From positions 3,515,199-3,579,198 of the forward strand of contig NZ_BSUO01000001.1 in assembly GCF_030161635.1 (NCBI RefSeq): a stretch of 64,000 nucleotides of DNA, read 5' to 3'. Of the stretch, positions 1 to 64,000 are shown piece by piece (position 1 is the first letter of the stretch; each line of letters opens with the position of its first letter). A program made the translations under genes and the position numbers. This DNA is from Mobilicoccus caccae (GTDB lineage: Bacteria > Actinomycetota > Actinomycetes > Actinomycetales > Dermatophilaceae). Below the pieces are notes generated by a model, which worked only from the letters and a program-made list of their open reading frames with translations, made no database searches and was not told where the DNA came from.

Positions 1-1
1 G

Positions 2-1069
2 TGCCTGGTCGACACCGGCGCGACCTCGGCAGGGGCGTGGCTGTCCCAGCAGAGCGGCGATGCCGTACGCGAGCGCGAGGCCCACACCATCGGCACCGTC
101 GCCACTGCCGTCGCGTCCCCCATCCACGTGCCCGTACGTGAAGCGCTTCGGCAACGACGCTTCGGAGCCGAGACCGCCAGAGTGATCCTGGCCGAACACC
201 ACGAGATCAGGTCGACCCTGCCCTGGCAGATGCACGACGACATGCTCGAGAAGTTGATCGACCTCGGCGGCCGAGGATTCACCACCACAGAGCTGCGCAG
301 GTTCCGCCGCGAGCTCATCGCCGAGTACGGCGCGCACGGACTCCTCGACAAGCAGCAGGCCGCTCTGACCCGCAAACGAGCCATGACGACGTTCACCGAA
401 GGCGACGACGGCATGTTCTACGCCCGCTTACGCCTCGACCCCGCCTCCCACGCCGTCGTGGCCGCCACCCTCGACGCCCTGTCGGCACCCAAGACCGGAG
501 TCGACGACGCCGGAGACGTGGTCCGCGACGACCGCGCCCCCGAACAACGCCGCGCCGACGCGTTCGTCGAGATCTGCGCGAACTTTCCCGGCCTCACCGG
601 CGCCGGCATGCGCCACACCACCAAGGCCAAGGTCGTCCTGACCCTGTCCTACGCCGACCTCGTGTCAGGCACCGGCTGCGCCACCACCCTGACGGGCGAA
701 TCCCTGGCTCCCGGCATCGCCCGCGAGATGGCCTGCGACGCCGGCATCATCCCCCTGGTCCTGGGATCGGCGAGCGAAGAGATCGACGTCGGCCGCGAAG
801 AACGTCTCGCCACCGCGGCGCAGATCAGCGCACTCCGACATCGCGACAAAGGGTGCACCTATCCCGGCTGCACACGCCCGCCGACCTGGTGCAAAGCCCA
901 CCACATCGTGCACTGGTGCCTGGGCGGACCCACCGACCTGACCAACCTCGCCCTGCTCTGCCAACACCACCACAGCCACGTCCACCGGCACGGACTCGCC
1001 GCCACCGTCGACGACACCGGCGTGCACTGGCACATCCCTGCCCACGCCCGAGGGCGGGCGGCCGCATGA
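2..1069 (+). CDS. DUF222 / HNH endonuclease domain protein (5' end outside window)
   Basis: The frame is open from base 2, so the gene begins upstream of the window; the first in-window GTG at 128 is internal. The N-terminal part is the Arg/Ala-rich helical DUF222 (13E12 repeat) region common in many copies in actinobacterial genomes. The C-terminus has a Cys/His HNH motif: CTYPGC, then CKAHHIVHW, then an LLCQHHH segment at about 855-1000, fitting a zinc-stabilised beta-beta-alpha nuclease fold. Members are often linked to mobile or repeated loci, but their role is unproven and no flanking mobile element is visible. It converges on the EccC-like gene, with a hairpin over the stop codon. The family call is secure; nuclease activity is inferred. 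Confidence 0.85.
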   Translation, partial: CLVDTGATSAGAWLSQQSGDAVREREAHTIGTVATAVASPIHVPVREALRQRRFGAETARVILAEHHEIRSTLPWQMHDDMLEKLIDLGGRGFTTTELRRFRRELIAEYGAHGLLDKQQAALTRKRAMTTFTEGDDGMFYARLRLDPASHAVVAATLDALSAPKTGVDDAGDVVRDDRAPEQRRADAFVEICANFPGLTGAGMRHTTKAKVVLTLSYADLVSGTGCATTLTGESLAPGIAREMACDAGIIPLVLGSASEEIDVGREERLATAAQISALRHRDKGCTYPGCTRPPTWCKAHHIVHWCLGGPTDLTNLALLCQHHHSHVHRHGLAATVDDTGVHWHIPAHARGRAAA

Positions 1070-1083
1070 ACGGCCGCCGCCCG
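1053..1083. terminator. hairpin between convergent genes
   Basis: A GC-rich inverted repeat (CGGGCGGCCG at 1055-1064, loop CATGAA, CGGCCGCC... from 1071, with one bulge) spans the stop codon of the nuclease gene. It lies between two convergent genes and probably terminates both. No T-run follows, which is usual in this GC range. Confidence 0.45.
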
Positions 1084-1101
1084 ACCTCAGAGTGCCGAGG
1101 T

Positions 1102-4100
1102 TCAGAGTCCCGGGGCGGGCAGCAGGTCCGACCTCACCACCTGCACGCGCTCGGCCAGGCCGTCGAGCACCAGGTACCCGGCGCCGACCCCCAACGCGCG
1201 GCCGTACTGCCCGCGCCGCAGTCGAACTCCGAACGCGTCCCCCTCCTCGGTGCCCTGCGGCGCCAGCATCACCCCGCAGCGCGCCCGCCGCAGCGCCGGC
1301 GCCGGGCCCCGGAACGACGCCAGGATCTCCTCGGCCTCACCCGAGCCGACGAAGAACGACCCCGTGTCCCGCATCCGCTGCGGCAACGACGCGAGCTCAT
1401 CCGCCAAGGCTCCCTCGGGCAGCAGGTCCACATCATCGGCCACCACGAGGAGCCGCCTGCCTTCGCGCAGGGCGCGCCGCACGACCTCCGCCAGCTCGGG
1501 CGCATCCTCGTCGTGCCGGAACGGCCCATGGACACGGGGATACACCGCCGGCAACCGCGTCAGAGGACTACGCCGGGCCGTCACCACGGCGACCTCCCAG
1601 CCGCCCTCCAGAGCCGACTCGACCATCGCCACGAGCACACCGGAACGCCCCGTCCGTCGCCGCCCCGTCACGAGAGCACACGGGCCGTGCTCGTCGACGT
1701 CGATCGACCTCGGACCCAACTCGTCACCGCCGACCGCGACCAACAACGCGCCGGCCGAACCCGATCGCCCCTCGACCGGCTCCCCGAGCACGACCGGGAC
1801 GTCCGCGCTGCGCGTCTCCGCCCGTTCCAGCGCCATCGCCTCGACCAGCTCGGTCACGTCGTCGCGCGTCACCAGCACCGGCAGCCGATCGATGCGGAAC
1901 GGCCCACCCCGAGACCACGGCACCACCCGATCGGGCACCCCGGTCTCGCCCTCCGCGTCGCCGACGGCATCGACGCCGGCCTCGGCCACCTGCGTCTCGA
2001 CACCCTCCGGAGCGCGCCATCCTCGGCCCGGTTCACCACGACCGGGCGGACCCGACAAACCCGCGGACACGTAGTCGTAGGCATCCGCGAGGCGCAGCAC
2101 CAGGCGGTCGGGGAACAACGCCGTCGCGCGACCGGTCAACATGGACCGATCCCCGGTGGCCACGACGAGGATCCCCGCTCGGCCGCCCTCGGTGACGAGG
2201 CGCTCCAACGTGGACACCAGGGTGCGGTCGTCGGAGACCTCCGCCTCCTCGGTCAGCAGATCCCACCGGTCGATCAACACCGCCATGTACGGCCACGGGG
2301 CGTCGGGCTCGGCCTCCCGCTGTGCAGCGATGTCACGCCGCCGGTGCAGCGCCAGCGTCTGGATGCGCCGATCGAGCTCCTCGGCCAGGCGCATGACCAG
2401 CCTTCCCAACCGGTCCAGCTCGTCGCGGAACACGACGGCGCCGACGTTCGGCGACTCCTCGAGATCACCCAGTGCCCTCGCCCCGGCGTCGATCGCGTAC
2501 ACCTGCACCTCGGTCGGAGCGAACCGCCGCGCCACCGACGCCGCCACCGCACTCAAGGCTCCCGTGCGACCCGACCGCGCCGCGCCGATGATCGCCAGCG
2601 GCACCCCGTCGTTCAGTCGCAGGGTCGCCACCGCGCGGCGTTGCTCGGCCGGGCGGTCCTCGAGTCCGAACGGTACGACCATGTCCTCCGGGTCCCTGAC
2701 CTGCGAGGTCGACCGGCGGAAAGGGTTCCGGGCCCTGAGTCCGGTACCGCTCCCCTGATCCCCGGTGCCGGTCGCCACGTGCCCGGTATCGGCGGCTGCG
2801 GAGCCACCCCCGACCCGAGTTCGGCATCGAGCACGTCGAGGCCGAGCCGCGGTGGCAACGGGGGCAACCACGGACTCGGCGGCAGCGGCACACCCCGACT
2901 CGTCGCCACGGACCGCATCGTGTCGACCATGCGGGCGAGATCGGATCGGGCCGCGAGCTCCTCCACCGGCTCGCCGAACACGTACGGCGTCCCGTGCGGC
3001 ACGCTCGTCGGGCCGGGCAGCGTCACCCGGGCGGCCTGGATCGTCACCAACGGCTTGCGTCCGACCCGCACGAGCGCGCGACCGGGTTCCTTCTCGTCGA
3101 TCGCGGCCGCATCGGGCTCACCGATGACATCGACGGAGTCAGCCGCCTCGGCGACCCGCAGACTGATGCGCAAGGTCGTGTTGGCGCGGATGTCGGGACT
3201 GACCGCCCCCGCGGGTCTCTGCGTCGCGAGCACGAGATGCAGCCCCAGCGAGCGACCCCGCCGGGCGATGTCGACCACACCGTCGACGAACTCCGGCAGT
3301 TCGGCTGCCAGGGTCGCGAACTCGTCGACGACGATGACCAGTCGCGCGAGCTCGCCCTGTCCCGTCGCGAGGTAGGCGTCGAGGTCGGTGACGCCGGCCT
3401 CGGCCAGCAACCGCTCCCTGCGGCGCACCTCGGCGGTCAGACTCGACAGGGCCCGCTGGGTGAGCCCGTGATCCAGATCCGTCACCAGGCCCACCGTGTG
3501 CGGCAGGCGAGCACACTCGGCGAACGCCGCACCGCCCTTGTAGTCGACCAGCAGGAACGACATCGCCTCCGGCGGATTGACCGCCGCCAGACTCGCCACC
3601 AGCGTCTGCAACAACTCCGACTTTCCCGAGCCGGTGGTGCCGCCCACCAGAGCGTGCGGGCCATCCGTCCGCAGGTCCACCGTCGCCGCCCCCTCCTTGC
3701 CGGCGTCCACGACCCGACCCACGGGGACGCGGGTACTCGGCCGCCCGGCCCACCGGCCCGCCACCGCGTCGGCATCGTCCGGCTCGACCTCGAGGAGCTC
3801 CGCCAGGCGGCCTCCCGACACGACCCGCCCGTGCTCGGCGACCGCGGTCGTGCGCGCCAACCGCTCACTCCACTCCAGGGCCGGCAGGTCGACGTCGACG
3901 TCCCCGACCCCGGCCAACCCGCGCACGTGAGCCCGCGGCCCCGCCACGTCGACGACCGGTCCGACGCCGTCCCGCTCGCCGAGCACGAGGACCGCCAAGC
4001 CCGGGCGTGCGATGCGTCGGGGGTCACCGGCCACGCCGTCCACGACCACCACGTCGACGGATCCGCCGGGCGCCGCCGCGATCTCCCCCACCAGCCGGGC

Positions 4101-5255
4101 GCACGCCGCATCGTCGAACCCGGCCCGCACGAACCGCTCGTCGTGGCACCGCGCGTGCGGCAACCACCGCATCCACGCCCACTGGCTCCGCCCCTCGTCG
4201 ACGCCCGGAGCCAACAGGGTCAGCCGCAGACGATCCGGCCCCCACGAGGCGATCAGCCTCCCGAGGAGTGCCCGCGCGAAGACGTGGCGATGTTCGCCGA
4301 TGACGGTGAGCAACGGCTCGGCGGCCAGATCGACGCTGACGACCTCCCCATCCGTCCGCCCCAGTTCCCACGTGAACCGCTCGGCCGGAGCGGCGTCGGA
4401 ACCGGCTGCCTCAGCACCGGAGACCCGGTCGAGCAGCACGTCGGCCAACGGAAGCCCCGCCACGGGACGCAGCGCCTCCGCAGGACCGGCGCACCAGCGC
4501 AGCAGCAACTCCAGGCCACCCACCCGACGTCGCTCCCCGACCGGCCACGGCTCGCTCCACGCTCGAGTGTCGGGCTCGGGGCTGGGGTCGCACTCGGGCT
4601 CGGGCTCGGTTCGGCCATCACCGGGTCCGCCGTCATCGGCCACGACATCGTCAAGCACCACGTCGAGCACCACGTCGTGGAGGTCCCGCTCGGCCCTCGG
4701 CCCTTCGGCGTCGGTGCGCACGGCGCTCTCGGCGTTCTCGGCGCTCTCGAGCCGCACGACACCACCACAGCGCACGTCCACCCACCAGGTCGCCCGCGTG
4801 GGCAGCGGCACGTCGGCCTCGGCGTCGCCTCCGCATCGGTAGCGTCCCACCTCGAGCCGGTGAACGATGCCCGCGCCGAGGCCGCTGACCACGACGATCT
4901 CCACGACCCCGAAGGGCAACTCGGTCACCTCGAGACCTGCCCGGATCGCCTCCTCGACGGTGCCGTCCAGGTGCGGGCCGACGCCTCGCAGCACACCCCC
5001 GGCCGGCACCGGAACCCCGCCCGGAGGACGGACGAACACGTCGGTGCCGTCCGGCGCCGTCATCAACCCGAGCGTCGCCCCGCTCGCCGATCCCGGGTTC
5101 TGCGCGGAGGTCGCCGACGTCCGCGGAGCCTTCGCCGCTCTCGCCCTGGCTCCCGCCTTGGGCCCCGTCTTCGGTCCCGCCGTGGCGCCGCTCTTCGAGC
5201 CGCCTCTCGAGCCCCTCACCACATCACCACCCCGGATTCGACCCGCCACTGCCAT
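1102..5255 (-). pseudogene. EccC/EssC-type FtsK/SpoIIIE ATPase, split by a -1 frameshift
   Basis: Type VII secretion-type motor ATPase of about 1384 residues once one frameshift is allowed for. The segment from 5255 to about 2760 has a basic Ala/Gly/Lys N-terminus, an FHA-like region (about residues 50-150) and a full ATPase domain, with Walker A GGTTGSGKSELL near residue 535 and Walker B LVIVVDEFATL near 638. The frame then moves by one base at about 2752-2763, where two CCCC runs lie on the plus strand. The rest, to 1102, holds two further ATPase modules with degenerate P-loops (GAARSGRTGA, GRRRTGRSG), as in EssC/EccC proteins with one active and two degenerate domains. Adding one G in the 2760-2763 run joins the halves smoothly (PAPG-DQGSG). 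No WXG100 or other EccB/D/E gene is visible. The start overlaps the end of the upstream gene by 40 bp, suggesting an operon. Confidence 0.8.
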
Positions 5256-6079
5256 ACCCCGTGCCCCACTCCGGGGGCGATCACGGTGGGCGCCCCGCGC
5301 GACCGGGACGCCTGCCGCACGAGCCTCCGCTCCACGTCGTCGGCGGGCCTCGCCATGAGGACGACCTCGTGCGCACCGCGCGGTGGTGCGCCCCAGCGGC
5401 CCCGCACGCCACCGAGATCGAGAGGTCCGCCGGACAGGACGTCGGCAAGGCCGGACACCGAACGCACCCGAGGATCCCCGCCCGGAGTCGCACCCGGCTC
5501 CCCACCAGGTCCTTCACCCGAAGCCCCACCGGGATCCCCACCGGGATCCCCGCCGCGGCGCCCACCTCCCAGGCCGACGGCCGTGATGTGCACCCGCCGC
5601 GACCACGGCGCCCGCAGGAGACCGCTCGCGATGCGGGCGAGCACCTCGTGCACCTCGGAGACCGCACCGGCGATCTCGATGAGACCGGGTGCCGCCGCGA
5701 GATCCACGAGCACGGCCCGATCGCCTGCGCGTCCCAGGGGAACCAACCCCGGGTAGGCGTCGAGCGTCTCCTCACTCCGCGGCAGTTCGGCCGTCTCGAC
5801 GCTCCACAGGTGGCCACGGGTCCGCCACGGTCGCGGCGCCGGACCCAGTGGCGCCGACAGGTGCGCCTCGACGACGCCCTCACGCACGGTCACGACCGGG
5901 ATGAGCGGCAGCGCCCGACGTTCGGCGCGGCACGCCCCGACGAGCTGACGCAGAGCCCGATGCAGCCCGAGCGTCGCTCGGCGACTGTCGAGGAGGTCGG
6001 GGCCGGCGGTCGACACGGTCAAGGTGCCGTCGGACACTCCCGCCGGCACCTCTCGCGTGGCCTCCGTCGAGGCCGTCAT
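5216..6079 (-). CDS. hypothetical protein upstream of the EccC-like gene
   Basis: About 287 residues. I start it at the ATG at 6079, which has GGGAG about 8 nt upstream; an in-frame GTG lies at 6148. I do not recognise the family with certainty. The middle part (PGLVPLGR..., VLVDLAAAPGLIEIAG, APWSRRVHITAVGL) resembles the region of large actinobacterial LysM/BTAD-type proteins that precedes an ATP-binding-like fold, but no LysM or DNA-binding domain is visible. A Gly/Pro-rich stretch with repeated GGDPGG follows, around residues 180-210. No signal peptide or membrane segment is seen. The 3' end overlaps the start of the EccC-like gene by 40 bp, so the two are probably co-translated, and a role with that ATPase is inferred. 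Confidence 0.55.
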   Translation of the reverse strand: MTASTEATREVPAGVSDGTLTVSTAGPDLLDSRRATLGLHRALRQLVGACRAERRALPLIPVVTVREGVVEAHLSAPLGPAPRPWRTRGHLWSVETAELPRSEETLDAYPGLVPLGRAGDRAVLVDLAAAPGLIEIAGAVSEVHEVLARIASGLLRAPWSRRVHITAVGLGGGRRGGDPGGDPGGASGEGPGGEPGATPGGDPRVRSVSGLADVLSGGPLDLGGVRGRWGAPPRGAHEVVLMARPADDVERRLVRQASRSRGAPTVIAPGVGHGVWQWRVESGVVMW

Positions 6080-6329
6080 GACGTCTTCTCCCGCTCCCCC
6101 ATCTGGGGAATCATCCGTGACGACCAGCGCCGATGTCGATGACCACACGGCCGGCGGGCCCGCGCTCAGCGGCCCTGCTCACCTGCGCCGGAACCGAACC
6201 CGCCCCTGCGGAAAACCCACACACCCCGGCGCCCGGACGCGCCTCTCCCCACCCCCGGAGAAGGCCGTCGGCCGGCCACCCCTCGATCGCATCCGAACGC
6301 TCCGGACGTGTGTCGACGCCGCTGCAGCG

Positions 6330-7199
6330 TCACTTGAGCAGGCGGGACATCCGACGATCGGCCAACGGTTTGCCGCCGGTCTGGCAGGTGGCGCAGTACT
6401 GCAGCGAGGAGTCGGCGAACGACACCTCCCGCACCACGTCGCCGCACACCGGACACTCCTGCCCGGTGCGGCCGTGGACCCGCATGCCCCCGCGCTTGGC
6501 GTCCTTGAGTTCGGCGGCCGGCTTGCCGCTCGCCGCCCCCACCGCGGCCCGCAGCGTCTCCTGCAGCGCCTCGTACAGCCGCTCCACGGTCGCCTCGTCC
6601 AGCGACGTCGTCATCGCGAACGGCGACAGCTTGGCCACGTGCAGGATCTCGTCGGAGTACGCGTTGCCGATGCCGGCGATGAGGCCCTGATCCCGCAGGA
6701 CCCCCTTGATCTGGGCACGCTTGCTCCGCAGGATCGTCGTGAACGCGGCGAGGGTGAAGTCCTCACCCAGCGGGTCCGGCCCGAGGGACGCCACCCGCGG
6801 AACGGCCTGGGGGTCGTCGACGACGTACACCGCTAGACTCTTGCGGGTGCCCGCCTCCGTCAGGTCGAAGCCCGACCCGTCGTCGAACCGCACCCGCAAC
6901 GCGATCGGCGACTTTCCCGGGCGCAGCGGCTTCTCCGACAACGCCTCCGACCACCGCAACCACCCGGCCTTGGCGAGGTGGAACACCAGATGGGTCCCCT
7001 CGCAGTCGAGGTCGATGAACTTGCCGACGCGCCGCACTCCCGCGACCGGGAGGCCCGCGAGCGCGTCCGGCGGCGGGTCGTACGTCTTGAGCACGGCGAT
7101 CGACCCGAGCTGGACGGACACCACGACGCGCGGCTCGTCCTGGACGAGGCGGGCGGACAGGAAGTCGGCCAGCGCCTGCACCTCCGGCAGCTCGGGCAC
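6330..7199 (-). CDS. Fpg/Nei family DNA glycosylase
   Basis: Base-excision repair glycosylase/AP lyase for oxidised bases. The 289-residue protein starts with PELPEV after the initiator, giving the catalytic N-terminal Pro and following Glu. It has the conserved GKF turn, a helix-two-turn-helix region (LRDQGLIAGIGNAYSDEIL) and a C-terminal zinc finger with Cys at about 249, 252, 269 and 272, closed by QTGGK. Length and all key residues fit a functional enzyme. It starts with GTG, three bases after the App1-like gene stop, so the two genes form an operon. Fpg versus Nei substrate preference cannot be decided from sequence alone. Confidence 0.9.
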   Translation of the reverse strand: MPELPEVQALADFLSARLVQDEPRVVVSVQLGSIAVLKTYDPPPDALAGLPVAGVRRVGKFIDLDCEGTHLVFHLAKAGWLRWSEALSEKPLRPGKSPIALRVRFDDGSGFDLTEAGTRKSLAVYVVDDPQAVPRVASLGPDPLGEDFTLAAFTTILRSKRAQIKGVLRDQGLIAGIGNAYSDEILHVAKLSPFAMTTSLDEATVERLYEALQETLRAAVGAASGKPAAELKDAKRGGMRVHGRTGQECPVCGDVVREVSFADSSLQYCATCQTGGKPLADRRMSRLLK

Positions 7200-7202
7200 G
7201 AC

Positions 7203-8258
7203 TCAGACCTGACCGAGCAGGGCCCGCATCTGCCGAAGCAGGCCGTAGCCGTCGGGAGCGCGCAGCACCGGCACGGGTTTGCGCACCCGCGGCCCGAATC
7301 CCTCGATCGAGACGGGCAGCCCGTGGCTGAGCACCTGCTGCGTCGTGGACAGTTCACGGATGCCGATGGCCCGCACCACGTCGGGGCGGTCCCGCGCGAA
7401 GTCGCCGTAGATCTTGGGGTCGTGCTGCCCGTCGTCGCCGATGAGCACCCAGTGGATCTGCGGGAACTCGCGCGCCAGCCGGTGCAGGTTGACCCGCTTG
7501 TGCTGCTGCCCCGAACGGAACCAGCCGGTGTTGGTCGGCCCCCAGTCGGTGAGGAGCAGCGGCCCGCGGGGGTAGCCGTGCCGGCGGATGAACCGGTTGA
7601 GGGTGTCGGCCGTGTTCCACGCCCCGGTGGAGAGGTAGAAGATCGGCGCCCCCTCCTGCATCTCCAGGAGCTCGCGGTACATCGGCGCCATGCCGGGCAC
7701 GATGTGCCTCGCCTGCTCGTGGAGCACGAACGTGTTGTAGGCGGCGAGCAGCGGACGCGGCAGCGAGGTGGTGATGATCGTGTCGTCGATGTCGCTGACG
7801 AGACCGAACCGTACCGCCGGGTCGACGATCATCACCGTAGCCGTGTCGGGCGTTCCGCCCACGGGCGTGATCGTGACCTCGTGCCACCCCGGCGGCAGGT
7901 CGTGCCCGTCGATGGTGACGTCGATGTAGCCGCTGCGGTCCGAGTAGGCCTCGTGCTCGACCCCGGCCACATCGATGACGACGGGGGCGTTCATCAACTG
8001 GGCCGTCATGAACGCGCGCCACCCGCGCACCCGCGGCTCCGGCTCGAGGGCCACCTCGTCCTCGCCGGAGTCCCCGGTGCCGGTGACGTCGTCGGGGTGG
8101 CGGGTCAGCATCAACCGCCCGAGGATCCGCACGAAATCGGGCGAACCGTAGCCGGTGTGACCGATGGCCCGCGGCGTCCAGCCTCGCGAGGCGAGCACGC
8201 GGTTCATCCGGGAGTTCCACGCGTCCTCGACGAGGGCGGCGGCGTGAGGTCGCGACAT
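7203..8258 (-). CDS. App1 family phosphatase (DUF2183)
   Basis: HAD-like phosphatase of 351 residues related to the catalytic domain of yeast App1 phosphatidate phosphatase. A DIDDTI motif near residue 155 supplies the nucleophile and acid aspartates. Downstream are FYLSTGAWN (motif II-like) and LIGDDGQHDPKIY (motif IV-like). The N-terminal ~140 residues form the beta-rich region usual for bacterial members, including GYIDVTIDG. No signal peptide is seen. It is the first gene of an operon with the Fpg/Nei glycosylase. A TACCGT box 6 nt upstream of the ATG suggests a leaderless mRNA. The substrate in bacteria is not established. Confidence 0.85.
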   Translation of the reverse strand: MSRPHAAALVEDAWNSRMNRVLASRGWTPRAIGHTGYGSPDFVRILGRLMLTRHPDDVTGTGDSGEDEVALEPEPRVRGWRAFMTAQLMNAPVVIDVAGVEHEAYSDRSGYIDVTIDGHDLPPGWHEVTITPVGGTPDTATVMIVDPAVRFGLVSDIDDTIITTSLPRPLLAAYNTFVLHEQARHIVPGMAPMYRELLEMQEGAPIFYLSTGAWNTADTLNRFIRRHGYPRGPLLLTDWGPTNTGWFRSGQQHKRVNLHRLAREFPQIHWVLIGDDGQHDPKIYGDFARDRPDVVRAIGIRELSTTQQVLSHGLPVSIEGFGPRVRKPVPVLRAPDGYGLLRQMRALLGQV

Positions 8259-8941
8259 GCCTCGACGGTAGTGGATCGGGCGCCCTCACGAGTGGTAGGT
8301 CGACCGGTCCGACGTCCGCACCTCGCACCGCGGGGAAAGTGACGGAGGTCACCGGCCGGGTTCGCACCGTCGCGCTGCTGATGTCACGACCGACAACAGG
8401 CGCCGACACCCGCGCACTATCCCCGCGAATATCGCTGCCCCACAAGGTGACTCGCCACCCATGCCGTGCCGGCTCGAAGACCGTCGCACCGCCCCCGCCC
8501 CACACCCCCCGATCGAACCGCCCCACGCCTCGGGTCGGACGTTCGACCGAGACCCCCGAACCCCTCAGTAACCCGGGCCCCGGGCCGATGAGGAAAACGG
8601 CCGCGACGGACTGCGGCCCCGGGCCGTGCCCGGGACGACGGCCACGGAGGGCTCGCGCAGTGCACGAGAAGGACACCCGAGGACACCGGTCACGCCGCCG
8701 GCCGCTCCCCCCACAGCGGGCGGATCGGTGCGGCCTGGCCACTCCGTCGAGGCCGCGCGCCGACCGGCGCCCCCGAGGCCTCCGTCCGACCCGCACCGGG
8801 CTGCCGCGCGATCACGCCGCCCCGCTGCGAGGGCGCCTGGGCTGCCGCCACACCCACGGGCTCGAAGAAGTTTGGTCCGCACGTCACGCGGGTATCGTCG
8901 CGGTTGTCGACGACACCCAACCCGCCTTGAGGACCCCCACC
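8259..8941. other. intergenic region between divergent genes
   Basis: About 680 bp with no convincing gene. The plus-strand frame open from 8339 is Arg/Pro-rich and shows no family features. The region holds GC palindromes, including CCCGGGCCCCGGG at 8572-8584 and a GGTCG/CGACC dyad near 8533-8548. Near the YihY gene, TTTGGT and TATCGT around 8871-8896 could be a weak promoter. Nothing else is recognisable. Confidence 0.4.
8265..8270 (-). promoter_or_regulatory. -10 box (TACCGT) of App1-like gene, leaderless
   Basis: TACCGT lies 6 nt upstream of the ATG on the minus strand, which would place transcription initiation at the start codon. No good -35 is visible. Confidence 0.4.
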
Positions 8942-10060
8942 ATGAGCCAGCCTTCGGAGGGCACCAGCGCGCGCAAGGCCGAGACGGCCCCGCCGCCCGA
9001 CGCGCCCTTCAAACCCGACAACCCCACCGAGCTCACCAAGCCGTCGTGGCGGTACACGGCCCGCAAGGCCCTCATGGAGTTCAACCGCGACGGGTGCACG
9101 GACTCGGCGGCGGCGTTGACCTACTTCGCCGTCCTGTCGATCTTTCCCGCCCTGCTCGCCCTGGTGTCGCTGCTGGGCGTGTTCGGCCAGGGGCAGCGCA
9201 CCGTCGATGCGCTCCTCGGCCTCGCCTCGGACTTCGTCCCCAACGACGTCCTGTCCATGGTCGAGCCGGTCGTCGCCTCCATGGTGCAGACGCGGGCGGC
9301 CGGATTCGCGCTGGTCACCGGTCTCCTGGTGGCGCTGTGGTCGGCGTCGAACTACACCACCGCGTTCTCGCGGGCGATGAACCGCATCTACGAGGTCGAC
9401 GAGGGACGCCCGATCTGGAAGGCCCGCCCGCTCTTCTACCTGGTCACCCTGCTCATCCTGGCGCTCATCGCGGTCGTCGGATTCGGCCTGGCCGTCAGCG
9501 GCCCGGTCGCCCGCGCCGCCGGCGACCTCATCGGGCTCGGTGACACCGCCGTGATGGTGTGGGACGTCGTCAAGTGGCCGGTCCTGCTGGCCATCGTCAT
9601 CCTCATCGTGGCGCTGCTGTACTTCATCACGCCGAACGTGCGGCAACCCAAGTTCCGCTGGATCAGTGTCGGTTCCGCGGTGGCGATCGTCGGCTGGCTC
9701 CTGGTCTCGGTGGCCTTCGGCTTCTACGTCGCCAACTTCGGCAACTACAACGCCACCTACGGCTCCCTCGGTGGCGTCATCATCTTCCTGCTGTGGCTGT
9801 GGATCACGAACAACGCGCTGCTCTTCGGTGCCGAGATCGACGCCGAGCTCGAGCGCTCGCGCCAGCTGCAGGCCGGCCTGAAGGCCGAGGAGACGCTCCA
9901 GCTGCCGCCGCGCGACACGACCGTCAGCGACAAGGCTGCCGCCAAGCGTGACGAGGTCATCGAGGCCGGCCGCCAGATCCGGCTGGAATCCGAGGCCGCC
10001 ACCAACGCCGAGGCCCGCCAGGACGGCACCCGCGGCGGGTCGTCGACCGCCAAGGGCTGA
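8942..10060 (+). CDS. YihY/BrkB family inner membrane protein
   Basis: Integral membrane protein of 372 residues in the YihY/virulence factor BrkB family, whose function is unsettled (older claims of RNase BN were wrong). The ATG at 8942 has GAGG about 9 nt upstream; the open frame upstream is Arg/Pro-rich and looks non-coding. A cytoplasmic N-terminus carries the family motif around DGCTDSAAALTYFAVLSIFP, followed by about six hydrophobic helices (about residues 50-75, 120-145, 165-195, 205-235, 240-270, 275-300). The C-terminal ~70 residues are charged and probably cytoplasmic. A perfect terminator hairpin follows at 10087. Confidence 0.88.
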   Translation: MSQPSEGTSARKAETAPPPDAPFKPDNPTELTKPSWRYTARKALMEFNRDGCTDSAAALTYFAVLSIFPALLALVSLLGVFGQGQRTVDALLGLASDFVPNDVLSMVEPVVASMVQTRAAGFALVTGLLVALWSASNYTTAFSRAMNRIYEVDEGRPIWKARPLFYLVTLLILALIAVVGFGLAVSGPVARAAGDLIGLGDTAVMVWDVVKWPVLLAIVILIVALLYFITPNVRQPKFRWISVGSAVAIVGWLLVSVAFGFYVANFGNYNATYGSLGGVIIFLLWLWITNNALLFGAEIDAELERSRQLQAGLKAEETLQLPPRDTTVSDKAAAKRDEVIEAGRQIRLESEAATNAEARQDGTRGGSSTAKG

Positions 10061-10086
10061 TCACCCCGCACCCTCCCGCCAGACCC

Positions 10087-10123
10087 AGCTCGGGCCGCCT
10101 CCCACGTGGAGGCGGCCCGAGCT
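10087..10123 (+). terminator. intrinsic-type terminator after YihY gene
   Basis: A perfect 16-bp stem (AGCTCGGGCCGCCTCC paired with its complement at 10108-10123) and 5-nt loop, 26 bases after the stop codon. Confidence 0.75.
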
Positions 10124-10367
10124 CGTCTGTCCCGTCGTGTCTCGGCCGTCGTCACGAGCCGCCCGTGAATCCCCTGGCGCGACAAACCGGTTCATCCGCC
10201 CTGCCCGCACAGGGATACATCGGCACCGATCTGGATGCCCGTCCTGGACGGTAGTTCAGTACGCTCCACCTGGACGGGCGTTCACGACGCCTCGCCGCGT
10301 GGCTGGGGAGCCACGAGGGGGATCCGGGGGGATCCTCCGACGACATTTTCGACCTTGGGGGTCACCG
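10124..10367. other. intergenic region upstream of small membrane protein
   Basis: Between the YihY terminator and the next start. No ORF with family features, tRNA or clear operator is visible. A G-run (TTGGGGGTC) just before 10368 serves as the ribosome site of the next gene. Confidence 0.35.
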
Positions 10368-11003
10368 ATGGACACGATCCACATCTCACTGCTGGCTGCA
10401 TCCGCCGTGCTCGTGGCGGCTACCGCGGCGGGTGATGCCGGGCTACGTCGCCGCGGGCGGGACCTGCCGCTCATCGGGTACATCATCGGTGGCGCGCTCG
10501 TCGTGGGGAACGCGGCCTGTCTCCTGCCCACCGCGCCGCGCTGGTACCAGGTGGTCATGCTGTCGCTGTCGCTGGCGGGCTTCGTGTGGTTCTTCATCTC
10601 GGTCGCCTCGGCCACGGAGCGTTCCACCGAGGCGCAGACCGCCTCGCGTGACATCTACGCCGGCCTGATGCCGACCCGCCCGACACCGCCCCGGCCGGCG
10701 CTGCGGGTCGTCCAGGCCACCGTCGTCGACGCACCGGACCGGACGATCGCGGACACGCCGACCGCCACGCAGGAGACCTTCGCCGCGCATTCGCCCGCCG
10801 GCAGCCGCGCGACGACCGGATCCACGTACGTCGCCGCCGACATCGGCACCTACATCGACGCCCGCGGCACCCGCCGCACCCACGGCCGGCACGTCGCCCG
10901 CACCCACGACCGCACCGACCCGACCGAGCGCTTCCTCCGCCTCGCGGACGCCTACTCGATCGAGCGCGGACCCCGCAGCCTCGGCCGCTCCTCGCTGGCC
11001 TGA
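10368..11003 (+). CDS. small membrane protein with basic C-terminal tail, unknown function
   Basis: 211 residues, not recognised. Three hydrophobic segments are predicted at about residues 3-22, 32-52 and 58-80. A long soluble tail follows, Thr/Pro-rich and then Arg/His/Thr-rich (GTRRTHGRHVARTHDRTDPTE), which is likely disordered. The ATG at 10368 follows GGGGG at good spacing. The gene stands alone between two hairpins. The frame has normal third-position GC and a plausible membrane topology, so I treat it as real; a function cannot be given. Confidence 0.6.
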   Translation: MDTIHISLLAASAVLVAATAAGDAGLRRRGRDLPLIGYIIGGALVVGNAACLLPTAPRWYQVVMLSLSLAGFVWFFISVASATERSTEAQTASRDIYAGLMPTRPTPPRPALRVVQATVVDAPDRTIADTPTATQETFAAHSPAGSRATTGSTYVAADIGTYIDARGTRRTHGRHVARTHDRTDPTERFLRLADAYSIERGPRSLGRSSLA

Positions 11004-11091
11004 CCCGCGACGCCCGGTCCACACCTGCGACCGCGGCGTCCCACCGACCCCCTCCGGCGCCACCCCCTCGGCGCCACCCTGTGAAGAAAGC

Positions 11092-11124
11092 GACGGGGCG
11101 GAGCTCATCGAGCCCCGCCCCGTC
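11092..11124. terminator. bidirectional terminator
   Basis: A 15-bp stem with one mismatch (left arm 11092-11106, right arm 11110-11124) and a 3-nt loop between the convergent small membrane protein gene and putP. Confidence 0.75.
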
Positions 11125-11171
11125 GTTCCTGTGCGCCCGTCGATTCCTGTGCTCCACGTGGCGCGTGACCC

Positions 11172-12692
11172 TCAGGCCTGCTTTTCCTCGGCCTTGATCT
11201 CGTGGCCGAGCGTGCGCATCGCGTCGAACTCACCCTCCAGCGCCTCGTTGCGCCGGTAGGTCATCATGCTGACGACGACCGCCACCAGCAGGTTGAGCGC
11301 GAACCCGGGCACGATCTCGTACAGACCGAACAGCGGATCCTCGCGCGTGCCGCCCCACGTCGAGCTCGGACCCCAGAAGCCGACGGTCAGGGCACCGACG
11401 ATCATGCCCGACAGAGCTCCCTGCCACGTGAGCTTGCGCCAGTACAGCGACAGCAACACGATCGGGCCGAGGGCTCCACCGAAACCGGCCCAGGCGAACG
11501 ACACGAGCCGGAGGATCGTGGCGTTCTGCTCCCATGCCAACCACCCGGCGATGAGCGCGACCACCAGCACCGCGAGACGTCCGAGCAGCACGTTGCGGGT
11601 GTCGCTGCTCGCCTTGCCGAACGCCCGGTAGATGTCCTCGACCAGCGCGGATGAGGTCACGATGAGCTGGCTGCTCATCGTGCTCATGATCGCGGCCAGC
11701 ACGGCGGCGAGCATGAACCCGGCGATGATCGGGTGGAACAGGATCTGACCCATGCGGATGTACACCGTCTCGGGGTCGGTGATGGCCAGTTCGGGGTGCT
11801 GCCGGAAGTAGGTGAGGCCGACCAGCGCCGTGCAGATCGCGCCGGTCACCGAGAAGATCATCCAGCCGATCCCGATGCGCCGACCCGCGACCGCCTCGTC
11901 CGCGGACCGCAGCGCCATGAACCTCGTGATGATGTGCGGCTGCCCGAAGTAGCCGAGTCCCCAGGCCAGCGAGGAGACGACGCCGACGACCGTGGCTCCC
12001 TGCACCAGCGACAGGAAGTCGGGGTCGACGGCCCGCACGGTGGAGGACACCTCGCCCAGACCGCCGACGACGAACAGGCCGACCAGCGGCACCGCGACGA
12101 GGGCGGCGACCATCATCACGCCCTGCAGGAAGTCGGTGTAGCTGACGGCGAGGAACCCGCCGAACAGCGTGTAGGCCACCGTCACCGCCGAGATGACGAG
12201 CAGGCCCTCCTCATAGGAGCGGCCGAACGAGCTCTGGTAGAAGACGCCGCTGGCCGTCATGCCGGAGCTGACGTAGAACGTGAAGAACACGAGGATGATC
12301 ACGGCCGACGTCATGCGCAGCGCGCGCGAGCGGTCGTGCAACCGGTTCTCGAAGAAGCTGGGGACCGTGATGGAGTCGTTGGCGACCTCGGAGTAGGCGC
12401 GCAGGCGCGGCGCCACCCACTTCCAGTTGGCCCACGCGCCGACGGTGAGGCCGACGGCGATCCACGACTCCACGAGTCCCGAGGCGTAGATGGCGCCGGG
12501 CAGGCCCATGAGCAGCCAGCCCGACATGTCCGAGGCACCGGCCGACAGGGCGGCGACGCTCGGAGGAAGATCACGGCCGCCGAGCATGTAGTCGCCGAGA
12601 TCGTGGGTGCGGCGGTAGCTGTACCAGCCGACCAGCAGCATGGCCACGAGGTACACGACCATCGTGGCGATCTGCCAGGCAAGTGGGCTCAT
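11172..12692 (-). CDS. putP: sodium/proline symporter PutP
   Basis: Sodium:solute symporter family protein of 506 residues with about 13 hydrophobic helices. PutP features include GGRDLPPSVAALSAGASDMSGWL, in the region that binds sodium and proline in E. coli PutP, and GVFYQSSF and SYTDFLQGVMM further on. It imports proline coupled to sodium. The ATG at 12692 has a strong CCAGGAGGCCC ribosome site. It is transcribed away from the flavohaemoglobin gene across a ~250 bp divergent region. The C-terminal tail is charged. I see no proline-utilisation enzyme genes nearby. Confidence 0.92.
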   Translation of the reverse strand: MSPLAWQIATMVVYLVAMLLVGWYSYRRTHDLGDYMLGGRDLPPSVAALSAGASDMSGWLLMGLPGAIYASGLVESWIAVGLTVGAWANWKWVAPRLRAYSEVANDSITVPSFFENRLHDRSRALRMTSAVIILVFFTFYVSSGMTASGVFYQSSFGRSYEEGLLVISAVTVAYTLFGGFLAVSYTDFLQGVMMVAALVAVPLVGLFVVGGLGEVSSTVRAVDPDFLSLVQGATVVGVVSSLAWGLGYFGQPHIITRFMALRSADEAVAGRRIGIGWMIFSVTGAICTALVGLTYFRQHPELAITDPETVYIRMGQILFHPIIAGFMLAAVLAAIMSTMSSQLIVTSSALVEDIYRAFGKASSDTRNVLLGRLAVLVVALIAGWLAWEQNATILRLVSFAWAGFGGALGPIVLLSLYWRKLTWQGALSGMIVGALTVGFWGPSSTWGGTREDPLFGLYEIVPGFALNLLVAVVVSMMTYRRNEALEGEFDAMRTLGHEIKAEEKQA

Positions 12693-12873
12693 CGGGCCTC
12701 CTGGTGGGTTCGGAATCGAGGTGGATCGGACGGATGGTGCGGGAGTCGACGGGGCACGGGTGATGTCGACCGGTGTGCAAGAGGCCGGTGGATGCCTCGA
12801 TCGCTGGACACTACTCCCATCCCACTGACGTCAGGGTCTGGACGCCTGGTGGGGCACAGCGCGTACTCTGTCC

Positions 12874-12902
12874 TTGTTTTTCACGCTACTTCCCGTTCAA
12901 AT
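12874..12902 (+). promoter_or_regulatory. candidate promoter of flavohaemoglobin gene
   Basis: TTGTTT (12874-12879) and TCAAAT (12897-12902) are 17 bp apart in an AT-rich island within a GC-rich divergent region, giving a 5' leader of about 37 nt. No clear NsrR-type site was recognised. Confidence 0.35.
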
Positions 12903-12945
12903 GAATGTGGGAGCGGTCCGCATACCCCGACCGGAGGCTTCACCA

Positions 12946-14163
12946 GTGCTTTCACAGCAGTCCACCGAGGTCGTCAAGGCCACCGCCGGCGTCGTCGCCG
13001 AGCACGCCGTCGAGATCACCTCGCGGTTCTACCCGCACATGTTCGAGGCTCACCCCGAGCTCCTCGACATCTTCAACCGCGCCGACCAGGAGCTCGGTGA
13101 GCAGGCCCAGGCGCTGGCGGCCTCGGTCGTCGCGTACGCGGTGCACCTCATCGACCCCGATTCGCCGTCGTTCGAGCCGGTGCTGCAGCGCATCGCCCAC
13201 AAGCACGTCTCGCTCGGCATCACCGCGCCGCAGTACACGATCGTCGGACACCACCTCATGTGGGCCATCGGCGACGTGCTCGGCGACGCCGTCACGCCCG
13301 AGATCGCCGCCGCGTGGGACGAGGTCTACTGGCTCTTCGCGCTGCAGCTCGTGGCCGAGGAGGCCAAGCTCTACGCGCAGCACGGCCTCGACCCCGAGAA
13401 CCCGTGGCGCGACTACCGGGTCACCGACCGGATCGACGAGGTCGGCGTCGACGAGAGCGCCGAGGTCGTCACGTTCGTGCTCGCCCCGGTCGACGGCGGC
13501 GAGGTGCCCGCGCACAGCGCCGGCCAGTACGTCACGGTCAACCCCGTCCTCACCGACGGTGGCACCCAGCCGCGGCAGTACACGATCTCCTCCGGCCCCA
13601 AGTCGACGACGCTGCAGATCACGGTCCGCCGGGTGCGCGGCGTGGACGGCGCCCCGGACGGGCTCGTGTCCAACCACCTCATCGACAACTGCCCGGAGGG
13701 GACGGTCATCCCCGTCTCCGTGCCGTGTGGCGACGTCGTCCTCGACGACTCCAGCGACCCGTTGGTGCTGGTCAGCGCCGGGGTCGGCATCACCCCGATG
13801 GCCGCCATCGTCGACGACCTCGCGGACCGGGCCCCGAAGCGTCCGGTGCTCATGGTCCACGCGGACGCCTCCGCCGGACGCCACCCGCTGTACGACACGG
13901 TGTCGGCGAGCGCAGGGCGGCTGGAGTCGGTCGGCTCGCACCTCTGGTACGAGGACCTCGAGGGCGCCGCCGAGCGTGGCGCGGTCGAGGGTCTGATGGA
14001 CCTCACCGACGTCGAGGTGCCGGAGAACGCGACCGTCTTCATGTGCGGCCCGCTGCCGTTCATGCGCACCGTGCGCCGCAGCCTCCTCGACAAGGGAGTC
14101 TCCGGCGAGCGCATCCGCTACGAGGTCTTCGGCCCCGACCTGTGGGCCCAGAACCCCAACTGA
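12946..14163 (+). CDS. hmp: flavohaemoglobin / nitric oxide dioxygenase
   Basis: Oxidises NO to nitrate using O2 and NAD(P)H. I start at the GTG at 12946 because GGAGG lies 8 nt upstream; this gives 405 residues, close to the family length. The globin domain (about 1-135) has Tyr29 (B10), Phe43 (CD1) and proximal His87 in HKHVSLGI. The FAD domain (about 150-260) shows RQYTISSGP. The NAD domain (about 265-400) shows VSAGVGITPM and FMCGPLPFMR. All key residues are present, so the protein should be active. It lies divergent from putP and has its own candidate promoter. A 36-bp perfect palindrome follows the stop. Confidence 0.93.
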   Translation: MLSQQSTEVVKATAGVVAEHAVEITSRFYPHMFEAHPELLDIFNRADQELGEQAQALAASVVAYAVHLIDPDSPSFEPVLQRIAHKHVSLGITAPQYTIVGHHLMWAIGDVLGDAVTPEIAAAWDEVYWLFALQLVAEEAKLYAQHGLDPENPWRDYRVTDRIDEVGVDESAEVVTFVLAPVDGGEVPAHSAGQYVTVNPVLTDGGTQPRQYTISSGPKSTTLQITVRRVRGVDGAPDGLVSNHLIDNCPEGTVIPVSVPCGDVVLDDSSDPLVLVSAGVGITPMAAIVDDLADRAPKRPVLMVHADASAGRHPLYDTVSASAGRLESVGSHLWYEDLEGAAERGAVEGLMDLTDVEVPENATVFMCGPLPFMRTVRRSLLDKGVSGERIRYEVFGPDLWAQNPN

Positions 14164-14177
14164 CGCGCAACGAAGAA

Positions 14178-14213
14178 CGCCGAGACCGCCGCCTATAGGC
14201 GGCGGTCTCGGCG
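14178..14213. terminator. 36-bp palindrome with CCTATAGG core
   Basis: A 16-bp perfect stem with a TATA loop; the whole element is palindromic. It lies between hmp and the convergent FKBP gene and should terminate both. Its layout (GAGACCGCCG...TATA...CGGCGGTCTC) matches the hairpin at 33952 and resembles that at 51858. Confidence 0.8.
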
Positions 14214-14230
14214 TCAGTGGATTCGGTCTC

Positions 14231-14599
14231 TTACGCGACGTCGACCAGGTCGACGACGAACACCAGGGTCTCGTTGGGCTTGATCGCGCCACCGGCACCG
14301 CGGGCGCCGTAGCCGAGCTCCGGCGGGATCGTGATGCGGCGACGTCCGCCGACCTTCATCCCGACGATGCCGTCCTCCCAGCCCTTGATGACCATGCCCT
14401 GTCCCAGCGGGAACCTCAGGGGCTCGCCGCGGTCGTAGCTGCTGTCGAACTCCGCCCGGGTGGACCACGCGACCCCGACGTAGTGCGCCGCGACGGTGTG
14501 GCCATGCGCGGCCTCCTGGCCCGACCCCTCGGTCAGGTCCTCCAGCAGCAGTTCGGTGGGGGCGTCGCCCTCGGGAATGGTGACGTTCGGCTTGTCCAT
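14231..14599 (-). CDS. FKBP-type peptidyl-prolyl cis-trans isomerase
   Basis: Folding catalyst of 122 residues, single FKBP domain. Motifs include GHTVAAHYVG, FDSSYDRGEP, PLGQGMVIKGWEDGI, IPPELGYG and LVFVVDLV, covering the conserved proline-binding pocket. No signal peptide is seen, so it is probably cytoplasmic. The ATG at 14599 is preferred over upstream in-frame starts because a TAAGGT box lies 7 nt before it, fitting a leaderless mRNA. It is downstream of pepN on the same strand, but 72 bases away and with its own -10 box. Confidence 0.92.
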   Translation of the reverse strand: MDKPNVTIPEGDAPTELLLEDLTEGSGQEAAHGHTVAAHYVGVAWSTRAEFDSSYDRGEPLRFPLGQGMVIKGWEDGIVGMKVGGRRRITIPPELGYGARGAGGAIKPNETLVFVVDLVDVA

Positions 14600-14606
14600 G
14601 CACGCC

Positions 14607-14612
14607 ACCTTA
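14607..14612 (-). promoter_or_regulatory. -10 box (TAAGGT) of FKBP gene, leaderless
   Basis: TAAGGT followed by 7 nt and the ATG on the minus strand. This supports both the chosen start and a leaderless transcript. Confidence 0.45.
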
Positions 14613-14671
14613 GGGGCGAGGGACCTGAGCCCACGACCCCCACCACCCGTCACTGGAACCGGCGGGAGCCT

Positions 14672-17296
14672 CTACCCCGCCGCCTGGGCCCGCAGGGCGC
14701 GCTCGAGCAGAGCCAGTTGCTCGACGACGAGACGCCGGAGCGCCGCCGGGGCGTCCTCGTGGTCGCCGAGCCAGGTGCGCAGCGCGACGACGACCGGCTG
14801 CTCCTCCACGCCCTGCCCCTCGGTCAGGTCGCCGCCGAGGAAGAAGCCGTCCACCATGCGGGTCGCGATCTCCTGGCTGCGGGACTGCCAGAAGGGCAGC
14901 AGCGCGTCGAGGTACCGCTGCAGATACGACTCGGTGAGGGGTCCGTGACCCGGCGTCGAGAATCCGGTGGTGTAGGCCGTGACGTCGTCGTTGGACACGT
15001 CCGGATCCTCCAGCACGGCCGTGAACGCCCGCTCCTTGGTCGCCGCGTCGGGCCGCGAGGACTGCACGGTGAGGTGCCGGATCCGCGCCGGCGAGCCGGT
15101 GTCCCGCTGCCGCTCGGCGTCGATGTCCGCCTCGCTTGCGTGCCCGGTGGCGACCAGCGCCCGCCAGAGTCCCCACCGCATCATCGAGTCCATCGCGAGC
15201 CCGTCGACGACGTCGGTGCCCTCGAGCAGCGCACGGATCTCCGTCGCGCGTGCGTCGCAGGACAGGGCCGCGATCACGAAGGTCCGGGCGAACACGATCT
15301 GGGTGCTCGATCCGGGCTCGGCCGCCCGCATCTGCTCGGCGGACAGGTCGAGGATGCGGCGGACCAGCTCCTCGCGACGCTCGGTGGGCGCGTAGGACCG
15401 AGCCGCCGTGAGCGCGTTGCCCAGGGCCGCCGTCAGCAGCCCGACGTGTGACTCGGTCGGCGCGTGACGGCAGACGAGGTCGACGAAATCGGACGCCGGC
15501 AGGAGCGCGTCGCGGCAGGCGTTCCACAGGGCCGACCACACGCAGGCCCGCGTGAGCGAGGACTCGATCGCGAACGTGCCGCGGATCGTCTCCAGGCTGC
15601 GCTCGTCCAACCGGACCTTGGCGTAGGTGAGGTCGTCGTCGTTGACCAGGATCAACGCGGGCGCCGGGAGTCCGGTCGCCTCCTCCACGAGCGTCCGCTC
15701 GCCGGTGACGTCGAGTTCGAGGCGGGCACGCCGGCGCAGCACGCGGCGGCCTTCGTCGCCGTCGCCGACTCCCTCGCCGTCGAGGTCGTAGAGGCCGACG
15801 ACCAGCCGGTGATCGCGCCACACGTCTCCGTCCGCACCGGACCCGGCCTGCTCGACGACCAGTTCGGCGATCGTGCCGTCGTCGGCGAGGCTCACCCGGG
15901 GCGTGAGTTCGGAGACGCCGGTCGTGTGCAGCCACTGCTCGACCCACGGCCCCAGCTCGCGCCCGGAGGCCTCTTCCAGCGTGGCGAGCAGGTCGGGCAG
16001 GGTCGTCGAGCCGAACGCGTGCCGGGCGAAGTAGCGCCGCGCGCCCTCGTAGAACTCCTCCTCACCCACGTACGCCGCGAGTTGCTTGAGCACGCTCGCG
16101 CCCTTGGCGTAGGTGATGCCGTCGAAGTTCTGCCGGGCCGCCTCGATGTCGGGGATGTCGGCGACGATCGGGTGCGTCGTCGGCAACTGGTCCTGCTCGT
16201 ACGCCCACGCCTTGCGCCGCACGCAGAACGGCGTCCACGCGTCGGTGAAGTCGGTGGCGAGCGCGTTGGCGGCGGTGCCCATGTAGTCGGCGAAGGACTC
16301 CTTGAGCCACAGCTCGTCCCACCAGCGGGGCGTGACGAGGTCGCCGAACCACATGTGCGACATCTCGTGCATGAGGGTGTTGGAGCGGCCCTCGTACTGC
16401 GAGCGCGTGGCGGCCGACTCGTACACGTACGCCTGGTCGGAGAACGTGACCAGGCCCGGGTTCTCCATCGCGCCGAGGTTGTACTCGGGCACGAAGATCT
16501 GGTCGTACTTGCCCCAGGGGTAGGGATAGGCGAACGCGGTGTCGAAGTGGTCGAGGCCGGCCTTGGTGAGTTCGAAGAGGTTCTCGGGGTCGAAGGCGGC
16601 GGCCAGGGACTCCCGGCAGAGCAACGCGAGCGGCACCCGCAGGTGGCTGCCGTCCGCGACGGTGCGGCTCCACTCGTCGTCCCACCGGCGGTAGGGCCCG
16701 GCGATGACGCAGGTGAGGTAGGTTGACTGCGGCGGGGTCGTCGCGAACGTGCGGCGCGAGCACCGCAGGCCGGCGCGGTTGGCGGGGCTCTCCTCGCGGG
16801 CGATCTCGGCGCCGTTGCTGCGGATCTCCCAGTCGTCCGGGCCGGTGACGACGAACGTGAACGGGGCCTTGAGGTCGGGCTGCTCGAAGCACGCGAAGAC
16901 CCGGCGCGAATCGGAGGGCTCGTACTGCGTGTACAGGTAGACGCGGTCGTCGGCCGGGTCGACGAAGCGGTGCATGCCCTCGCCCGACCGTGAGTAACGC
17001 GCCCGCCCGCGCACCGTGACGGCGCACGGCGCGCCCGCCGGGACGTCCACGCGGACGCGGGCTCCGTCGGCGTCGACGTCGCGGGCCTGCCCGTCCACGT
17101 CCACGCCCGTGACCTCGCCGATGAAGTCGAGCACGATGTGCCCCGAGGCGCTGCTCAGGTCGATCGTCGTCACCGAGGAGAACGTCGCCTCCTGCGGGTC
17201 GGTCGCGTCGGACACGTCCAGTTCGACCCGGTAGGAGGTCAAGGTCACGTCGGCGCTGCGGTGGGCGCACTCCGCACGGGTGAGGTTGGTGTCCAT
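14672..17296 (-). CDS. pepN: aminopeptidase N (M1 family metallopeptidase)
   Basis: Zinc aminopeptidase of 874 residues releasing N-terminal amino acids. The GAMEN substrate-binding motif is near residue 272 and the HEMSH zinc motif near 309, with the third ligand Glu in WLKESFADYM. The N-terminal beta domain and C-terminal ERAP1-like helical domain are both present. The reading frame runs open upstream, but the true start is the ATG at 17296 (MDTNLTRAECAH), which matches actinobacterial PepN N-termini and has a TACCTT box 7 nt upstream. No signal peptide is seen, so the enzyme is cytoplasmic. Confidence 0.95.
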   Translation of the reverse strand: MDTNLTRAECAHRSADVTLTSYRVELDVSDATDPQEATFSSVTTIDLSSASGHIVLDFIGEVTGVDVDGQARDVDADGARVRVDVPAGAPCAVTVRGRARYSRSGEGMHRFVDPADDRVYLYTQYEPSDSRRVFACFEQPDLKAPFTFVVTGPDDWEIRSNGAEIAREESPANRAGLRCSRRTFATTPPQSTYLTCVIAGPYRRWDDEWSRTVADGSHLRVPLALLCRESLAAAFDPENLFELTKAGLDHFDTAFAYPYPWGKYDQIFVPEYNLGAMENPGLVTFSDQAYVYESAATRSQYEGRSNTLMHEMSHMWFGDLVTPRWWDELWLKESFADYMGTAANALATDFTDAWTPFCVRRKAWAYEQDQLPTTHPIVADIPDIEAARQNFDGITYAKGASVLKQLAAYVGEEEFYEGARRYFARHAFGSTTLPDLLATLEEASGRELGPWVEQWLHTTGVSELTPRVSLADDGTIAELVVEQAGSGADGDVWRDHRLVVGLYDLDGEGVGDGDEGRRVLRRRARLELDVTGERTLVEEATGLPAPALILVNDDDLTYAKVRLDERSLETIRGTFAIESSLTRACVWSALWNACRDALLPASDFVDLVCRHAPTESHVGLLTAALGNALTAARSYAPTERREELVRRILDLSAEQMRAAEPGSSTQIVFARTFVIAALSCDARATEIRALLEGTDVVDGLAMDSMMRWGLWRALVATGHASEADIDAERQRDTGSPARIRHLTVQSSRPDAATKERAFTAVLEDPDVSNDDVTAYTTGFSTPGHGPLTESYLQRYLDALLPFWQSRSQEIATRMVDGFFLGGDLTEGQGVEEQPVVVALRTWLGDHEDAPAALRRLVVEQLALLERALRAQAAG

Positions 17297-17303
17297 GCCG
17301 GTC

Positions 17304-17309
17304 AAGGTA
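17304..17309 (-). promoter_or_regulatory. -10 box (TACCTT) of pepN, leaderless
   Basis: TACCTT, 7 nt, ATG on the minus strand. Fits leaderless transcription and supports the start at 17296. Confidence 0.4.
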
Positions 17310-17409
17310 CCGCTCACCCTGTGAGGGGCGCCCTCGGTTTCGGCGGGAGCCGGGTGTGGGGAGGCCTCCGGCCGGCAGCAGCCCTCATGCGCGCCGACGG
17401 CCACGCCCG

Positions 17410-17415
17410 TAGGCT
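17410..17415 (+). promoter_or_regulatory. -10 box (TAGGCT) of LOG gene, leaderless
   Basis: TAGGCT lies 7 nt before the ATG at 17423. The nearby GGAGG is only 2 nt from the ATG, too close for a normal ribosome site, which favours leaderless translation. Confidence 0.4.
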
Positions 17416-17422
17416 GGAGGAT

Positions 17423-17998
17423 ATGCGCAGTGTCTGTGTCTTCTGCGGTTCCAGCCCCGGTGACGACCCCCGGTACCTCGAGGCCGCCACCGCACTCGGC
17501 GACGAGCTGGCCCGCCGCGGCATGAGGCTCGTCTACGGCGGCGCGTCCGTCGGGCTCATGGGTGCCTTGGCCGACGCCGTCCTCGCCGGGGGTGGCGAGG
17601 TGGTCGGGGTGATCCCCGAACACCTGGTGTCCTCGGAGATCGCCCATCCCGGCCTGACGGAGTTGCACGTCACCAACTCGATGCACGAACGCAAGGCGAT
17701 CATGGCCGAGACCTCCGACGGGTTCGTCGCCCTCCCGGGCGGATTCGGGACCCTGGAGGAGCTCGTGGAGATCCTCACCTGGAACCAGCTGGGCCTCATC
17801 GCCAAACCCGTCGGTCTGCTCAACACCCTCGGTTTCTACGACCGGCTCACCTCGTTCTTCGGGCACTGCGTGTCGCAGGGATTCATCCGCGCCCCGCACC
17901 TCGGCCTCTACACGATCGATCCCGAACCGAGTTCCCTGATCGAGGCCATGACCAACCATGTGCCGACCACGACGCCGAAGTGGAAGGACCGCAGCTGA
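17423..17998 (+). CDS. LOG family protein (Rossman fold nucleotide-binding)
   Basis: 191 residues of the LOG/TIGR00730 family. Characterised members hydrolyse nucleoside 5'-monophosphates to free base plus ribose 5-phosphate, including cytokinin riboside monophosphates. The N-terminus VCVFCGSSPG forms the first beta strand and loop. The signature PGGFGTLEE is at about residues 105-113, and an upstream ERKAIM segment supplies the conserved Arg. The start at 17423 matches family N-termini and sits 7 nt after a -10 box. It is followed within 25 bases by the inositol-phosphatase-like gene on the same strand. The physiological substrate here is unknown. Confidence 0.9.
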   Translation: MRSVCVFCGSSPGDDPRYLEAATALGDELARRGMRLVYGGASVGLMGALADAVLAGGGEVVGVIPEHLVSSEIAHPGLTELHVTNSMHERKAIMAETSDGFVALPGGFGTLEELVEILTWNQLGLIAKPVGLLNTLGFYDRLTSFFGHCVSQGFIRAPHLGLYTIDPEPSSLIEAMTNHVPTTTPKWKDRS

Positions 17999-18020
17999 GG
18001 CGATGTGAGACGGTGGGTGC

Positions 18021-18805
18021 GTGGACACCCAAGCCGTTCTCGACCTGATGCGCGAGGTCGCTGCAGAGGTCATCACCCCCGCTTCCGGGCCCTCGGATCG
18101 GGTGAGGTGATGGAGAAGAAGCCCGGCGATCTGGTCACGGTCGCCGATCACGAGGCGGAGCAACTCATCACCGAGGCCCTCTTACGCGACGATCCACACG
18201 TCCTCGTCGTGGGCGAGGAGGCCACGGCGGCCGACCCCGACCTCCCCAAGGCCCTGGCGGGCGCGGGTCACGCGTTCACCGTCGACCCGGTCGACGGCAC
18301 CAAGAACTTCGTCAACGGCTCGCCCGATCACGCGGTCATGCTCGCCGAACTCCGCGACGGGGAGCCCGTGCGCGCCTGGATCCTCCACCCCGCCCACGAC
18401 GTCGCCTACGTCGCCGAGAAGGGCGCCGGCGTCTACCGCGACGGAGTCCGGCTGCCCGCCATGAGCGTTCCCGCCGACGGACTCACGGTGTGCACCTCCA
18501 GCCCCTCCCTCGAAGGGCGCCACGGCACACTCGATCTCGGCCCCACCGCCTGGAGTTGCGGCATCGACTACCCGTGGCTGCTGGAGGGCCGGGCCCACGC
18601 CCTGCACTACACCCGCGGCCTGCCGTGGGACCACGCGCCCGGATCCCTGATGACCGAGGAACTCGGCGGCGTCGTGCGGTTCCTCGACGGCACCCGATAC
18701 GGGGTGGCCGACGGGGCACGCGGCCGGACGGGGCTGTTGGCGGCCGCCTCCCCCGATGCCTGGGACGAGATCGCCCCGCAGCTCGCCGACCTGCGCCGCG
18801 GCTGA
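18021..18805 (+). pseudogene. inositol monophosphatase family protein, frameshifted near its start
   Basis: Mg-dependent phosphatase of the IMPase/FIG superfamily. The main part carries GDLVTVADHEAE, GEEA, DPVDGTKNF and PWDHAPGSLM, the metal-binding set. The N-terminus lies in another frame: from GTG 18021 the protein reads VDTQAVLDLMREVAAEVITP, then at the CCCCC run at 18076-18080 the frame must lose one base to continue as RFRALGSGEVMEKKPGD. One extra C would give one continuous ORF of about 261 residues, a normal family length. I read this as a homopolymer base missing from the assembly or a very recent mutation. As sequenced, only an N-terminally altered protein from ATG 18110 or the upstream frame at 18005 could be made. 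Confidence 0.85.
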
Positions 18806-18848
18806 GGCGAACTCAGGCGGCCACGCGAACTCGGGCGGACTCCGGCGA

Positions 18849-19619
18849 TCAGAACGGCGCGAGCAGGCACGTCATCGTGCCCTCGCGCTTCTCGAACTCG
18901 CTGATGTCGACGAGGACCGGCTCGTACCCGAGGTCGGCGATGGTCCGGGCCGACCCCGGCGCGCTGGCCGCCACGAGCACCGCGCCTCCCCCGAGCGGAA
19001 AGGCGTGCGCCCCACCGCGTTCGGGCACCGGCACGAAGTCCTCGAACACCGACGGGTCGTCGACCAGGGGCGGGTGGCCGAGGACCGTGCCGCACGGCAG
19101 CGCCGTCACACCCGAGTTGAGCTGCACCGACTTGTGCAGCGGGACGGGGACGACCTCGAGCCCCGAGGCCTCCAGCGTCCTGGTCACCTGCGCCAGCCCC
19201 GCACGGTTGGTCCGCACGCCCACGCCGACGTAGACGACGTCCCCGACGCGCACGAGGTCACCACCGTCGACCGTCCCCGGACGGCGGATCGGCACCACGC
19301 GAACATGCCTGGACGCCAGCGTCCGCCGGATCGCGGCCCGCTCCGGGCGACGTGACTCCACCGCCGACCGGGTGAGGATGACCCGGCCGCCCACGGAGAC
19401 CGCGGCGTCGCCGACGAACACCCCGTCGGGGCACGGCGGATCACCCTCGTGTCCCTCGACGACGACGACCTCCCACCCCGCCGCGGACACCGCCTCGCGC
19501 ACGTCGCGCCACTGGGCCATCGCGCGCTCGAGGTCGACCGGCTCGCGGTCGATGAGCGAGACGACGGCCCCACCCAGACCGGGCTCGGGAGGCCTCATCA
19601 AGGCCCGGCGGCGCATCAT
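18849..19619 (-). CDS. DDAH-like amidinotransferase-fold hydrolase
   Basis: 256 residues of the guanidino-group modifying family, closest to dimethylarginine dimethylaminohydrolase (citrulline-forming). Seen are TVDGGDLV with the conserved acidic residues, the catalytic His in PLHKSVQLNSGV, and the catalytic Cys near the C-terminus in GTMTCLLAPF. The start is ATG 19619, or the adjacent ATG 19616; in-frame sequence further upstream is Arg-rich and unlike the family. No signal peptide is seen. Substrates could be methylated arginines or another guanidino compound. It converges on the inositol-phosphatase-like gene. Confidence 0.85.
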   Translation of the reverse strand: MMRRRALMRPPEPGLGGAVVSLIDREPVDLERAMAQWRDVREAVSAAGWEVVVVEGHEGDPPCPDGVFVGDAAVSVGGRVILTRSAVESRRPERAAIRRTLASRHVRVVPIRRPGTVDGGDLVRVGDVVYVGVGVRTNRAGLAQVTRTLEASGLEVVPVPLHKSVQLNSGVTALPCGTVLGHPPLVDDPSVFEDFVPVPERGGAHAFPLGGGAVLVAASAPGSARTIADLGYEPVLVDISEFEKREGTMTCLLAPF

Positions 19620-19959
19620 GGGTCCAGCGTGGCACGAGTCGGCACACTCCCCTGCAGGGTTCCCCCTGCCACTTGACCGTCTCTTGACCTGTTCCTGACC
19701 GGATCCGATACGGGCGATCGACCGGAAGACCTCGCACCTGCCCCGACGCTGCCGAAGAGGACATCGACGGCGACTCCACCACCGCCGTCGCGGCACCCGG
19801 AGCGGTCACAGGCCCAGGTCCCACACGAAGGGGCGGCGCGTCACGACGCGCCGCCCCTTCGGCGCGTGTGGCATCGGCGCGTGTGTTGCATCCGACCGGG
19901 AACGTCGGCGCCCCCTCGACCGTCAGACTGGGCGAGGAGTGTCGACACAAGGAGCGCCC
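19620..19959. other. divergent intergenic region
   Basis: About 340 bp between the DDAH-like gene and the P450. No gene is supported; a short plus-strand stretch rich in Asp/Ala before the hairpin at 19827 has no family features. AAGGAG at 19949-19954 is the P450 ribosome site. Confidence 0.4.
19827..19860 (+). terminator. strong hairpin inside a divergent region
   Basis: A perfect 15-bp stem (GAAGGGGCGGCGCGT and complement) with a CACG loop. It has the form of a terminator, yet both flanking genes point away from it, so it may end a short unannotated transcript or act as a leader attenuator of the P450 gene. Confidence 0.5.
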
Positions 19960-21285
19960 ATGACCGCGTGCCCACACGGGCTTCGGAGAACGCAAGACCG
20001 TCCGCGAGGGAGAGGCCCTGACTCCGCCGGTGGAGGTGATCGACGGCGTCTGCCACGTGCGGTCCTATCCCCTGGTCAAGGAGATCCTGCGCGCCGGGAC
20101 GACCACGGTCCAGGCCGGTTTCAACGCCGACATGGCCACCGAGGGCCGAAAGACGATGAAGGACCCGATCCTCTTCATGGACGGCCCCGAACACCGCCGC
20201 CAGCGCAGCATGATCGCCCGGTACTTCGCGCCGGCCACCGTCGCCCGCCGCTACCGCGACCTCATGGAGGACCGCGCCGATCGGCTCGTCGCCGAAGTCA
20301 CCGCCGAGTTCGACGCGGGCCGCTCCGTCGACCTGGCCGACATCAGCCTGCGCTACTCCGTCGAGGTCGCCGCCCAGGTCATCGGCCTGACCAACTCCGA
20401 CCGGGCGGGCCTGTCGAGGCGACTGGAACGCCTCTTCTCGATCCCCGCCCAGCCGCCTCGGTCGACCGATCCCGACGCCGAGGAAGGCGCTGCCGACGGC
20501 GAGGATCACCGCCGAGACGGCGAGCTGCCACCCCCGCCCGTGTGGCCGCGACCATCAAGGGCGGCGCGGCGTCCTTGGCGGGGAGGTTCTCGGCCCTCGC
20601 GATGTCCGCGCGGGCCCTCGCGCCGCTGTCCTTGTTCTATGTGCGCGACGTCAGACCGGCGATCGTCGCCCGGCGCCGCGAGCGCGACGAGGACGTGATC
20701 TCCCACCTCATCGACCAGGACTACACCGACCCCGAGATCCTCATCGAGTGCGTGACCTACGGCGCGGCCGGCATGGTGACCACGCGCGAGTACATCTGCA
20801 TGGTCGCCTGGCACCTGCTGGAGGACGCCGAGCTGCGGCGGCGCTATCTCACCGCCGAGCAGACCGAGCGGCACGACATCCTCCACGAGATCCTGCGGCT
20901 CGAGCCGGTCGTCGGCCACCTCTATCGCCGTGCGACCTCGGACATCACGCTCCAGGACGGCGGCACGGTCCACCACATCCCCGCGGGCGCCGTCATGGAC
21001 CTCTCGGTGCGCGCCGCCAACGCCGATCCCGACGTGGTCGGCGAGGACCCGCTGTGCGTGCGTCCCGACCGGGCCATGTCCAAGGGGGTGCGCCCCGAGG
21101 CCATGTCGTTCGGCGACGGCAACCACCGCTGCCCCGGAAACTCCCTGGCCATCCACGAGACCGACATCCTCCTCACGCGCCTGCTCGCGCTCGAGCCCGT
21201 CCTGGAGAGTCCGCCCCGGCTCGGCTGGCTCGACCTCATCGCCGGGTACGAGCTGCGCGAGGTGCGCCTGCGGCGGGCGGCGTAG
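19960..21285 (+). pseudogene. cytochrome P450, two compensating frameshifts
   Basis: Haem monooxygenase of about 440 residues. The C-terminal half has the ExxR helix (EILRLEP, about 20899), the EHRR-type C-helix partner upstream (GPEHRRQRSMIARYF) and the haem loop FGDGNHRCPG, with the Cys ligand near 21131. The start ATG 19960 has AAGGAG 5 nt upstream and begins MTACPHG. The frame then changes at GGG 19978-19980 (one extra base) to read GFGERKTVREGEAL... up to about 20447, and changes back before about 20535 (one base lost) to continue VAATIKGG.... As sequenced, no single frame encodes the enzyme. Redox partners are not encoded nearby and the substrate cannot be inferred. Confidence 0.8.
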
Positions 21286-21381
21286 GGCTGGCGCGTGGTC
21301 TGCGGCACGAAACCGCTGCACGACACGGCGATTCGTGCCGACATGATGGGCGTGAGCGCTTCCTCGGTAGACCATGGACAC

Positions 21382-22275
21382 ATGAACACCACACCTGAGC
21401 AGTCGTCGCTGCCCGACGGAGTCACCTACGAGGGTGGCGATGCACCCCGCCTGGTGATCGACACGCCCGCGGCCCGCGGCGAGATCCACCTCGACGGTGC
21501 CCAGGTCACCCGGTGGGCGCCGGCCGGTGCCGACGAGGTGCTCTGGGTCAGCGCGCTGACCCGCAGCGGTGAGGGCATCGCGGTGCGCGGCGGCGTGCCG
21601 ATCTGCGCGCCGTGGTTCGCCACGGGCCGCGCCAAGAACCGCTCCCCGCAGCACGGGTTCCTGCGCCTGGTCCGCTGGTCGCTCACCGAGACCCGCCGCG
21701 TCGGGGACGACGTCACGGTCGTCCTCACCGCGCCCGACCTCGCCTCCCTCGAGGACGTCCCCGGCCTGGACCAGACGCCCTCGGATCTCACGGCCACGTA
21801 CGAGGTGACGATGGGGCGCACGCTGCGGATGTCCCTGACGATCACCTCACCCACGCAGAAGCTGGAGCTCGAGGAGGCCCTGCACACCTACCTGCGGGTC
21901 TCCGACGTCACGCAGGCGCGGGTCGAGGGCCTCGACGGTGCGCGGTACGCCGACAAGGCCCCCGGTGGTCGTGCGGTCAACGCCCAGCAGGGCGACGTGA
22001 CGTTCATGCGTGAGACCGACCGCGTCTACGCCTCCACCGAGACCGTCACCCTCGTCGACGGCGAGCGCCGGGTCGTCGTCGAGAAGTCCGGCTCGGCCAG
22101 CACGGTCGTGTGGAATCCCTGGGAGCGCAAGGCGGCCGAGATCTCGGACTTCGGCGACGACGAATGGCCGGGCATGGTGTGCATCGAGACGGCGAACGCC
22201 CTGGCCGGGCACATCAAGCTCGAACCCGGGCAGTCGCACACGATGACCGCGGAGATCTCGCTGCAGAACGCGTGA
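21382..22275 (+). CDS. D-hexose-6-phosphate mutarotase
   Basis: Aldose 1-epimerase superfamily, YeaD/glucose-6-phosphate 1-epimerase type, 297 residues. It interconverts alpha and beta anomers of hexose 6-phosphates. The phosphate-binding and catalytic region RGGVPICAPWFATGRAKNRSPQHGFLR contains the catalytic His, and ETANALAGHIKLEPG near the C-terminus carries the conserved Glu. Start chosen at ATG 21382; the frame extends upstream, but that part is not family-like. The ribosome site is weak. It is followed by the DMT transporter on the same strand. Confidence 0.9.
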   Translation: MNTTPEQSSLPDGVTYEGGDAPRLVIDTPAARGEIHLDGAQVTRWAPAGADEVLWVSALTRSGEGIAVRGGVPICAPWFATGRAKNRSPQHGFLRLVRWSLTETRRVGDDVTVVLTAPDLASLEDVPGLDQTPSDLTATYEVTMGRTLRMSLTITSPTQKLELEEALHTYLRVSDVTQARVEGLDGARYADKAPGGRAVNAQQGDVTFMRETDRVYASTETVTLVDGERRVVVEKSGSASTVVWNPWERKAAEISDFGDDEWPGMVCIETANALAGHIKLEPGQSHTMTAEISLQNA

Positions 22276-22390
22276 CACGCGGGTCCGATGCGTCTCCTTT
22301 CCGACTCGGCCGGTTGGGTTCGTCGCGGGGGTCGGGAGTAGGTTGAGCCCGGACCGGCGGCCCGTCCGCCCGAACGACCGAGGAGACACC

Positions 22391-22423
22391 GTGCGCACCT
22401 TCGACGCCCTGGCGCGCACGTGA
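22391..22423 (+). CDS. 10-codon leader ORF overlapping the DMT transporter start
   Basis: GTG at 22391 follows AGGAG (22381-22385) at ideal spacing, encodes MRTFDALART and stops with TGA whose first bases overlap the transporter GTG at 22420 (GTGA). The transporter start itself has no ribosome site. Either this is a leader peptide that couples translation, or the two are one ORF split by a missing base. Confidence 0.4.
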   Translation: MRTFDALART

Positions 22424-23721
22424 CTCTCAGCATCATCGCGCTCGTCCTCGGCGTGCTCGCCTACGGTGGCGCCGGGGCCCGCCTGTCCGACGGGGCCCGC
22501 GGAGACGTCCACCCCCTCAAGTCCGGCGCGTGGTGGACCGGAACCGCCCTGCAGGGAGCCGGGTTCTTCTTCACCCTCCTGGCCCGCGGGCATCTGCCGC
22601 TGCTCATCGTGCAGGCGGCGGTCGTCGGGGGTCTGGCGATCACCGCGCTCATCCAGCACCTCGCCGGCACCCGCGCGCTCAAGGGCCGCGACGTCGGTGC
22701 CATCGGCGTCGTCGTCACGGGGATCGCGCTGTTGGCCGCGACGACCGTGCCCGGGCCGGCCGTCCCCATCGAGCCGCTGCACCTGCTCGTCCTCGGTGCC
22801 GGAGTCGCCTTGTGCCTCGGCACGATTCCGTTCAGGCTCCACCCCGGTGTCAGCGGCGTGCTGGCCGGTCTGGGGTTCGCGATCAGCGCCATCACGGCCC
22901 GCCTGCTCGTCGCGGAGATCGATCCCGACATCTGGCGGTTCTGGGAGTGGCCGTGGACCCTGTGGGTCGCGGGCTTCCTGCTGGTCGGCGGTCTCGTGTT
23001 GGCGCAGGTGCACCTGACCCGCGGCCTCGCCGTGTCGCACGCCGTGGGCGTGCTCGGGGCCAACTACGTCACGAGCACGATCGTGCCGGCGGCCGTCGGA
23101 CTCGTTCTGCTCAATGAGTACCCCCGCCAGGGGATGGCGTGGGCCGTCGGCGTCGGACTGCTCTTCTCCCTGGTGGGCGCCCTCTCCCTCCTGCGCCCTG
23201 ACCAGGCCGACCCCACAGCCCAAGGCGTCCTCCCCCACCGACCGACGCCTGAGGACCCGGCGCACCGTTCGAGCGGGTCGGCGCAGGGTTCGAGGTGCTC
23301 AGCGCCCGATGCCGGCCGTCATCGGGTTCTGGGGCCCTGCGGCGGTGGCGCCGCTTCCGGAGGCGAAGCATCCCGAGACCGCGCCGAGACGGCGCAGGCC
23401 CGCGAGGTCACCGGCTCCCCAGCGTGCCTCCTTGTAGGTGGTCTCCGGGTACATGATCTGCGCGCGGTCGCCGGTCTTCGGGTGGTCCAGGCCGAGGGTG
23501 TGCCCGACCTCGTGCATGAGCACCTGCCCCCAGGTGCCCAGTTCGCCGGAGGCGCGGCCGCGCCCGAACCCGCCCGGCAGGTTCTTGGTCGTGTTGATGA
23601 CGACGTACCCCTGCACGGCCCGGTGCCACGAACGGCCGCCGACCTTCTGCGCCTTCAGGTCGTAGAAGACGCCGGCGACGCCCAGGGCGTTCGTGCGCTT
23701 CTCGAGGAACTTGGTGCGTGA
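22420..23721 (+). CDS. DMT superfamily (EamA-like) transporter, 3' end doubtful
   Basis: Polytopic membrane protein with about ten hydrophobic helices between residues 1 and 265, of the kind that exports metabolites in the drug/metabolite transporter superfamily. The transporter part ends near 23200-23250 (LLFSLVGALSLLRP). As sequenced the frame continues 470 bases further as a low-hydrophobicity, Arg/Gly-rich tail that lies antisense to the end of the matrixin gene. Stop codons in the neighbouring frame at 23199 and 23250 suggest a missing base removed the true stop, so the real protein is probably about 265-280 residues. The GTG start lacks its own ribosome site and overlaps a 10-codon leader ORF. 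Substrate unknown. Confidence 0.7.
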   Translation: MTLSIIALVLGVLAYGGAGARLSDGARGDVHPLKSGAWWTGTALQGAGFFFTLLARGHLPLLIVQAAVVGGLAITALIQHLAGTRALKGRDVGAIGVVVTGIALLAATTVPGPAVPIEPLHLLVLGAGVALCLGTIPFRLHPGVSGVLAGLGFAISAITARLLVAEIDPDIWRFWEWPWTLWVAGFLLVGGLVLAQVHLTRGLAVSHAVGVLGANYVTSTIVPAAVGLVLLNEYPRQGMAWAVGVGLLFSLVGALSLLRPDQADPTAQGVLPHRPTPEDPAHRSSGSAQGSRCSAPDAGRHRVLGPCGGGAASGGEASRDRAETAQAREVTGSPACLLVGGLRVHDLRAVAGLRVVQAEGVPDLVHEHLPPGAQFAGGAAAPEPARQVLGRVDDDVPLHGPVPRTAADLLRLQVVEDAGDAQGVRALLEELGA

Positions 23722-24363
23722 GGGCGTGGTGTAGGCGATGACCAGGTGCGTGCCGTCCGGGTACTCGTCGGGCACCGATGTCGACCGCGCGCCGGGGACG
23801 ACCTTGGTGGTCCCGAGGTAGCGGTAGTTCACGCCGCTGGCCGTCGAGGCCTGCGCGACCGCGGCGCGGACGTCGTCGAGCGCGCCCTGCGGCGCCCCCG
23901 CCAGGTTGACGCGGTACCCCACGACCGTGCAGGGATCCCACCGCACGGGCGGGGTCGTGAGGAAGGCGTGGGACTTCGTGTCGCCCTCGCCCACACCGAC
24001 GGTGAAGGTGGCGGAGGAACCGGCGGCGTGCGTGCCGGTCGCCGGGGCGAGGAGGCGGTAGGTGCCGACTCCGGGGCTGTCGGTGGGCAGGTTCACTGCG
24101 AACGTGCCGGTGGAATCCACGTCCGCGACGCGGCGCCACGAGCGCCCCACCAGCTGCTGCAACTGCACGTCGCGGGCCGCGGTGGCCGTCACACTGCCGC
24201 GCACGACGACCCGGTCGCCCACGCGGGCCACGGCCGCACTGGGCGCGCCCGTGAGTGACGTCGCGGCAGGCCCCGGGTCCGCATGGACCACCGTGGGCAC
24301 GCTCAGACCTGACAACCCGACGATCGCGGCGAGAACGACCCGCCGACCCCCTGCACCCAACAC
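23299..24363 (-). CDS. secreted matrixin-like zinc metalloprotease
   Basis: 354 residues. The N-terminus (LGAGGRRVVLAAIVGLSG... ending VVHADP) is a signal peptide. A beta-rich Ig-like module follows (about residues 40-115: VGDRVVVRGSVTATAA, GTYRLLAPATG). The C-terminal protease domain begins at WDPCTVVGYRVN and carries the extended zinc motif HEVGHTLGLDH followed by the MYPE Met-turn, the metzincin signature. It should act outside the cell as a peptidase. GTG start. Single-gene unit; the 3' end overlaps the doubtful tail of the transporter frame. Confidence 0.88.
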   Translation of the reverse strand: MLGAGGRRVVLAAIVGLSGLSVPTVVHADPGPAATSLTGAPSAAVARVGDRVVVRGSVTATAARDVQLQQLVGRSWRRVADVDSTGTFAVNLPTDSPGVGTYRLLAPATGTHAAGSSATFTVGVGEGDTKSHAFLTTPPVRWDPCTVVGYRVNLAGAPQGALDDVRAAVAQASTASGVNYRYLGTTKVVPGARSTSVPDEYPDGTHLVIAYTTPSRTKFLEKRTNALGVAGVFYDLKAQKVGGRSWHRAVQGYVVINTTKNLPGGFGRGRASGELGTWGQVLMHEVGHTLGLDHPKTGDRAQIMYPETTYKEARWGAGDLAGLRRLGAVSGCFASGSGATAAGPQNPMTAGIGR

Positions 24364-24543
24364 CTGCGCCTCTTCACCTGCTCCGCGCCGCGCATCGACG
24401 CGGTCGCGAGAGCCCTGATCGCAGAGACGATCAGCAGGAGTTCACGAGTGCGTGTGCGAGGACGTCCGACTTCCCCCGAGGCCGGGATCCGGCCGCAGCC
24501 GGATACACCTCAAGAATCTCACGATCGGGCAGGACATGCCAGG

Positions 24544-25323
24544 TCAGAAGTCGACCGTTCGGCGATCTGTTCCCCCGGCAGGATCGACCGCGGACGGCTG
24601 CGCGACGGCCCGCCGCACGGGAACGATGCCGGCCGCCAGCAGCAGGGCCTGGGCCATCACCGGGCCGAGATGGACGAAGCCCGCCTCCTTGAGGTCGGCG
24701 GCCAGGCGCGCGGATCTCTCACCGGCGCGGGGGATCTCGCTGACATCGACCGCAGGCGCCACAAGCTCCCCCGCACTACGCCCCCACACCAGGTCCACGA
24801 GGCCGCCGTGATCACGCAGAGCCATGACGGCCCGCGCGTCGGTGACCACCGCCTCGATCTTGCGCCGGTTGCGGATCATGGATGCATCCGCCACGAGTCG
24901 GTCGACATCGGCGTCGGTGAACGCGGCCACGATCGAGGCGTCGTACGCGGCGAACGCCTCCCTGAGCGCGTCGCGCCTGCCGAGCACGGACGACCAGGTC
25001 AGACCCCCCGCGAACACGAGCAGGGCGATGAGTTCGAACAACCCCGCCTCGCTCTCGACGGGTCGTCCCCACTCCGTGTCGTAGTACCGGCGCACCGCCT
25101 CGCCACGATCGGCCCAGGCCGGGCGGAGGACCCCGTCCGAGGAGAGGACGGTCGGCGCGAGATCGGGGCCGGCCTCGGTCTCTGCGGGGTCGGTCTCTGC
25201 GAGGTCCGTGTCGGTGGGATCGGTCTCGGCGAAGTCAGTGTCGGTGGAGTCGGTGGAGTCGGTGGGATCGGTCTCGGCGCGGTCGAGTGCGGGGTCGACG
25301 GCGGGGTCGGGGGCGAGCATCAC
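24544..25323 (-). CDS. TagI-like DNA-3-methyladenine glycosylase with acidic repeat N-terminus
   Basis: 259 residues. The core (RYYDTEWGRPVESEAGLFELIALLVFAGGLTWSSVLGRRDALREAF) matches the helical fold and substrate pocket of DNA-3-methyladenine glycosylase I, a base-excision repair enzyme for alkylated adenine. It is divergent: the Cys/His zinc ligands of E. coli Tag at the N- and C-termini are not visible, the end reading GPVMAQALLLAAGIVPVRR. The first ~50 residues are an acidic Thr/Asp/Ser/Glu repeat encoded by tandem DNA repeats. Zinc-independent members exist, so activity is possible. Single gene; a 7-bp dyad lies just upstream at 25336-25352. Confidence 0.75.
   Translation of the reverse strand: MMLAPDPAVDPALDRAETDPTDSTDSTDTDFAETDPTDTDLAETDPAETEAGPDLAPTVLSSDGVLRPAWADRGEAVRRYYDTEWGRPVESEAGLFELIALLVFAGGLTWSSVLGRRDALREAFAAYDASIVAAFTDADVDRLVADASMIRNRRKIEAVVTDARAVMALRDHGGLVDLVWGRSAGELVAPAVDVSEIPRAGERSARLAADLKEAGFVHLGPVMAQALLLAAGIVPVRRAVAQPSAVDPAGGTDRRTVDF
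25173..25290 (-). repeat. imperfect tandem repeats encoding an acidic Thr/Asp-rich segment
   Basis: Short units such as GTCGGTGGAGTCGGTGG and GGGATCGGTCTCGGCG recur in the 5' part of the glycosylase gene and encode repeats like TDPTDSTDSTD and AETDPTDTDL. Likely a polymorphic, disordered region. Confidence 0.6.
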
Positions 25324-25451
25324 GGGCTCCTTCGTCGTGGTGGCCCACCACGGACCACCGGTCCCGCCACCCTGACGACCCGAACCTCCCGACGGCCTCC
25401 CCGGTCACCCGACAGTGGACGACGCGGTCGCCCGCCGGGCGCTGTGGATCG

Positions 25452-26107
25452 TCAGGACCGCGCGGCCAGCCGCGGCAGCGGCGCGAGAGGCCGATCCGTC
25501 GGCACGACGACGCCGTCCTCGATCAGCTCGGCGTCGAGCTCACCCGGCGCCACGACGACGCGGTGGGCGTCGCGTCCGCTCCAGATGTCGACCGCCAGCA
25601 CCCGCAGGTCCTCCGGTCGCACCCGCGCGCGCAGGAGCCTGACGGGCTCCTCGAGCAGGAGGGAGAGGAAGTCCCGCGACGCCTGTGCCCGCGCCCGATC
25701 CGCGCGCCACATGAGGTCACCGGCGCTCCACAGCTCGAGCACGTCACCTCCGAAGGCACCGCCCTCGGCGTACGGCCGCGCAGGGCCCAGCAACCGCGCC
25801 CAGTCCTCCAGGCTGCGCTGGTAGCGCACCGCATCCCCGAGGAAGAAGCAGGTGGCGGGCACGTCCGCGAGCTCCCCACTCAGGTCGAGGGTGCCGTCCT
25901 CGACCAGCTCGAACAGCAACCGGACCCGCGGCTCGTGGTGGTCGCCCACCCCGGTGAGGTAGTCGTGCAGCCGGTGCACCGGCGCATCGCCGCCGCCACG
26001 CAGGACGTCGCGGACCTCCTGCTCGAAGGCGTCCTCGAGTGCCTCCCTGATGCGTTCGGCCATCGCCGCCCCCGGCGGTGGCGTTCCTGCTCCTCGGCGT
26101 CGGTCAT
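25452..26107 (-). pseudogene. uncharacterised protein, frameshifted near its start
   Basis: Not recognised. The 203-residue in-frame part from ATG 26063 (MAERIREALEDAFEQEVRDV) is mostly helical, acidic and soluble, with a LHDYLTGVGDHHEPRVRLLFELVEDG segment and a C-terminal beta-rich part. A better start is ATG 26107 (MTDAEEQERHRRG): it has GGGAGG at proper spacing, but is in another frame. One base missing in the C-run at 26069-26073 (plus strand) explains the split, giving about 218 residues. Divergent from the dihydroxyacetone kinase gene. No function is proposed. Confidence 0.55.
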
Positions 26108-26203
26108 CGTGCCTCCCCCAGCTGTCGATGTCGCAGGAGTCTAGGACGTACGTCCAGGACACGTGACCGATCCGGTCGCCGGACGCATACAACGCATCGG
26201 GAC

Positions 26204-26209
26204 TACGGT
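26204..26209 (+). promoter_or_regulatory. -10 box (TACGGT) of dihydroxyacetone kinase gene, leaderless
   Basis: TACGGT, 6 nt, ATG at 26216. No ribosome site precedes the ATG, so a leaderless mRNA is likely. Confidence 0.4.
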
Positions 26210-26215
26210 CGAGAC

Positions 26216-27895
26216 ATGTCGGATCGCCCCGCACTGCTCAACGACCGCTCAGACTTCCTGCCCGAGGCCATCGGTGGCCTGGTGGCAGCGCATCCCGATG
26301 CCGCCTGGCATGCCGATCCCGGTTTCGTCGGCCGCGCGGACGCGCCACGCGACGCCGAGACGCCGCGGGTCGGCCTGGTCTCCGGTGGCGGGTCGGGGCA
26401 CGAACCGCTGCACATCGGATTCATCGGCGCCGGGATGCTCACCGCCGCCTGCCCGGGGTTGCTGTTCACCTCACCCAACGCCCTGCAGGTCGTGGGCGCG
26501 ACGCGGTGGGCCGATGCCGGGCGCGGTGTCCTGCACATCGTCAAGAACTACACCGGCGACGTGATGAACTTCCAGGTCGCGCGCGATGCCGTCGCCGTCG
26601 ACGGGGTCGAGACCGACGTGGTCGTGGTGGCCGACGACGTCGCCACGGAGTCCGACGAAGGCCCCGGCCGTCGAGGCACGGCCGCGACGATCGTCGTGGA
26701 GAAGGTGTGCGGGGCGGCCGCGGAACGCGGCGACGATCTCGCCCGGGTGACCGAGCTCGGACGCGCCGCCGCCGAGGCGTCCCGGTCGATGGCCGTCGCG
26801 GTCGCCCCCGGCCGCCTGCCGACGGCGGACCGACCCACGTTCGACCTCGAGAACGGCTCCTTCGAACTCGGCGCCGGCATCCACGGCGAGCCGGGTGTCG
26901 GCCGCATCGACGCGACGAGCGCCGGCGAGCTCGTCGACACGCTCCTGACCAGGATCGCCGCGTCGTTGGAGCTGTCGGCGGGTGACCGGATCGTGCTCGT
27001 CGTCAACGGCCTGGGCGCGACGCACGGTCTGGAGCTCGCGCTGGTGTACGGCGAGGCGCTGCGCCGGCTGTCCGAGCGGGAGGTGGTCGTCGAACGCGGG
27101 CTCGTGGGCAGCTTCGTCACCGCCGTCGACACCGCCGGGTTCTCGATCACCCTCACCCGCGTCGACGACGAGATGCTCGACCTGCTCGACGCCCCGACGG
27201 CCGCACCCGCCTGGCCGAACGCGATCGCGCATCGCCCCACGTACGAGGACGCGCGCCCCGAGGTCGACGACTCCCTGCCCGACGGCGAGGAGTGTGGCTG
27301 GCTGAGCGCCTTCGTCGAGCGCGTGCAGGGCGGGATCGACGCCCTCACCGACCTGGATCGCCGAGCCGGGGACGCCGACTTCGGCACCAACATGGAGGCG
27401 GCGCTCGGCGACATCGACCTGCCGGTGCGCGGCGATGACGCCGGCGTCCTCCAGGCTCTCGCCGATCGCCTGCTCGTGCGTTCCGGGGGCACCTCCGGCG
27501 CGGTGTTCGGCACCCTGTTCCGAGAGCTCGCCACTGCCCGACGTGCCGAGGAGAACGCGGCGATCGCGCTGGCCACGGGCCTGGAGCGGGCGGCCTCCGC
27601 CATCACCGATCTCGGCGGGGCGCAGGTGGGCGACCGCACGATGATCGACGCTCTCGTGCCCGCGGCACAGGAGGCGCGTGCCTGCGCCGACGCCGGCGAG
27701 GACGACCTGGCCGCGTGCCTGGAGCGGGTCCACGTGGCGGCACGGGAGGGGGCCCGCTCCACCCGCGAGATGACGGCCGCGAAGGGCCGCGCCTCCTACA
27801 ACGCCGACTCGGCGCGGGGCGTGGTCGACCCGGGCGCGATCGTCGTCAGCTGGCTCTTCGGCGGCGACGGCGACGTGTCGGCGTTCGAGGCGTAG
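26216..27895 (+). CDS. dihydroxyacetone kinase family protein (DhaK-DhaL fusion)
   Basis: 559 residues. ATP-dependent kinase that phosphorylates dihydroxyacetone (glycerone) for entry into glycolysis. The DhaK part (about 1-330) has GGGSGHEPLH and the GIHGEPG motif whose His (about residue 222) forms the hemiaminal with substrate. The DhaL part (about 360-559) has DLDRRAGDADFGTNM, with the acidic ATP/Mg-binding residues, and RSGGTSGAVFG. The fused form is of the ATP-dependent rather than PTS-dependent type. The start at 26216 follows a -10 box. It is alone on its strand; YchJ converges on it. Confidence 0.92.
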   Translation: MSDRPALLNDRSDFLPEAIGGLVAAHPDAAWHADPGFVGRADAPRDAETPRVGLVSGGGSGHEPLHIGFIGAGMLTAACPGLLFTSPNALQVVGATRWADAGRGVLHIVKNYTGDVMNFQVARDAVAVDGVETDVVVVADDVATESDEGPGRRGTAATIVVEKVCGAAAERGDDLARVTELGRAAAEASRSMAVAVAPGRLPTADRPTFDLENGSFELGAGIHGEPGVGRIDATSAGELVDTLLTRIAASLELSAGDRIVLVVNGLGATHGLELALVYGEALRRLSEREVVVERGLVGSFVTAVDTAGFSITLTRVDDEMLDLLDAPTAAPAWPNAIAHRPTYEDARPEVDDSLPDGEECGWLSAFVERVQGGIDALTDLDRRAGDADFGTNMEAALGDIDLPVRGDDAGVLQALADRLLVRSGGTSGAVFGTLFRELATARRAEENAAIALATGLERAASAITDLGGAQVGDRTMIDALVPAAQEARACADAGEDDLAACLERVHVAAREGARSTREMTAAKGRASYNADSARGVVDPGAIVVSWLFGGDGDVSAFEA

Positions 27896-27907
27896 CCGAC
27901 CCGGCGT

Positions 27908-28351
27908 TCAGTCCACGTCGCCGTCGACGTACACCCAGTGTCCGGCGCGGCGGGTGAAGCGGCTGGTCTCGGTCATCGTGTGACGCTCGCCGGCGGCGTT
28001 GCGGGAGGTCGCCCGGTAGACGACCGTGCCCTCCTCGTCGCCGGGGCCGCCGGCCGAGCTCGAGAGCACCTCGAGCCGCACCCACCGGTGCCGCGGGTCC
28101 AACGACAACGAGTCGGGTCGGGTGCGCGGGTGCCACGTGCGCAGCAGGTACGCCTCGTCACCGACGGCGAACGCCGAGTAGCGAGAACGCATCAGCGCCT
28201 CGGCGGTCGGTGCCGCCTCACCACCGTGAAAGCGTCCGCAGCAGGCGGCGTAGGTCGCTCCCGAGCCGCACGGGCACGCGCCCTCCGGGCTCGCCGCCCC
28301 GCCGACGATCCCGAACGCCGCGCCACCCGCCGCCCCGCCGAACGCACTCAC
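27908..28351 (-). CDS. YchJ family protein (UPF0225) with SEC-C motif
   Basis: 147 residues. The N-terminal SEC-C zinc-binding motif reads CPCGSGATYAACCG. A compact NTF2-like domain follows, with family motifs ALMRSRYSAFAVGDEAYLLRTWHP and RHTMTETSRFTRRAGHWVYVDG. Its function is not established. GTG start at 28351 lies in three 8-bp direct repeats, each offering a GTG in a different frame, so the exact start is uncertain by a few codons. No Shine-Dalgarno site is clear. Confidence 0.88.
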   Translation of the reverse strand: MSAFGGAAGGAAFGIVGGAASPEGACPCGSGATYAACCGRFHGGEAAPTAEALMRSRYSAFAVGDEAYLLRTWHPRTRPDSLSLDPRHRWVRLEVLSSSAGGPGDEEGTVVYRATSRNAAGERHTMTETSRFTRRAGHWVYVDGDVD

Positions 28352-28367
28352 GCGCTCACGCGCTCAC
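28344..28367. repeat. three 8-bp direct repeats at the ychJ-like start
   Basis: GCACTCAC, GCGCTCAC, GCGCTCAC in tandem across the initiation region of the YchJ gene. Slippage here would move the start codon between frames. Confidence 0.6.
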
Positions 28368-28430
28368 CGCAACCGGCCACACGTCAGACTCCACCGGCCA
28401 CCACGTCCGCCGGTGTGTGGTCGGCACCGC

Positions 28431-29243
28431 TCAGACGCCCTGCCACATCGCGTCGAACGGCGCGTTCGAGGCGAGGCGGGCGCGGATCCCAGCGGTGACG
28501 AACTGCTTGGCGGCGCGGGCGGCCTCCAGCGGCGACTGTCCCTTGGCGAGCTCGGCCGTGATCGCGGCGGCCAACGAGCACCCGGCGCCGCTGACGGCGA
28601 CCTCACCGATCTTGGGCTCGGAGAGCACCTCGAGCGTCGTTCCGTCGTAGAACACGTCGACCGCATCGGGACCGGCCAGGCGGACGCCACCCTTGGCGAG
28701 CACCGCCGCCCCGCAGGTCTCGTGGATGCGGCGGGCCGCGGTCTCCAGATCGCCCACCGACTCGATCGTGTCCATGCCGGCCAGCGACAACGACTCGAAA
28801 TGGTTGGGCGTCACGAACGTCGCCAACGGCAGGACGTTCTCCTTGAGCGCGTTGTCGGTGTCCAGGGCGGCGCCGGGCTCCTGCCCCTTGCAGATGAGCA
28901 CGGGGTCGAGCACCAGGCGCTCGGGGCGATGCTCGCGCAGCTCTCGGGCGACCACGTCGATGGTCGCCGGGGTGCCGAGCATGCCGATCTTGACGGTGTC
29001 GATGTCGTAGCAGGCGAACTCGGCCTCGAGCTGATCGGCGATGACCTGCGGATCGACGGGAACGAACCGGTGGCCCCAGTCGGCCTTGGGGTCGAAGGAG
29101 ACGATGCAGGTGAGGGCTGCCAGACCGAAGACACCACTGGCCTGGAAGGTCCGGAGGTCGGCCTGGGCGCCCGCGCCACCGGTGGCTTCGGAGCCGGCGA
29201 TCGTGAGGGCGAGGGGCGGTGGGGGCATGTGCGTGTCAGCCAT
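28431..29243 (-). CDS. ThiD/PdxK-type kinase (hydroxymethylpyrimidine or pyridoxine kinase)
   Basis: 270-residue ribokinase-fold ATP kinase. The N-terminus [17 protein letters not shown] is the substrate loop of this family, and the anion-hole segment near the C-terminus reads [19 protein letters not shown]. Family members phosphorylate hydroxymethylpyrimidine in thiamine synthesis or salvage, or pyridoxine/pyridoxal. The Cys in GAGC is more usual in the PdxK/ThiD2 branch, so vitamin B6 salvage is a real alternative. ATG 29243 has AGGAG 11 nt upstream. No other thi genes and no TPP riboswitch are seen nearby. Confidence 0.85.
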
Positions 29244-29300
29244 GGGCCCATCTTGCTCCTGTCGCCCGGCACCGCGCACGTCGACCGGGCGGTCGTCGGA

Positions 29301-29771
29301 TCAGGGGCGCGCGAACCGCTTGCGCAGCCGGCGCAGTGACTTCTCGATGCCGACGGTGTTGCGGTCCTTGGCCCGGATCAGTCGAAGCAGCGGCGGAAGG
29401 GTCGACCCGCTCTCGTCGTAGACCTCGGTGACGCGTGTGCGGCCCTGATCGAGGGGTTCCAGCTCCCACCGCCAGCGGTGACCGGCAGGCAGACGCCATT
29501 CGATGAGCCGGTCCCGCTCGAGGCGGGTGACGGTGTTCGTCATGGCGTAGGGGACCCCGAACATCTTCATCGAGACGCGGAACCGGTCGCCCTGCTCGAG
29601 GTCGCGGGGGCCGATCACCTCCGGCTGCACGGTTCCGCTGCCGTCGAGCTCGTGGTGGCGGTGGGGGTTGACGAGCAGCGCGAAGATCTCGTGCGGTTCG
29701 GCGTCGACGACGACCTGGCGGCCGACGCCCGCGGGTCCGCAGTCGAGCGGGGTCACGTCAGTGGGCTCCAT
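29301..29771 (-). CDS. SRPBCC (START-like) domain protein
   Basis: 156 residues with the polyketide-cyclase/START fold, a hydrophobic cavity binding lipids or small ligands. The pattern seen is [24 protein letters not shown] at the start, the central strands [16 protein letters not shown] and [19 protein letters not shown], and a long C-terminal helix. The ligand is unknown. ATG 29771 is chosen over GTG 29780 because TAGGGT lies 7 nt upstream of the former. It is 57 bases upstream of the kinase gene on the same strand and may be co-transcribed with it. Confidence 0.8.
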
Positions 29772-29778
29772 GACCCAC

Positions 29779-29784
29779 ACCCTA
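29779..29784 (-). promoter_or_regulatory. -10 box (TAGGGT) of SRPBCC gene, leaderless
   Basis: TAGGGT, 7 nt, ATG at 29771 on the minus strand. Confidence 0.4.
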
Positions 29785-29940
29785 CGGCCGGGTCACGAGG
29801 CGACGACCTCGCCGTCTGCCGCCGCGTGGGTGAGACTCATCGCACGTCAGAGGTGCCTCGCGGACGGCCTGCGGGCGGAGACGGGCCGCTAGTGTCGGGG
29901 TGAGTTCTCACGAATCGCCGCTCGAGCCTGGAGGTCGACG

Positions 29941-31236
29941 ATGACCGCGCAGCAGCAGTACTCCGCCAAACTCCGGGAGGCCGGAGACGCGGTCGACCTC
30001 ATCGAGAACGGGTCGGCGATCGTCGCCCCGACCGGTGTGGGCGAGCCGCCGACCATCCTCGAGGCGCTGTCGGAGAACCGCACCGAATTCCGCGGAGTCA
30101 CCGTCTCCCAGATCCTGCCGCTGCGTCCGTTCGGCTACCTCGACCCCGACACGGTCGAGCACGTCCGCCACGTCGCGTACTTCCTCGGCGGCCCGACCCG
30201 ACCCGGCGCGCAGGCGGGCTGGGTCGACTACTACCCCTCCTACTTCAGCGAGATGCCCGCGCTGTTCCGCGAGGGGCTGCTGCCGGCCGACGTCGTGGTC
30301 GCGATGGCCTCGCCGATGGACAAGCACGGCTACTTCTCCATCGGCCTCACCCCGGACTACACGATGGCGGCGCTGGAGCGGGCCAAGGTGGTCATCCTCG
30401 AGGTCAACCCGGGCGTGCCCTACTGCTACGGCCACTGCCACGTGCACATCGACCAGGTCGACGCGATCGTCGAGGACGACCGCCCGCTGCTGGAGGTCGG
30501 TCTGCCGACGATCGGCCCGGTGCAGGAGGCGATCGCCGGGCACGTCGCCGACCTCATCCCCGACGGCGCCACCCTGCAGATCGGGTACGGCGGCATCCCC
30601 GACGCCGTCGTCATGCAACTGCTCGAGAAGCGCGACCTCGGCGTCCACACCGAGATGATCGGCGACGGCATCCTCTCCCTGGTGGAGGCGGGAGTCGTGA
30701 CCAACCGGCGCAAGAACGTGTCGCCGGGCTCGATGAGGGCGACGTTCGGCCTGGGCACCCGCAAGCTGTACGACTACATGGACCACAACCCCGCCCTGGA
30801 GATGCACCCGGTCGACATCACCAACGACCCCTACCTCGCGGGCTCGCACGACAACCTGCACTCGATCAACGGCACCATGCAGATCGACCTGCTCGGGCAG
30901 TGCGGCTCCGAGAGCCTCGGCGTCAAGCCCTACTCCGGCACCGGTGGCCAGTCGGACTTCGTGCGCGCCTCCAACCGGTCGCGTGGCGGCAAGGCGTTCA
31001 TCGTGCTGCCCTCGACGGCCAAGGGCGACACGATCTCGCGGATCGTGCCCACCCTCTCCCCGGGCACGCACGTGTCGACCAGCAAGAACGACATCGACCA
31101 CGTCGCCACCGAGTTCGGCGTGGTGCGCCTGCGCGGCCTGTCCGCCCGCGAGCGCGCCCGCGCCCTCATCGGTATCGCCCACCCCGACTTCCGCGCCGAA
31201 CTCACCGAGCAGGCGGAGAAGTTGCACCTGATCTGA
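29941..31236 (+). CDS. acetyl-CoA hydrolase/transferase family protein
   Basis: 431 residues of the class I CoA-transferase family (Cat1/Ach1/4-hydroxybutyrate CoA-transferase type). It either hydrolyses acetyl-CoA or moves CoA between short carboxylates such as acetate and succinate. Seen are the glycine-rich ATLQIGYGGIPDAV, the catalytic Glu region QCGSESLG, and the GTGGQSDFVRASNRSRGGKAFIVLPSTA segment typical of the C-terminal domain. Both Rossmann-like halves are intact. ATG 29941 with GGAGG (29931-29935) 5 nt upstream. Monocistronic, closed by a hairpin at 31253. Hydrolase versus transferase activity is undecided. Confidence 0.9.
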   Translation: MTAQQQYSAKLREAGDAVDLIENGSAIVAPTGVGEPPTILEALSENRTEFRGVTVSQILPLRPFGYLDPDTVEHVRHVAYFLGGPTRPGAQAGWVDYYPSYFSEMPALFREGLLPADVVVAMASPMDKHGYFSIGLTPDYTMAALERAKVVILEVNPGVPYCYGHCHVHIDQVDAIVEDDRPLLEVGLPTIGPVQEAIAGHVADLIPDGATLQIGYGGIPDAVVMQLLEKRDLGVHTEMIGDGILSLVEAGVVTNRRKNVSPGSMRATFGLGTRKLYDYMDHNPALEMHPVDITNDPYLAGSHDNLHSINGTMQIDLLGQCGSESLGVKPYSGTGGQSDFVRASNRSRGGKAFIVLPSTAKGDTISRIVPTLSPGTHVSTSKNDIDHVATEFGVVRLRGLSARERARALIGIAHPDFRAELTEQAEKLHLI

Positions 31237-31252
31237 GCGTCGCCTCCGTACG

Positions 31253-31280
31253 GTCGCCCGCTCTGAGCAGAGCGGGCGAC
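31253..31280 (+). terminator. terminator after acetyl-CoA hydrolase gene
   Basis: A perfect 12-bp stem (GTCGCCCGCTCT and complement) with a GAGC loop, 17 bases after the stop codon. Confidence 0.75.
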
Positions 31281-31504
31281 ATTGTGCAACGCCCGCTTTG
31301 CCCAAAAATCCGACAACTCGCATCGCTCGATGTGCGCCGTCACGGATTCGCCACTGCCAGAGTGAGCTTCGTCATCGTGGACGGAGCCGGACCGGACGTC
31401 GCACGTGGGACGCCCCACTCCGCCCTGCCGGTGGTGGCGCCGCCCCGCTCGCGCAGGACACGACACCTTCCACACCCCTGTGAACAGGATGGAAGGACGT
31501 GCCC

Positions 31505-33897
31505 ATGCGCATTCTTCGCACCATCGCGGCGGCCGCGGCGGGAGCCCTCACGGTCACCGGAGTCCTCGCTCCGCTGGCCCCCGTCGCCTCCGCGGCCGAT
31601 CTGCCCGGCCCGGCGACCCGCGCCGTCTCCGACGGCAAGACCTCGTTCGCGGTCGTCACCAACCCCGGCGGCGGCGCCACCCTCAGCTACGTCCCCGGTG
31701 GGGCGGTCACGCTGCTGGAGGTGACGACGCCCACGGCGCGCCTGGCGTTCAAGGACATGAACGCCAACCGTCGCCTCGATGTATGGGAGGACTGGCGGCA
31801 GCCGGTGAACGTCCGCGCGGCCGCGCTCGCGCAGGAGCTGACGAAGGAGCAGATCGCCGGGCTCATGCTGTTCAGCTCCCACGAGCGCGACCCGGCGGCC
31901 GGCCTGACCGACGCCCAGCGCACGTACCTCGCCCAGGACCAACTGCGCAACGTCCTCAACGCCGGACCCAACGACGTGAAGGCGAACGTCACCTGGGTCA
32001 ACGCGATGCAGAAGTTCGCCGAGGCGCAGGCCAAGGCCGGGCTGCCGTACGTGCCGGTCAACTTCTCCTCCGACCCGCGCTCGACGGCGGCGCAGGACAC
32101 CGCCTACAACGCGGCCGGCACCGACATCTCCCGGTGGCCGAGCAACCTCGGCCTGGCGGCGACCTTCGACCCCGAGACCATGCTCAGATTCGCCAAGACC
32201 TCCTCCGCGGAGTACCGCGCGATGGGCATCACCACCGCCCTCGGGCCGCAGATCGACCTCGCGACCGAGCCGCGGTGGCTGCGCGTCGACGGCACGTTCG
32301 GGGAGAACGCCGCGCACGCCTCACGGATGGCGAAGGCGTACGTCGACGGGTCGCAGAACACCTACGACTCCTACGGGCACTCCACCGGCTGGGGCCCGGA
32401 GTCCATCGCCACGATGATCAAGCACTGGCCGGGCGACGGCGCCGGTGAGGGTGGGCGCGAGGCGCACCTCAACGCCGGCAAGTACGCCGTGTACCCCGGC
32501 GACAACTACCGCGAGCACATGCTCCCCTTCCTCGCCGCCAAGGACTCACTCGCGGTGATGAGCTCGTACTCGATCGCCATCGACAAGGACGGCGAACCGC
32601 TCACCGGCAACCGGGTCGGTTCGGCCTATGACAAGGTCAAGATCGACGCGCTGCGCACCGAGGGCTACGACGGCGTCATCTGCACCGACTGGGGCGTGAC
32701 CCGCGGGTACACCGACCCGAACTCCCCTTCGGCATGGCCTGGGGCATGGAGAAGGCGAGCGTCGTCGAGCGTCACTACGCGGTGCTCAAGGCCGGCGTCG
32801 ACATGTACGGCGGCAACAACGACAAGGCGCCCGTGCTCGCCGCCTACGACCTCTGGCAGAAGGACCACGAGGCCGGCAAGAACGCGCTCTCGGCCGACGC
32901 CCGGTTCCGGCAGTCCGGTGAGCGCATCCTGCGGATGCTGTTCGCGCCCGGCCTGTTCGAGCACCCCTACCTCGACCTGGCGAACTCGATGAGCGTCGTG
33001 GCGAGCCGGGACAAGGTGGAGGCCGGTATCGCGGCGCAGCTCGACTCCGTCGTCATGTTGAAGAACGCGAAGCGGACGATCAGGAAGTCCTCGCTCGCGG
33101 CCTACAAGAACAAGACGGTCTACATCCCGAGCTCGACCGGCTACGGCTTCCCGAGTGTCTTCTCGCAGTCGACGACCGACGTGACCGGACCGACGCTCGA
33201 CGTCGAGGTCGCCAAGACCTACTTCAAGAACGTCCTCACCGACACCCCGATCCTCGACGCGAAGGGCAAGGTCGTCGGGTACCGCCAGCCCGACCTGCGC
33301 AAGGTCGACATCGTCCTGGCGGGCATGCGCAGCCCCGACAACGGTGACAACTTCACCGGCGCCGGCCTCACCAAGGACGGCACGTTCTACCCGCTGTCGC
33401 TGCAGTGGAAGCCCTATACCGCGAACGGCCCGAACGTGCGCCGCACCTCCATCGCCGGCGACATCCTGCCCGACGGCACCCGTGAGAACCGCAGCTACTT
33501 CGGGCAGACCAGCCGCATCGGCAACGAGTACGACCTGGTCGCCGTGATGAACACCGTCGAGGCGGTGGAGAAGGTGGAGAAGCAGACGGGCCGCGACATC
33601 CCGATCATCGTGTCCGTCAAGGCCAAGACGAGCTTCATCCCGGCCGAGTTCGAGAAGCACGTGGACGCGATCCTCGTGGGGTACTCGGTCAACGACAAGG
33701 TCCTCATGGAGACCGCGCTGGGGCAGCACGACCCGCGCGGCCGACTGCCGATGACCAGCCCGAAGGACATGGACGCCGTCGAGGCCCAGCTCGAGGACGT
33801 CGGCGAGGACATGACCCCCTACCGCGACTCCGCGGGCCACCACTACTCGTTCGGGTTCGGCCTGAACTGGAAGGGCGTCATCGGTCGCAAGCACTGA
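31505..33897 (+). pseudogene. secreted glycoside hydrolase family 3, split by a -1 frameshift
   Basis: Beta-glucosidase-like enzyme of about 797 residues if one base is restored. ATG 31505 has GGAAGG 8 nt upstream; the signal peptide runs MRILRTIAAAAAGALTVTGV... to VASAADL. The GH3 N-domain shows FGENAAHASRMA, IKHWPGDGAGEGGRE and the nucleophile region YDGVICTDWG (Asp near residue 395). The frame breaks at the CCCC run 32724-32727: reading one more C gives DPNSPFGMAWGMEKASVV, and the C-terminal domain then runs to 33897. As sequenced the product stops early or needs frameshifting. Placed next to the bglF-GH1-licT operon, it probably cuts oligosaccharides outside the cell to feed the PTS. Confidence 0.85.
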
Positions 33898-33910
33898 CAC
33901 CCGAGACGGC

Positions 33911-33947
33911 GACAGGGCCGGCGACCTTCGCGGCCGCCGGCCCTGTC
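33911..33947 (+). terminator. first of two tandem hairpins after GH3 gene
   Basis: A 13-bp perfect stem (GACAGGGCCGGCG and complement) with an 11-nt loop, 13 bases after the stop codon. Confidence 0.7.
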
Positions 33948-33951
33948 ATCT

Positions 33952-33985
33952 GCCGAAACCGCCGGCTATAGCCGGCGGTTTCGGC
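33952..33985. terminator. second hairpin: palindrome with GGCTATAGCC core
   Basis: A 15-bp perfect stem (GCCGAAACCGCCGGC and complement) with a TATA loop; the whole element is palindromic. It lies between the convergent GH3 and licT genes. Same layout as the palindrome at 14178. Confidence 0.75.
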
Positions 33986-34022
33986 GCAGGAGAGAGTGGG
34001 CGACGCGTCCGAGGTCTACGCG

Positions 34023-34850
34023 TCAGTCGCCGGTGAGGCGTGCGACGTGCATCGTCAGGTAGGCGACCTCGTCGGCGGTGACCCGCTCGCCCAGGCGCAG
34101 TTCGAGCACCGTGGCCAGGCGCGCCGCGCACCGGGCGGCCTCGGGGTAGGCGCCGGTGAACGTCGCCAGCATCGCGGCGTGGCCCTCTTCGAGTTGCCGC
34201 CCCGACTTGACCCGCACGAAGAAATACCGCAGGTGGGTGATGAACCGGGCGGCGTTGACGGTGTGGGTGTCGAAGGTGCGCCCGTAGGTCTGCTCGATGA
34301 CCTCGAACAACTGCTGCAGGATGTCGGTCATCGCATACGTCTGGGAGAGGTCGCCGGTCGCGAACGACGCGTTGACCAGGTGCATCGCGATGGGCACGGC
34401 CTCTTCGGGAGGCAACGTCACGTCGATGCGCTCGTTCACGTGGGCCAGGATCGCCCCGGCCGCCGCGTACTCCTCGGGGTAGAGGTGTTCGACCTCGCCC
34501 TGCAGCGGATGGTCGATGACGATGCCCTCGCGCACCCGCGTCGCGGCGAAGCTCAGGTGGTCGGCGAGCGCGACGAGCGTGGCGGGATTCTCCTCGCGTC
34601 CGAGCCCGACCGCCAGCATGGCCTGTTCGGCGATCTCGAGGAACTCGGTCGGGATCGCGGCGAGGAGCTGCCCGGTGTGGTCGGCATCGCGGCCGTCGGT
34701 GGGCGCGAACGTGCGCGCGACGCGGCTCGGGTCGACGTCCTGCCCCGGCTTCTTCTGGAACCCCAGCCCCCGCCCGGTGAGCACGACCTCACCGCCGTCC
34801 CCGCCGCGTGCCAGGACGACGTTGTTGTTGAAGACGCGCAGGATCTTCAT
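34023..34850 (-). CDS. licT: LicT/BglG family transcriptional antiterminator
   Basis: 275 residues. The N-terminal CAT domain (about 1-55, MKILRVFNNNVVLA) binds an RNA antiterminator hairpin. PRD1 and PRD2 follow, with conserved His in LADHLSFAATR and in VEHLYPEE (PRD1), then MHLVNASF and FITHLRYFF (PRD2); these are phosphorylated by PTS proteins to sense substrate flux. ATG 34850 is chosen over ATG 34859 because GGGGAGG lies about 9 nt upstream of the former. The target is visible in the same locus: a RAT overlapping a terminator in the bglF leader at 38443-38518. It is last in the bglF-GH1-licT order, after a hairpin. Confidence 0.92.
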   Translation of the reverse strand: MKILRVFNNNVVLARGGDGGEVVLTGRGLGFQKKPGQDVDPSRVARTFAPTDGRDADHTGQLLAAIPTEFLEIAEQAMLAVGLGREENPATLVALADHLSFAATRVREGIVIDHPLQGEVEHLYPEEYAAAGAILAHVNERIDVTLPPEEAVPIAMHLVNASFATGDLSQTYAMTDILQQLFEVIEQTYGRTFDTHTVNAARFITHLRYFFVRVKSGRQLEEGHAAMLATFTGAYPEAARCAARLATVLELRLGERVTADEVAYLTMHVARLTGD

Positions 34851-34932
34851 CGACCCCATCCTCCCCTCGCTCCTTCTCGCTTCGGCTTCCCCTTGCTCAC
34901 GTCCACTCTCCCCGAAACCGGGGTGTAGCTCT

Positions 34933-34960
34933 CAGACCGGAGGCGATGACCTCCGGTCTG
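34933..34960 (-). terminator. hairpin between GH1 gene and licT
   Basis: An 11-bp perfect stem (CAGACCGGAGG and complement) with a 6-nt loop in the 162 bp between the GH1 stop and licT start. It may reduce read-through from bglF-GH1 into licT. Confidence 0.6.
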
Positions 34961-35012
34961 AAAGCGGGCTCCGTTGTCAGGCGGGTCGAGGAACGGTCGT
35001 TCTCCCCGGTGC

Positions 35013-38406
<3,394 letters not shown>

Positions 38407-38442
38407 CGTCCCGTTCCTCTCGTCGAGCCCGAATCCGGGCAT

Positions 38443-38486
38443 AAAAAAAGACCCGAGGCGCACACAGAAGGTGCGTCTCAGGTCTT
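38443..38486 (-). terminator. leader terminator of bglF, overlapping the RAT
   Basis: On the minus strand, AAGACC...CGCAC pairs with GTGCG...GGTCTT and is followed by seven Ts (38443-38449), a textbook intrinsic terminator and very unusual in such GC-rich DNA. Its left arm shares the AAGACC bases with the RAT, making the structures mutually exclusive. Confidence 0.88.
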
Positions 38487-38518
38487 GCCTCCCTCGTTGA
38501 TGCGGGGAGTCACAATCC
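38481..38518 (-). promoter_or_regulatory. RAT (ribonucleic antiterminator) for LicT/BglG
   Basis: The minus strand reads GGATTGTGACTCCCC... and ends ...GAGGGAGGCAAGACC, matching the known LicT/BglG target pattern (GGATTGTTACT...GGCAAAACC) with a longer apical loop. It overlaps the terminator by six bases. Bound LicT should stop terminator formation and allow bglF-GH1 transcription. Confidence 0.88.
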
Positions 38519-38632
38519 TGTGAGTGGTGAACTCACGGTGAACGTATCAGAGGCCCACGCCGTCCGGCTACGGGTGGTTTGCGCAATCCGCCGGATGCTC
38601 AGAACCCTGCGTCGTTCTGATCCTCAGTGCCC

Positions 38633-38662
38633 TTGACCTCGCCACCGCCGGGCGGGTAGAGC
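38633..38662 (+). promoter_or_regulatory. candidate leaderless promoter of ArsC-like gene
   Basis: TTGACC (38633-38638) and TAGAGC (38657-38662), 18 bp apart, with the ATG 7 nt after the -10 box. Confidence 0.45.
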
Positions 38663-38669
38663 AGGTCGC

Positions 38670-39035
38670 ATGACTCTGACGCTGCTGCACAACCCGCGTT
38701 GTTCGACGTCCCGCGCCGCCTTGGAGGCCGTGGAGTCGACGGGTGTCGAGGTCGACGTGGTGCGCTACCTCGACACGCCCTTGCACGAGCAGGCCGTCCT
38801 CGACCTCTTCGAGATCCTCGAGGATGCGCCCGGTGACCTGGTCCGTCGCGACGGCACGTTCAAGGAGCTCGGCCTCACCGACGATGACGTCGCGACCAAG
38901 GAACAGATCGCGGCCCTCCTCGCCGAGCACCCCAAGCTCATGCAGCGCCCGGTCCTCATCGCCGAGAAGGCGGCGATCATCGGCCGCCCGAAGGATCGTG
39001 TGCCCGCGTTCATCGAGGTCTCCCGCGACGCATGA
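38670..39035 (+). CDS. ArsC family (arsenate reductase/Spx-like) protein
   Basis: 121 residues, thioredoxin fold. HNPRCSTSRAAL has the catalytic Cys and anion-binding loop, and LMQRPVLI carries the Arg that binds oxyanion in glutathione/glutaredoxin-dependent arsenate reductases. No other ars gene is nearby, so a role in arsenate detoxification is only inferred; the family also includes YffB-like proteins with other roles. The stop overlaps the start of the next gene (ATGA), so the two are translationally coupled. Confidence 0.9.
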   Translation: MTLTLLHNPRCSTSRAALEAVESTGVEVDVVRYLDTPLHEQAVLDLFEILEDAPGDLVRRDGTFKELGLTDDDVATKEQIAALLAEHPKLMQRPVLIAEKAAIIGRPKDRVPAFIEVSRDA

Positions 39036-40599
39036 GCAGCGCGTCGACCCGCTCCGAGGCCGGAACGGGGCTGCACCGCACCGCTCCCCGCTGGATCATG
39101 GCGGGGGCGATCCTCTACCTCGCCTGGATCCTCGAGGGGTCCTCCTCACGACCGAGCTCGATCCGGCCTCCTCCTACATCAGTGAGCTCTCGGCCCGTAA
39201 CCAGGCGGGCTCGCTGCTGTACCGCACGACCGACGGGCTCGCCGGAGCCACGGTGACGGTGGGGGCGTTCCTGGCCGCGTTCTCCCCGCGTCTGCGGCGG
39301 CGCCTCACCCCGGAGGTCCGTCCGTACTGGCGGATCATGTGGTGGTCGCTCGTCGTCTTCGGGCTGTCGACGGTCGCCGACGCCGTCTTCCCCATGGAGT
39401 GCGCGATCACCGGCGACGCCGCCTGCACCGCGGCCGAGATGGCCAGCGAGCTGCCGTGGACGCACCAGGTGCACACCGTCACCAGCTCGGTCGCGACCGC
39501 CGCGCTCCTCGTCGCGGTCGCCGTCGCGATGCCGGTGGCGCGCCGGGCCGGCTGGCACTACGGGGTGCTCGTCATCGTCGCCGGCGCCCTCACCCTGCTG
39601 GGCTCGGTGTGGCTGGGCGTCGAGATGGCGCGACCCCACCTGCCGTTCACGCCGCCGTGGGACTCCCTCATCGGCGCGTCACAACGCCTGCAGATCCTCG
39701 GGGCCTCGCTGTGGCTCATGCGCATCTCACGGCTGCTGCGCCTGTTCATCGCCGACTCGGCGTTCGCCGTCGGCTCCGACTCCATGGCGACCCCGAGCGC
39801 CACCGACGCCACGGACACGACCGACACCGCGAACACCGCGAACACCGAGGTCACAGGCGCAGGTGGTGAGCGCGCGGACGCGGCGCCGCCGTTGGTGTTG
39901 TGCGCCGGGCTCGGGCTGTCGAGTCGGGTGTGGAAGCCGATGCGGCGGTTCCTCGGCGTCCGTCGCGTGATCGTGGCGGCTCATGGCGTGGGTCGCCGTC
40001 CGGTCACGCTCGAGGAGGAGGTGCGGGTCCTGTCCGACACGCTCGCGGCGGTCCCGGCAGGAGAGCGGGTCGTCGTGGTCGGTCACTCGATGTGGGGGCT
40101 GGTGGCGGAGGCGTGGGCGCGGCAGCACCCCGACCGCGTCGCCGGGCTGGTCCTGCTCGACTCCAGCGTCGAGGAGGATCCGCACCCGCACTCGAACCGA
40201 CGTCCGGTCGCGGCGAGGTCGGCGGATGTCGTCGACGGGCTGCGGCTGCCGCGCGCGGGTCGCCTGCTGCGGGAGTTGGCCGGGTACCGCGGCCTCATCG
40301 CCGATCTCGACACCATCCGGACGCAGACCCCACTGCCACCCGTGCCGGTGCTCGTCGTCGTCGCCGACCGGGGCGCGCTGCGGGCCGACCGGAGCTGGGT
40401 GCAGCGGCAGCAGCAGCTCGCGTCACGTCTGCGCCGGGAACACCCCTGGAGTGACGCCGGAGTCCGCGTGGAGATCGTCGTGCCGAGCAGCCACCTCGTC
40501 ATGCTCGACCGACCCGCCACGGTCGTCGCCCTGATCGAGTCGGCGTTCCCGTCCGGGTCGGTCGGTTCACCACGTCCGCGACCCGATGTCGCCCGATGA
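39032..40599 (+). pseudogene. DUF998 membrane domain fused to alpha/beta hydrolase, frameshifted
   Basis: About 522 residues. The N-terminal ~215 residues form a DUF998-like membrane domain with about six helices (start MSSASTRSEAGTG, then RWIMAGAILYLAWILEG; later SSYISELSARNQAGS, typical of the family). The frame breaks at GGGG 39136-39139: one missing G changes LEG-VLLTTELDP into another frame. A Thr/Asp/Asn-rich linker (about 250-275) leads to an alpha/beta hydrolase (VLCAGLGLSSRVW; GHSMWGLVAEAWARQHP; acidic segment; His in SSHLVML). The nucleophile elbow has Trp where Gly is usual. The fusion may be natural, as the frame is open across the linker. ATGA overlap with the ArsC-like gene. Substrate unknown. 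Confidence 0.7.
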
Positions 40600-40703
40600 A
40601 GAACAACACCGACTACATGGATGACGCTGCCGTGACTCTGGCGATCCTCTGACCTGGGACGTTACCCGCGCTCACACTATTGATGTTGTCGGTGTTGTTC
40701 TTC
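40598..40703. mobile_element. 106-bp element with terminal inverted repeats (MITE-like)
   Basis: GAAGAACAACACCGAC at 40598-40613 is repeated inverted at 40688-40703, and similarity runs on (one mismatch, then ACAT). The trinucleotide GAT directly abuts both outer ends, as a 3-bp target duplication would. The interior is AT-richer than its surroundings and codes for nothing. The left end overlaps the hydrolase stop codon. No transposase is present. It could instead be a long-loop hairpin. Confidence 0.4.
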
Positions 40704-40797
40704 GATCGCGGAGCTTGGACCCCCGGAGCCCGGTTCTTCGGTGTGCGTCTCGAGCCGATGACCTCTCGGGTCCGCGCTCGCCCGCAGGTCGCCGCCC

Positions 40798-41616
40798 TCA
40801 GCGGCGCAGGGCCACCGGGGTGCAGGTCAGGCTCATGGTGCGGGCGGTGACGCTCGCGATGTCGACGACCGTGACGGAGTCGCGCGGCAGGTCGGTCCAG
40901 CCCGTGGTGTCCAGTCCGCTGGAGGCGAAGGCGAGGCTGCCGTCGGCGCCGACGCGGAGCCGCAGGTCGTAGTAGGCCTCGTCGTGCGCCGGCGGCAGGT
41001 CGTCGTCCACGATGCCCCGCTCGATGAAGTGCTCCCGCGGCACGATGGCATCCGTGCTCGCGCGCACCACGACGAGTTCATCGGTGCCGAGGACCATCGC
41101 GTTGAGACTCGCGATCGGAAAGCGTTCGCGCAGGTCGGTGACCACGCAGATCACGGCGTCGCCCAGGTCGAGGCCGTCGGCGAGCCGCTCCCGCACGAGC
41201 GCGAAGTACATCTCGCTGTCGGTCGTGCCACCGCACTCGCGCAGCATCGCCGGCGAGACCAGACTCCGCAGATCGTCGACGGGCAGGATGGACCCGTTGT
41301 GCGCGAATCCGACACCGCTGCCGGTGAACGGGTGGGTGTTGGCCTCACGGATCGACAACCCGCCCGTGGCCAGACGCAGGTGCGCGACCGACGCGCGGGC
41401 GCGGCGTCCGTGCAGGGCGTTGGTGAGGTCGGTGTCGTCGTGCCCCTCACCGGGAGTGCGGCGTCGCTCGACCCGGCCGTCCTCGCGGCGCCACATGATC
41501 CCCCACCCGTCGGCGTGCAGCCGGGCGAGCCGCTGGAACGCGCCCGACTGCTCGATGCCGATGACATCGGACACGGTGGACGGCGCGGGGGCGACGTAGG
41601 CGAGAAGACGACACAT
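40798..41616 (-). CDS. class II glutamine amidotransferase (EgtC/YafJ-like)
   Basis: 272 residues starting MCRLLAYVAP, so Cys2 becomes the N-terminal nucleophile after Met removal, as in all class II amidotransferases. Other features are HADGWGI, HLRLATGG, NTHPFTGSGVGFAHNGSI and TDSEMYFALV, matching the Ntn-hydrolase pocket that releases ammonia from glutamine or cleaves gamma-glutamyl amides. The frame is open upstream of 41616, but that part is not family-like. No ergothioneine genes (egtA/B/D/E) are adjacent, so EgtC identity is not supported by context. Confidence 0.88.
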   Translation of the reverse strand: MCRLLAYVAPAPSTVSDVIGIEQSGAFQRLARLHADGWGIMWRREDGRVERRRTPGEGHDDTDLTNALHGRRARASVAHLRLATGGLSIREANTHPFTGSGVGFAHNGSILPVDDLRSLVSPAMLRECGGTTDSEMYFALVRERLADGLDLGDAVICVVTDLRERFPIASLNAMVLGTDELVVVRASTDAIVPREHFIERGIVDDDLPPAHDEAYYDLRLRVGADGSLAFASSGLDTTGWTDLPRDSVTVVDIASVTARTMSLTCTPVALRR

Positions 41617-41761
41617 GACGAACACACGACTTTCAGGGGTGACGCGAAGACGTCCCCGTCGGTCTGCGCGTGATCGGGCAGGATCTGAATCTCCCATCGG
41701 CAGAAATGCCGCTGAGAAGAAGCTTCTGTTCGGGCGGAGGCGAAACGGCGGCGACACGCCG

Positions 41762-42442
41762 TCACCGGGTCAACCCACCCAGGGACGTCGTCCCACGTTC
41801 TGAGAAGACCGCTCGTTGCGCGAGATAGAGCTCGGCGCACGCCAGCGCGTCCGTGAGCGCCGCGTGCGCCGAATACGGCGGCAGGCCGTGGGCGCGGCGG
41901 GCCGTCCCCAGCCGGAGCGACCCCGCGCGCGGGTCGTCGTACTCGTTCGTCGTCAGCCGCCGCTCGAGTTCGAGGGTGTCGACGACGCGCAACGCCAGCG
42001 GCGCACCGTGGATCCGCCGGCACGCCATCGACAGGAACCCCTCCTCGATCGGCGAGTAGTGGGCCAGGAGTACGCGACCCGTGAGGGCCTCGAGAACGAC
42101 GTCCAGCACCTCGGCCAGGGGCCGACCGCCGGCCACGACGTCGTCGGTGAGGCCGTGCACCACCGCGCTCTGGCCCACCTCACCCTCGGCCCGGACCACG
42201 AGTTCGCGCGCCCCCGACAGGTCGACGACCTCACCGTCGACGGGGACGAACCCGACCGAGAGGATCTGATCGGTCTTGGGGTCCAACCCGGTCGTCTCCA
42301 GGTCGACCGCGAGCAGCGGCACCGTGGAGGTGGGAGTCGAGCGGCGCGGCGGCGCCACGGCCAGGTGCCGCCCCAAGGCCGAGTCCGCTCCGGCCTTTCG
42401 CAGGGCACGCTCCCGCTTGCCGCGCAGGCCCAGACCGATCAC
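41762..42442 (-). CDS. DEDDh 3'-5' exonuclease (DNA polymerase III epsilon-like)
   Basis: 226 residues. The RNase T/epsilon exonuclease fold is shown by ExoI LLAVDLETTGLDP (two acidic metal ligands), ExoII around LLAHYSPIEEGFL, and ExoIII AHAALTDALACAELYL with the His and Asp. The GTG start at 42442 overlaps the TGA of the upstream gene by four bases (GTGA), so translation is coupled. A short basic N-terminus (GLRGKRERALRKAG) precedes the fold. This pairing with a cNMP/CBS/DUF294 gene recurs in bacteria, often near acetate permease genes, but its role is unknown. Confidence 0.9.
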   Translation of the reverse strand: MIGLGLRGKRERALRKAGADSALGRHLAVAPPRRSTPTSTVPLLAVDLETTGLDPKTDQILSVGFVPVDGEVVDLSGARELVVRAEGEVGQSAVVHGLTDDVVAGGRPLAEVLDVVLEALTGRVLLAHYSPIEEGFLSMACRRIHGAPLALRVVDTLELERRLTTNEYDDPRAGSLRLGTARRAHGLPPYSAHAALTDALACAELYLAQRAVFSERGTTSLGGLTR

Positions 42443-44301
42443 GAGATGTATCCGAGCGGCTGACGTTGGGCGAGCGCGGTCTGCGCCTGCCGGATCACGC
42501 CGAACGCGTCCTTGAGCGTGCGTTTCTCGAACGAACTCAGCGAGGCGGGCGAGACGAAGTTGTCCGGCGCGTGCCCCTCGCGCACCCGCCCCGCCTGATG
42601 GCGCAGCCGCACGTAGGAGATGAACTCGAACGCGTCGAGCAGGTCGGCGACGGAACTCTCGGACATGCGCCCGGCGCTGCGTGCCCCCGCGAGGCGGCCG
42701 CGGGTGTCGACCGCGGTCGAGCCCACCGACAGGGCCTGGGCACGCGCGATCTCGGCGACCGGCCCGACACCCCGGTGTTTGAGGTCGAGGGTGCTCTCGT
42801 TCGGGCCGCCCTTCTCCAGCACCAACCCACGGAACAACCCCAGCGGCGGCTGGTGGAACACGGCCTGCTTGATGAGGTGCGCGAGGAACGTCGACGCCTG
42901 CGGCGTGCGCGCCAACACGTGGCGTCGGAGCCGTTCGCACATGTCGGTGTCGCCGGCGAGCGCCCGCATGTCGAAGAAGATCGTCGCGCCGACGACGGCG
43001 TCGGGAGTGGGCCTCTCGATCCACTCGGCGAAGATCGCCCGCCAGGCCGTCTCCGTCTGTCGCCAGCGGGGATTCGTCGCCATGACGTCACCGGGGCAAC
43101 GCGGGTAGCCGCACAGCACGAGCCCGTCGGTGATGAACTCGGCGAACTCGGCGAAGTAGGTGGCGTGCTCCAGCGTGGCGGAGTCGTCGAGGATCAGCGC
43201 CGAGTCCTGATCGCCGCCCAACCCCGACTCATAGCGCGCCTGAGAGCCGAGCGCGACCCAGCAGTACGGCACCGGCGGCGGCCCGAACTTCTCCTCGGCG
43301 AGCAGGATCAGCCGGCGGTGCAGCGCGTCGGCCACCGCCGTGACGACCCGGGAGATGTCGCTCGCCGACGCGTCCTGCGTGACGAGGTGGTCGACGATCG
43401 AGGGCAGGCGCCGCGCCACGGCCGCGAGCCCTTCGGGGCTGCTCTGCCGAGACACGTCCTGCACCACGTACAACGGGCTGGACTGTTCGAGCCGGATCAG
43501 ATCGGTGCTGGTCACCAGGCCGCGGGGACGCCCGTCCTCCACGACGGGCAGGTGATGGATGCCGCGGCCGAGCATCTCCAGCAGCGCCTCGAGCGCGAGC
43601 GCGTCGGACTCCAGGGTGATCGGATCGGTCGTCATGACCTCCGCGATCGGGACCTCGACCGACAGCCCCTCCGCGACGACGCGATTGCGCAGGTCACGGT
43701 CGGTGAGGATGCCGCAGAGGCGATCGGTGGAATCGAGGACGAGCACGGAGGACACCCGCGCCTCGCGCATGGTGCGGGCGGCCTCCCGCACGGTCGCGTC
43801 GGGTCGCGCGATGACCGGCGCGCGCCCCAGCATGTCGGCGATCCTCGTGCGCAGCACCGCGCCGCCGTGATCGGAGATCTGGACGCTCTCCACGGCCTGC
43901 CGCAACCGATGAGCTTGTTGCAGCATGAAATAGGAGGAGACGCCGGGATAGGTGAGCAGATCGCGGAAGACCTCCCCGGGGACGACGAGGACGAGCGTGT
44001 CCTCCACCGCCGTGACGACGAAGCCGTACGGGGGCGGCTGCAGCAACCCGTTGACGCCGACGCTGCCGCCGACGTCCACCCGTTCCACCAGACCTCCGGC
44101 CGGGTCGTGCACGTCGAGGGCTCCGGAGCGGACGATGAGGAAGCTCGTGACCACCTCGTCGGGTCGCAGGATCGTGCTACCGCGCCGGTGATACCGCAGC
44201 GAACAGCGGGCGGGCACCGCCGCGAGGACGTCGTCGGGCAGATCCGAGAACGGGGCGTGGGCGGCGAGGAAGTCTCTGACCTCGGCGAGTTCGGGCTCCA
44301 T
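42439..44301 (-). CDS. cNMP-binding, CBS-pair, DUF294 nucleotidyltransferase-like protein
   Basis: 620 residues. Order: cyclic-nucleotide-binding domain (about 10-130, with RRGSTILRPDEVVTSFLIVRSGAL), two CBS domains (about 150-275, with ILTDRDLRNRVV and GLVTSTDLIRL), DUF294 nucleotidyltransferase-like domain (about 310-430, with WVALGSQARYESGLGGDQDSALI, a GS...DxD-type active site), and the helical DUF294 C-terminal domain. It probably senses nucleotides through the first two modules and transfers a nucleotidyl group, perhaps to a protein. The start is ATG 44301 (MEPELAEVRDFL) or ATG 44316. Coupled to the downstream exonuclease through GTGA. Confidence 0.88.
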   Translation of the reverse strand: MEPELAEVRDFLAAHAPFSDLPDDVLAAVPARCSLRYHRRGSTILRPDEVVTSFLIVRSGALDVHDPAGGLVERVDVGGSVGVNGLLQPPPYGFVVTAVEDTLVLVVPGEVFRDLLTYPGVSSYFMLQQAHRLRQAVESVQISDHGGAVLRTRIADMLGRAPVIARPDATVREAARTMREARVSSVLVLDSTDRLCGILTDRDLRNRVVAEGLSVEVPIAEVMTTDPITLESDALALEALLEMLGRGIHHLPVVEDGRPRGLVTSTDLIRLEQSSPLYVVQDVSRQSSPEGLAAVARRLPSIVDHLVTQDASASDISRVVTAVADALHRRLILLAEEKFGPPPVPYCWVALGSQARYESGLGGDQDSALILDDSATLEHATYFAEFAEFITDGLVLCGYPRCPGDVMATNPRWRQTETAWRAIFAEWIERPTPDAVVGATIFFDMRALAGDTDMCERLRRHVLARTPQASTFLAHLIKQAVFHQPPLGLFRGLVLEKGGPNESTLDLKHRGVGPVAEIARAQALSVGSTAVDTRGRLAGARSAGRMSESSVADLLDAFEFISYVRLRHQAGRVREGHAPDNFVSPASLSSFEKRTLKDAFGVIRQAQTALAQRQPLGYIS

Positions 44302-44347
44302 GATGGGCAGCAGCATTCCACGGCGCCCACGCGCGGCCACCGACGCG

Positions 44348-44381
44348 CGCCGGCCGTTCGCCGAGTGGCGGACGGCCGGCG
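44348..44381 (-). terminator. terminator of gntP-gntK
   Basis: A 15-bp stem including one T:G pair (CGCCGGCCGT-T-CGCC against its complement) with a GAGT loop, between the gntK stop and the start of the DUF294 gene. Confidence 0.65.
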
Positions 44382-44394
44382 ACGAGCGGTGCGA

Positions 44395-44904
44395 TCAGCG
44401 TTCGGCGAGGCGGCGGAAGATCTCGTCGACGATCTGCGCCGGCGGCAGGTCGATGGAGAACACGTACCCGGACTCGTCGTCCCCGAGAGGTTCGAGGGTG
44501 TCGAGCTGGGAGTCCAGGAGGCTCGCGGGCATGAAGTGTCCGCTGCGCCCTCCGAGGCGCTGCTCCAGGGTCGAGTGTTCGCCGTGCAGATGCACGAACA
44601 CCACGTCGCGGCCGCCCTTGCGTAGCTGGTCGCGGTAGGCGCGCTTGAGCGCCGAACACGTGACGACACTCGACATGCCGGCCCGCTCACGCGCCTGGAT
44701 CCACTCGGTGAGGGCCTCCAGCCAGGGCCCACGGTCCTCGTCGGTGAGCGGAGTCCCGTTCTCCATCTTCTCGATGTTGGCCGCGGGGTGGAAGTCGTCG
44801 GCCTCGGCGAAGACCCAACCCGTGCGATCGCGCAGGGCCTCGGCGACCGTCGACTTGCCCGAGCCCGAGACGCCCATGACGACGAGGTGACGTGGAGAGT
44901 TCAT
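44395..44904 (-). CDS. gntK: gluconokinase
   Basis: 169 residues, a GntK/IdnK-type shikimate-kinase-fold enzyme that phosphorylates gluconate to 6-phosphogluconate for the pentose phosphate pathway. Walker A is GVSGSGKST, followed by ADDFHPAANIEKMENGTPLTDEDR, and CSALKRAYRDQLR forms the substrate and lid region; SGHFMPASLLDSQLDTLEPL is a family hallmark. ATG 44904 is preferred over ATG 44913 because GAAG lies 9 nt upstream. It starts just after the gntP stop, so the two form an operon. Confidence 0.93.
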   Translation of the reverse strand: MNSPRHLVVMGVSGSGKSTVAEALRDRTGWVFAEADDFHPAANIEKMENGTPLTDEDRGPWLEALTEWIQARERAGMSSVVTCSALKRAYRDQLRKGGRDVVFVHLHGEHSTLEQRLGGRSGHFMPASLLDSQLDTLEPLGDDESGYVFSIDLPPAQIVDEIFRRLAER

Positions 44905-44915
44905 GCCGTTCATCT

Positions 44916-46322
44916 TCACACCAACAGGCTGATGGCGAAGGCCAGAGCGAAGCCGATCACGCCGAGGAGGGTCTCCAGGACCGTCCACGTCTTCAGCGTG
45001 GTCTTGACGTCCATGTCGAGGAACCGGCCGACGAGCCAGAATCCGGAGTCGTTGACGTGCGAGAGCACGGTCGCACCACAGGCGATGGCGACGACGATGC
45101 ACGCGAGCTCGAGCTGGGACATGCCCGGCGTGGCCGCGACGGTGGGCGCGATGAGGCCGGCCGTCGTCGTGAGGGCGACCGTGGCCGAGCCCTGCGCGAC
45201 ACGCAGCGCCGTGGAGATGATGAACGCCGCGACGATGATCGGCAGACCGATGCCCGCGAGGCTGCCCGCGAGCGCCTCACCGATGCCGCTGGCGCGCAGC
45301 ACGCCACCGAACATGCCACCGGCGCCGGTGATGAGGATGATCGCGCAGACGGGACCGAGGGCGTCGTTGCACAGCTTCTCGATCTCGGCGCGACCGAGCC
45401 GCGGGCCGGCGAGGGTGAACACGGCCACGAGCAGGGTGATGAGCAGCGCGACGGGCGTCTGACCGAGCAGGCGCAGGGCCTGGACCCAGGTCGCGTCACC
45501 GTCCACGACGCCGCTCTTGGCGATCGTGTTGAGGCCGGTGTTGAGGAAGATCAGCACGAGCGGCAGGAGCAGGAGCACGAGGACGTGACCGAAGGACGGC
45601 CGCGACTGTTCGGGCACGTCCTCGACCTCACCGAGGATCGAGGGGACCGGGAGGTCGAACCGCTTGCCGGCCCACACACCGTAGAGGTAGGCGCCGAGGA
45701 ACCAGGTGGGTAGACCGATGAGCAGACCCACGACCACGATGAGACCGATGTCGGCGCCGAGGAGTTCACCCGCGGCGACCGGGCCGGGGTGCGGCGGGAC
45801 GAAGGCGTGCATGACCGCGAACGCACCCGCGGCGGGCAACGCGTAGGTGAGGACCGAGCCGCCGAAGCGGCGCGCGACGCTGAAGATGATCGGCAGCATG
45901 ACGACCAGGCCGGCGTCGAAGAAGATCGGGAAGCCGAACAGCAGCGAGGCGACACCGAGGGCGAACGGCGCCCGCTTCTCACCGAACCGGGAGATGAGGG
46001 TGTCGGCGAGGGTCTGTGCGCCGCCGGTCACCTCGAGCAGGCGGCCGATCATGGCGCCGAGTCCGACGAGCAACGCGACGCTGGCCAGCGTGCTGCCGAA
46101 CCCGTCGAGCAGCGTCGGCATGAGGTCGCCGAGGGGGATGCGCGTGGCGAGCGCCGTCAGCAGGCTGACGAGGACCAGCGCGACGAAGGCGTGGATCTTC
46201 ACCTTCATGATGAGGAAGAGCAGCACCAGCACCGCGACGACCGCGATGCCGAGCAGCACGCCCGTGGAGTAGGCCGGTTGGACGGGTTCCGCCGCAGTGA
46301 GGAGCCCGGGGAGTCGAGACAC
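44916..46322 (-). CDS. gntP: GntP family gluconate permease
   Basis: 468 residues with about 12-14 hydrophobic helices, importing gluconate with protons. Family motifs include FGFPIFFDAGLVVMLPIIFSVA and HAFVPPHPGPVAAGELLGADIG in the N-terminal half, and GAGGMFGGVLRASGIGEAL and HVNDSGFWLVGRF in the C-terminal half. The GTG start at 46322 has TTAGGAGG 5-6 nt upstream. Divergent from a GntR-type regulator across an AT-rich 135-bp region, and followed by gntK. Confidence 0.94.
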   Translation of the reverse strand: MSRLPGLLTAAEPVQPAYSTGVLLGIAVVAVLVLLFLIMKVKIHAFVALVLVSLLTALATRIPLGDLMPTLLDGFGSTLASVALLVGLGAMIGRLLEVTGGAQTLADTLISRFGEKRAPFALGVASLLFGFPIFFDAGLVVMLPIIFSVARRFGGSVLTYALPAAGAFAVMHAFVPPHPGPVAAGELLGADIGLIVVVGLLIGLPTWFLGAYLYGVWAGKRFDLPVPSILGEVEDVPEQSRPSFGHVLVLLLLPLVLIFLNTGLNTIAKSGVVDGDATWVQALRLLGQTPVALLITLLVAVFTLAGPRLGRAEIEKLCNDALGPVCAIILITGAGGMFGGVLRASGIGEALAGSLAGIGLPIIVAAFIISTALRVAQGSATVALTTTAGLIAPTVAATPGMSQLELACIVVAIACGATVLSHVNDSGFWLVGRFLDMDVKTTLKTWTVLETLLGVIGFALAFAISLLV

Positions 46323-46346
46323 GACGCCTCCTAAGTCAGGTGATCA

Positions 46347-46375
46347 GTGACAGCACTATGGCCTATAAATATGAT
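46347..46375 (+). promoter_or_regulatory. near-consensus sigma-70-type promoter of gntR-like gene
   Basis: GTGACA (46347-46352), 17 bp, TATGAT (46370-46375): five of six matches in both boxes. It lies in an AT-rich island; the same stretch probably holds the regulator's operator and the gntP promoter. Confidence 0.6.
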
Positions 46376-46457
46376 CTTTGCCGACATCTCGGGGAAAAAC
46401 GCATCCGTTGAAGCGATTCGGATCAACTGTGGGCATACCTCAAGCGCGAGTGCGACG

Positions 46458-47186
46458 ATGTCGGGCATGCTCACCGCCACGGCCGCCGGATTGCACGGTC
46501 AGATGCTCGACGCCCTCGGGGCCGACCTCGCCTCCGGCGCGCTGGCGCCCGGCAACGTGCTCTCGATCGACCGTCTGGAAGAACGGTACGGCGTCTCCCG
46601 CAGCGTCGTCCGCGAAGCGATCCGCGTTCTCGAACAACTCGGCATCGTGCGCAGCCGGCGGCGCGTGGGGATCTCCGTCCGTCCACCGTCGGAGTGGGCC
46701 GCCCTGAGTCCGTATGTGATCCGGTGGCGCCTTGCCGGCCCCGGTCGCCTCGACCAGTTGCGGGAGATCGGGGAGCTGCGCACCGGCACCGAACCCGTCG
46801 CGGCCGCACTCGCCGCCCGCCGCGCCACCGACGAGCAACGCGCCACACTGCTCGCCGCGGCCTCCGGGATGCTCGTCACCGGCACCGCGGGCGACCTCGA
46901 CGCCTACCTGGCCCACGATGTGACGTTCCACACCACCCTGCTCGAGGCCTCCGGCAACGCCGCCTTCGCGAGCCTGGCCCCGATCGTCGCCGAGGCGCTC
47001 AAGGGCCGAACCCACCACCACCTCATGCCCGCACGCCCGGTCGCCGACGCCATCCGCTGGCACCGCGAGATCGCCGAGGCGGTCACGATCGGCGACGCCG
47101 CAGCGGCCGAACGCCACGCCCGATCCATCGTCGCCGAGGCCCAGGGCGCCGTGGACCAGGACGCGCGCGAGCTGGGCGTTCAGTAG
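46458..47186 (+). CDS. GntR/FadR family transcriptional regulator of gluconate genes
   Basis: 242 residues. A winged-helix domain at about 10-80 contains GNVLSIDRLEERYGVSRSVVREAIRVLEQLGIV, and a helical FCD effector-binding domain follows (about 95-225), with metal-ligand-type His in YLAHDVTFHTTLLEASGN and IRWHREI. Its position divergent from gntP-gntK implies repression relieved by gluconate or 6-phosphogluconate. ATG 46458 is chosen; ATG 46467 is possible. The upstream frame contains the promoter and is not coding. Confidence 0.9.
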   Translation: MSGMLTATAAGLHGQMLDALGADLASGALAPGNVLSIDRLEERYGVSRSVVREAIRVLEQLGIVRSRRRVGISVRPPSEWAALSPYVIRWRLAGPGRLDQLREIGELRTGTEPVAAALAARRATDEQRATLLAAASGMLVTGTAGDLDAYLAHDVTFHTTLLEASGNAAFASLAPIVAEALKGRTHHHLMPARPVADAIRWHREIAEAVTIGDAAAAERHARSIVAEAQGAVDQDARELGVQ

Positions 47187-47246
47187 GCTGTCGGCATTCG
47201 CGCGGCCGGTGAGGGACCGCCGACGTCGACACCCACGGGAGGGCAG

Positions 47247-48677
47247 ATGGGGCTGCGCGTCGCGCTGCTGTCGTACCGCAGCAAGCCGCACGGCGGGGGG
47301 CAGGGGATCTACGTCCGGCACCTCTCGCGCGAGCTCGTCGCCGCCGGTCACGACGTCACCGTCTTCTCCGGCCAGCCCTACCCCGAGCTCGATCCGGGGG
47401 TGCGTCTGGAGAAGGTGCCCAGCCTCGACCTGTACCGCGAACCCGACCCGTTCCGCATGCCGCGCGTGCGTGAGTACCGCGATCTGGTCGACGTGCTCGA
47501 GGTCGGCACGATGATGACCGCCGGGTTTCCCGAGCCCCTCACCTTCAGCCTGCGGGTGGCGCGGATGCTGCGCGGCCGCCTCGCGGACTTCGACGTCGTC
47601 CACGACAACCAGTGCCTCGGCTACGGCCTGCTCGACATCGCCCGGCACCTGCCGCTGGTGGTGACGATCCACCACCCGATCACCCGCGACCGCGCCACCG
47701 ACCTGGCCGTGGCCACCGGCCGGCGCCGCCTCACCCTGCGTCGCTGGTACGGATTCCTGCGGATGCAGAAGCGCGTCGCCCGCCGGCAGAGCCGCATCCT
47801 CACCGTGTCGAGTTCGTCGGCACGTGACATCGCGACGGACTTCGGCGTCGACCCCGCGCGCATCGAGGTCGTGCCCCTGGGGGTCGACACGGAGGTGTTC
47901 ACCCCGTCGGCCGCACCGGCCCGGGTGGCGGGTCGCATCGTGGCCATGGCCAGCGCAGACACCCCGCTCAAGGGCATCGACGTGCTGTTGCACGCGGTCG
48001 CGGCGCGGCGCCGACGGCATCCGCAGGCACCGCTCGAGCTCGTGCTCGTCAGCCGGCCCGAGCCCGGCGGGCGCACCGAACGGCTCCTGTCCGAACTCGG
48101 ACTCCGCGACGTCGTCACGATCGTCAACGGCCTCACGGACGACGAACTCGCCCGCACGATCGCCTCCGCGGAGGTCGCCTGCGTGCCCTCCCGGTACGAG
48201 GGCTTCTCGCTGCCCACCGTCGAGGCCATGGCCTGCGGCACGCCGCTCGTCGTGAGCGACGCCGGCGCCATCGGCGAGGTCGTCGGTCACGAGAACGGCT
48301 CTGCGCCGGGCGCGCTCGTCGTCCCACCGGGCGACGCCGAGGCCCTGACCGTCGCGCTGGACCGCGTCCTCGACGACGCCGATCTGCGTGAACGGCTCTC
48401 CCGCGGAGGGCGGGCACGGGCGCTCGAGCGGTACTCGTGGCCGGCGGTCGCCGCGGCGACGGCGGTGGCGTACGCGAGCGCCATCGCCGAGCACCACCGC
48501 CCCGCGGCCTCGAACCTCCCCGCCGCGGGTTTCACGGCCGCAGCCATGACGACCGCCTCGCTCATGGCCCCGGCCACGGGCACCCGCCTGATGCGTCGCC
48601 TGCGACCCACCCCACGCACCCGACCGATCCGCCCGACCCGAGACACCCCTGGAGGAGCCGCACGTGCTCACCGTTGA
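47247..48677 (+). CDS. glycosyltransferase family 4 (GT-B)
   Basis: 476 residues. The N-terminal Rossmann domain begins RVALLSYRSKPHGGGQGIYVRHLSRELVAAGH, the acceptor/Gly-rich loop of GT4 enzymes. The C-terminal domain has VPLGVDTEVF and the EX7E motif in PSRYEGFSLPTVEAMACGTP, binding a nucleotide sugar. The C-terminal ~70 residues are Pro/Arg/Thr-rich and probably disordered. ATG 47247 has GGGAGGG close upstream. The stop overlaps the methyltransferase start by 14 bases. It is first in a three-gene operon. Confidence 0.92.
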   Translation: MGLRVALLSYRSKPHGGGQGIYVRHLSRELVAAGHDVTVFSGQPYPELDPGVRLEKVPSLDLYREPDPFRMPRVREYRDLVDVLEVGTMMTAGFPEPLTFSLRVARMLRGRLADFDVVHDNQCLGYGLLDIARHLPLVVTIHHPITRDRATDLAVATGRRRLTLRRWYGFLRMQKRVARRQSRILTVSSSSARDIATDFGVDPARIEVVPLGVDTEVFTPSAAPARVAGRIVAMASADTPLKGIDVLLHAVAARRRRHPQAPLELVLVSRPEPGGRTERLLSELGLRDVVTIVNGLTDDELARTIASAEVACVPSRYEGFSLPTVEAMACGTPLVVSDAGAIGEVVGHENGSAPGALVVPPGDAEALTVALDRVLDDADLRERLSRGGRARALERYSWPAVAAATAVAYASAIAEHHRPAASNLPAAGFTAAAMTTASLMAPATGTRLMRRLRPTPRTRPIRPTRDTPGGAARAHR

Positions 48678-49374
48678 CTTGGCCCGCCTCGGCCTGCGCC
48701 CCGGCGATTCCGTCCTCGACATGGGATGCGGCGCGGGCCGTCACGCCTTCGAGATGTACCGACGTGGCGCCGACGTCACCGCCTTCGACCAGGACGCGGC
48801 CGAACTCGCCGGTGTCGCAGAGATGTTCGGGGCGATGGAACTCGAGGGCGAGGGAGCACCGGGCGGCGCCCGCACCGTGGAGGGTGACGCGCTCGCCCTG
48901 CCGTTCGAGGACGCCCGGTTCGACCGCGTCGTCGCCGCCGAGGTCCTCGAGCACATCCCCGAGGACCGGCAGGCGATCTCCGAACTCGTGCGGGTGCTGC
49001 GGCCCGGCGGCACGATCGCCGTGACCGTGCCGCGGGCGTGGCCGGAGCGCATCTGCTGGGCGCTGTCGGACGCCTACCACGAGGTCGAGGGCGGGCATGT
49101 GCGCATCTACAGCGCCGACGCCCTCGCCGGGCAGCTCACGCAGGCCGGGCTGGAGGTCACCGGCCGCGACCACACCCACGCGCTGCACGCGCCGTACTGG
49201 TGGCTCAAGTGCGCGGTCGGGGTCGACAACGACACGAATCCGCTGGTCAAGGGCTACCACTCGATGCTCGTGTGGGACCTGATGAAGAAGCCGGCCCTGA
49301 CGCGCACCGCCGAGCGCCTGCTCAACCCCGTCCTCGGCAAGTCGGTCGTGCTCTACGCCCGCAAGCCGGGATGA
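48664..49374 (+). CDS. class I SAM-dependent methyltransferase
   Basis: 236 residues. Motif I is SVLDMGCGAGRHAFEMYRRG with the acidic AdoMet ligand in VTAFDQD; post-I is VVAAEVLEHIPEDRQAISELVRVLRPGG. A C-terminal part (YWWLKCAVGVDNDTNPLVKGYHSMLVWDL) is specific to this small group. The GTG start at 48664 has GGAGG 7 nt upstream and overlaps the glycosyltransferase gene by 14 bases; its TGA overlaps the next start (ATGA). Probably acts on the product of its operon partners. Confidence 0.9.
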   Translation: MLTVDLARLGLRPGDSVLDMGCGAGRHAFEMYRRGADVTAFDQDAAELAGVAEMFGAMELEGEGAPGGARTVEGDALALPFEDARFDRVVAAEVLEHIPEDRQAISELVRVLRPGGTIAVTVPRAWPERICWALSDAYHEVEGGHVRIYSADALAGQLTQAGLEVTGRDHTHALHAPYWWLKCAVGVDNDTNPLVKGYHSMLVWDLMKKPALTRTAERLLNPVLGKSVVLYARKPG

Positions 49375-50408
49375 GGCTGCCGAGCGAGGCGGATCTGCGG
49401 CTGACGGGCGCAGCCATCGCGGCCACCCAGGCGCCGTGCGGGGCGATCCCGTGGGACGTGCAGGGCGACACCGCGGGCAAGGTCGACCCCTGGGATCACG
49501 TGGAATGCGCGATGGCGCTCGTCGCGACGGGACACCTCACCGAGGCCGCCGCGGCGTATGACTGGCTCGCCTCGACCCAGCGTGACGACGGGTCGTGGCC
49601 GGCGGAATGGCGGCTGCGCGAGGGCCGGCCCGAGGTCGTCGACGCGGGCTTCGACACCAACCTCACCGGCTACGTCGCGGTGGGGGTGTGGCATCACTGG
49701 CGCGACCGCGGTGATCTCGAGGCGGTGCGTCGGTGGTGGCCGATGGTGGCGGCGGCGCTGGACGCCGTGGCCGCGGTGCAACTCCCGTCGGGCGCGATCG
49801 CCTGGGCGACGGGGCCGTACGGGCCGGCCGATCGCGGTCTGCTGGCGGGCAGCTCGTGCCTGCGCCTGGCGCTGCGCTGCGGTGTGGTGCTCGGTGAGGT
49901 CGTGGGCGATCCGCGGCCGCGGTGGCGCGAGGTCGCCGATCGGATCGAGACGGCGGTCGCGACCGCCACCAGCGGCGATGCGGAGGTCTCCGACGCGATC
50001 TTCGACCCCAAGCATCGGTACTCGATGGACTGGTACTACCCCGTGCTCGGTGGCGCCCTGCGCGGACCGGCCGCGCACGCCCGCCTCGACGCGAGGTGGT
50101 CGGACTTCGTCGTCCCCGGACTCGGAATCCGCTGCGTCGACGACCATCCCTGGGTCACCGGGGCGGAGACGTGCGAACTCGCCCTCTCCCTCGCGGCGCT
50201 GGGTCGCCGCGAGGAGGCGGCTCGCCTCGTCGCCGACATGCAGCACCTGCGCGATGCGGACGGCGCCTACTGGACGGGGTACGTGTGGCCCGATGACGCC
50301 CGCTGGCCCATCGAGCGCTCGACCTGGACCTCCGCCGCCGTCGTCCTCGCCACCCGCGCCCTCTGCCCCTCACCGGATTCAGGCGGGTCGAGCGGACGCC
50401 TCGAATAA
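49371..50408 (+). CDS. alpha/alpha-barrel protein, prenyltransferase/squalene-cyclase-like
   Basis: 345 residues, soluble, all-helical, with repeated barrel-like units: WDHVECAMALVATGHLTEAAAAYDWLASTQRDDGSWP, AVAAVQLPSGAIAW and ADMQHLRDADGAYWTGYVW. Such QxxDGxW repeats are shared by terpene cyclases and some glycosidases. Databases usually label close relatives 'prenyltransferase', but no DDxxD or DxDD motif is visible, so that name is weak; a sugar-acting (alpha/alpha)6 barrel is equally possible. ATG 49371 overlaps the methyltransferase stop as ATGA. Third gene of the operon. Confidence 0.8.
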   Translation: MRLPSEADLRLTGAAIAATQAPCGAIPWDVQGDTAGKVDPWDHVECAMALVATGHLTEAAAAYDWLASTQRDDGSWPAEWRLREGRPEVVDAGFDTNLTGYVAVGVWHHWRDRGDLEAVRRWWPMVAAALDAVAAVQLPSGAIAWATGPYGPADRGLLAGSSCLRLALRCGVVLGEVVGDPRPRWREVADRIETAVATATSGDAEVSDAIFDPKHRYSMDWYYPVLGGALRGPAAHARLDARWSDFVVPGLGIRCVDDHPWVTGAETCELALSLAALGRREEAARLVADMQHLRDADGAYWTGYVWPDDARWPIERSTWTSAAVVLATRALCPSPDSGGSSGRLE

Positions 50409-50503
50409 TCCTGTGTTTCGGAATGAATAACGCCCTGTGCGATGTTGGGGTGAGGGTCGGGCCTCCTCCGGCCGACCAGTCCACTCACGACGGAGTCTCG
50501 CCC

Positions 50504-51823
50504 ATGTCCTCCTCATCCACGCCACCCTCTACCGCCTCCACGGCCCGAAGCAGGCCCCGCCTGTCGTTCGGGATGCAGATCCTCCTGGCGCTCGTGCTGG
50601 GTATCGCCCTCGGCTGGCTCGCCCGGGCCTACCAACTCGGCTGGCTCGAGGCCGGCCTGGACGCCGTCGGCAGCCTCTTCGTGCAGCTGCTCAAGCTCGC
50701 CGTGCCGCCGCTGGTGTTCGCGGCCATCGTCGTCAGCATCGCCAACCTGCGCCACGTGAGCAACGCCGCGCGCCTCGTCGGGCAGACGCTGCTGTGGTTC
50801 GCCATCAGCGGCTTCGTGTCCGTGCTCATCGGCATCGGGCTGGGCCTGCTGACCAACCCCGGCCGCGGCGTCACCCTCGACATGGGAACCGCCGCAGCCC
50901 CCGAGCGCACCGGCTCCTGGACCGACTTCGTCACCGGCATCATCCCGACCAACGTCGTGGAGTCGTTCGTCGAGGTCAACGTGCTGCAGATCGTGTTCCT
51001 CGGCATCGTCGTCGGTGTCGCGGCCGTGAAGATCGGGCCCAAGGCCGAGCCGTTCCTGGGCTTCGTCGAGTCGGTGCTCGAGATCACGCAGAAGGCGCTG
51101 TGGTGGGTCATTCGCCTGGCCCCGCTCGGCACGCTCGGACTCATCGGCGCGGCCGTCGCCGGCTACGGCTGGGACCTCATCGCTCCGCTGGCCGTGTTCA
51201 CCGTCGACGTCTACGTCGGCTGCGCCATCGTCCTGCTCGTCCTCTACCCGGTGCTGCTGGCGGTGTTCGGCAAGGTCGACCCCCGCCGGTTCTACGCGGG
51301 CGCCTGGCCGGCGATCCAGCTGGCGTTCGTCTCCCGCAGCTCGGTGGGCACCATGCCGCTGACGCAGCGCGTCACCACCGAACGCATCGGTGTCGCACGC
51401 GAGTACGCCTCGTTCGCCATCCCCTTCGGCGCGACCTCCAAGATGGACGGCTGCGCCGCGGTGTACCCGGCGCTCGCCGCGATCTTCGTCGCGCAGATCT
51501 TCGGCATCGACCTCACCTTCGCCGACTACGCCCTCATCGCGTTCGTGTCGGTCGTCGGCTCGGCCGCCACCGCGGGCCTCACCGGCGCGATCGTCATGCT
51601 GACGCTCACGCTCAGCACCCTCGGCCTGCCCCTGGAGGGAGTCGGGCTGCTGCTCGCCATCGACCCGATCCTCGACATGATGCGCACCGCCACCAACGTC
51701 GCCGGACAGTCCGCGATGACGACCCTCGTCGCGGCGCGGGAGAACCTGCTCGACCGCGACGTGTTCGACGCCCCCGCCGTCGAACTCACCGAGGAGCGCG
51801 AGAAGGTCGGCGCCGACGCCTGA
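50504..51823 (+). CDS. dicarboxylate/amino acid:cation symporter (DAACS family)
   Basis: 439 residues with eight helices and two re-entrant loops, importing C4-dicarboxylates or glutamate/aspartate with cations. Motifs: VPPLVFAAIVVSIANLRH, the Ser-rich loop FVSRSSVGTMPLTQRV (less Ser-rich than usual), SKMDGCAAVYPALAAIFVAQ in place of the usual NMDG-type helix, and AIDPILDMMRTATNVAGQ, the substrate-binding helix. ATG 50504 has GGAG about 9 nt upstream. Monocistronic; the AT-rich stretch 50403-50440 may hold its promoter. Confidence 0.9.
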   Translation: MSSSSTPPSTASTARSRPRLSFGMQILLALVLGIALGWLARAYQLGWLEAGLDAVGSLFVQLLKLAVPPLVFAAIVVSIANLRHVSNAARLVGQTLLWFAISGFVSVLIGIGLGLLTNPGRGVTLDMGTAAAPERTGSWTDFVTGIIPTNVVESFVEVNVLQIVFLGIVVGVAAVKIGPKAEPFLGFVESVLEITQKALWWVIRLAPLGTLGLIGAAVAGYGWDLIAPLAVFTVDVYVGCAIVLLVLYPVLLAVFGKVDPRRFYAGAWPAIQLAFVSRSSVGTMPLTQRVTTERIGVAREYASFAIPFGATSKMDGCAAVYPALAAIFVAQIFGIDLTFADYALIAFVSVVGSAATAGLTGAIVMLTLTLSTLGLPLEGVGLLLAIDPILDMMRTATNVAGQSAMTTLVAARENLLDRDVFDAPAVELTEEREKVGADA

Positions 51824-51857
51824 GACGTCTCTCGCACACCTGAGAGTCGACCTCGAG

Positions 51858-51916
51858 CCGGAGGGTGGCGCTCGAAGCCGGAGCCTATGGCGCCCGGTTT
51901 CAGCGCCACCCTCCGG
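51858..51916. terminator. long imperfect hairpin between convergent genes
   Basis: A 15-bp outer stem (CCGGAGGGTGGCGCT, 51858-51872, and complement 51902-51916) with an inner imperfect stem around GAAGCCGG...CCTATGG...CCGGTTTC. The inner part resembles the TATA-core palindromes at 14178 and 33952. Confidence 0.7.
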
Positions 51917-51931
51917 TGTCGTGTCGGTGCG

Positions 51932-52603
51932 TCAGGTCGGGTCGCCCGGTTCGCCCTGGACCCGGCGCAGGATGCGCATCGACCCGAGCGCCTCGATCTC
52001 CTCCCACGACCCGGACGTCAGTGCCCGGCGGTAGCAGCGCCACGGCGCCTGGCCACCGTCCTCCGGATGCTCGAAGACGTCGTGGAACACCAGAGTCCCG
52101 CCGGGCATGACCCAGCGCCCGAAGCCCAGGTAGTCGTTCGTGACGTGCTCGTCCGTGTGCCCACCGTCGATGAACAGCATCGCGAGCGGGGTGCGCCAGT
52201 GACGTGCTACGAGAGGCGCGCGCCCCACGACCGCGACGACCTCGTCCTCCAGCCCCGCCTCGGTGATCGTGCGGCGGAAGAACGGGAGCGTGTCGATCCG
52301 CCCGTCGTGCGCATCGACCAACGTCGGGTCGTGGTACTCCCAGCCCGGCTGGTTCTCCTCGCTGCCCCGGTGATGATCGACCGTGAAGGCGACGGCATCG
52401 GCGTTCCCGACCTCCCGGGCCACACGGACGGCGGCCCCGAGGTACACGGCCGACTTACCGCACCACGTACCCACCTCGAGCAACGGACCGTGCGGCGCCC
52501 GCCTCACGGCCTCGGCGAAGAGCAGGTCGCCCTCGTCCTCGGGCATGAATCCACGTGCCTCACGGGCACATCGCAGCAGGTCCTCGGGCATCACGGCATC
52601 CAC
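51932..52603 (-). CDS. class I SAM-dependent methyltransferase (Methyltransf_24 type)
   Basis: 223 residues. PLLEVGTWCGKSAVYLGAA is motif I; VAFTVDHHRGSEE supplies the acidic ligand; LAMLFIDGGHTDEHVTNDYLGFGRWVMPGGTLVFHDV covers the metal/catalytic acidic residues of the O-methyltransferase-like cephalosporin hydroxylase/methyltransferase 24 group. Substrate unknown. GTG 52603 is chosen because TAGGGT lies 6 nt upstream; ATG 52591 is an alternative. Confidence 0.85.
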   Translation of the reverse strand: MDAVMPEDLLRCAREARGFMPEDEGDLLFAEAVRRAPHGPLLEVGTWCGKSAVYLGAAVRVAREVGNADAVAFTVDHHRGSEENQPGWEYHDPTLVDAHDGRIDTLPFFRRTITEAGLEDEVVAVVGRAPLVARHWRTPLAMLFIDGGHTDEHVTNDYLGFGRWVMPGGTLVFHDVFEHPEDGGQAPWRCYRRALTSGSWEEIEALGSMRILRRVQGEPGDPT

Positions 52604-52609
52604 GCGGCC

Positions 52610-52615
52610 ACCCTA
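52610..52615 (-). promoter_or_regulatory. -10 box (TAGGGT) of methyltransferase gene, leaderless
   Basis: TAGGGT, 6 nt, GTG at 52603 on the minus strand. Decides the start in favour of the GTG. Confidence 0.4.
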
Positions 52616-52631
52616 GGCGTCCCGGCGAGGG

Positions 52632-53309
52632 TCAGTTGGGCAGGGAGCGGGAGTCGACCAGCGTCATGGCGACGTCGCGGAGTTTGACGTTGCGGTCCTG
52701 GGAGTACCGGCGCAGCACCGCGAACGCCTGATCGGTGTCGAGCTTGAACCGCTCCATGAGGATGCCCTGCGCCATGCCGATCATGTGCCGCCCGTCGATC
52801 GCCCGCTTGAGTTCGGCACGTTCCTTGTCGGCGGCCAGAGCGACGGAGGCGTGGGTGGCCAGGATCGTTCCGACGACCGCGTCGTCACGGGAGTAGCGCC
52901 CCGGCTCGGTGGCGTACAGGTTGAGCGCTCCCAAGGCCCCGGACGAGCTCTGCAACCGGATGGACAGGACGCTGCGGATGCCGATCTCGGCGACGGCGGC
53001 GCACCAGTGGGGCCAGCGCGTCTCGGTGAGGGTGTCCTCGATGATGAACGTGTCGCGCTCGTCGATGGCCTCCAGGCACGGACCGTCGCCGGCCTCGTAC
53101 TGCAGTTCGTCGGCGCGGGTGACGAGGTCGTCGCTCACAGCAGCCGATTCGGCCTTGCCCTTACGGACCAGCATGACGCCACCCATGTCGGCGTTCACCG
53201 CGGTCATGGCCGCGTTGAGTACCTCGGTCAGGGTGAGTTCGAAGTCGGACCCCTGAAGTCGCTCCGCGAGCTCCGCGAACTCCACAGCAAGATGCTGACC
53301 CTCCGTCAT
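52632..53309 (-). CDS. GAF and ANTAR domain regulator
   Basis: 225 residues. The GAF domain (about 20-155: LTEVLNAAMTAVNADMGGVMLV, GDGPCLEAIDERDTFIIED, RSVLSIRLQ) is a sensor for an unknown ligand. The ANTAR domain (about 160-220: LKRAIDGRHMIGMAQGILMERFKLDTDQAFAVLRRYSQDRNVKLRDVAMTLV) is an RNA-binding antiterminator module. ATG 53309 has AGGGG about 8 nt upstream; the upstream open frame is Arg-rich and not coding. Its RNA targets, expected to be paired hexanucleotide-loop hairpins, were not found in the window. Confidence 0.9.
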   Translation of the reverse strand: MTEGQHLAVEFAELAERLQGSDFELTLTEVLNAAMTAVNADMGGVMLVRKGKAESAAVSDDLVTRADELQYEAGDGPCLEAIDERDTFIIEDTLTETRWPHWCAAVAEIGIRSVLSIRLQSSSGALGALNLYATEPGRYSRDDAVVGTILATHASVALAADKERAELKRAIDGRHMIGMAQGILMERFKLDTDQAFAVLRRYSQDRNVKLRDVAMTLVDSRSLPN

Positions 53310-53619
53310 CGTGAACCCCTTTGTCAGCGCGACGTCGGCCACGCCACCGTGGTTCCGCCCAGCCGAAATCGAATAGAGACCAAGCCTAAGGTCGAAATGT
53401 CCACGTGTAAAAACCTGGGACGACGCTGTTCGACGCCGACCCACCCGCCGTCGCCCGCCTCCGCAGGAACCCTTCAATATCTCAGTGCCACAAGAGGATT
53501 CGCAGCTCCCGGATCGGTCGGCGACCCGAGGGGCCGGCTGTCCCCGCGAAGCCCCGGACCCACCACCGGACCCACGACGGCGCCGCCCGCGGTGGGCGGC
53601 GCCGTCGGGACGTGTCGGT
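53310..53619. other. intergenic region with pspA terminator
   Basis: About 310 bp. An AT-richer stretch near 53365-53405 probably holds the GAF-ANTAR promoter; apart from the hairpin at 53576 nothing else is recognisable and no gene is supported. Confidence 0.4.
53576..53606 (-). terminator. terminator after pspA
   Basis: A perfect 13-bp stem (GACGGCGCCGCCC and complement) with a 5-nt loop, 14 bases past the pspA stop on the minus strand. Confidence 0.75.
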
Positions 53620-54354
53620 TCAGTTGCCGAGTGCCGGGCGGTCCTGCACCTTGAGCGAGGCCAGACGTGCCTCGATCTCGGAGTCGGCGCCGTAGTCCTC
53701 GAGCTCGGCGAACTGGTCCTCGATCGACGTGGACGCGGCCTCGGCCCGACCCGCGACCAGGGCTTCCTGCTGCTTGATGCGCTCCTCGAATCGGGAGAGT
53801 TCGCTGGTGGGGTCCATGACGTTGATCGAGCCCATGGCCTGCTGGACCTTGTTCTGCGCCTCCACCGTGCGCGAGCGCGCGACGAGGGCGGAGCGGCGAG
53901 ACTTCAGGTCCTCGAGCTTGGTCTTCATGGTCGTCAGCCCGGACTTGAGCTGGTCCACCGTCGCGTTCTGCTGCGCGATGACCGGCTCGGCGTCACGGGC
54001 CTCCTTCTCGTACTGGATCTGCCGCCCGATGGCGACCTTGGCGAGGTTGTCGAACTTGTCGCCGCCCGCGGTGTCACCGGAGCCGCGCAGGTCCTCCGCC
54101 TTGTGCGAGGCCGCCGCCGCCTTGCGCCCCCACTCGGCGGCCGCCTCGACGTCCTCGCGGTGGTCGGCCTCGATCATGCGCACCTGGGCGATGGTCTGCG
54201 CCACGGCCTCCTCGGCCTCGGCGATGGAGTTGGTGTAGTCGCGCACGAGCTGGTCGAGCATCTTCTCGGGGTCCTCGGCCCGGTCGAGCAGGGCGTTGAT
54301 GTTCGCCTTCGCCAACTGGGCGACTCGGCCGAGGATGGACTGCTTCTGAGCCAT
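53620..54354 (-). CDS. pspA: PspA/IM30 family protein
   Basis: 244 residues, almost entirely coiled coil, as in phage-shock protein A, which binds stressed membranes and forms ESCRT-III-like assemblies. Family features: GRVAQLAKANINALLDRAEDPEKMLDQLVRDY at the N-terminus and the long heptads IAEAEEAVAQTIAQVRMIEADHRE and QNATVDQLKSGLTTMKTKLEDLKSR. Upstream on the same strand lies the TPM-domain gene, 131 bases away, a pairing common in Actinomycetota. No PspF or ClgR gene is nearby. Confidence 0.92.
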   Translation of the reverse strand: MAQKQSILGRVAQLAKANINALLDRAEDPEKMLDQLVRDYTNSIAEAEEAVAQTIAQVRMIEADHREDVEAAAEWGRKAAAASHKAEDLRGSGDTAGGDKFDNLAKVAIGRQIQYEKEARDAEPVIAQQNATVDQLKSGLTTMKTKLEDLKSRRSALVARSRTVEAQNKVQQAMGSINVMDPTSELSRFEERIKQQEALVAGRAEAASTSIEDQFAELEDYGADSEIEARLASLKVQDRPALGN

Positions 54355-54485
54355 GAAAGATCCCTTCGCGTGGATGTGCGTTCTCGATTGTGGTCGTCTC
54401 GGGTCGTTGGTGCTGGTCGAGCGGTGGTGCGCTCGGTGGGCCGATGGATCGATGAACCGGGCCGAGGGCCGCGATCGCCGTGGGC

Positions 54486-56558
54486 TCAGAAACTCCCGCC
54501 TCCGCCGAAGCCGCCTCCGCCGCCGAAGCTCCCGCCTCCGCCGAAGCCCCCACCGCCGCCGAAGCCGCCGCCACCGCCGCCCCAGGAGCCGCCGTGGCTG
54601 TGCCCGCCGCCACCCATGAGGATGCCGCCGAGGACGAGGGAGCCCAGGTCGATGCCGCCGCTGCGTCGCGGACCCCAGCCGCCGCCGTATCCGCCGCCGC
54701 CCCAGCCGTTTCCACCCCAGCCGGAGTGGTCGTCGTCGGCCAGCCGCAGGGCGTCCTCGCCGAGTTGCTCGGCCTGGGCGAGCATGGACAGCGCACGGCC
54801 CGGGTCGTCGGCCGCCAACGCGGTGGCCTCGTTGTACACGCGCAGCGCCTCGGAGATGCGGGTGCGGGCCTCGGGACCGACGGCCCCGCGACGTGTGCGG
54901 ATGGTGTCGTCGATGGACATGAGTCGGGCCCGGGCGCGGTCGAAGCGTTCGTCGAGGCCGGCGCGGGTGCGCTTGCTCTGCTCCTCGGCGTCGCGGTAGC
55001 GCTCGAGGGCGTTGTCGAGGTCGTTCTCCGCGGTGTCGAGGGCGGCGAGTGCCCCGAGGGGGTCGCCGCCGGAGCGCGCCGCGCGTCCCCGCTCGATCGC
55101 GGCGGTCGCGGCCACCAGGGCCTGCCGCGTCAGGGGGTCGTCGGCGCCGAGACGCTCGACGTCGGCCACGTCGGAGCTGATCGACGCGAGACGCCGGTCG
55201 AGTTCGGAGGTCGCCTTGGGCAGGTCGATGTGGGCGCGGTCGACGGCATCGAGCAGTGAGGTGGCGTGGCCGAGCGCGTCCTCGGCCCCGCGGGCGGAGA
55301 CCACCGCCGAGGGCCGGTCGCCCTCCTGCAGGTGTTCACGTCCCGAGGTGATGAGCCCGGCGGCCGCGTCGACCAGGGATTTCGCCTTGCCGACGTTGGC
55401 GGTGACCGTGCGCAGCGCCTCCTGCGGGTACATGGCCTCCAGGGAGGCGAGCTGCTGCTTGGCGACGGGGATCCGCGATCGGACCTCGCCGACGCGCCGC
55501 TCGAGTTCGGACAGCAGTTGCGGCACCTTGGACTGCAGGTCGCGCATGCGCGCGAACTCCTCGGTGTGCTGCTCGAGGATCGAGTCGGCGTCGGTGGCCA
55601 CGGCGATGATGCGCTGCCATGCGTTCGGCCGGTCGGCCTCGGCCACAGTGCCGTCGTCGATCTGCTGCTGGATGCGGAACGCCTCGACCGACCCCGTCTT
55701 GGCCTGTTCGAGCGCCTGACGGAACTTGGCGGTGGCCTGCGTGCCGAACTGCGCCTCGGCGAACGCCAACTCCTCACCGGAGGAGCGGATCTCGTCGTCC
55801 AACCCGACCAGGGCCGCGGACGCCCGGCGTTGCAGGTCGACGGTGTCCTGCTGGGGTTCGCGGCGCCCGAAGGGGCCGGGGGCGCCCGAGTGCTCGGACC
55901 CCGTCGAGCTCGGGACGCTCTGGTTGGAGGTCTTCTTGCGTTTGCGCCGGCTCATGAGGAACGCTGCACCACCGGCGAGCGCCGTCCCGCCCAGGATGAA
56001 CGGCAGCGCTCCTCCCACACCGCCGCCTCCGCCGGCCGACCCGCCGCCCAACCCGTCGGCGGCGGCGACCGCGGCCTTGCCCCAGGAGCCGTCGGAGGCG
56101 GCCTGACGCAGCGCGGGCTCGACGTCGTCGGTCTGCACGTCGCGCAGGTCGCTGTTCGAGACCCCGGAGGCCTCGGTCGTCCACATCCCGTACCGGCGGG
56201 CCTCGGTGGCCACGACCAGCAGGACGTCGTTGCCGCCCAGCGCGCTGCGCTCGTAGGTCCGGCGGGCCCAGTCCTCGCCGCTCATCCCGTCGAAGGTCTT
56301 GACGTAGGCGACGTGCAGGTCGATGTTCTTGCGCTCGGAGAGTCGCTGCACGGCCGACTGCACCTCGGCGCCCCCGCCCCCGAGCGCCCCGGCGGCGTCG
56401 GTGATCTGGTTGGTGAGGCTCTGCGGCGGTTCGGCCCAGGCGGTGGCGCCGCCGAACGCGAACACCGCCCCCAGCCCGGCGACCGCCGCGGCACGCGAGA
56501 GCGCCCGTGTCGTCGCTGCAGTCGGTCGGTGTGTCGTCGTCGCTCGCTCGCTACCCAC
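54486..56558 (-). CDS. TPM-domain membrane protein with coiled coil and Gly-rich tail
   Basis: 690 residues. GTG 56558 has GGGGAGG 8 nt upstream. A signal peptide (about 20-42, ending TAWAEPP) precedes a TPM domain (about 47-165: NQITDAAGALGGGGAEVQSAVQRLSERKNIDLHVAYVKTF, NDVLLVVATEARRYGMWT). A single helix follows at about 183-205, then a long cytoplasmic coiled coil (about 230-610). The tail (about 635-690) is GWGG/GGGGFGG repeats, often seen in YgcG-like TPM proteins. Linked to pspA, so a role in envelope stress or membrane quality is inferred; the biochemical function is not known. Confidence 0.88.
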   Translation of the reverse strand: MGSERATTTHRPTAATTRALSRAAAVAGLGAVFAFGGATAWAEPPQSLTNQITDAAGALGGGGAEVQSAVQRLSERKNIDLHVAYVKTFDGMSGEDWARRTYERSALGGNDVLLVVATEARRYGMWTTEASGVSNSDLRDVQTDDVEPALRQAASDGSWGKAAVAAADGLGGGSAGGGGGVGGALPFILGGTALAGGAAFLMSRRKRKKTSNQSVPSSTGSEHSGAPGPFGRREPQQDTVDLQRRASAALVGLDDEIRSSGEELAFAEAQFGTQATAKFRQALEQAKTGSVEAFRIQQQIDDGTVAEADRPNAWQRIIAVATDADSILEQHTEEFARMRDLQSKVPQLLSELERRVGEVRSRIPVAKQQLASLEAMYPQEALRTVTANVGKAKSLVDAAAGLITSGREHLQEGDRPSAVVSARGAEDALGHATSLLDAVDRAHIDLPKATSELDRRLASISSDVADVERLGADDPLTRQALVAATAAIERGRAARSGGDPLGALAALDTAENDLDNALERYRDAEEQSKRTRAGLDERFDRARARLMSIDDTIRTRRGAVGPEARTRISEALRVYNEATALAADDPGRALSMLAQAEQLGEDALRLADDDHSGWGGNGWGGGGYGGGWGPRRSGGIDLGSLVLGGILMGGGGHSHGGSWGGGGGGFGGGGGFGGGGSFGGGGGFGGGGSF

Positions 56559-56687
56559 CCGTTGATCCTCCCCGCCCGGGGGCGCCCTCGCAACGCCCCT
56601 ACGACCCCAGCATGCCCCGCCCCACCTGGAGGGCGCCCCTCCACGCCCTCCAGGTGGGTCCCCTCACCCCCGGGTCGACACCTGTGC

Positions 56688-57484
56688 TCAGCCGTGGATC
56701 GCGCCTGCGGCCACCAGTTCTTCGCGATGGCGACGGACCGCCTCGCGCACCACCTCATCCTGTGGACGACCGGAGGCGACGGCGATCTCCTCGATCTCCT
56801 CCCAGAGGTCCTCGGGCAGGCCGTGCGTCGTGTTCGGCTCCTGCTCGCGTGCATCGACCCACGCGTCGGTGTGGGGGGACTCGGCGCGGATCACGCGCAC
56901 CCGACGCAGCATGACGAAGGCCGGCACGAGCACCGTCCCGAGCACGTCGAGGATCGCGGTCACTCCCACGAGCCGCCAGTACCACTCGCTCGGGTCGAAC
57001 CCCTCGATCCAGATCGCCGGCATCCACTCGAGCACCCACAGCACGGCCACGACCAGCGTCGCGACGAGTCCCGAGCGCAGCACACGGTGCCCGTCCTCGG
57101 GACGCTGGTCGCCGGCCGTCGACCACAGCAGGCAGATCTGGGCGAGGAGACCGGCCACGAGACCACCCGTGGCGAAGACCTCGGCCACGCGCGCGAACGG
57201 CTCGCTGTCGAGCCAGATCATGAGGAGCCCGGTGACGAGCGGCACGAGCACCACCCCGCCACCGACGGCGCCGACGATCTGGGCGCGCCCGCGGGGGTCA
57301 GGTAGCAGAGCACGGCGATGCTGACGACGCCCACGAGCAGGGTCGTCAGGAGGATCCGGCCCTCGAGGTCACCCATCTGGCCCCCGCGCAGGAGGACGGC
57401 GATGCCGAGGAGTGCGGCGATGCTGAACGAGACCGCGATGAGCCGGATGACGGCCGTGCGGAAACCGGAAGCTGTGACGGACAT
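56688..57484 (-). pseudogene. four-helix membrane protein with helical cytoplasmic tail, frameshifted
   Basis: About 265 residues once a base is restored; not recognised. ATG 57484 (MSVTASGFRTAVIRLIAVS) starts a first helix, with a second at LLTTLLVGVVSIAVLCYL. At the G-run 57293-57297 (plus strand) one base is missing: adding it gives CYLTPRGRAQIVGAVGGGVVLVPLVTGLLM, leading into the second frame with two or three more helices. The soluble tail (EDLWEEIEEIAVASGRPQDEVVREAVRRHREELVAAG) looks like a ribbon-helix-helix or short coiled coil. Function unknown. Confidence 0.6.
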
Positions 57485-57711
57485 ACCTCAAGGGTCGACC
57501 GTGACCGCGGTGCCGGTCCTGAGCATCGGTGCTCAGATGTGCGCGGTGCCGGCACGTCGGAGACCCAAAACCGTCCACCTGGCGAGACGGCTTGGACCCT
57601 GGCCGATCTCGGGGCGATTTCGGGACACGTCGGACGAACACCGACCCACACGACGGTGATGCCTCACTACGTTCCGGGTGTCCGAAATCTCCCTTCCTTC
57701 GGAGGACGCCC

Positions 57712-61104
<3,393 letters not shown>

Positions 61105-61174
61105 GACGACGCCCGTCGTCGTCCGGATCCGAGCAGCGGGCGACGACGAGACCGCGTTCGTCGACGGCCACACC

Positions 61175-62878
61175 GTGGTCCGCGATCCCGGGGAGACCGC
61201 CCGCGAGGCGGCCCTGCGGACGGTCCTCTCGCAGACCTCCTCGCCGAGGAACGTCGACATCTTCACGCCCGCGGGGGTCGTCCTGCACGTCCGGGCCGAG
61301 CCCGGTGGCCGACTGCACGTCCTGGGGCAGAGCACGGCCGACCCTGCGTGCGGCGGCGACGAGACCGCGACCGCGACCGGCGACCCCACCCGGGTCACCA
61401 CCGACGAACCTGCGACGGACCCCTCGACGGGCCGGCCGAGCGCCCCCGACGAGGGCACCACCGACGCGACTCCCGCGAGCCCGACAGCCGCCGAGCAGAC
61501 CCCCTCGAACGCGACCGATGACCCGTCGGCGACACAGGAGCCGGCGACCTCGACCTCGACCTCACCACCCCGGGTCGGCGGCCCCTGGACGCAACGGGAT
61601 CTGCCGTGGCCGGCCGAAGCGCCACCACCCAGCCCGGAGGACGAGGCGTTCGAGGCCCGCATGCGCTCGCCGCGGCGCAGGCTCGGCAGACGTCTGAAGA
61701 TCCTGCGCCGGCCCGACCTCCAGCACAGCTTTCGGCGCCCACGGGCGAACCGCGGCCGCATCCTCGCCGTCGTCGCCGTGACGATCGCCGCGCTCGTCAC
61801 CGTCTCGGCGCTGGCCGGGGGCCTGATCCACCTCGCGCGCTCCGCCCAGGCGCCGGCCGTGCACATCGCCCAGGGCGAGCCGTTCCCCGGCGACCCTCCG
61901 GACGGGACGGGCGAGCCGCGCTGGGCCAGCCCGGTCCTGCACCGCGAATCCCCGGTCGCGCTGGTGCCGGGTGAGGAGCAGGTCCTCTCCTTCGTCACCG
62001 CGGATCGGACGCTGGCCGCGGTCGATCCGGCCACCGGCGCCGTCCGGTGGACGACGTCTCTGCCCGAGGGCGCCCTGACGACCGGCCCGGCGACCACCCG
62101 CGTGGACGGCGCTCCGGCGATCGCCGCCCGGGTGGGAGATCACGTGCTCCTGTGGGCCGCCGCCGACGGCCGCACACTGGCCGACGTCACCGTGCCTGCC
62201 GGGAGCGAACTGGTCCTCGACGGCCAGACGCCGATGATCCGCATCGACGCCGGCCGAGCGGCGCTGCTCGACGCCTCCGGTCTGCACGACGTCGACCTCC
62301 CCGACGGCGCGCGGGCGCTGGCCGGCCGCGAGGACGGCACGATCCTCGCCGGTGGGAGCGGAGGGTGGTGGCATCTGCGCCCGTCCACACCCGCCGGGCC
62401 AGTCACCCCTTGGGAGCAGATGCGCGGACTCGGCGACCAGGGCACCCCCGAGGTCGTGGCGGCCATCGGCTCCTTCGTCCTGCTCGTCCACCCCGACCCC
62501 GACCGGCCGCGCCTGCTCGTCCACCACGACGGCGACGTCGTCCGCGCGAGCTTCCAGAGCGAGTACACCGCCGGTCGCGACCCGATCTGGGCACCGTCGC
62601 CGAGCCGGAGCTGGGGCATCCTCGGCCGCAGCCTCGTCGACGCCGAGTCCGGGCAGGTGACCGACCTCGGCGATTGGCGGACCGTCCTCGTCGCCGAGGA
62701 CCACGCCTACGGGCTCGTCGGCGACACCCTGCACACCACCGGCCCCGGCCGCCCGATCACCCCGGTGTCGGTGAGCACCGCCGTGGTCGAGGCCGGTTCG
62801 GCCGCCGCCTCCGTCGTCCGCGCCGACACACCGGAGGGCCCCCGGGTGTGGGTGATGAGCACATCGGCCTACCGTTGA
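61175..62878 (+). CDS. single-pass membrane protein with extracellular beta-propeller
   Basis: 567 residues from GTG 61175. Order: small N-terminal beta region, Thr/Pro/Ser-rich linker (about 65-130), basic juxtamembrane stretch (RRRLGRRLKILRR), one helix (about 195-222: ILAVVAVTIAALVTVSALAGG), then a PQQ-like propeller (about 240-560: LAAVDPATGAVRWTTSLPEG, WAAADGRTLADV, VDAESGQVTDLGDW). The same frame continues upstream without an ATG, GTG or TTG and reads TTPVVVRIRAAGDDETAFVDG, which looks like folded protein, so the true start may be upstream with an unusual codon (CTG at 61082) or a lost base. It follows the GH26-like gene by 70 bases and probably acts with it. Confidence 0.65.
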   Translation: MVRDPGETAREAALRTVLSQTSSPRNVDIFTPAGVVLHVRAEPGGRLHVLGQSTADPACGGDETATATGDPTRVTTDEPATDPSTGRPSAPDEGTTDATPASPTAAEQTPSNATDDPSATQEPATSTSTSPPRVGGPWTQRDLPWPAEAPPPSPEDEAFEARMRSPRRRLGRRLKILRRPDLQHSFRRPRANRGRILAVVAVTIAALVTVSALAGGLIHLARSAQAPAVHIAQGEPFPGDPPDGTGEPRWASPVLHRESPVALVPGEEQVLSFVTADRTLAAVDPATGAVRWTTSLPEGALTTGPATTRVDGAPAIAARVGDHVLLWAAADGRTLADVTVPAGSELVLDGQTPMIRIDAGRAALLDASGLHDVDLPDGARALAGREDGTILAGGSGGWWHLRPSTPAGPVTPWEQMRGLGDQGTPEVVAAIGSFVLLVHPDPDRPRLLVHHDGDVVRASFQSEYTAGRDPIWAPSPSRSWGILGRSLVDAESGQVTDLGDWRTVLVAEDHAYGLVGDTLHTTGPGRPITPVSVSTAVVEAGSAAASVVRADTPEGPRVWVMSTSAYR

Positions 62879-62969
62879 GATGCAGCGGTGTGCCACGCCG
62901 ACCTGGACACGTGTCAAGATGTCCGCCGCGGCCGTGGTGACCGCAGCACAGCCGAGGGAGATGAAGTCG

Positions 62970-63380
62970 TTGTCCGAAACCCAGTCGACACCCGTCGACG
63001 ACGAGGCGGGCGAGCACATCGCACACTGGTCCCAGTTGCCGCACCCGCTCGAGGCGGCGGTGCTGCACGAGCTCAACGAACCCGACGAGGCCGTTCACCG
63101 GGCCTCGGAGATCCTTCACCGCAACCCGCCCGGCCTCACCGGTTCGACGCGCTCGGTGTGGGTGCTCGCGCAGTGCACACCCTCGGGTGAGGGAGATCGC
63201 CTGCAGGTGGAGAGCTGGTGCTGGTACGCCACCCGGCAGGCCGCGGAGGCCGCCGAGCACAACGCGCCCGGGGTCACCGTCCTGCACGAGATCGGGGTTC
63301 CGCGCGCCGTGCGTTGCGACGGCGTCGAGGGGTACCTGGCCAAGCAGTACCGGGCACGCTCGGCCGCGCCGGGCAACTGA
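62970..63380 (+). CDS. small uncharacterised protein
   Basis: 136 residues, not recognised. TTG 62970 (MSETQSTPVDDEAGEHIAHW) is chosen because GAGGGAG lies 8 nt upstream; ATG 62961 and ATG 62919 are in frame but lack good spacing. Acidic, soluble, helix-strand mixed, with conserved-looking LNEPDEAVHRASEIL and ESWCWYATRQAAEAAEHNAPGVTVLHEI. It converges on the AraC-type regulator. No function is proposed. Confidence 0.6.
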   Translation: MSETQSTPVDDEAGEHIAHWSQLPHPLEAAVLHELNEPDEAVHRASEILHRNPPGLTGSTRSVWVLAQCTPSGEGDRLQVESWCWYATRQAAEAAEHNAPGVTVLHEIGVPRAVRCDGVEGYLAKQYRARSAAPGN

Positions 63381-63383
63381 GCC

Positions 63384-64000
63384 TCAGGCGCTCCCCACCG
63401 AGGCGCCCGCGTCGCGATAGCGGCCGGGACTCACCCCGTATCGCTCGTGGAACGCGCCGCTGAACGCGAACGGGTCGCCGAAGCCGCTGGCCGTGGCCGC
63501 CGAGGTGACGCTCGCCCCTTCGGCGAGCAGCGTCGCCGCCCTCGTGAGTCGCCACTGGCGGAGATACATCATGGGCGGTTCGCCGACGAAGAGCTGGAAC
63601 CGGCGCGACAACGACGACCGGTTGACCCCCACCCGGTCGGCGATCTCCTGCAGGGTCCAGGGGTGTTCGGGCTTCTCGTGGAAGAGGTGGAGCGCGGCGC
63701 CGACCATCGGGTCGAGCACGGCACGCATCCAGCCCTGCGCATCACCCTCGGCCACCCAGCGGCGCATCGCGTCGATGAACACCAGGTCGAGCAGCCGGCT
63801 GAGGACGCTCGACCTCGCCATGGACAGGTGGTCGGCCTCGTCGCGCAGGTCGTGCCACAGGGGATGGTCGCGAGCGGTGACGAGAACCTGCTCGGGGGCC
63901 ATGGCCGGAAAGACGTCCGAGCTCGGCCCCTCGACGGCGCGGAAGAAGCGGATGAACAGCCGTGTCCCCCCTGGCCCCTTCTCCCCCGGGTCGACGGCCC
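63384..64000 (-). CDS. AraC family transcriptional regulator (5' end outside window)
   Basis: The frame is open from the right edge of the window (AVDPGEKGPGGTRLFIRFFRAVEG) to 63384, so the N-terminal cupin_6-type effector domain is cut off; the ATG at 63902 is internal. The C-terminal ~100 residues hold two helix-turn-helix motifs: WTLQEIADRVGVNRSSLSRRFQLFVGEPPMMYLRQWRLTRAATLL and VTSAATASGFGDPFAFSGAFHERYGVSPGRYR, the AraC signature. Probably an activator responding to an unknown ligand; the target may lie beyond the window. Confidence 0.9.
   Translation of the reverse strand, partial: AVDPGEKGPGGTRLFIRFFRAVEGPSSDVFPAMAPEQVLVTARDHPLWHDLRDEADHLSMARSSVLSRLLDLVFIDAMRRWVAEGDAQGWMRAVLDPMVGAALHLFHEKPEHPWTLQEIADRVGVNRSSLSRRFQLFVGEPPMMYLRQWRLTRAATLLAEGASVTSAATASGFGDPFAFSGAFHERYGVSPGRYRDAGASVGSA

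What the first reader, a model, noticed from the sequence alone, without database searches (positions are those of the whole stretch)
41762..44301. Exonuclease translationally coupled to a cNMP/CBS/DUF294 nucleotidyltransferase-like protein
GTGA overlap couples a DEDDh exonuclease to a protein with a nucleotide sensor, a CBS energy sensor and a GS...DQD nucleotidyltransferase site. The pair resembles a regulated signalling or nucleic-acid processing unit; it is often found near acetate permeases, which are absent here.
Basis: partly seen in the sequence, partly recalled or inferred. Interest (0 to 1): 0.5.

Follow-up and report, generated by a model that had tools for sequence, protein, structure and literature searches.

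The report
Nucleotide-tagging enzyme with exonuclease partner
Two overlapping genes, one for an enzyme that probably attaches a nucleotide to some other protein and one for an exonuclease-like enzyme that may take the tag off again, form a pair that also occurs in many other bacteria, often beside genes for taking up acetate-like foods.

Summary
The pair is real. A 620-aa cNMP-fold/CBS/DUF294/DUF294_C protein (42439-44301, minus) ends in a GTGA overlap with a 226-aa DnaQ-fold exonuclease (41762-42442). In a 99-genome family sample, 33 genomes carry both orthologues, 66 neither and none only one; the genes are adjacent in all 33. Among 141 DUF294 copies in fetched loci from two phyla, 95 have the exonuclease directly downstream. 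Catalytic residues are kept in both. The pair is already in print from Pseudomonas (PP_0354/PP_0353, acetate/pyruvate regulon).

New here: (1) the transferase carries GSX10DXD, and its low-confidence model's best PDB matches are protein AMPylases (GlnE, DrrA); (2) a sister DUF294 clade has an unrelated ApaH/PPP-like phosphoesterase in the exonuclease's place; (3) the cNMP domain lacks the cAMP-binding signature, while the CBS adenylate motif is kept; (4) exonuclease motif II is Glu here. Best reading: a CBS-regulated protein AMPylase with its own eraser. It fits P. putida genetics but is untested, and a regulated-exonuclease reading fits them too. Evidence against: RNase T, another exonuclease, did not deAMPylate in print, and 24 of 141 copies have no detected partner. 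A double mutant decides.

The parts
42439..44301 (-). DUF294 nucleotidyltransferase protein, 620 aa (P0001)
   Evidence: translation; Pfam domains
43954..44196 (-). cNMP-fold domain, residues 36-116; lacks canonical cAMP-pocket Glu and Arg
   Evidence: Pfam PF00027 42.9 bits; columns
43489..43830 (-). CBS pair, about residues 158-271, with G-x-x-T-x-x-D motifs at 197-203 and 261-267
   Evidence: Pfam PF00571, 2 stretches; conservation
43000..43410 (-). DUF294 nucleotidyltransferase domain, residues 298-434
   Evidence: PF03445 158.5 bits
43204..43248 (-). GSX10DXD catalytic motif, residues 352-366
   Evidence: conserved
42463..42891 (-). DUF294_C helical domain, residues 471-613
   Evidence: PF10335 142 bits
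42439..42442 (-). GTGA stop/start overlap
41762..42442 (-). DnaQ-fold 3'-5' exonuclease-like protein, 226 aa (P0002)
   Evidence: translation; PF00929 49.9 bits; PRK09146 168.8 bits, below its cut-off of 266
42296..42304 (-). exonuclease motif I, Asp47 and Glu49
42032..42061 (-). exonuclease motif II HYSPIEEGFL, Glu133 in place of Asp
41849..41866 (-). exonuclease motif III, His193 and Asp198
44395..45102 (-). ORF of gluconate kinase GntK (true start probably near 44913)
   Evidence: TIGR01313 185.1 bits
44916..46322 (-). gluconate permease GntP
   Evidence: TIGR00791 368.3 bits

Best explanation
A reversible protein-nucleotidylation switch. The DUF294 protein is a GlnE/DrrA-type adenylyltransferase that puts AMP (or another NMP, perhaps several in a chain) on a hydroxyl residue of a target in carbon uptake or central metabolism, gated by adenine nucleotides at its CBS pair. 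The overlapping exonuclease is its dedicated eraser: its two-metal site hydrolyses the 5'-NMP phosphodiester, or trims an oligo-AMP chain from its 3' end. Shown by computation: the pairing, the intact active sites, the transferase motif and its fold resemblance. Inferred: that the substrate is a protein, that the nucleotide is AMP, that the exonuclease removes it, and which target is modified.
For: Obligate pairing: 33 of 99 family genomes (19 of 53 genera) have both, 66 neither. GSX10DXD in 136 of 141 copies (the window is counted twice in its 142 rows), 0.9% in shuffles; Asp364 140/141, Asp366 138 (+3 Glu), Asp444 136 (+5 Glu), Arg520 and Arg536 141/141. PDB comparison of the 343-residue model: GlnE 1v4a Z 13.9 (284 aligned, 4.6 A), DrrA 6yx5 13.2, GlnE 3k7d 12.4, DrrA 3nku 12.0; next row, a designed protein, 7.4; Foldseek's three matches under E 0.001 are GlnE and DrrA chains. 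Partner swap: in a 13-tip DUF294 clade (support 1.0; its sister L159 has the exonuclease, 0.945) a PPP/ApaH-like phosphoesterase directly follows DUF294 in 8 copies and lies near it in a ninth, so two unrelated phosphoesterase folds fill one position. P. putida: deleting PP_0353 (exonuclease) slows growth on pyruvate, deleting PP_0354 does not (PMC9927547). Chemistry: DEDD exonucleases hydrolyse pNP-TMP, an aryl 5'-NMP ester like Tyr-AMP (PMC6390093, PMC7694242). MntA, with the same motif, puts three 3'-5'-linked AMPs on a tyrosine, eraser unknown (PMC7641770). SidD, eraser of DrrA/SidM, is encoded beside it (PMC12409994); RNase Z is a deAMPylase (PMC12663964).
Against: RNase T, an exoribonuclease (DEDD fold recalled), did not deAMPylate SodA-AMP or SucA-AMP in PMC12663964, so the activity is not general to such nucleases. 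24 of 141 DUF294 copies have no exonuclease or PPP partner found downstream. GlnE reverses itself by phosphorolysis with its own second domain, so a separate eraser is not required. The swap clade is confined to one family, so it is probably one event. The AF2 model is weak (pLDDT 58.0, pTM 0.55, three sequences) and the tool warns that helical models can reach Z about 14. P. putida genetics fit the rival 'exonuclease is the working enzyme' as well.
Confidence: 0.4

Rival explanations
1. Regulated exonuclease: the exonuclease trims RNA (or DNA) and the DUF294 protein binds or nucleotidylates it to switch it on or off with adenylate charge.
For: Exonuclease active site intact in 106 of 108 partners (the window is counted twice in its 109 rows); profile matches are nucleic-acid exonucleases such as 2p1j, E 9.1e-43; the authors of PMC9927547 suggest degradation of metabolic mRNAs; overlapping genes suit a complex.
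Against: Does not explain why a PPP/ApaH-like enzyme holds the same position in a sister clade; the P. putida mutant showed no effect with added DNA.
Confidence: 0.3
2. RNA tailing and trimming: DUF294 adds nucleotides to an RNA 3' end and the exonuclease removes them.
For: A polymerase-beta-fold transferase with a 3'-5' exonuclease is a natural pair (inference).
Against: No RNA-binding domain found in P0001; model's best matches are protein AMPylases, not RNA tailing enzymes; the PPP swap does not fit.
Confidence: 0.08
3. Signal-nucleotide cycle: DUF294 makes a small dinucleotide or ApnA-like signal read by CBS domains, and the exonuclease or ApaH-like enzyme destroys it.
For: The swap partner's weak NCBIfam matches include symmetrical bis(5'-nucleosyl)-tetraphosphatase; CBS adenosine motif conserved.
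Against: Transferase most resembles protein AMPylases; a DnaQ-fold nuclease is not expected to cut ApnA (recalled).
Confidence: 0.1
4. Co-regulated neighbours with no direct biochemical link, kept together by a carbon-source regulon such as CrbS/R.
For: CrbS/R regulates Pflu5625, actP and acs (PMC5715377); SSF within 4 kb in 35 of 64 proteobacterial copies.
Against: In the window's family the pair stays together without acetate genes: all 32 orthologue loci have the exonuclease and none has SSF within 4 kb.
Confidence: 0.1

Closest known systems
PP_0354/PP_0353 of Pseudomonas putida (Pflu5625 in P. fluorescens), CrbS/R (MxtR/ErdR) targets
   Same: Same gene pair by description and order: CBS/cNMP/nucleotidyltransferase gene, then RNase_T-fold exonuclease (PMC9927547; PMC5715377).
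   Different: Here the neighbours are GntP-GntK instead of yjcH-actP or glcB; no CrbS/R link was tested. No Pseudomonas sequence known as such was compared directly.
GlnE (glutamine synthetase adenylyltransferase)
   Same: Polymerase-beta-type transferase with helical C-terminal domain; best fold match; DUF294_C is listed with GlnD/GlnE in one HEPN-like group (PMC3710099).
   Different: One transferase domain, not two; cNMP-fold and CBS domains in front; separate hydrolase gene.
DrrA(SidM)-SidD AMPylase/deAMPylase pair of Legionella (named only, nothing fetched)
   Same: AMPylase of the same fold group with a hydrolytic eraser encoded beside it (PMC12409994).
   Different: A secreted effector pair; the eraser has a PPM fold. 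Here it would have a DnaQ fold, or PPP in the sister clade.
MntA-HepT (HEPN/MNT)
   Same: GSX10DXD transferase that adds three AMPs to a tyrosine (PMC7641770).
   Different: MntA is under 150 aa and its partner is an RNase toxin; here the partner is a DnaQ-fold nuclease and sensor domains are fused to the transferase.

Membership tests
DUF294 family (PF03445 + PF10335) with cNMP and CBS domains | all four Pfam domains over their cut-offs | tested here: met
   158.5, 142, 95.4 and 42.9 bits
GlnE/DrrA/MntA-type protein adenylyltransferase | GSX10DXD motif | tested here: met
   residues 352-366; 136 of 141 copies
GlnE/DrrA/MntA-type protein adenylyltransferase | GlnE/DrrA fold over transferase and helical domain | tested here: inconclusive
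   Z 13.9-12.0 against 7.4 for the next row, but the model is weak (pLDDT 58.0, pTM 0.55) and much of the helical domain is under 50
GlnE/DrrA/MntA-type protein adenylyltransferase | transfers an NMP to a protein | not testable with these tools
   needs enzyme assay
DEDDh exonuclease | motif I D-x-E and motif III H-x4-D | tested here: met
   D47, E49, H193, D198
DEDDh exonuclease | Asp in motif II | tested here: not met
   Glu133; Glu in 72 and Asp in 35 of 108 partners, one gap. Filed as DnaQ-fold, not strict DEDDh
NCBIfam PRK09146 3'-5' exonuclease | score over 266 bits | tested here: not met
   168.8 bits
cAMP-binding cNMP domain | Glu after F-G and Arg in the phosphate-binding cassette (recalled) | tested here: not met
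   absent in the window; both together in 1 of 126 rows
AMPylase/deAMPylase gene pair (as DrrA/SidD) | eraser encoded beside the writer | tested here: inconclusive
   adjacency met; that the neighbour is an eraser is untested
CrbS/R regulon pair | CrbR-type promoter motif and actP/acs linkage | not tested
   motif not searched; no SSF within the window stretch read
Anti-phage defence system | match to a defence family model | tested here: inconclusive
   P0001 none; P0002 only nuclease-domain models: CRISPR-associated DEDDh, PDC-S48, RTasSbcB

The most novel reading that the evidence does not exclude
DUF294 proteins are a large, uncharacterised class of bacterial metabolic AMPylases, and DnaQ-fold exonucleases (replaced in one clade by an ApaH/PPP-like enzyme) are their dedicated deAMPylases: a portable writer-eraser module that tunes transporters or first enzymes of carbon uptake (acetate/pyruvate SSF, gluconate GntP-GntK, amino-acid permease) to adenylate charge.
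Probability: 0.3. Interest if true: 0.82.

Novelty: new variant of a known kind. Interest (0 to 1): 0.55.

Why it matters
PMC7641770 leaves open which phosphodiesterases reverse AMPylation by MntA ('unknown PDEs'), and PMC12663964 calls the erasers of SelO marks elusive before RNase Z. A gene pair in 33 of 99 sampled family genomes, with DUF294 homologues in 75 of 199 sampled proteobacterial genomes, would be a natural writer-eraser set. It would give PP_0353, whose loss slows growth on pyruvate, a mechanism, and show an exonuclease fold used on protein.

Tried and rejected
Cyclic-nucleotide sensing: rejected as likely, since pocket residues are missing. Motif II Glu as a hallmark of all partners: rejected, 35 of 108 have Asp. 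Fusion of DUF294 and exonuclease in one ORF: none among the fetched loci. A conserved third gene in the window's family: none found; only DUF294 and the exonuclease recur broadly, a LysR gene follows in 7 loci. Structured RNA: no Rfam match in the window. Promoter/terminator scan: no site between the pair's genes; one terminator-like site inside DUF294, 1.0 expected by chance. Solved-structure sequence search for the transferase region: best real hit, a small nucleotidyltransferase, E 0.2, so no sequence-level relative. GlnD/UR domain: only 1 of 47 transferase regions matches it, weakly. Papers with 'DUF294': of the 15 listed, I looked at passages of four; three are DUF2946 matches and one is the HEPN survey. 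Searches found no paper and 71 only the HEPN survey; led to the P. putida paper; no paper listed was seen to propose a DnaQ-fold deAMPylase, but only three of its 20 listed papers were looked into there.

The seed HMMs for SSF, AAP, SBP3, PPP and GntP came from these same loci, so those counts find relatives of what was first seen there. Fragments under about 330 aa, such as L124, were dropped from the counts. L063 and L094 are the same M. pelagius contig, judged by equal length; only L094 was counted. Searches count the window twice (142 and 109 rows); I subtract one.

Full report
Observation. The DUF294 gene comes first, the exonuclease second, with a GTGA overlap. Domains are as claimed. 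The nearest NCBIfam model for the exonuclease is PRK09146, 168.8 bits against a cut-off of 266.

Where it is. The closest named relative is Mobilicoccus pelagius (71% identity in the DUF294 protein), family Dermatophilaceae. The genome record is 4.53 Mb in 5 contigs.

Co-conservation. In 99 genomes of the family, 33 have a strong DUF294 orthologue and the same 33 have a strong exonuclease orthologue (lowest about 150 bits against 68.5 for the next best); 66 have neither (sets compared). They span 19 of 53 genera; the hypergeometric value of 5e-27 ignores kinship. In all 33 the exonuclease is the next gene downstream: 15 overlaps of 4 nt, 3 of 1 nt, 14 gaps of 2-43 nt, one unresolved start.

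Wider survey. In 296 genomes of the phylum 27 have a DUF294 match at E 1e-60; in 199 proteobacterial genomes 75 have one at 1e-25. I read neighbourhoods with HMMs on six-frame translations. Of 141 DUF294 copies in 138 loci, 95 have the exonuclease directly downstream (under 250 nt), 13 within 3 kb, 1 farther, 8 a PPP-type phosphoesterase instead, 24 neither. By group: family orthologues 32 of 32 adjacent; proteobacteria 50 of 64 adjacent and 10 near; other phylum members 13 of 28 adjacent and 3 near; other DUF294 copies of the family 0 of 17 with the exonuclease. Pairwise distances of the two proteins correlate (r 0.85, 109 rows), which shared ancestry alone can give. In the transferase tree the window's clade (32 tips, support 1.0) groups with proteobacterial pairs (0.943), which suggests an old transfer of the unit; in the exonuclease tree it also groups with proteobacterial partners, but the inner nodes are weak (0.157 to 0.875).

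Active sites. Transferase: Gly352 141/141, Ser353 139/141, Asp364 140/141, Asp366 138 (+3 Glu), Asp444 136 (+5 Glu), Lys508 140/141, Arg520 and Arg536 141/141. Exonuclease: the five positions are intact in 106 of 108 partners, allowing Glu or Asp in motif II; the two exceptions are L254_4994 and the contig-cut L146. The window has Glu there, as do 72 of 108; 35 have Asp.

Sensors. CBS motifs T/S-x-x-D, typical of adenosine ligands (recalled), are kept: Asp203 125/141, Asp267 120/141. The cNMP domain lacks the usual Glu and Arg in the window; both together occur in 1 of 126 rows with letters there. cAMP control is therefore unlikely.

What the transferase resembles. An AF2 model of residues 278-620 from three sequences is weak (pLDDT 58.0, pTM 0.55). 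Foldseek's three matches under E 0.001 are GlnE (3k7d, two chains) and DrrA (6yx5). VIA-align ranks GlnE 1v4a (Z 13.9, 4.6 A, 284 aligned), DrrA 6yx5 (13.2, 5.7 A, 280), GlnE 3k7d (12.4, 5.0 A, 265) and DrrA 3nku (12.0, 4.0 A, 170); the fifth row, unrelated, has 7.4. The tool warns about helical models; that four chains of known AMP-transferring proteins lead by a wide margin, with the GSX10DXD motif, makes the reading reasonable, not proven. A sequence profile found no close solved relative.

The partner swap. In a clade of 13 copies (support 1.0) that mostly sits beside an amino-acid permease and a family-3 solute-binding protein (11 and 9 of the 17 other family copies), the gene right after DUF294 in 8 copies encodes a calcineurin-like phosphoesterase with PPP-type motifs GDVGGH, GDLVHRG and GNHE or close variants; weak NCBIfam matches are Pnkp, ApaH and PrpE. 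A ninth copy, L129, has it nearby in another arrangement. L159, with the exonuclease, is sister to the clade (0.945). Two unrelated phosphoesterase folds in one operon slot point to a shared job: breaking a phosphoester made by the transferase. That is an inference.

Neighbours. In actinobacterial loci L133, L134 and L138 the order is DUF294, exonuclease, DUF485, SSF symporter, acetyl-CoA synthetase. SSF lies within 4 kb in 35 of 64 proteobacterial and 8 of 28 phylum copies. In the window the upstream genes are GntP and GntK; GntP is within 4 kb in 2 of 32 family loci (the window and L095) and 5.1 kb away in L094. The window's genome has a MctC/ActP-type symporter far away and PutP inside the window.

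Literature. PMC9927547 (abstract and sections 7 and 8 read): PP_0354 and PP_0353 form an operon under MxtR/ErdR; neither deletion affects growth on acetate; the PP_0353 deletion is delayed on pyruvate and complemented, the PP_0354 deletion is not impaired; the authors suggest mRNA decay. PMC5715377 (passages): Pflu5625 is in the CrbS/R regulon, with no phenotype. PMC8402216 (passages): PP_0354 is induced on acetate. PMC5436829: no hit for the terms searched. PMC3710099 (passages): DUF294_C is grouped with GlnD/GlnE HEPN-like domains, no RNase motif. PMC7641770 and PMC11586414 (passages): poly-AMPylation by MNT proteins, on a tyrosine in the first, with reversal left to unknown or putative phosphodiesterases. 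PMC6390093 and PMC7694242 (passages): exonucleases of this class hydrolyse pNP-TMP. PMC12663964 (passages): RNase Z is a deAMPylase; [quoted passage not shown] PMC12409994 and PMC3656104 (passages): SidD, encoded beside SidM, is a PPM-fold deAMPylase.

Mechanism and verdict. The published genetics fit an eraser (no eraser: target stuck modified; no writer: target unmodified, no defect). They equally fit an exonuclease that is itself the working enzyme and is only restrained by DUF294. The double mutant separates the two. I favour the writer-eraser switch at 0.4 and the regulated exonuclease at 0.3. As a gene pair this is known; as a proposed AMPylation switch with a DnaQ-fold or PPP-fold eraser it is a new variant of a known kind.

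Noticed in passing
L129, L132, L161-L168: A DUF294 clade mostly beside an amino-acid permease and solute-binding protein, with a PPP/ApaH-like phosphoesterase where the exonuclease would be; 8 adjacent, one (L129) rearranged, L166 without it.
   Followed up: partly
L125-L127: Second DUF294 copies without an exonuclease in three genomes that also have the pair; the match starts at the CBS domains, and L125 shows no cNMP domain by Pfam over the stretch scanned.
   Followed up: no
L064:7801-9186 and L153:2278-4407: Longer exonuclease ORFs near DUF294 (461 and 709 aa); the second has HAMP and a weak PAS match, like a membrane sensor fused to an exonuclease.
   Followed up: no
window 41762-44301: The window's pair groups with proteobacterial pairs rather than with other actinobacterial families in the transferase tree, suggesting old horizontal transfer.
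   Followed up: partly
window 11172-12692: Sodium/proline symporter PutP (TIGR02121, 673 bits); a MctC/ActP-type symporter is elsewhere in the genome at C1:331581-332813.
   Followed up: partly
window 40798-41757: Class II glutamine amidotransferase (EgtC-like, below cut-off) directly downstream of the pair; the same cluster follows in L093 and L095 of the genus.
   Followed up: no
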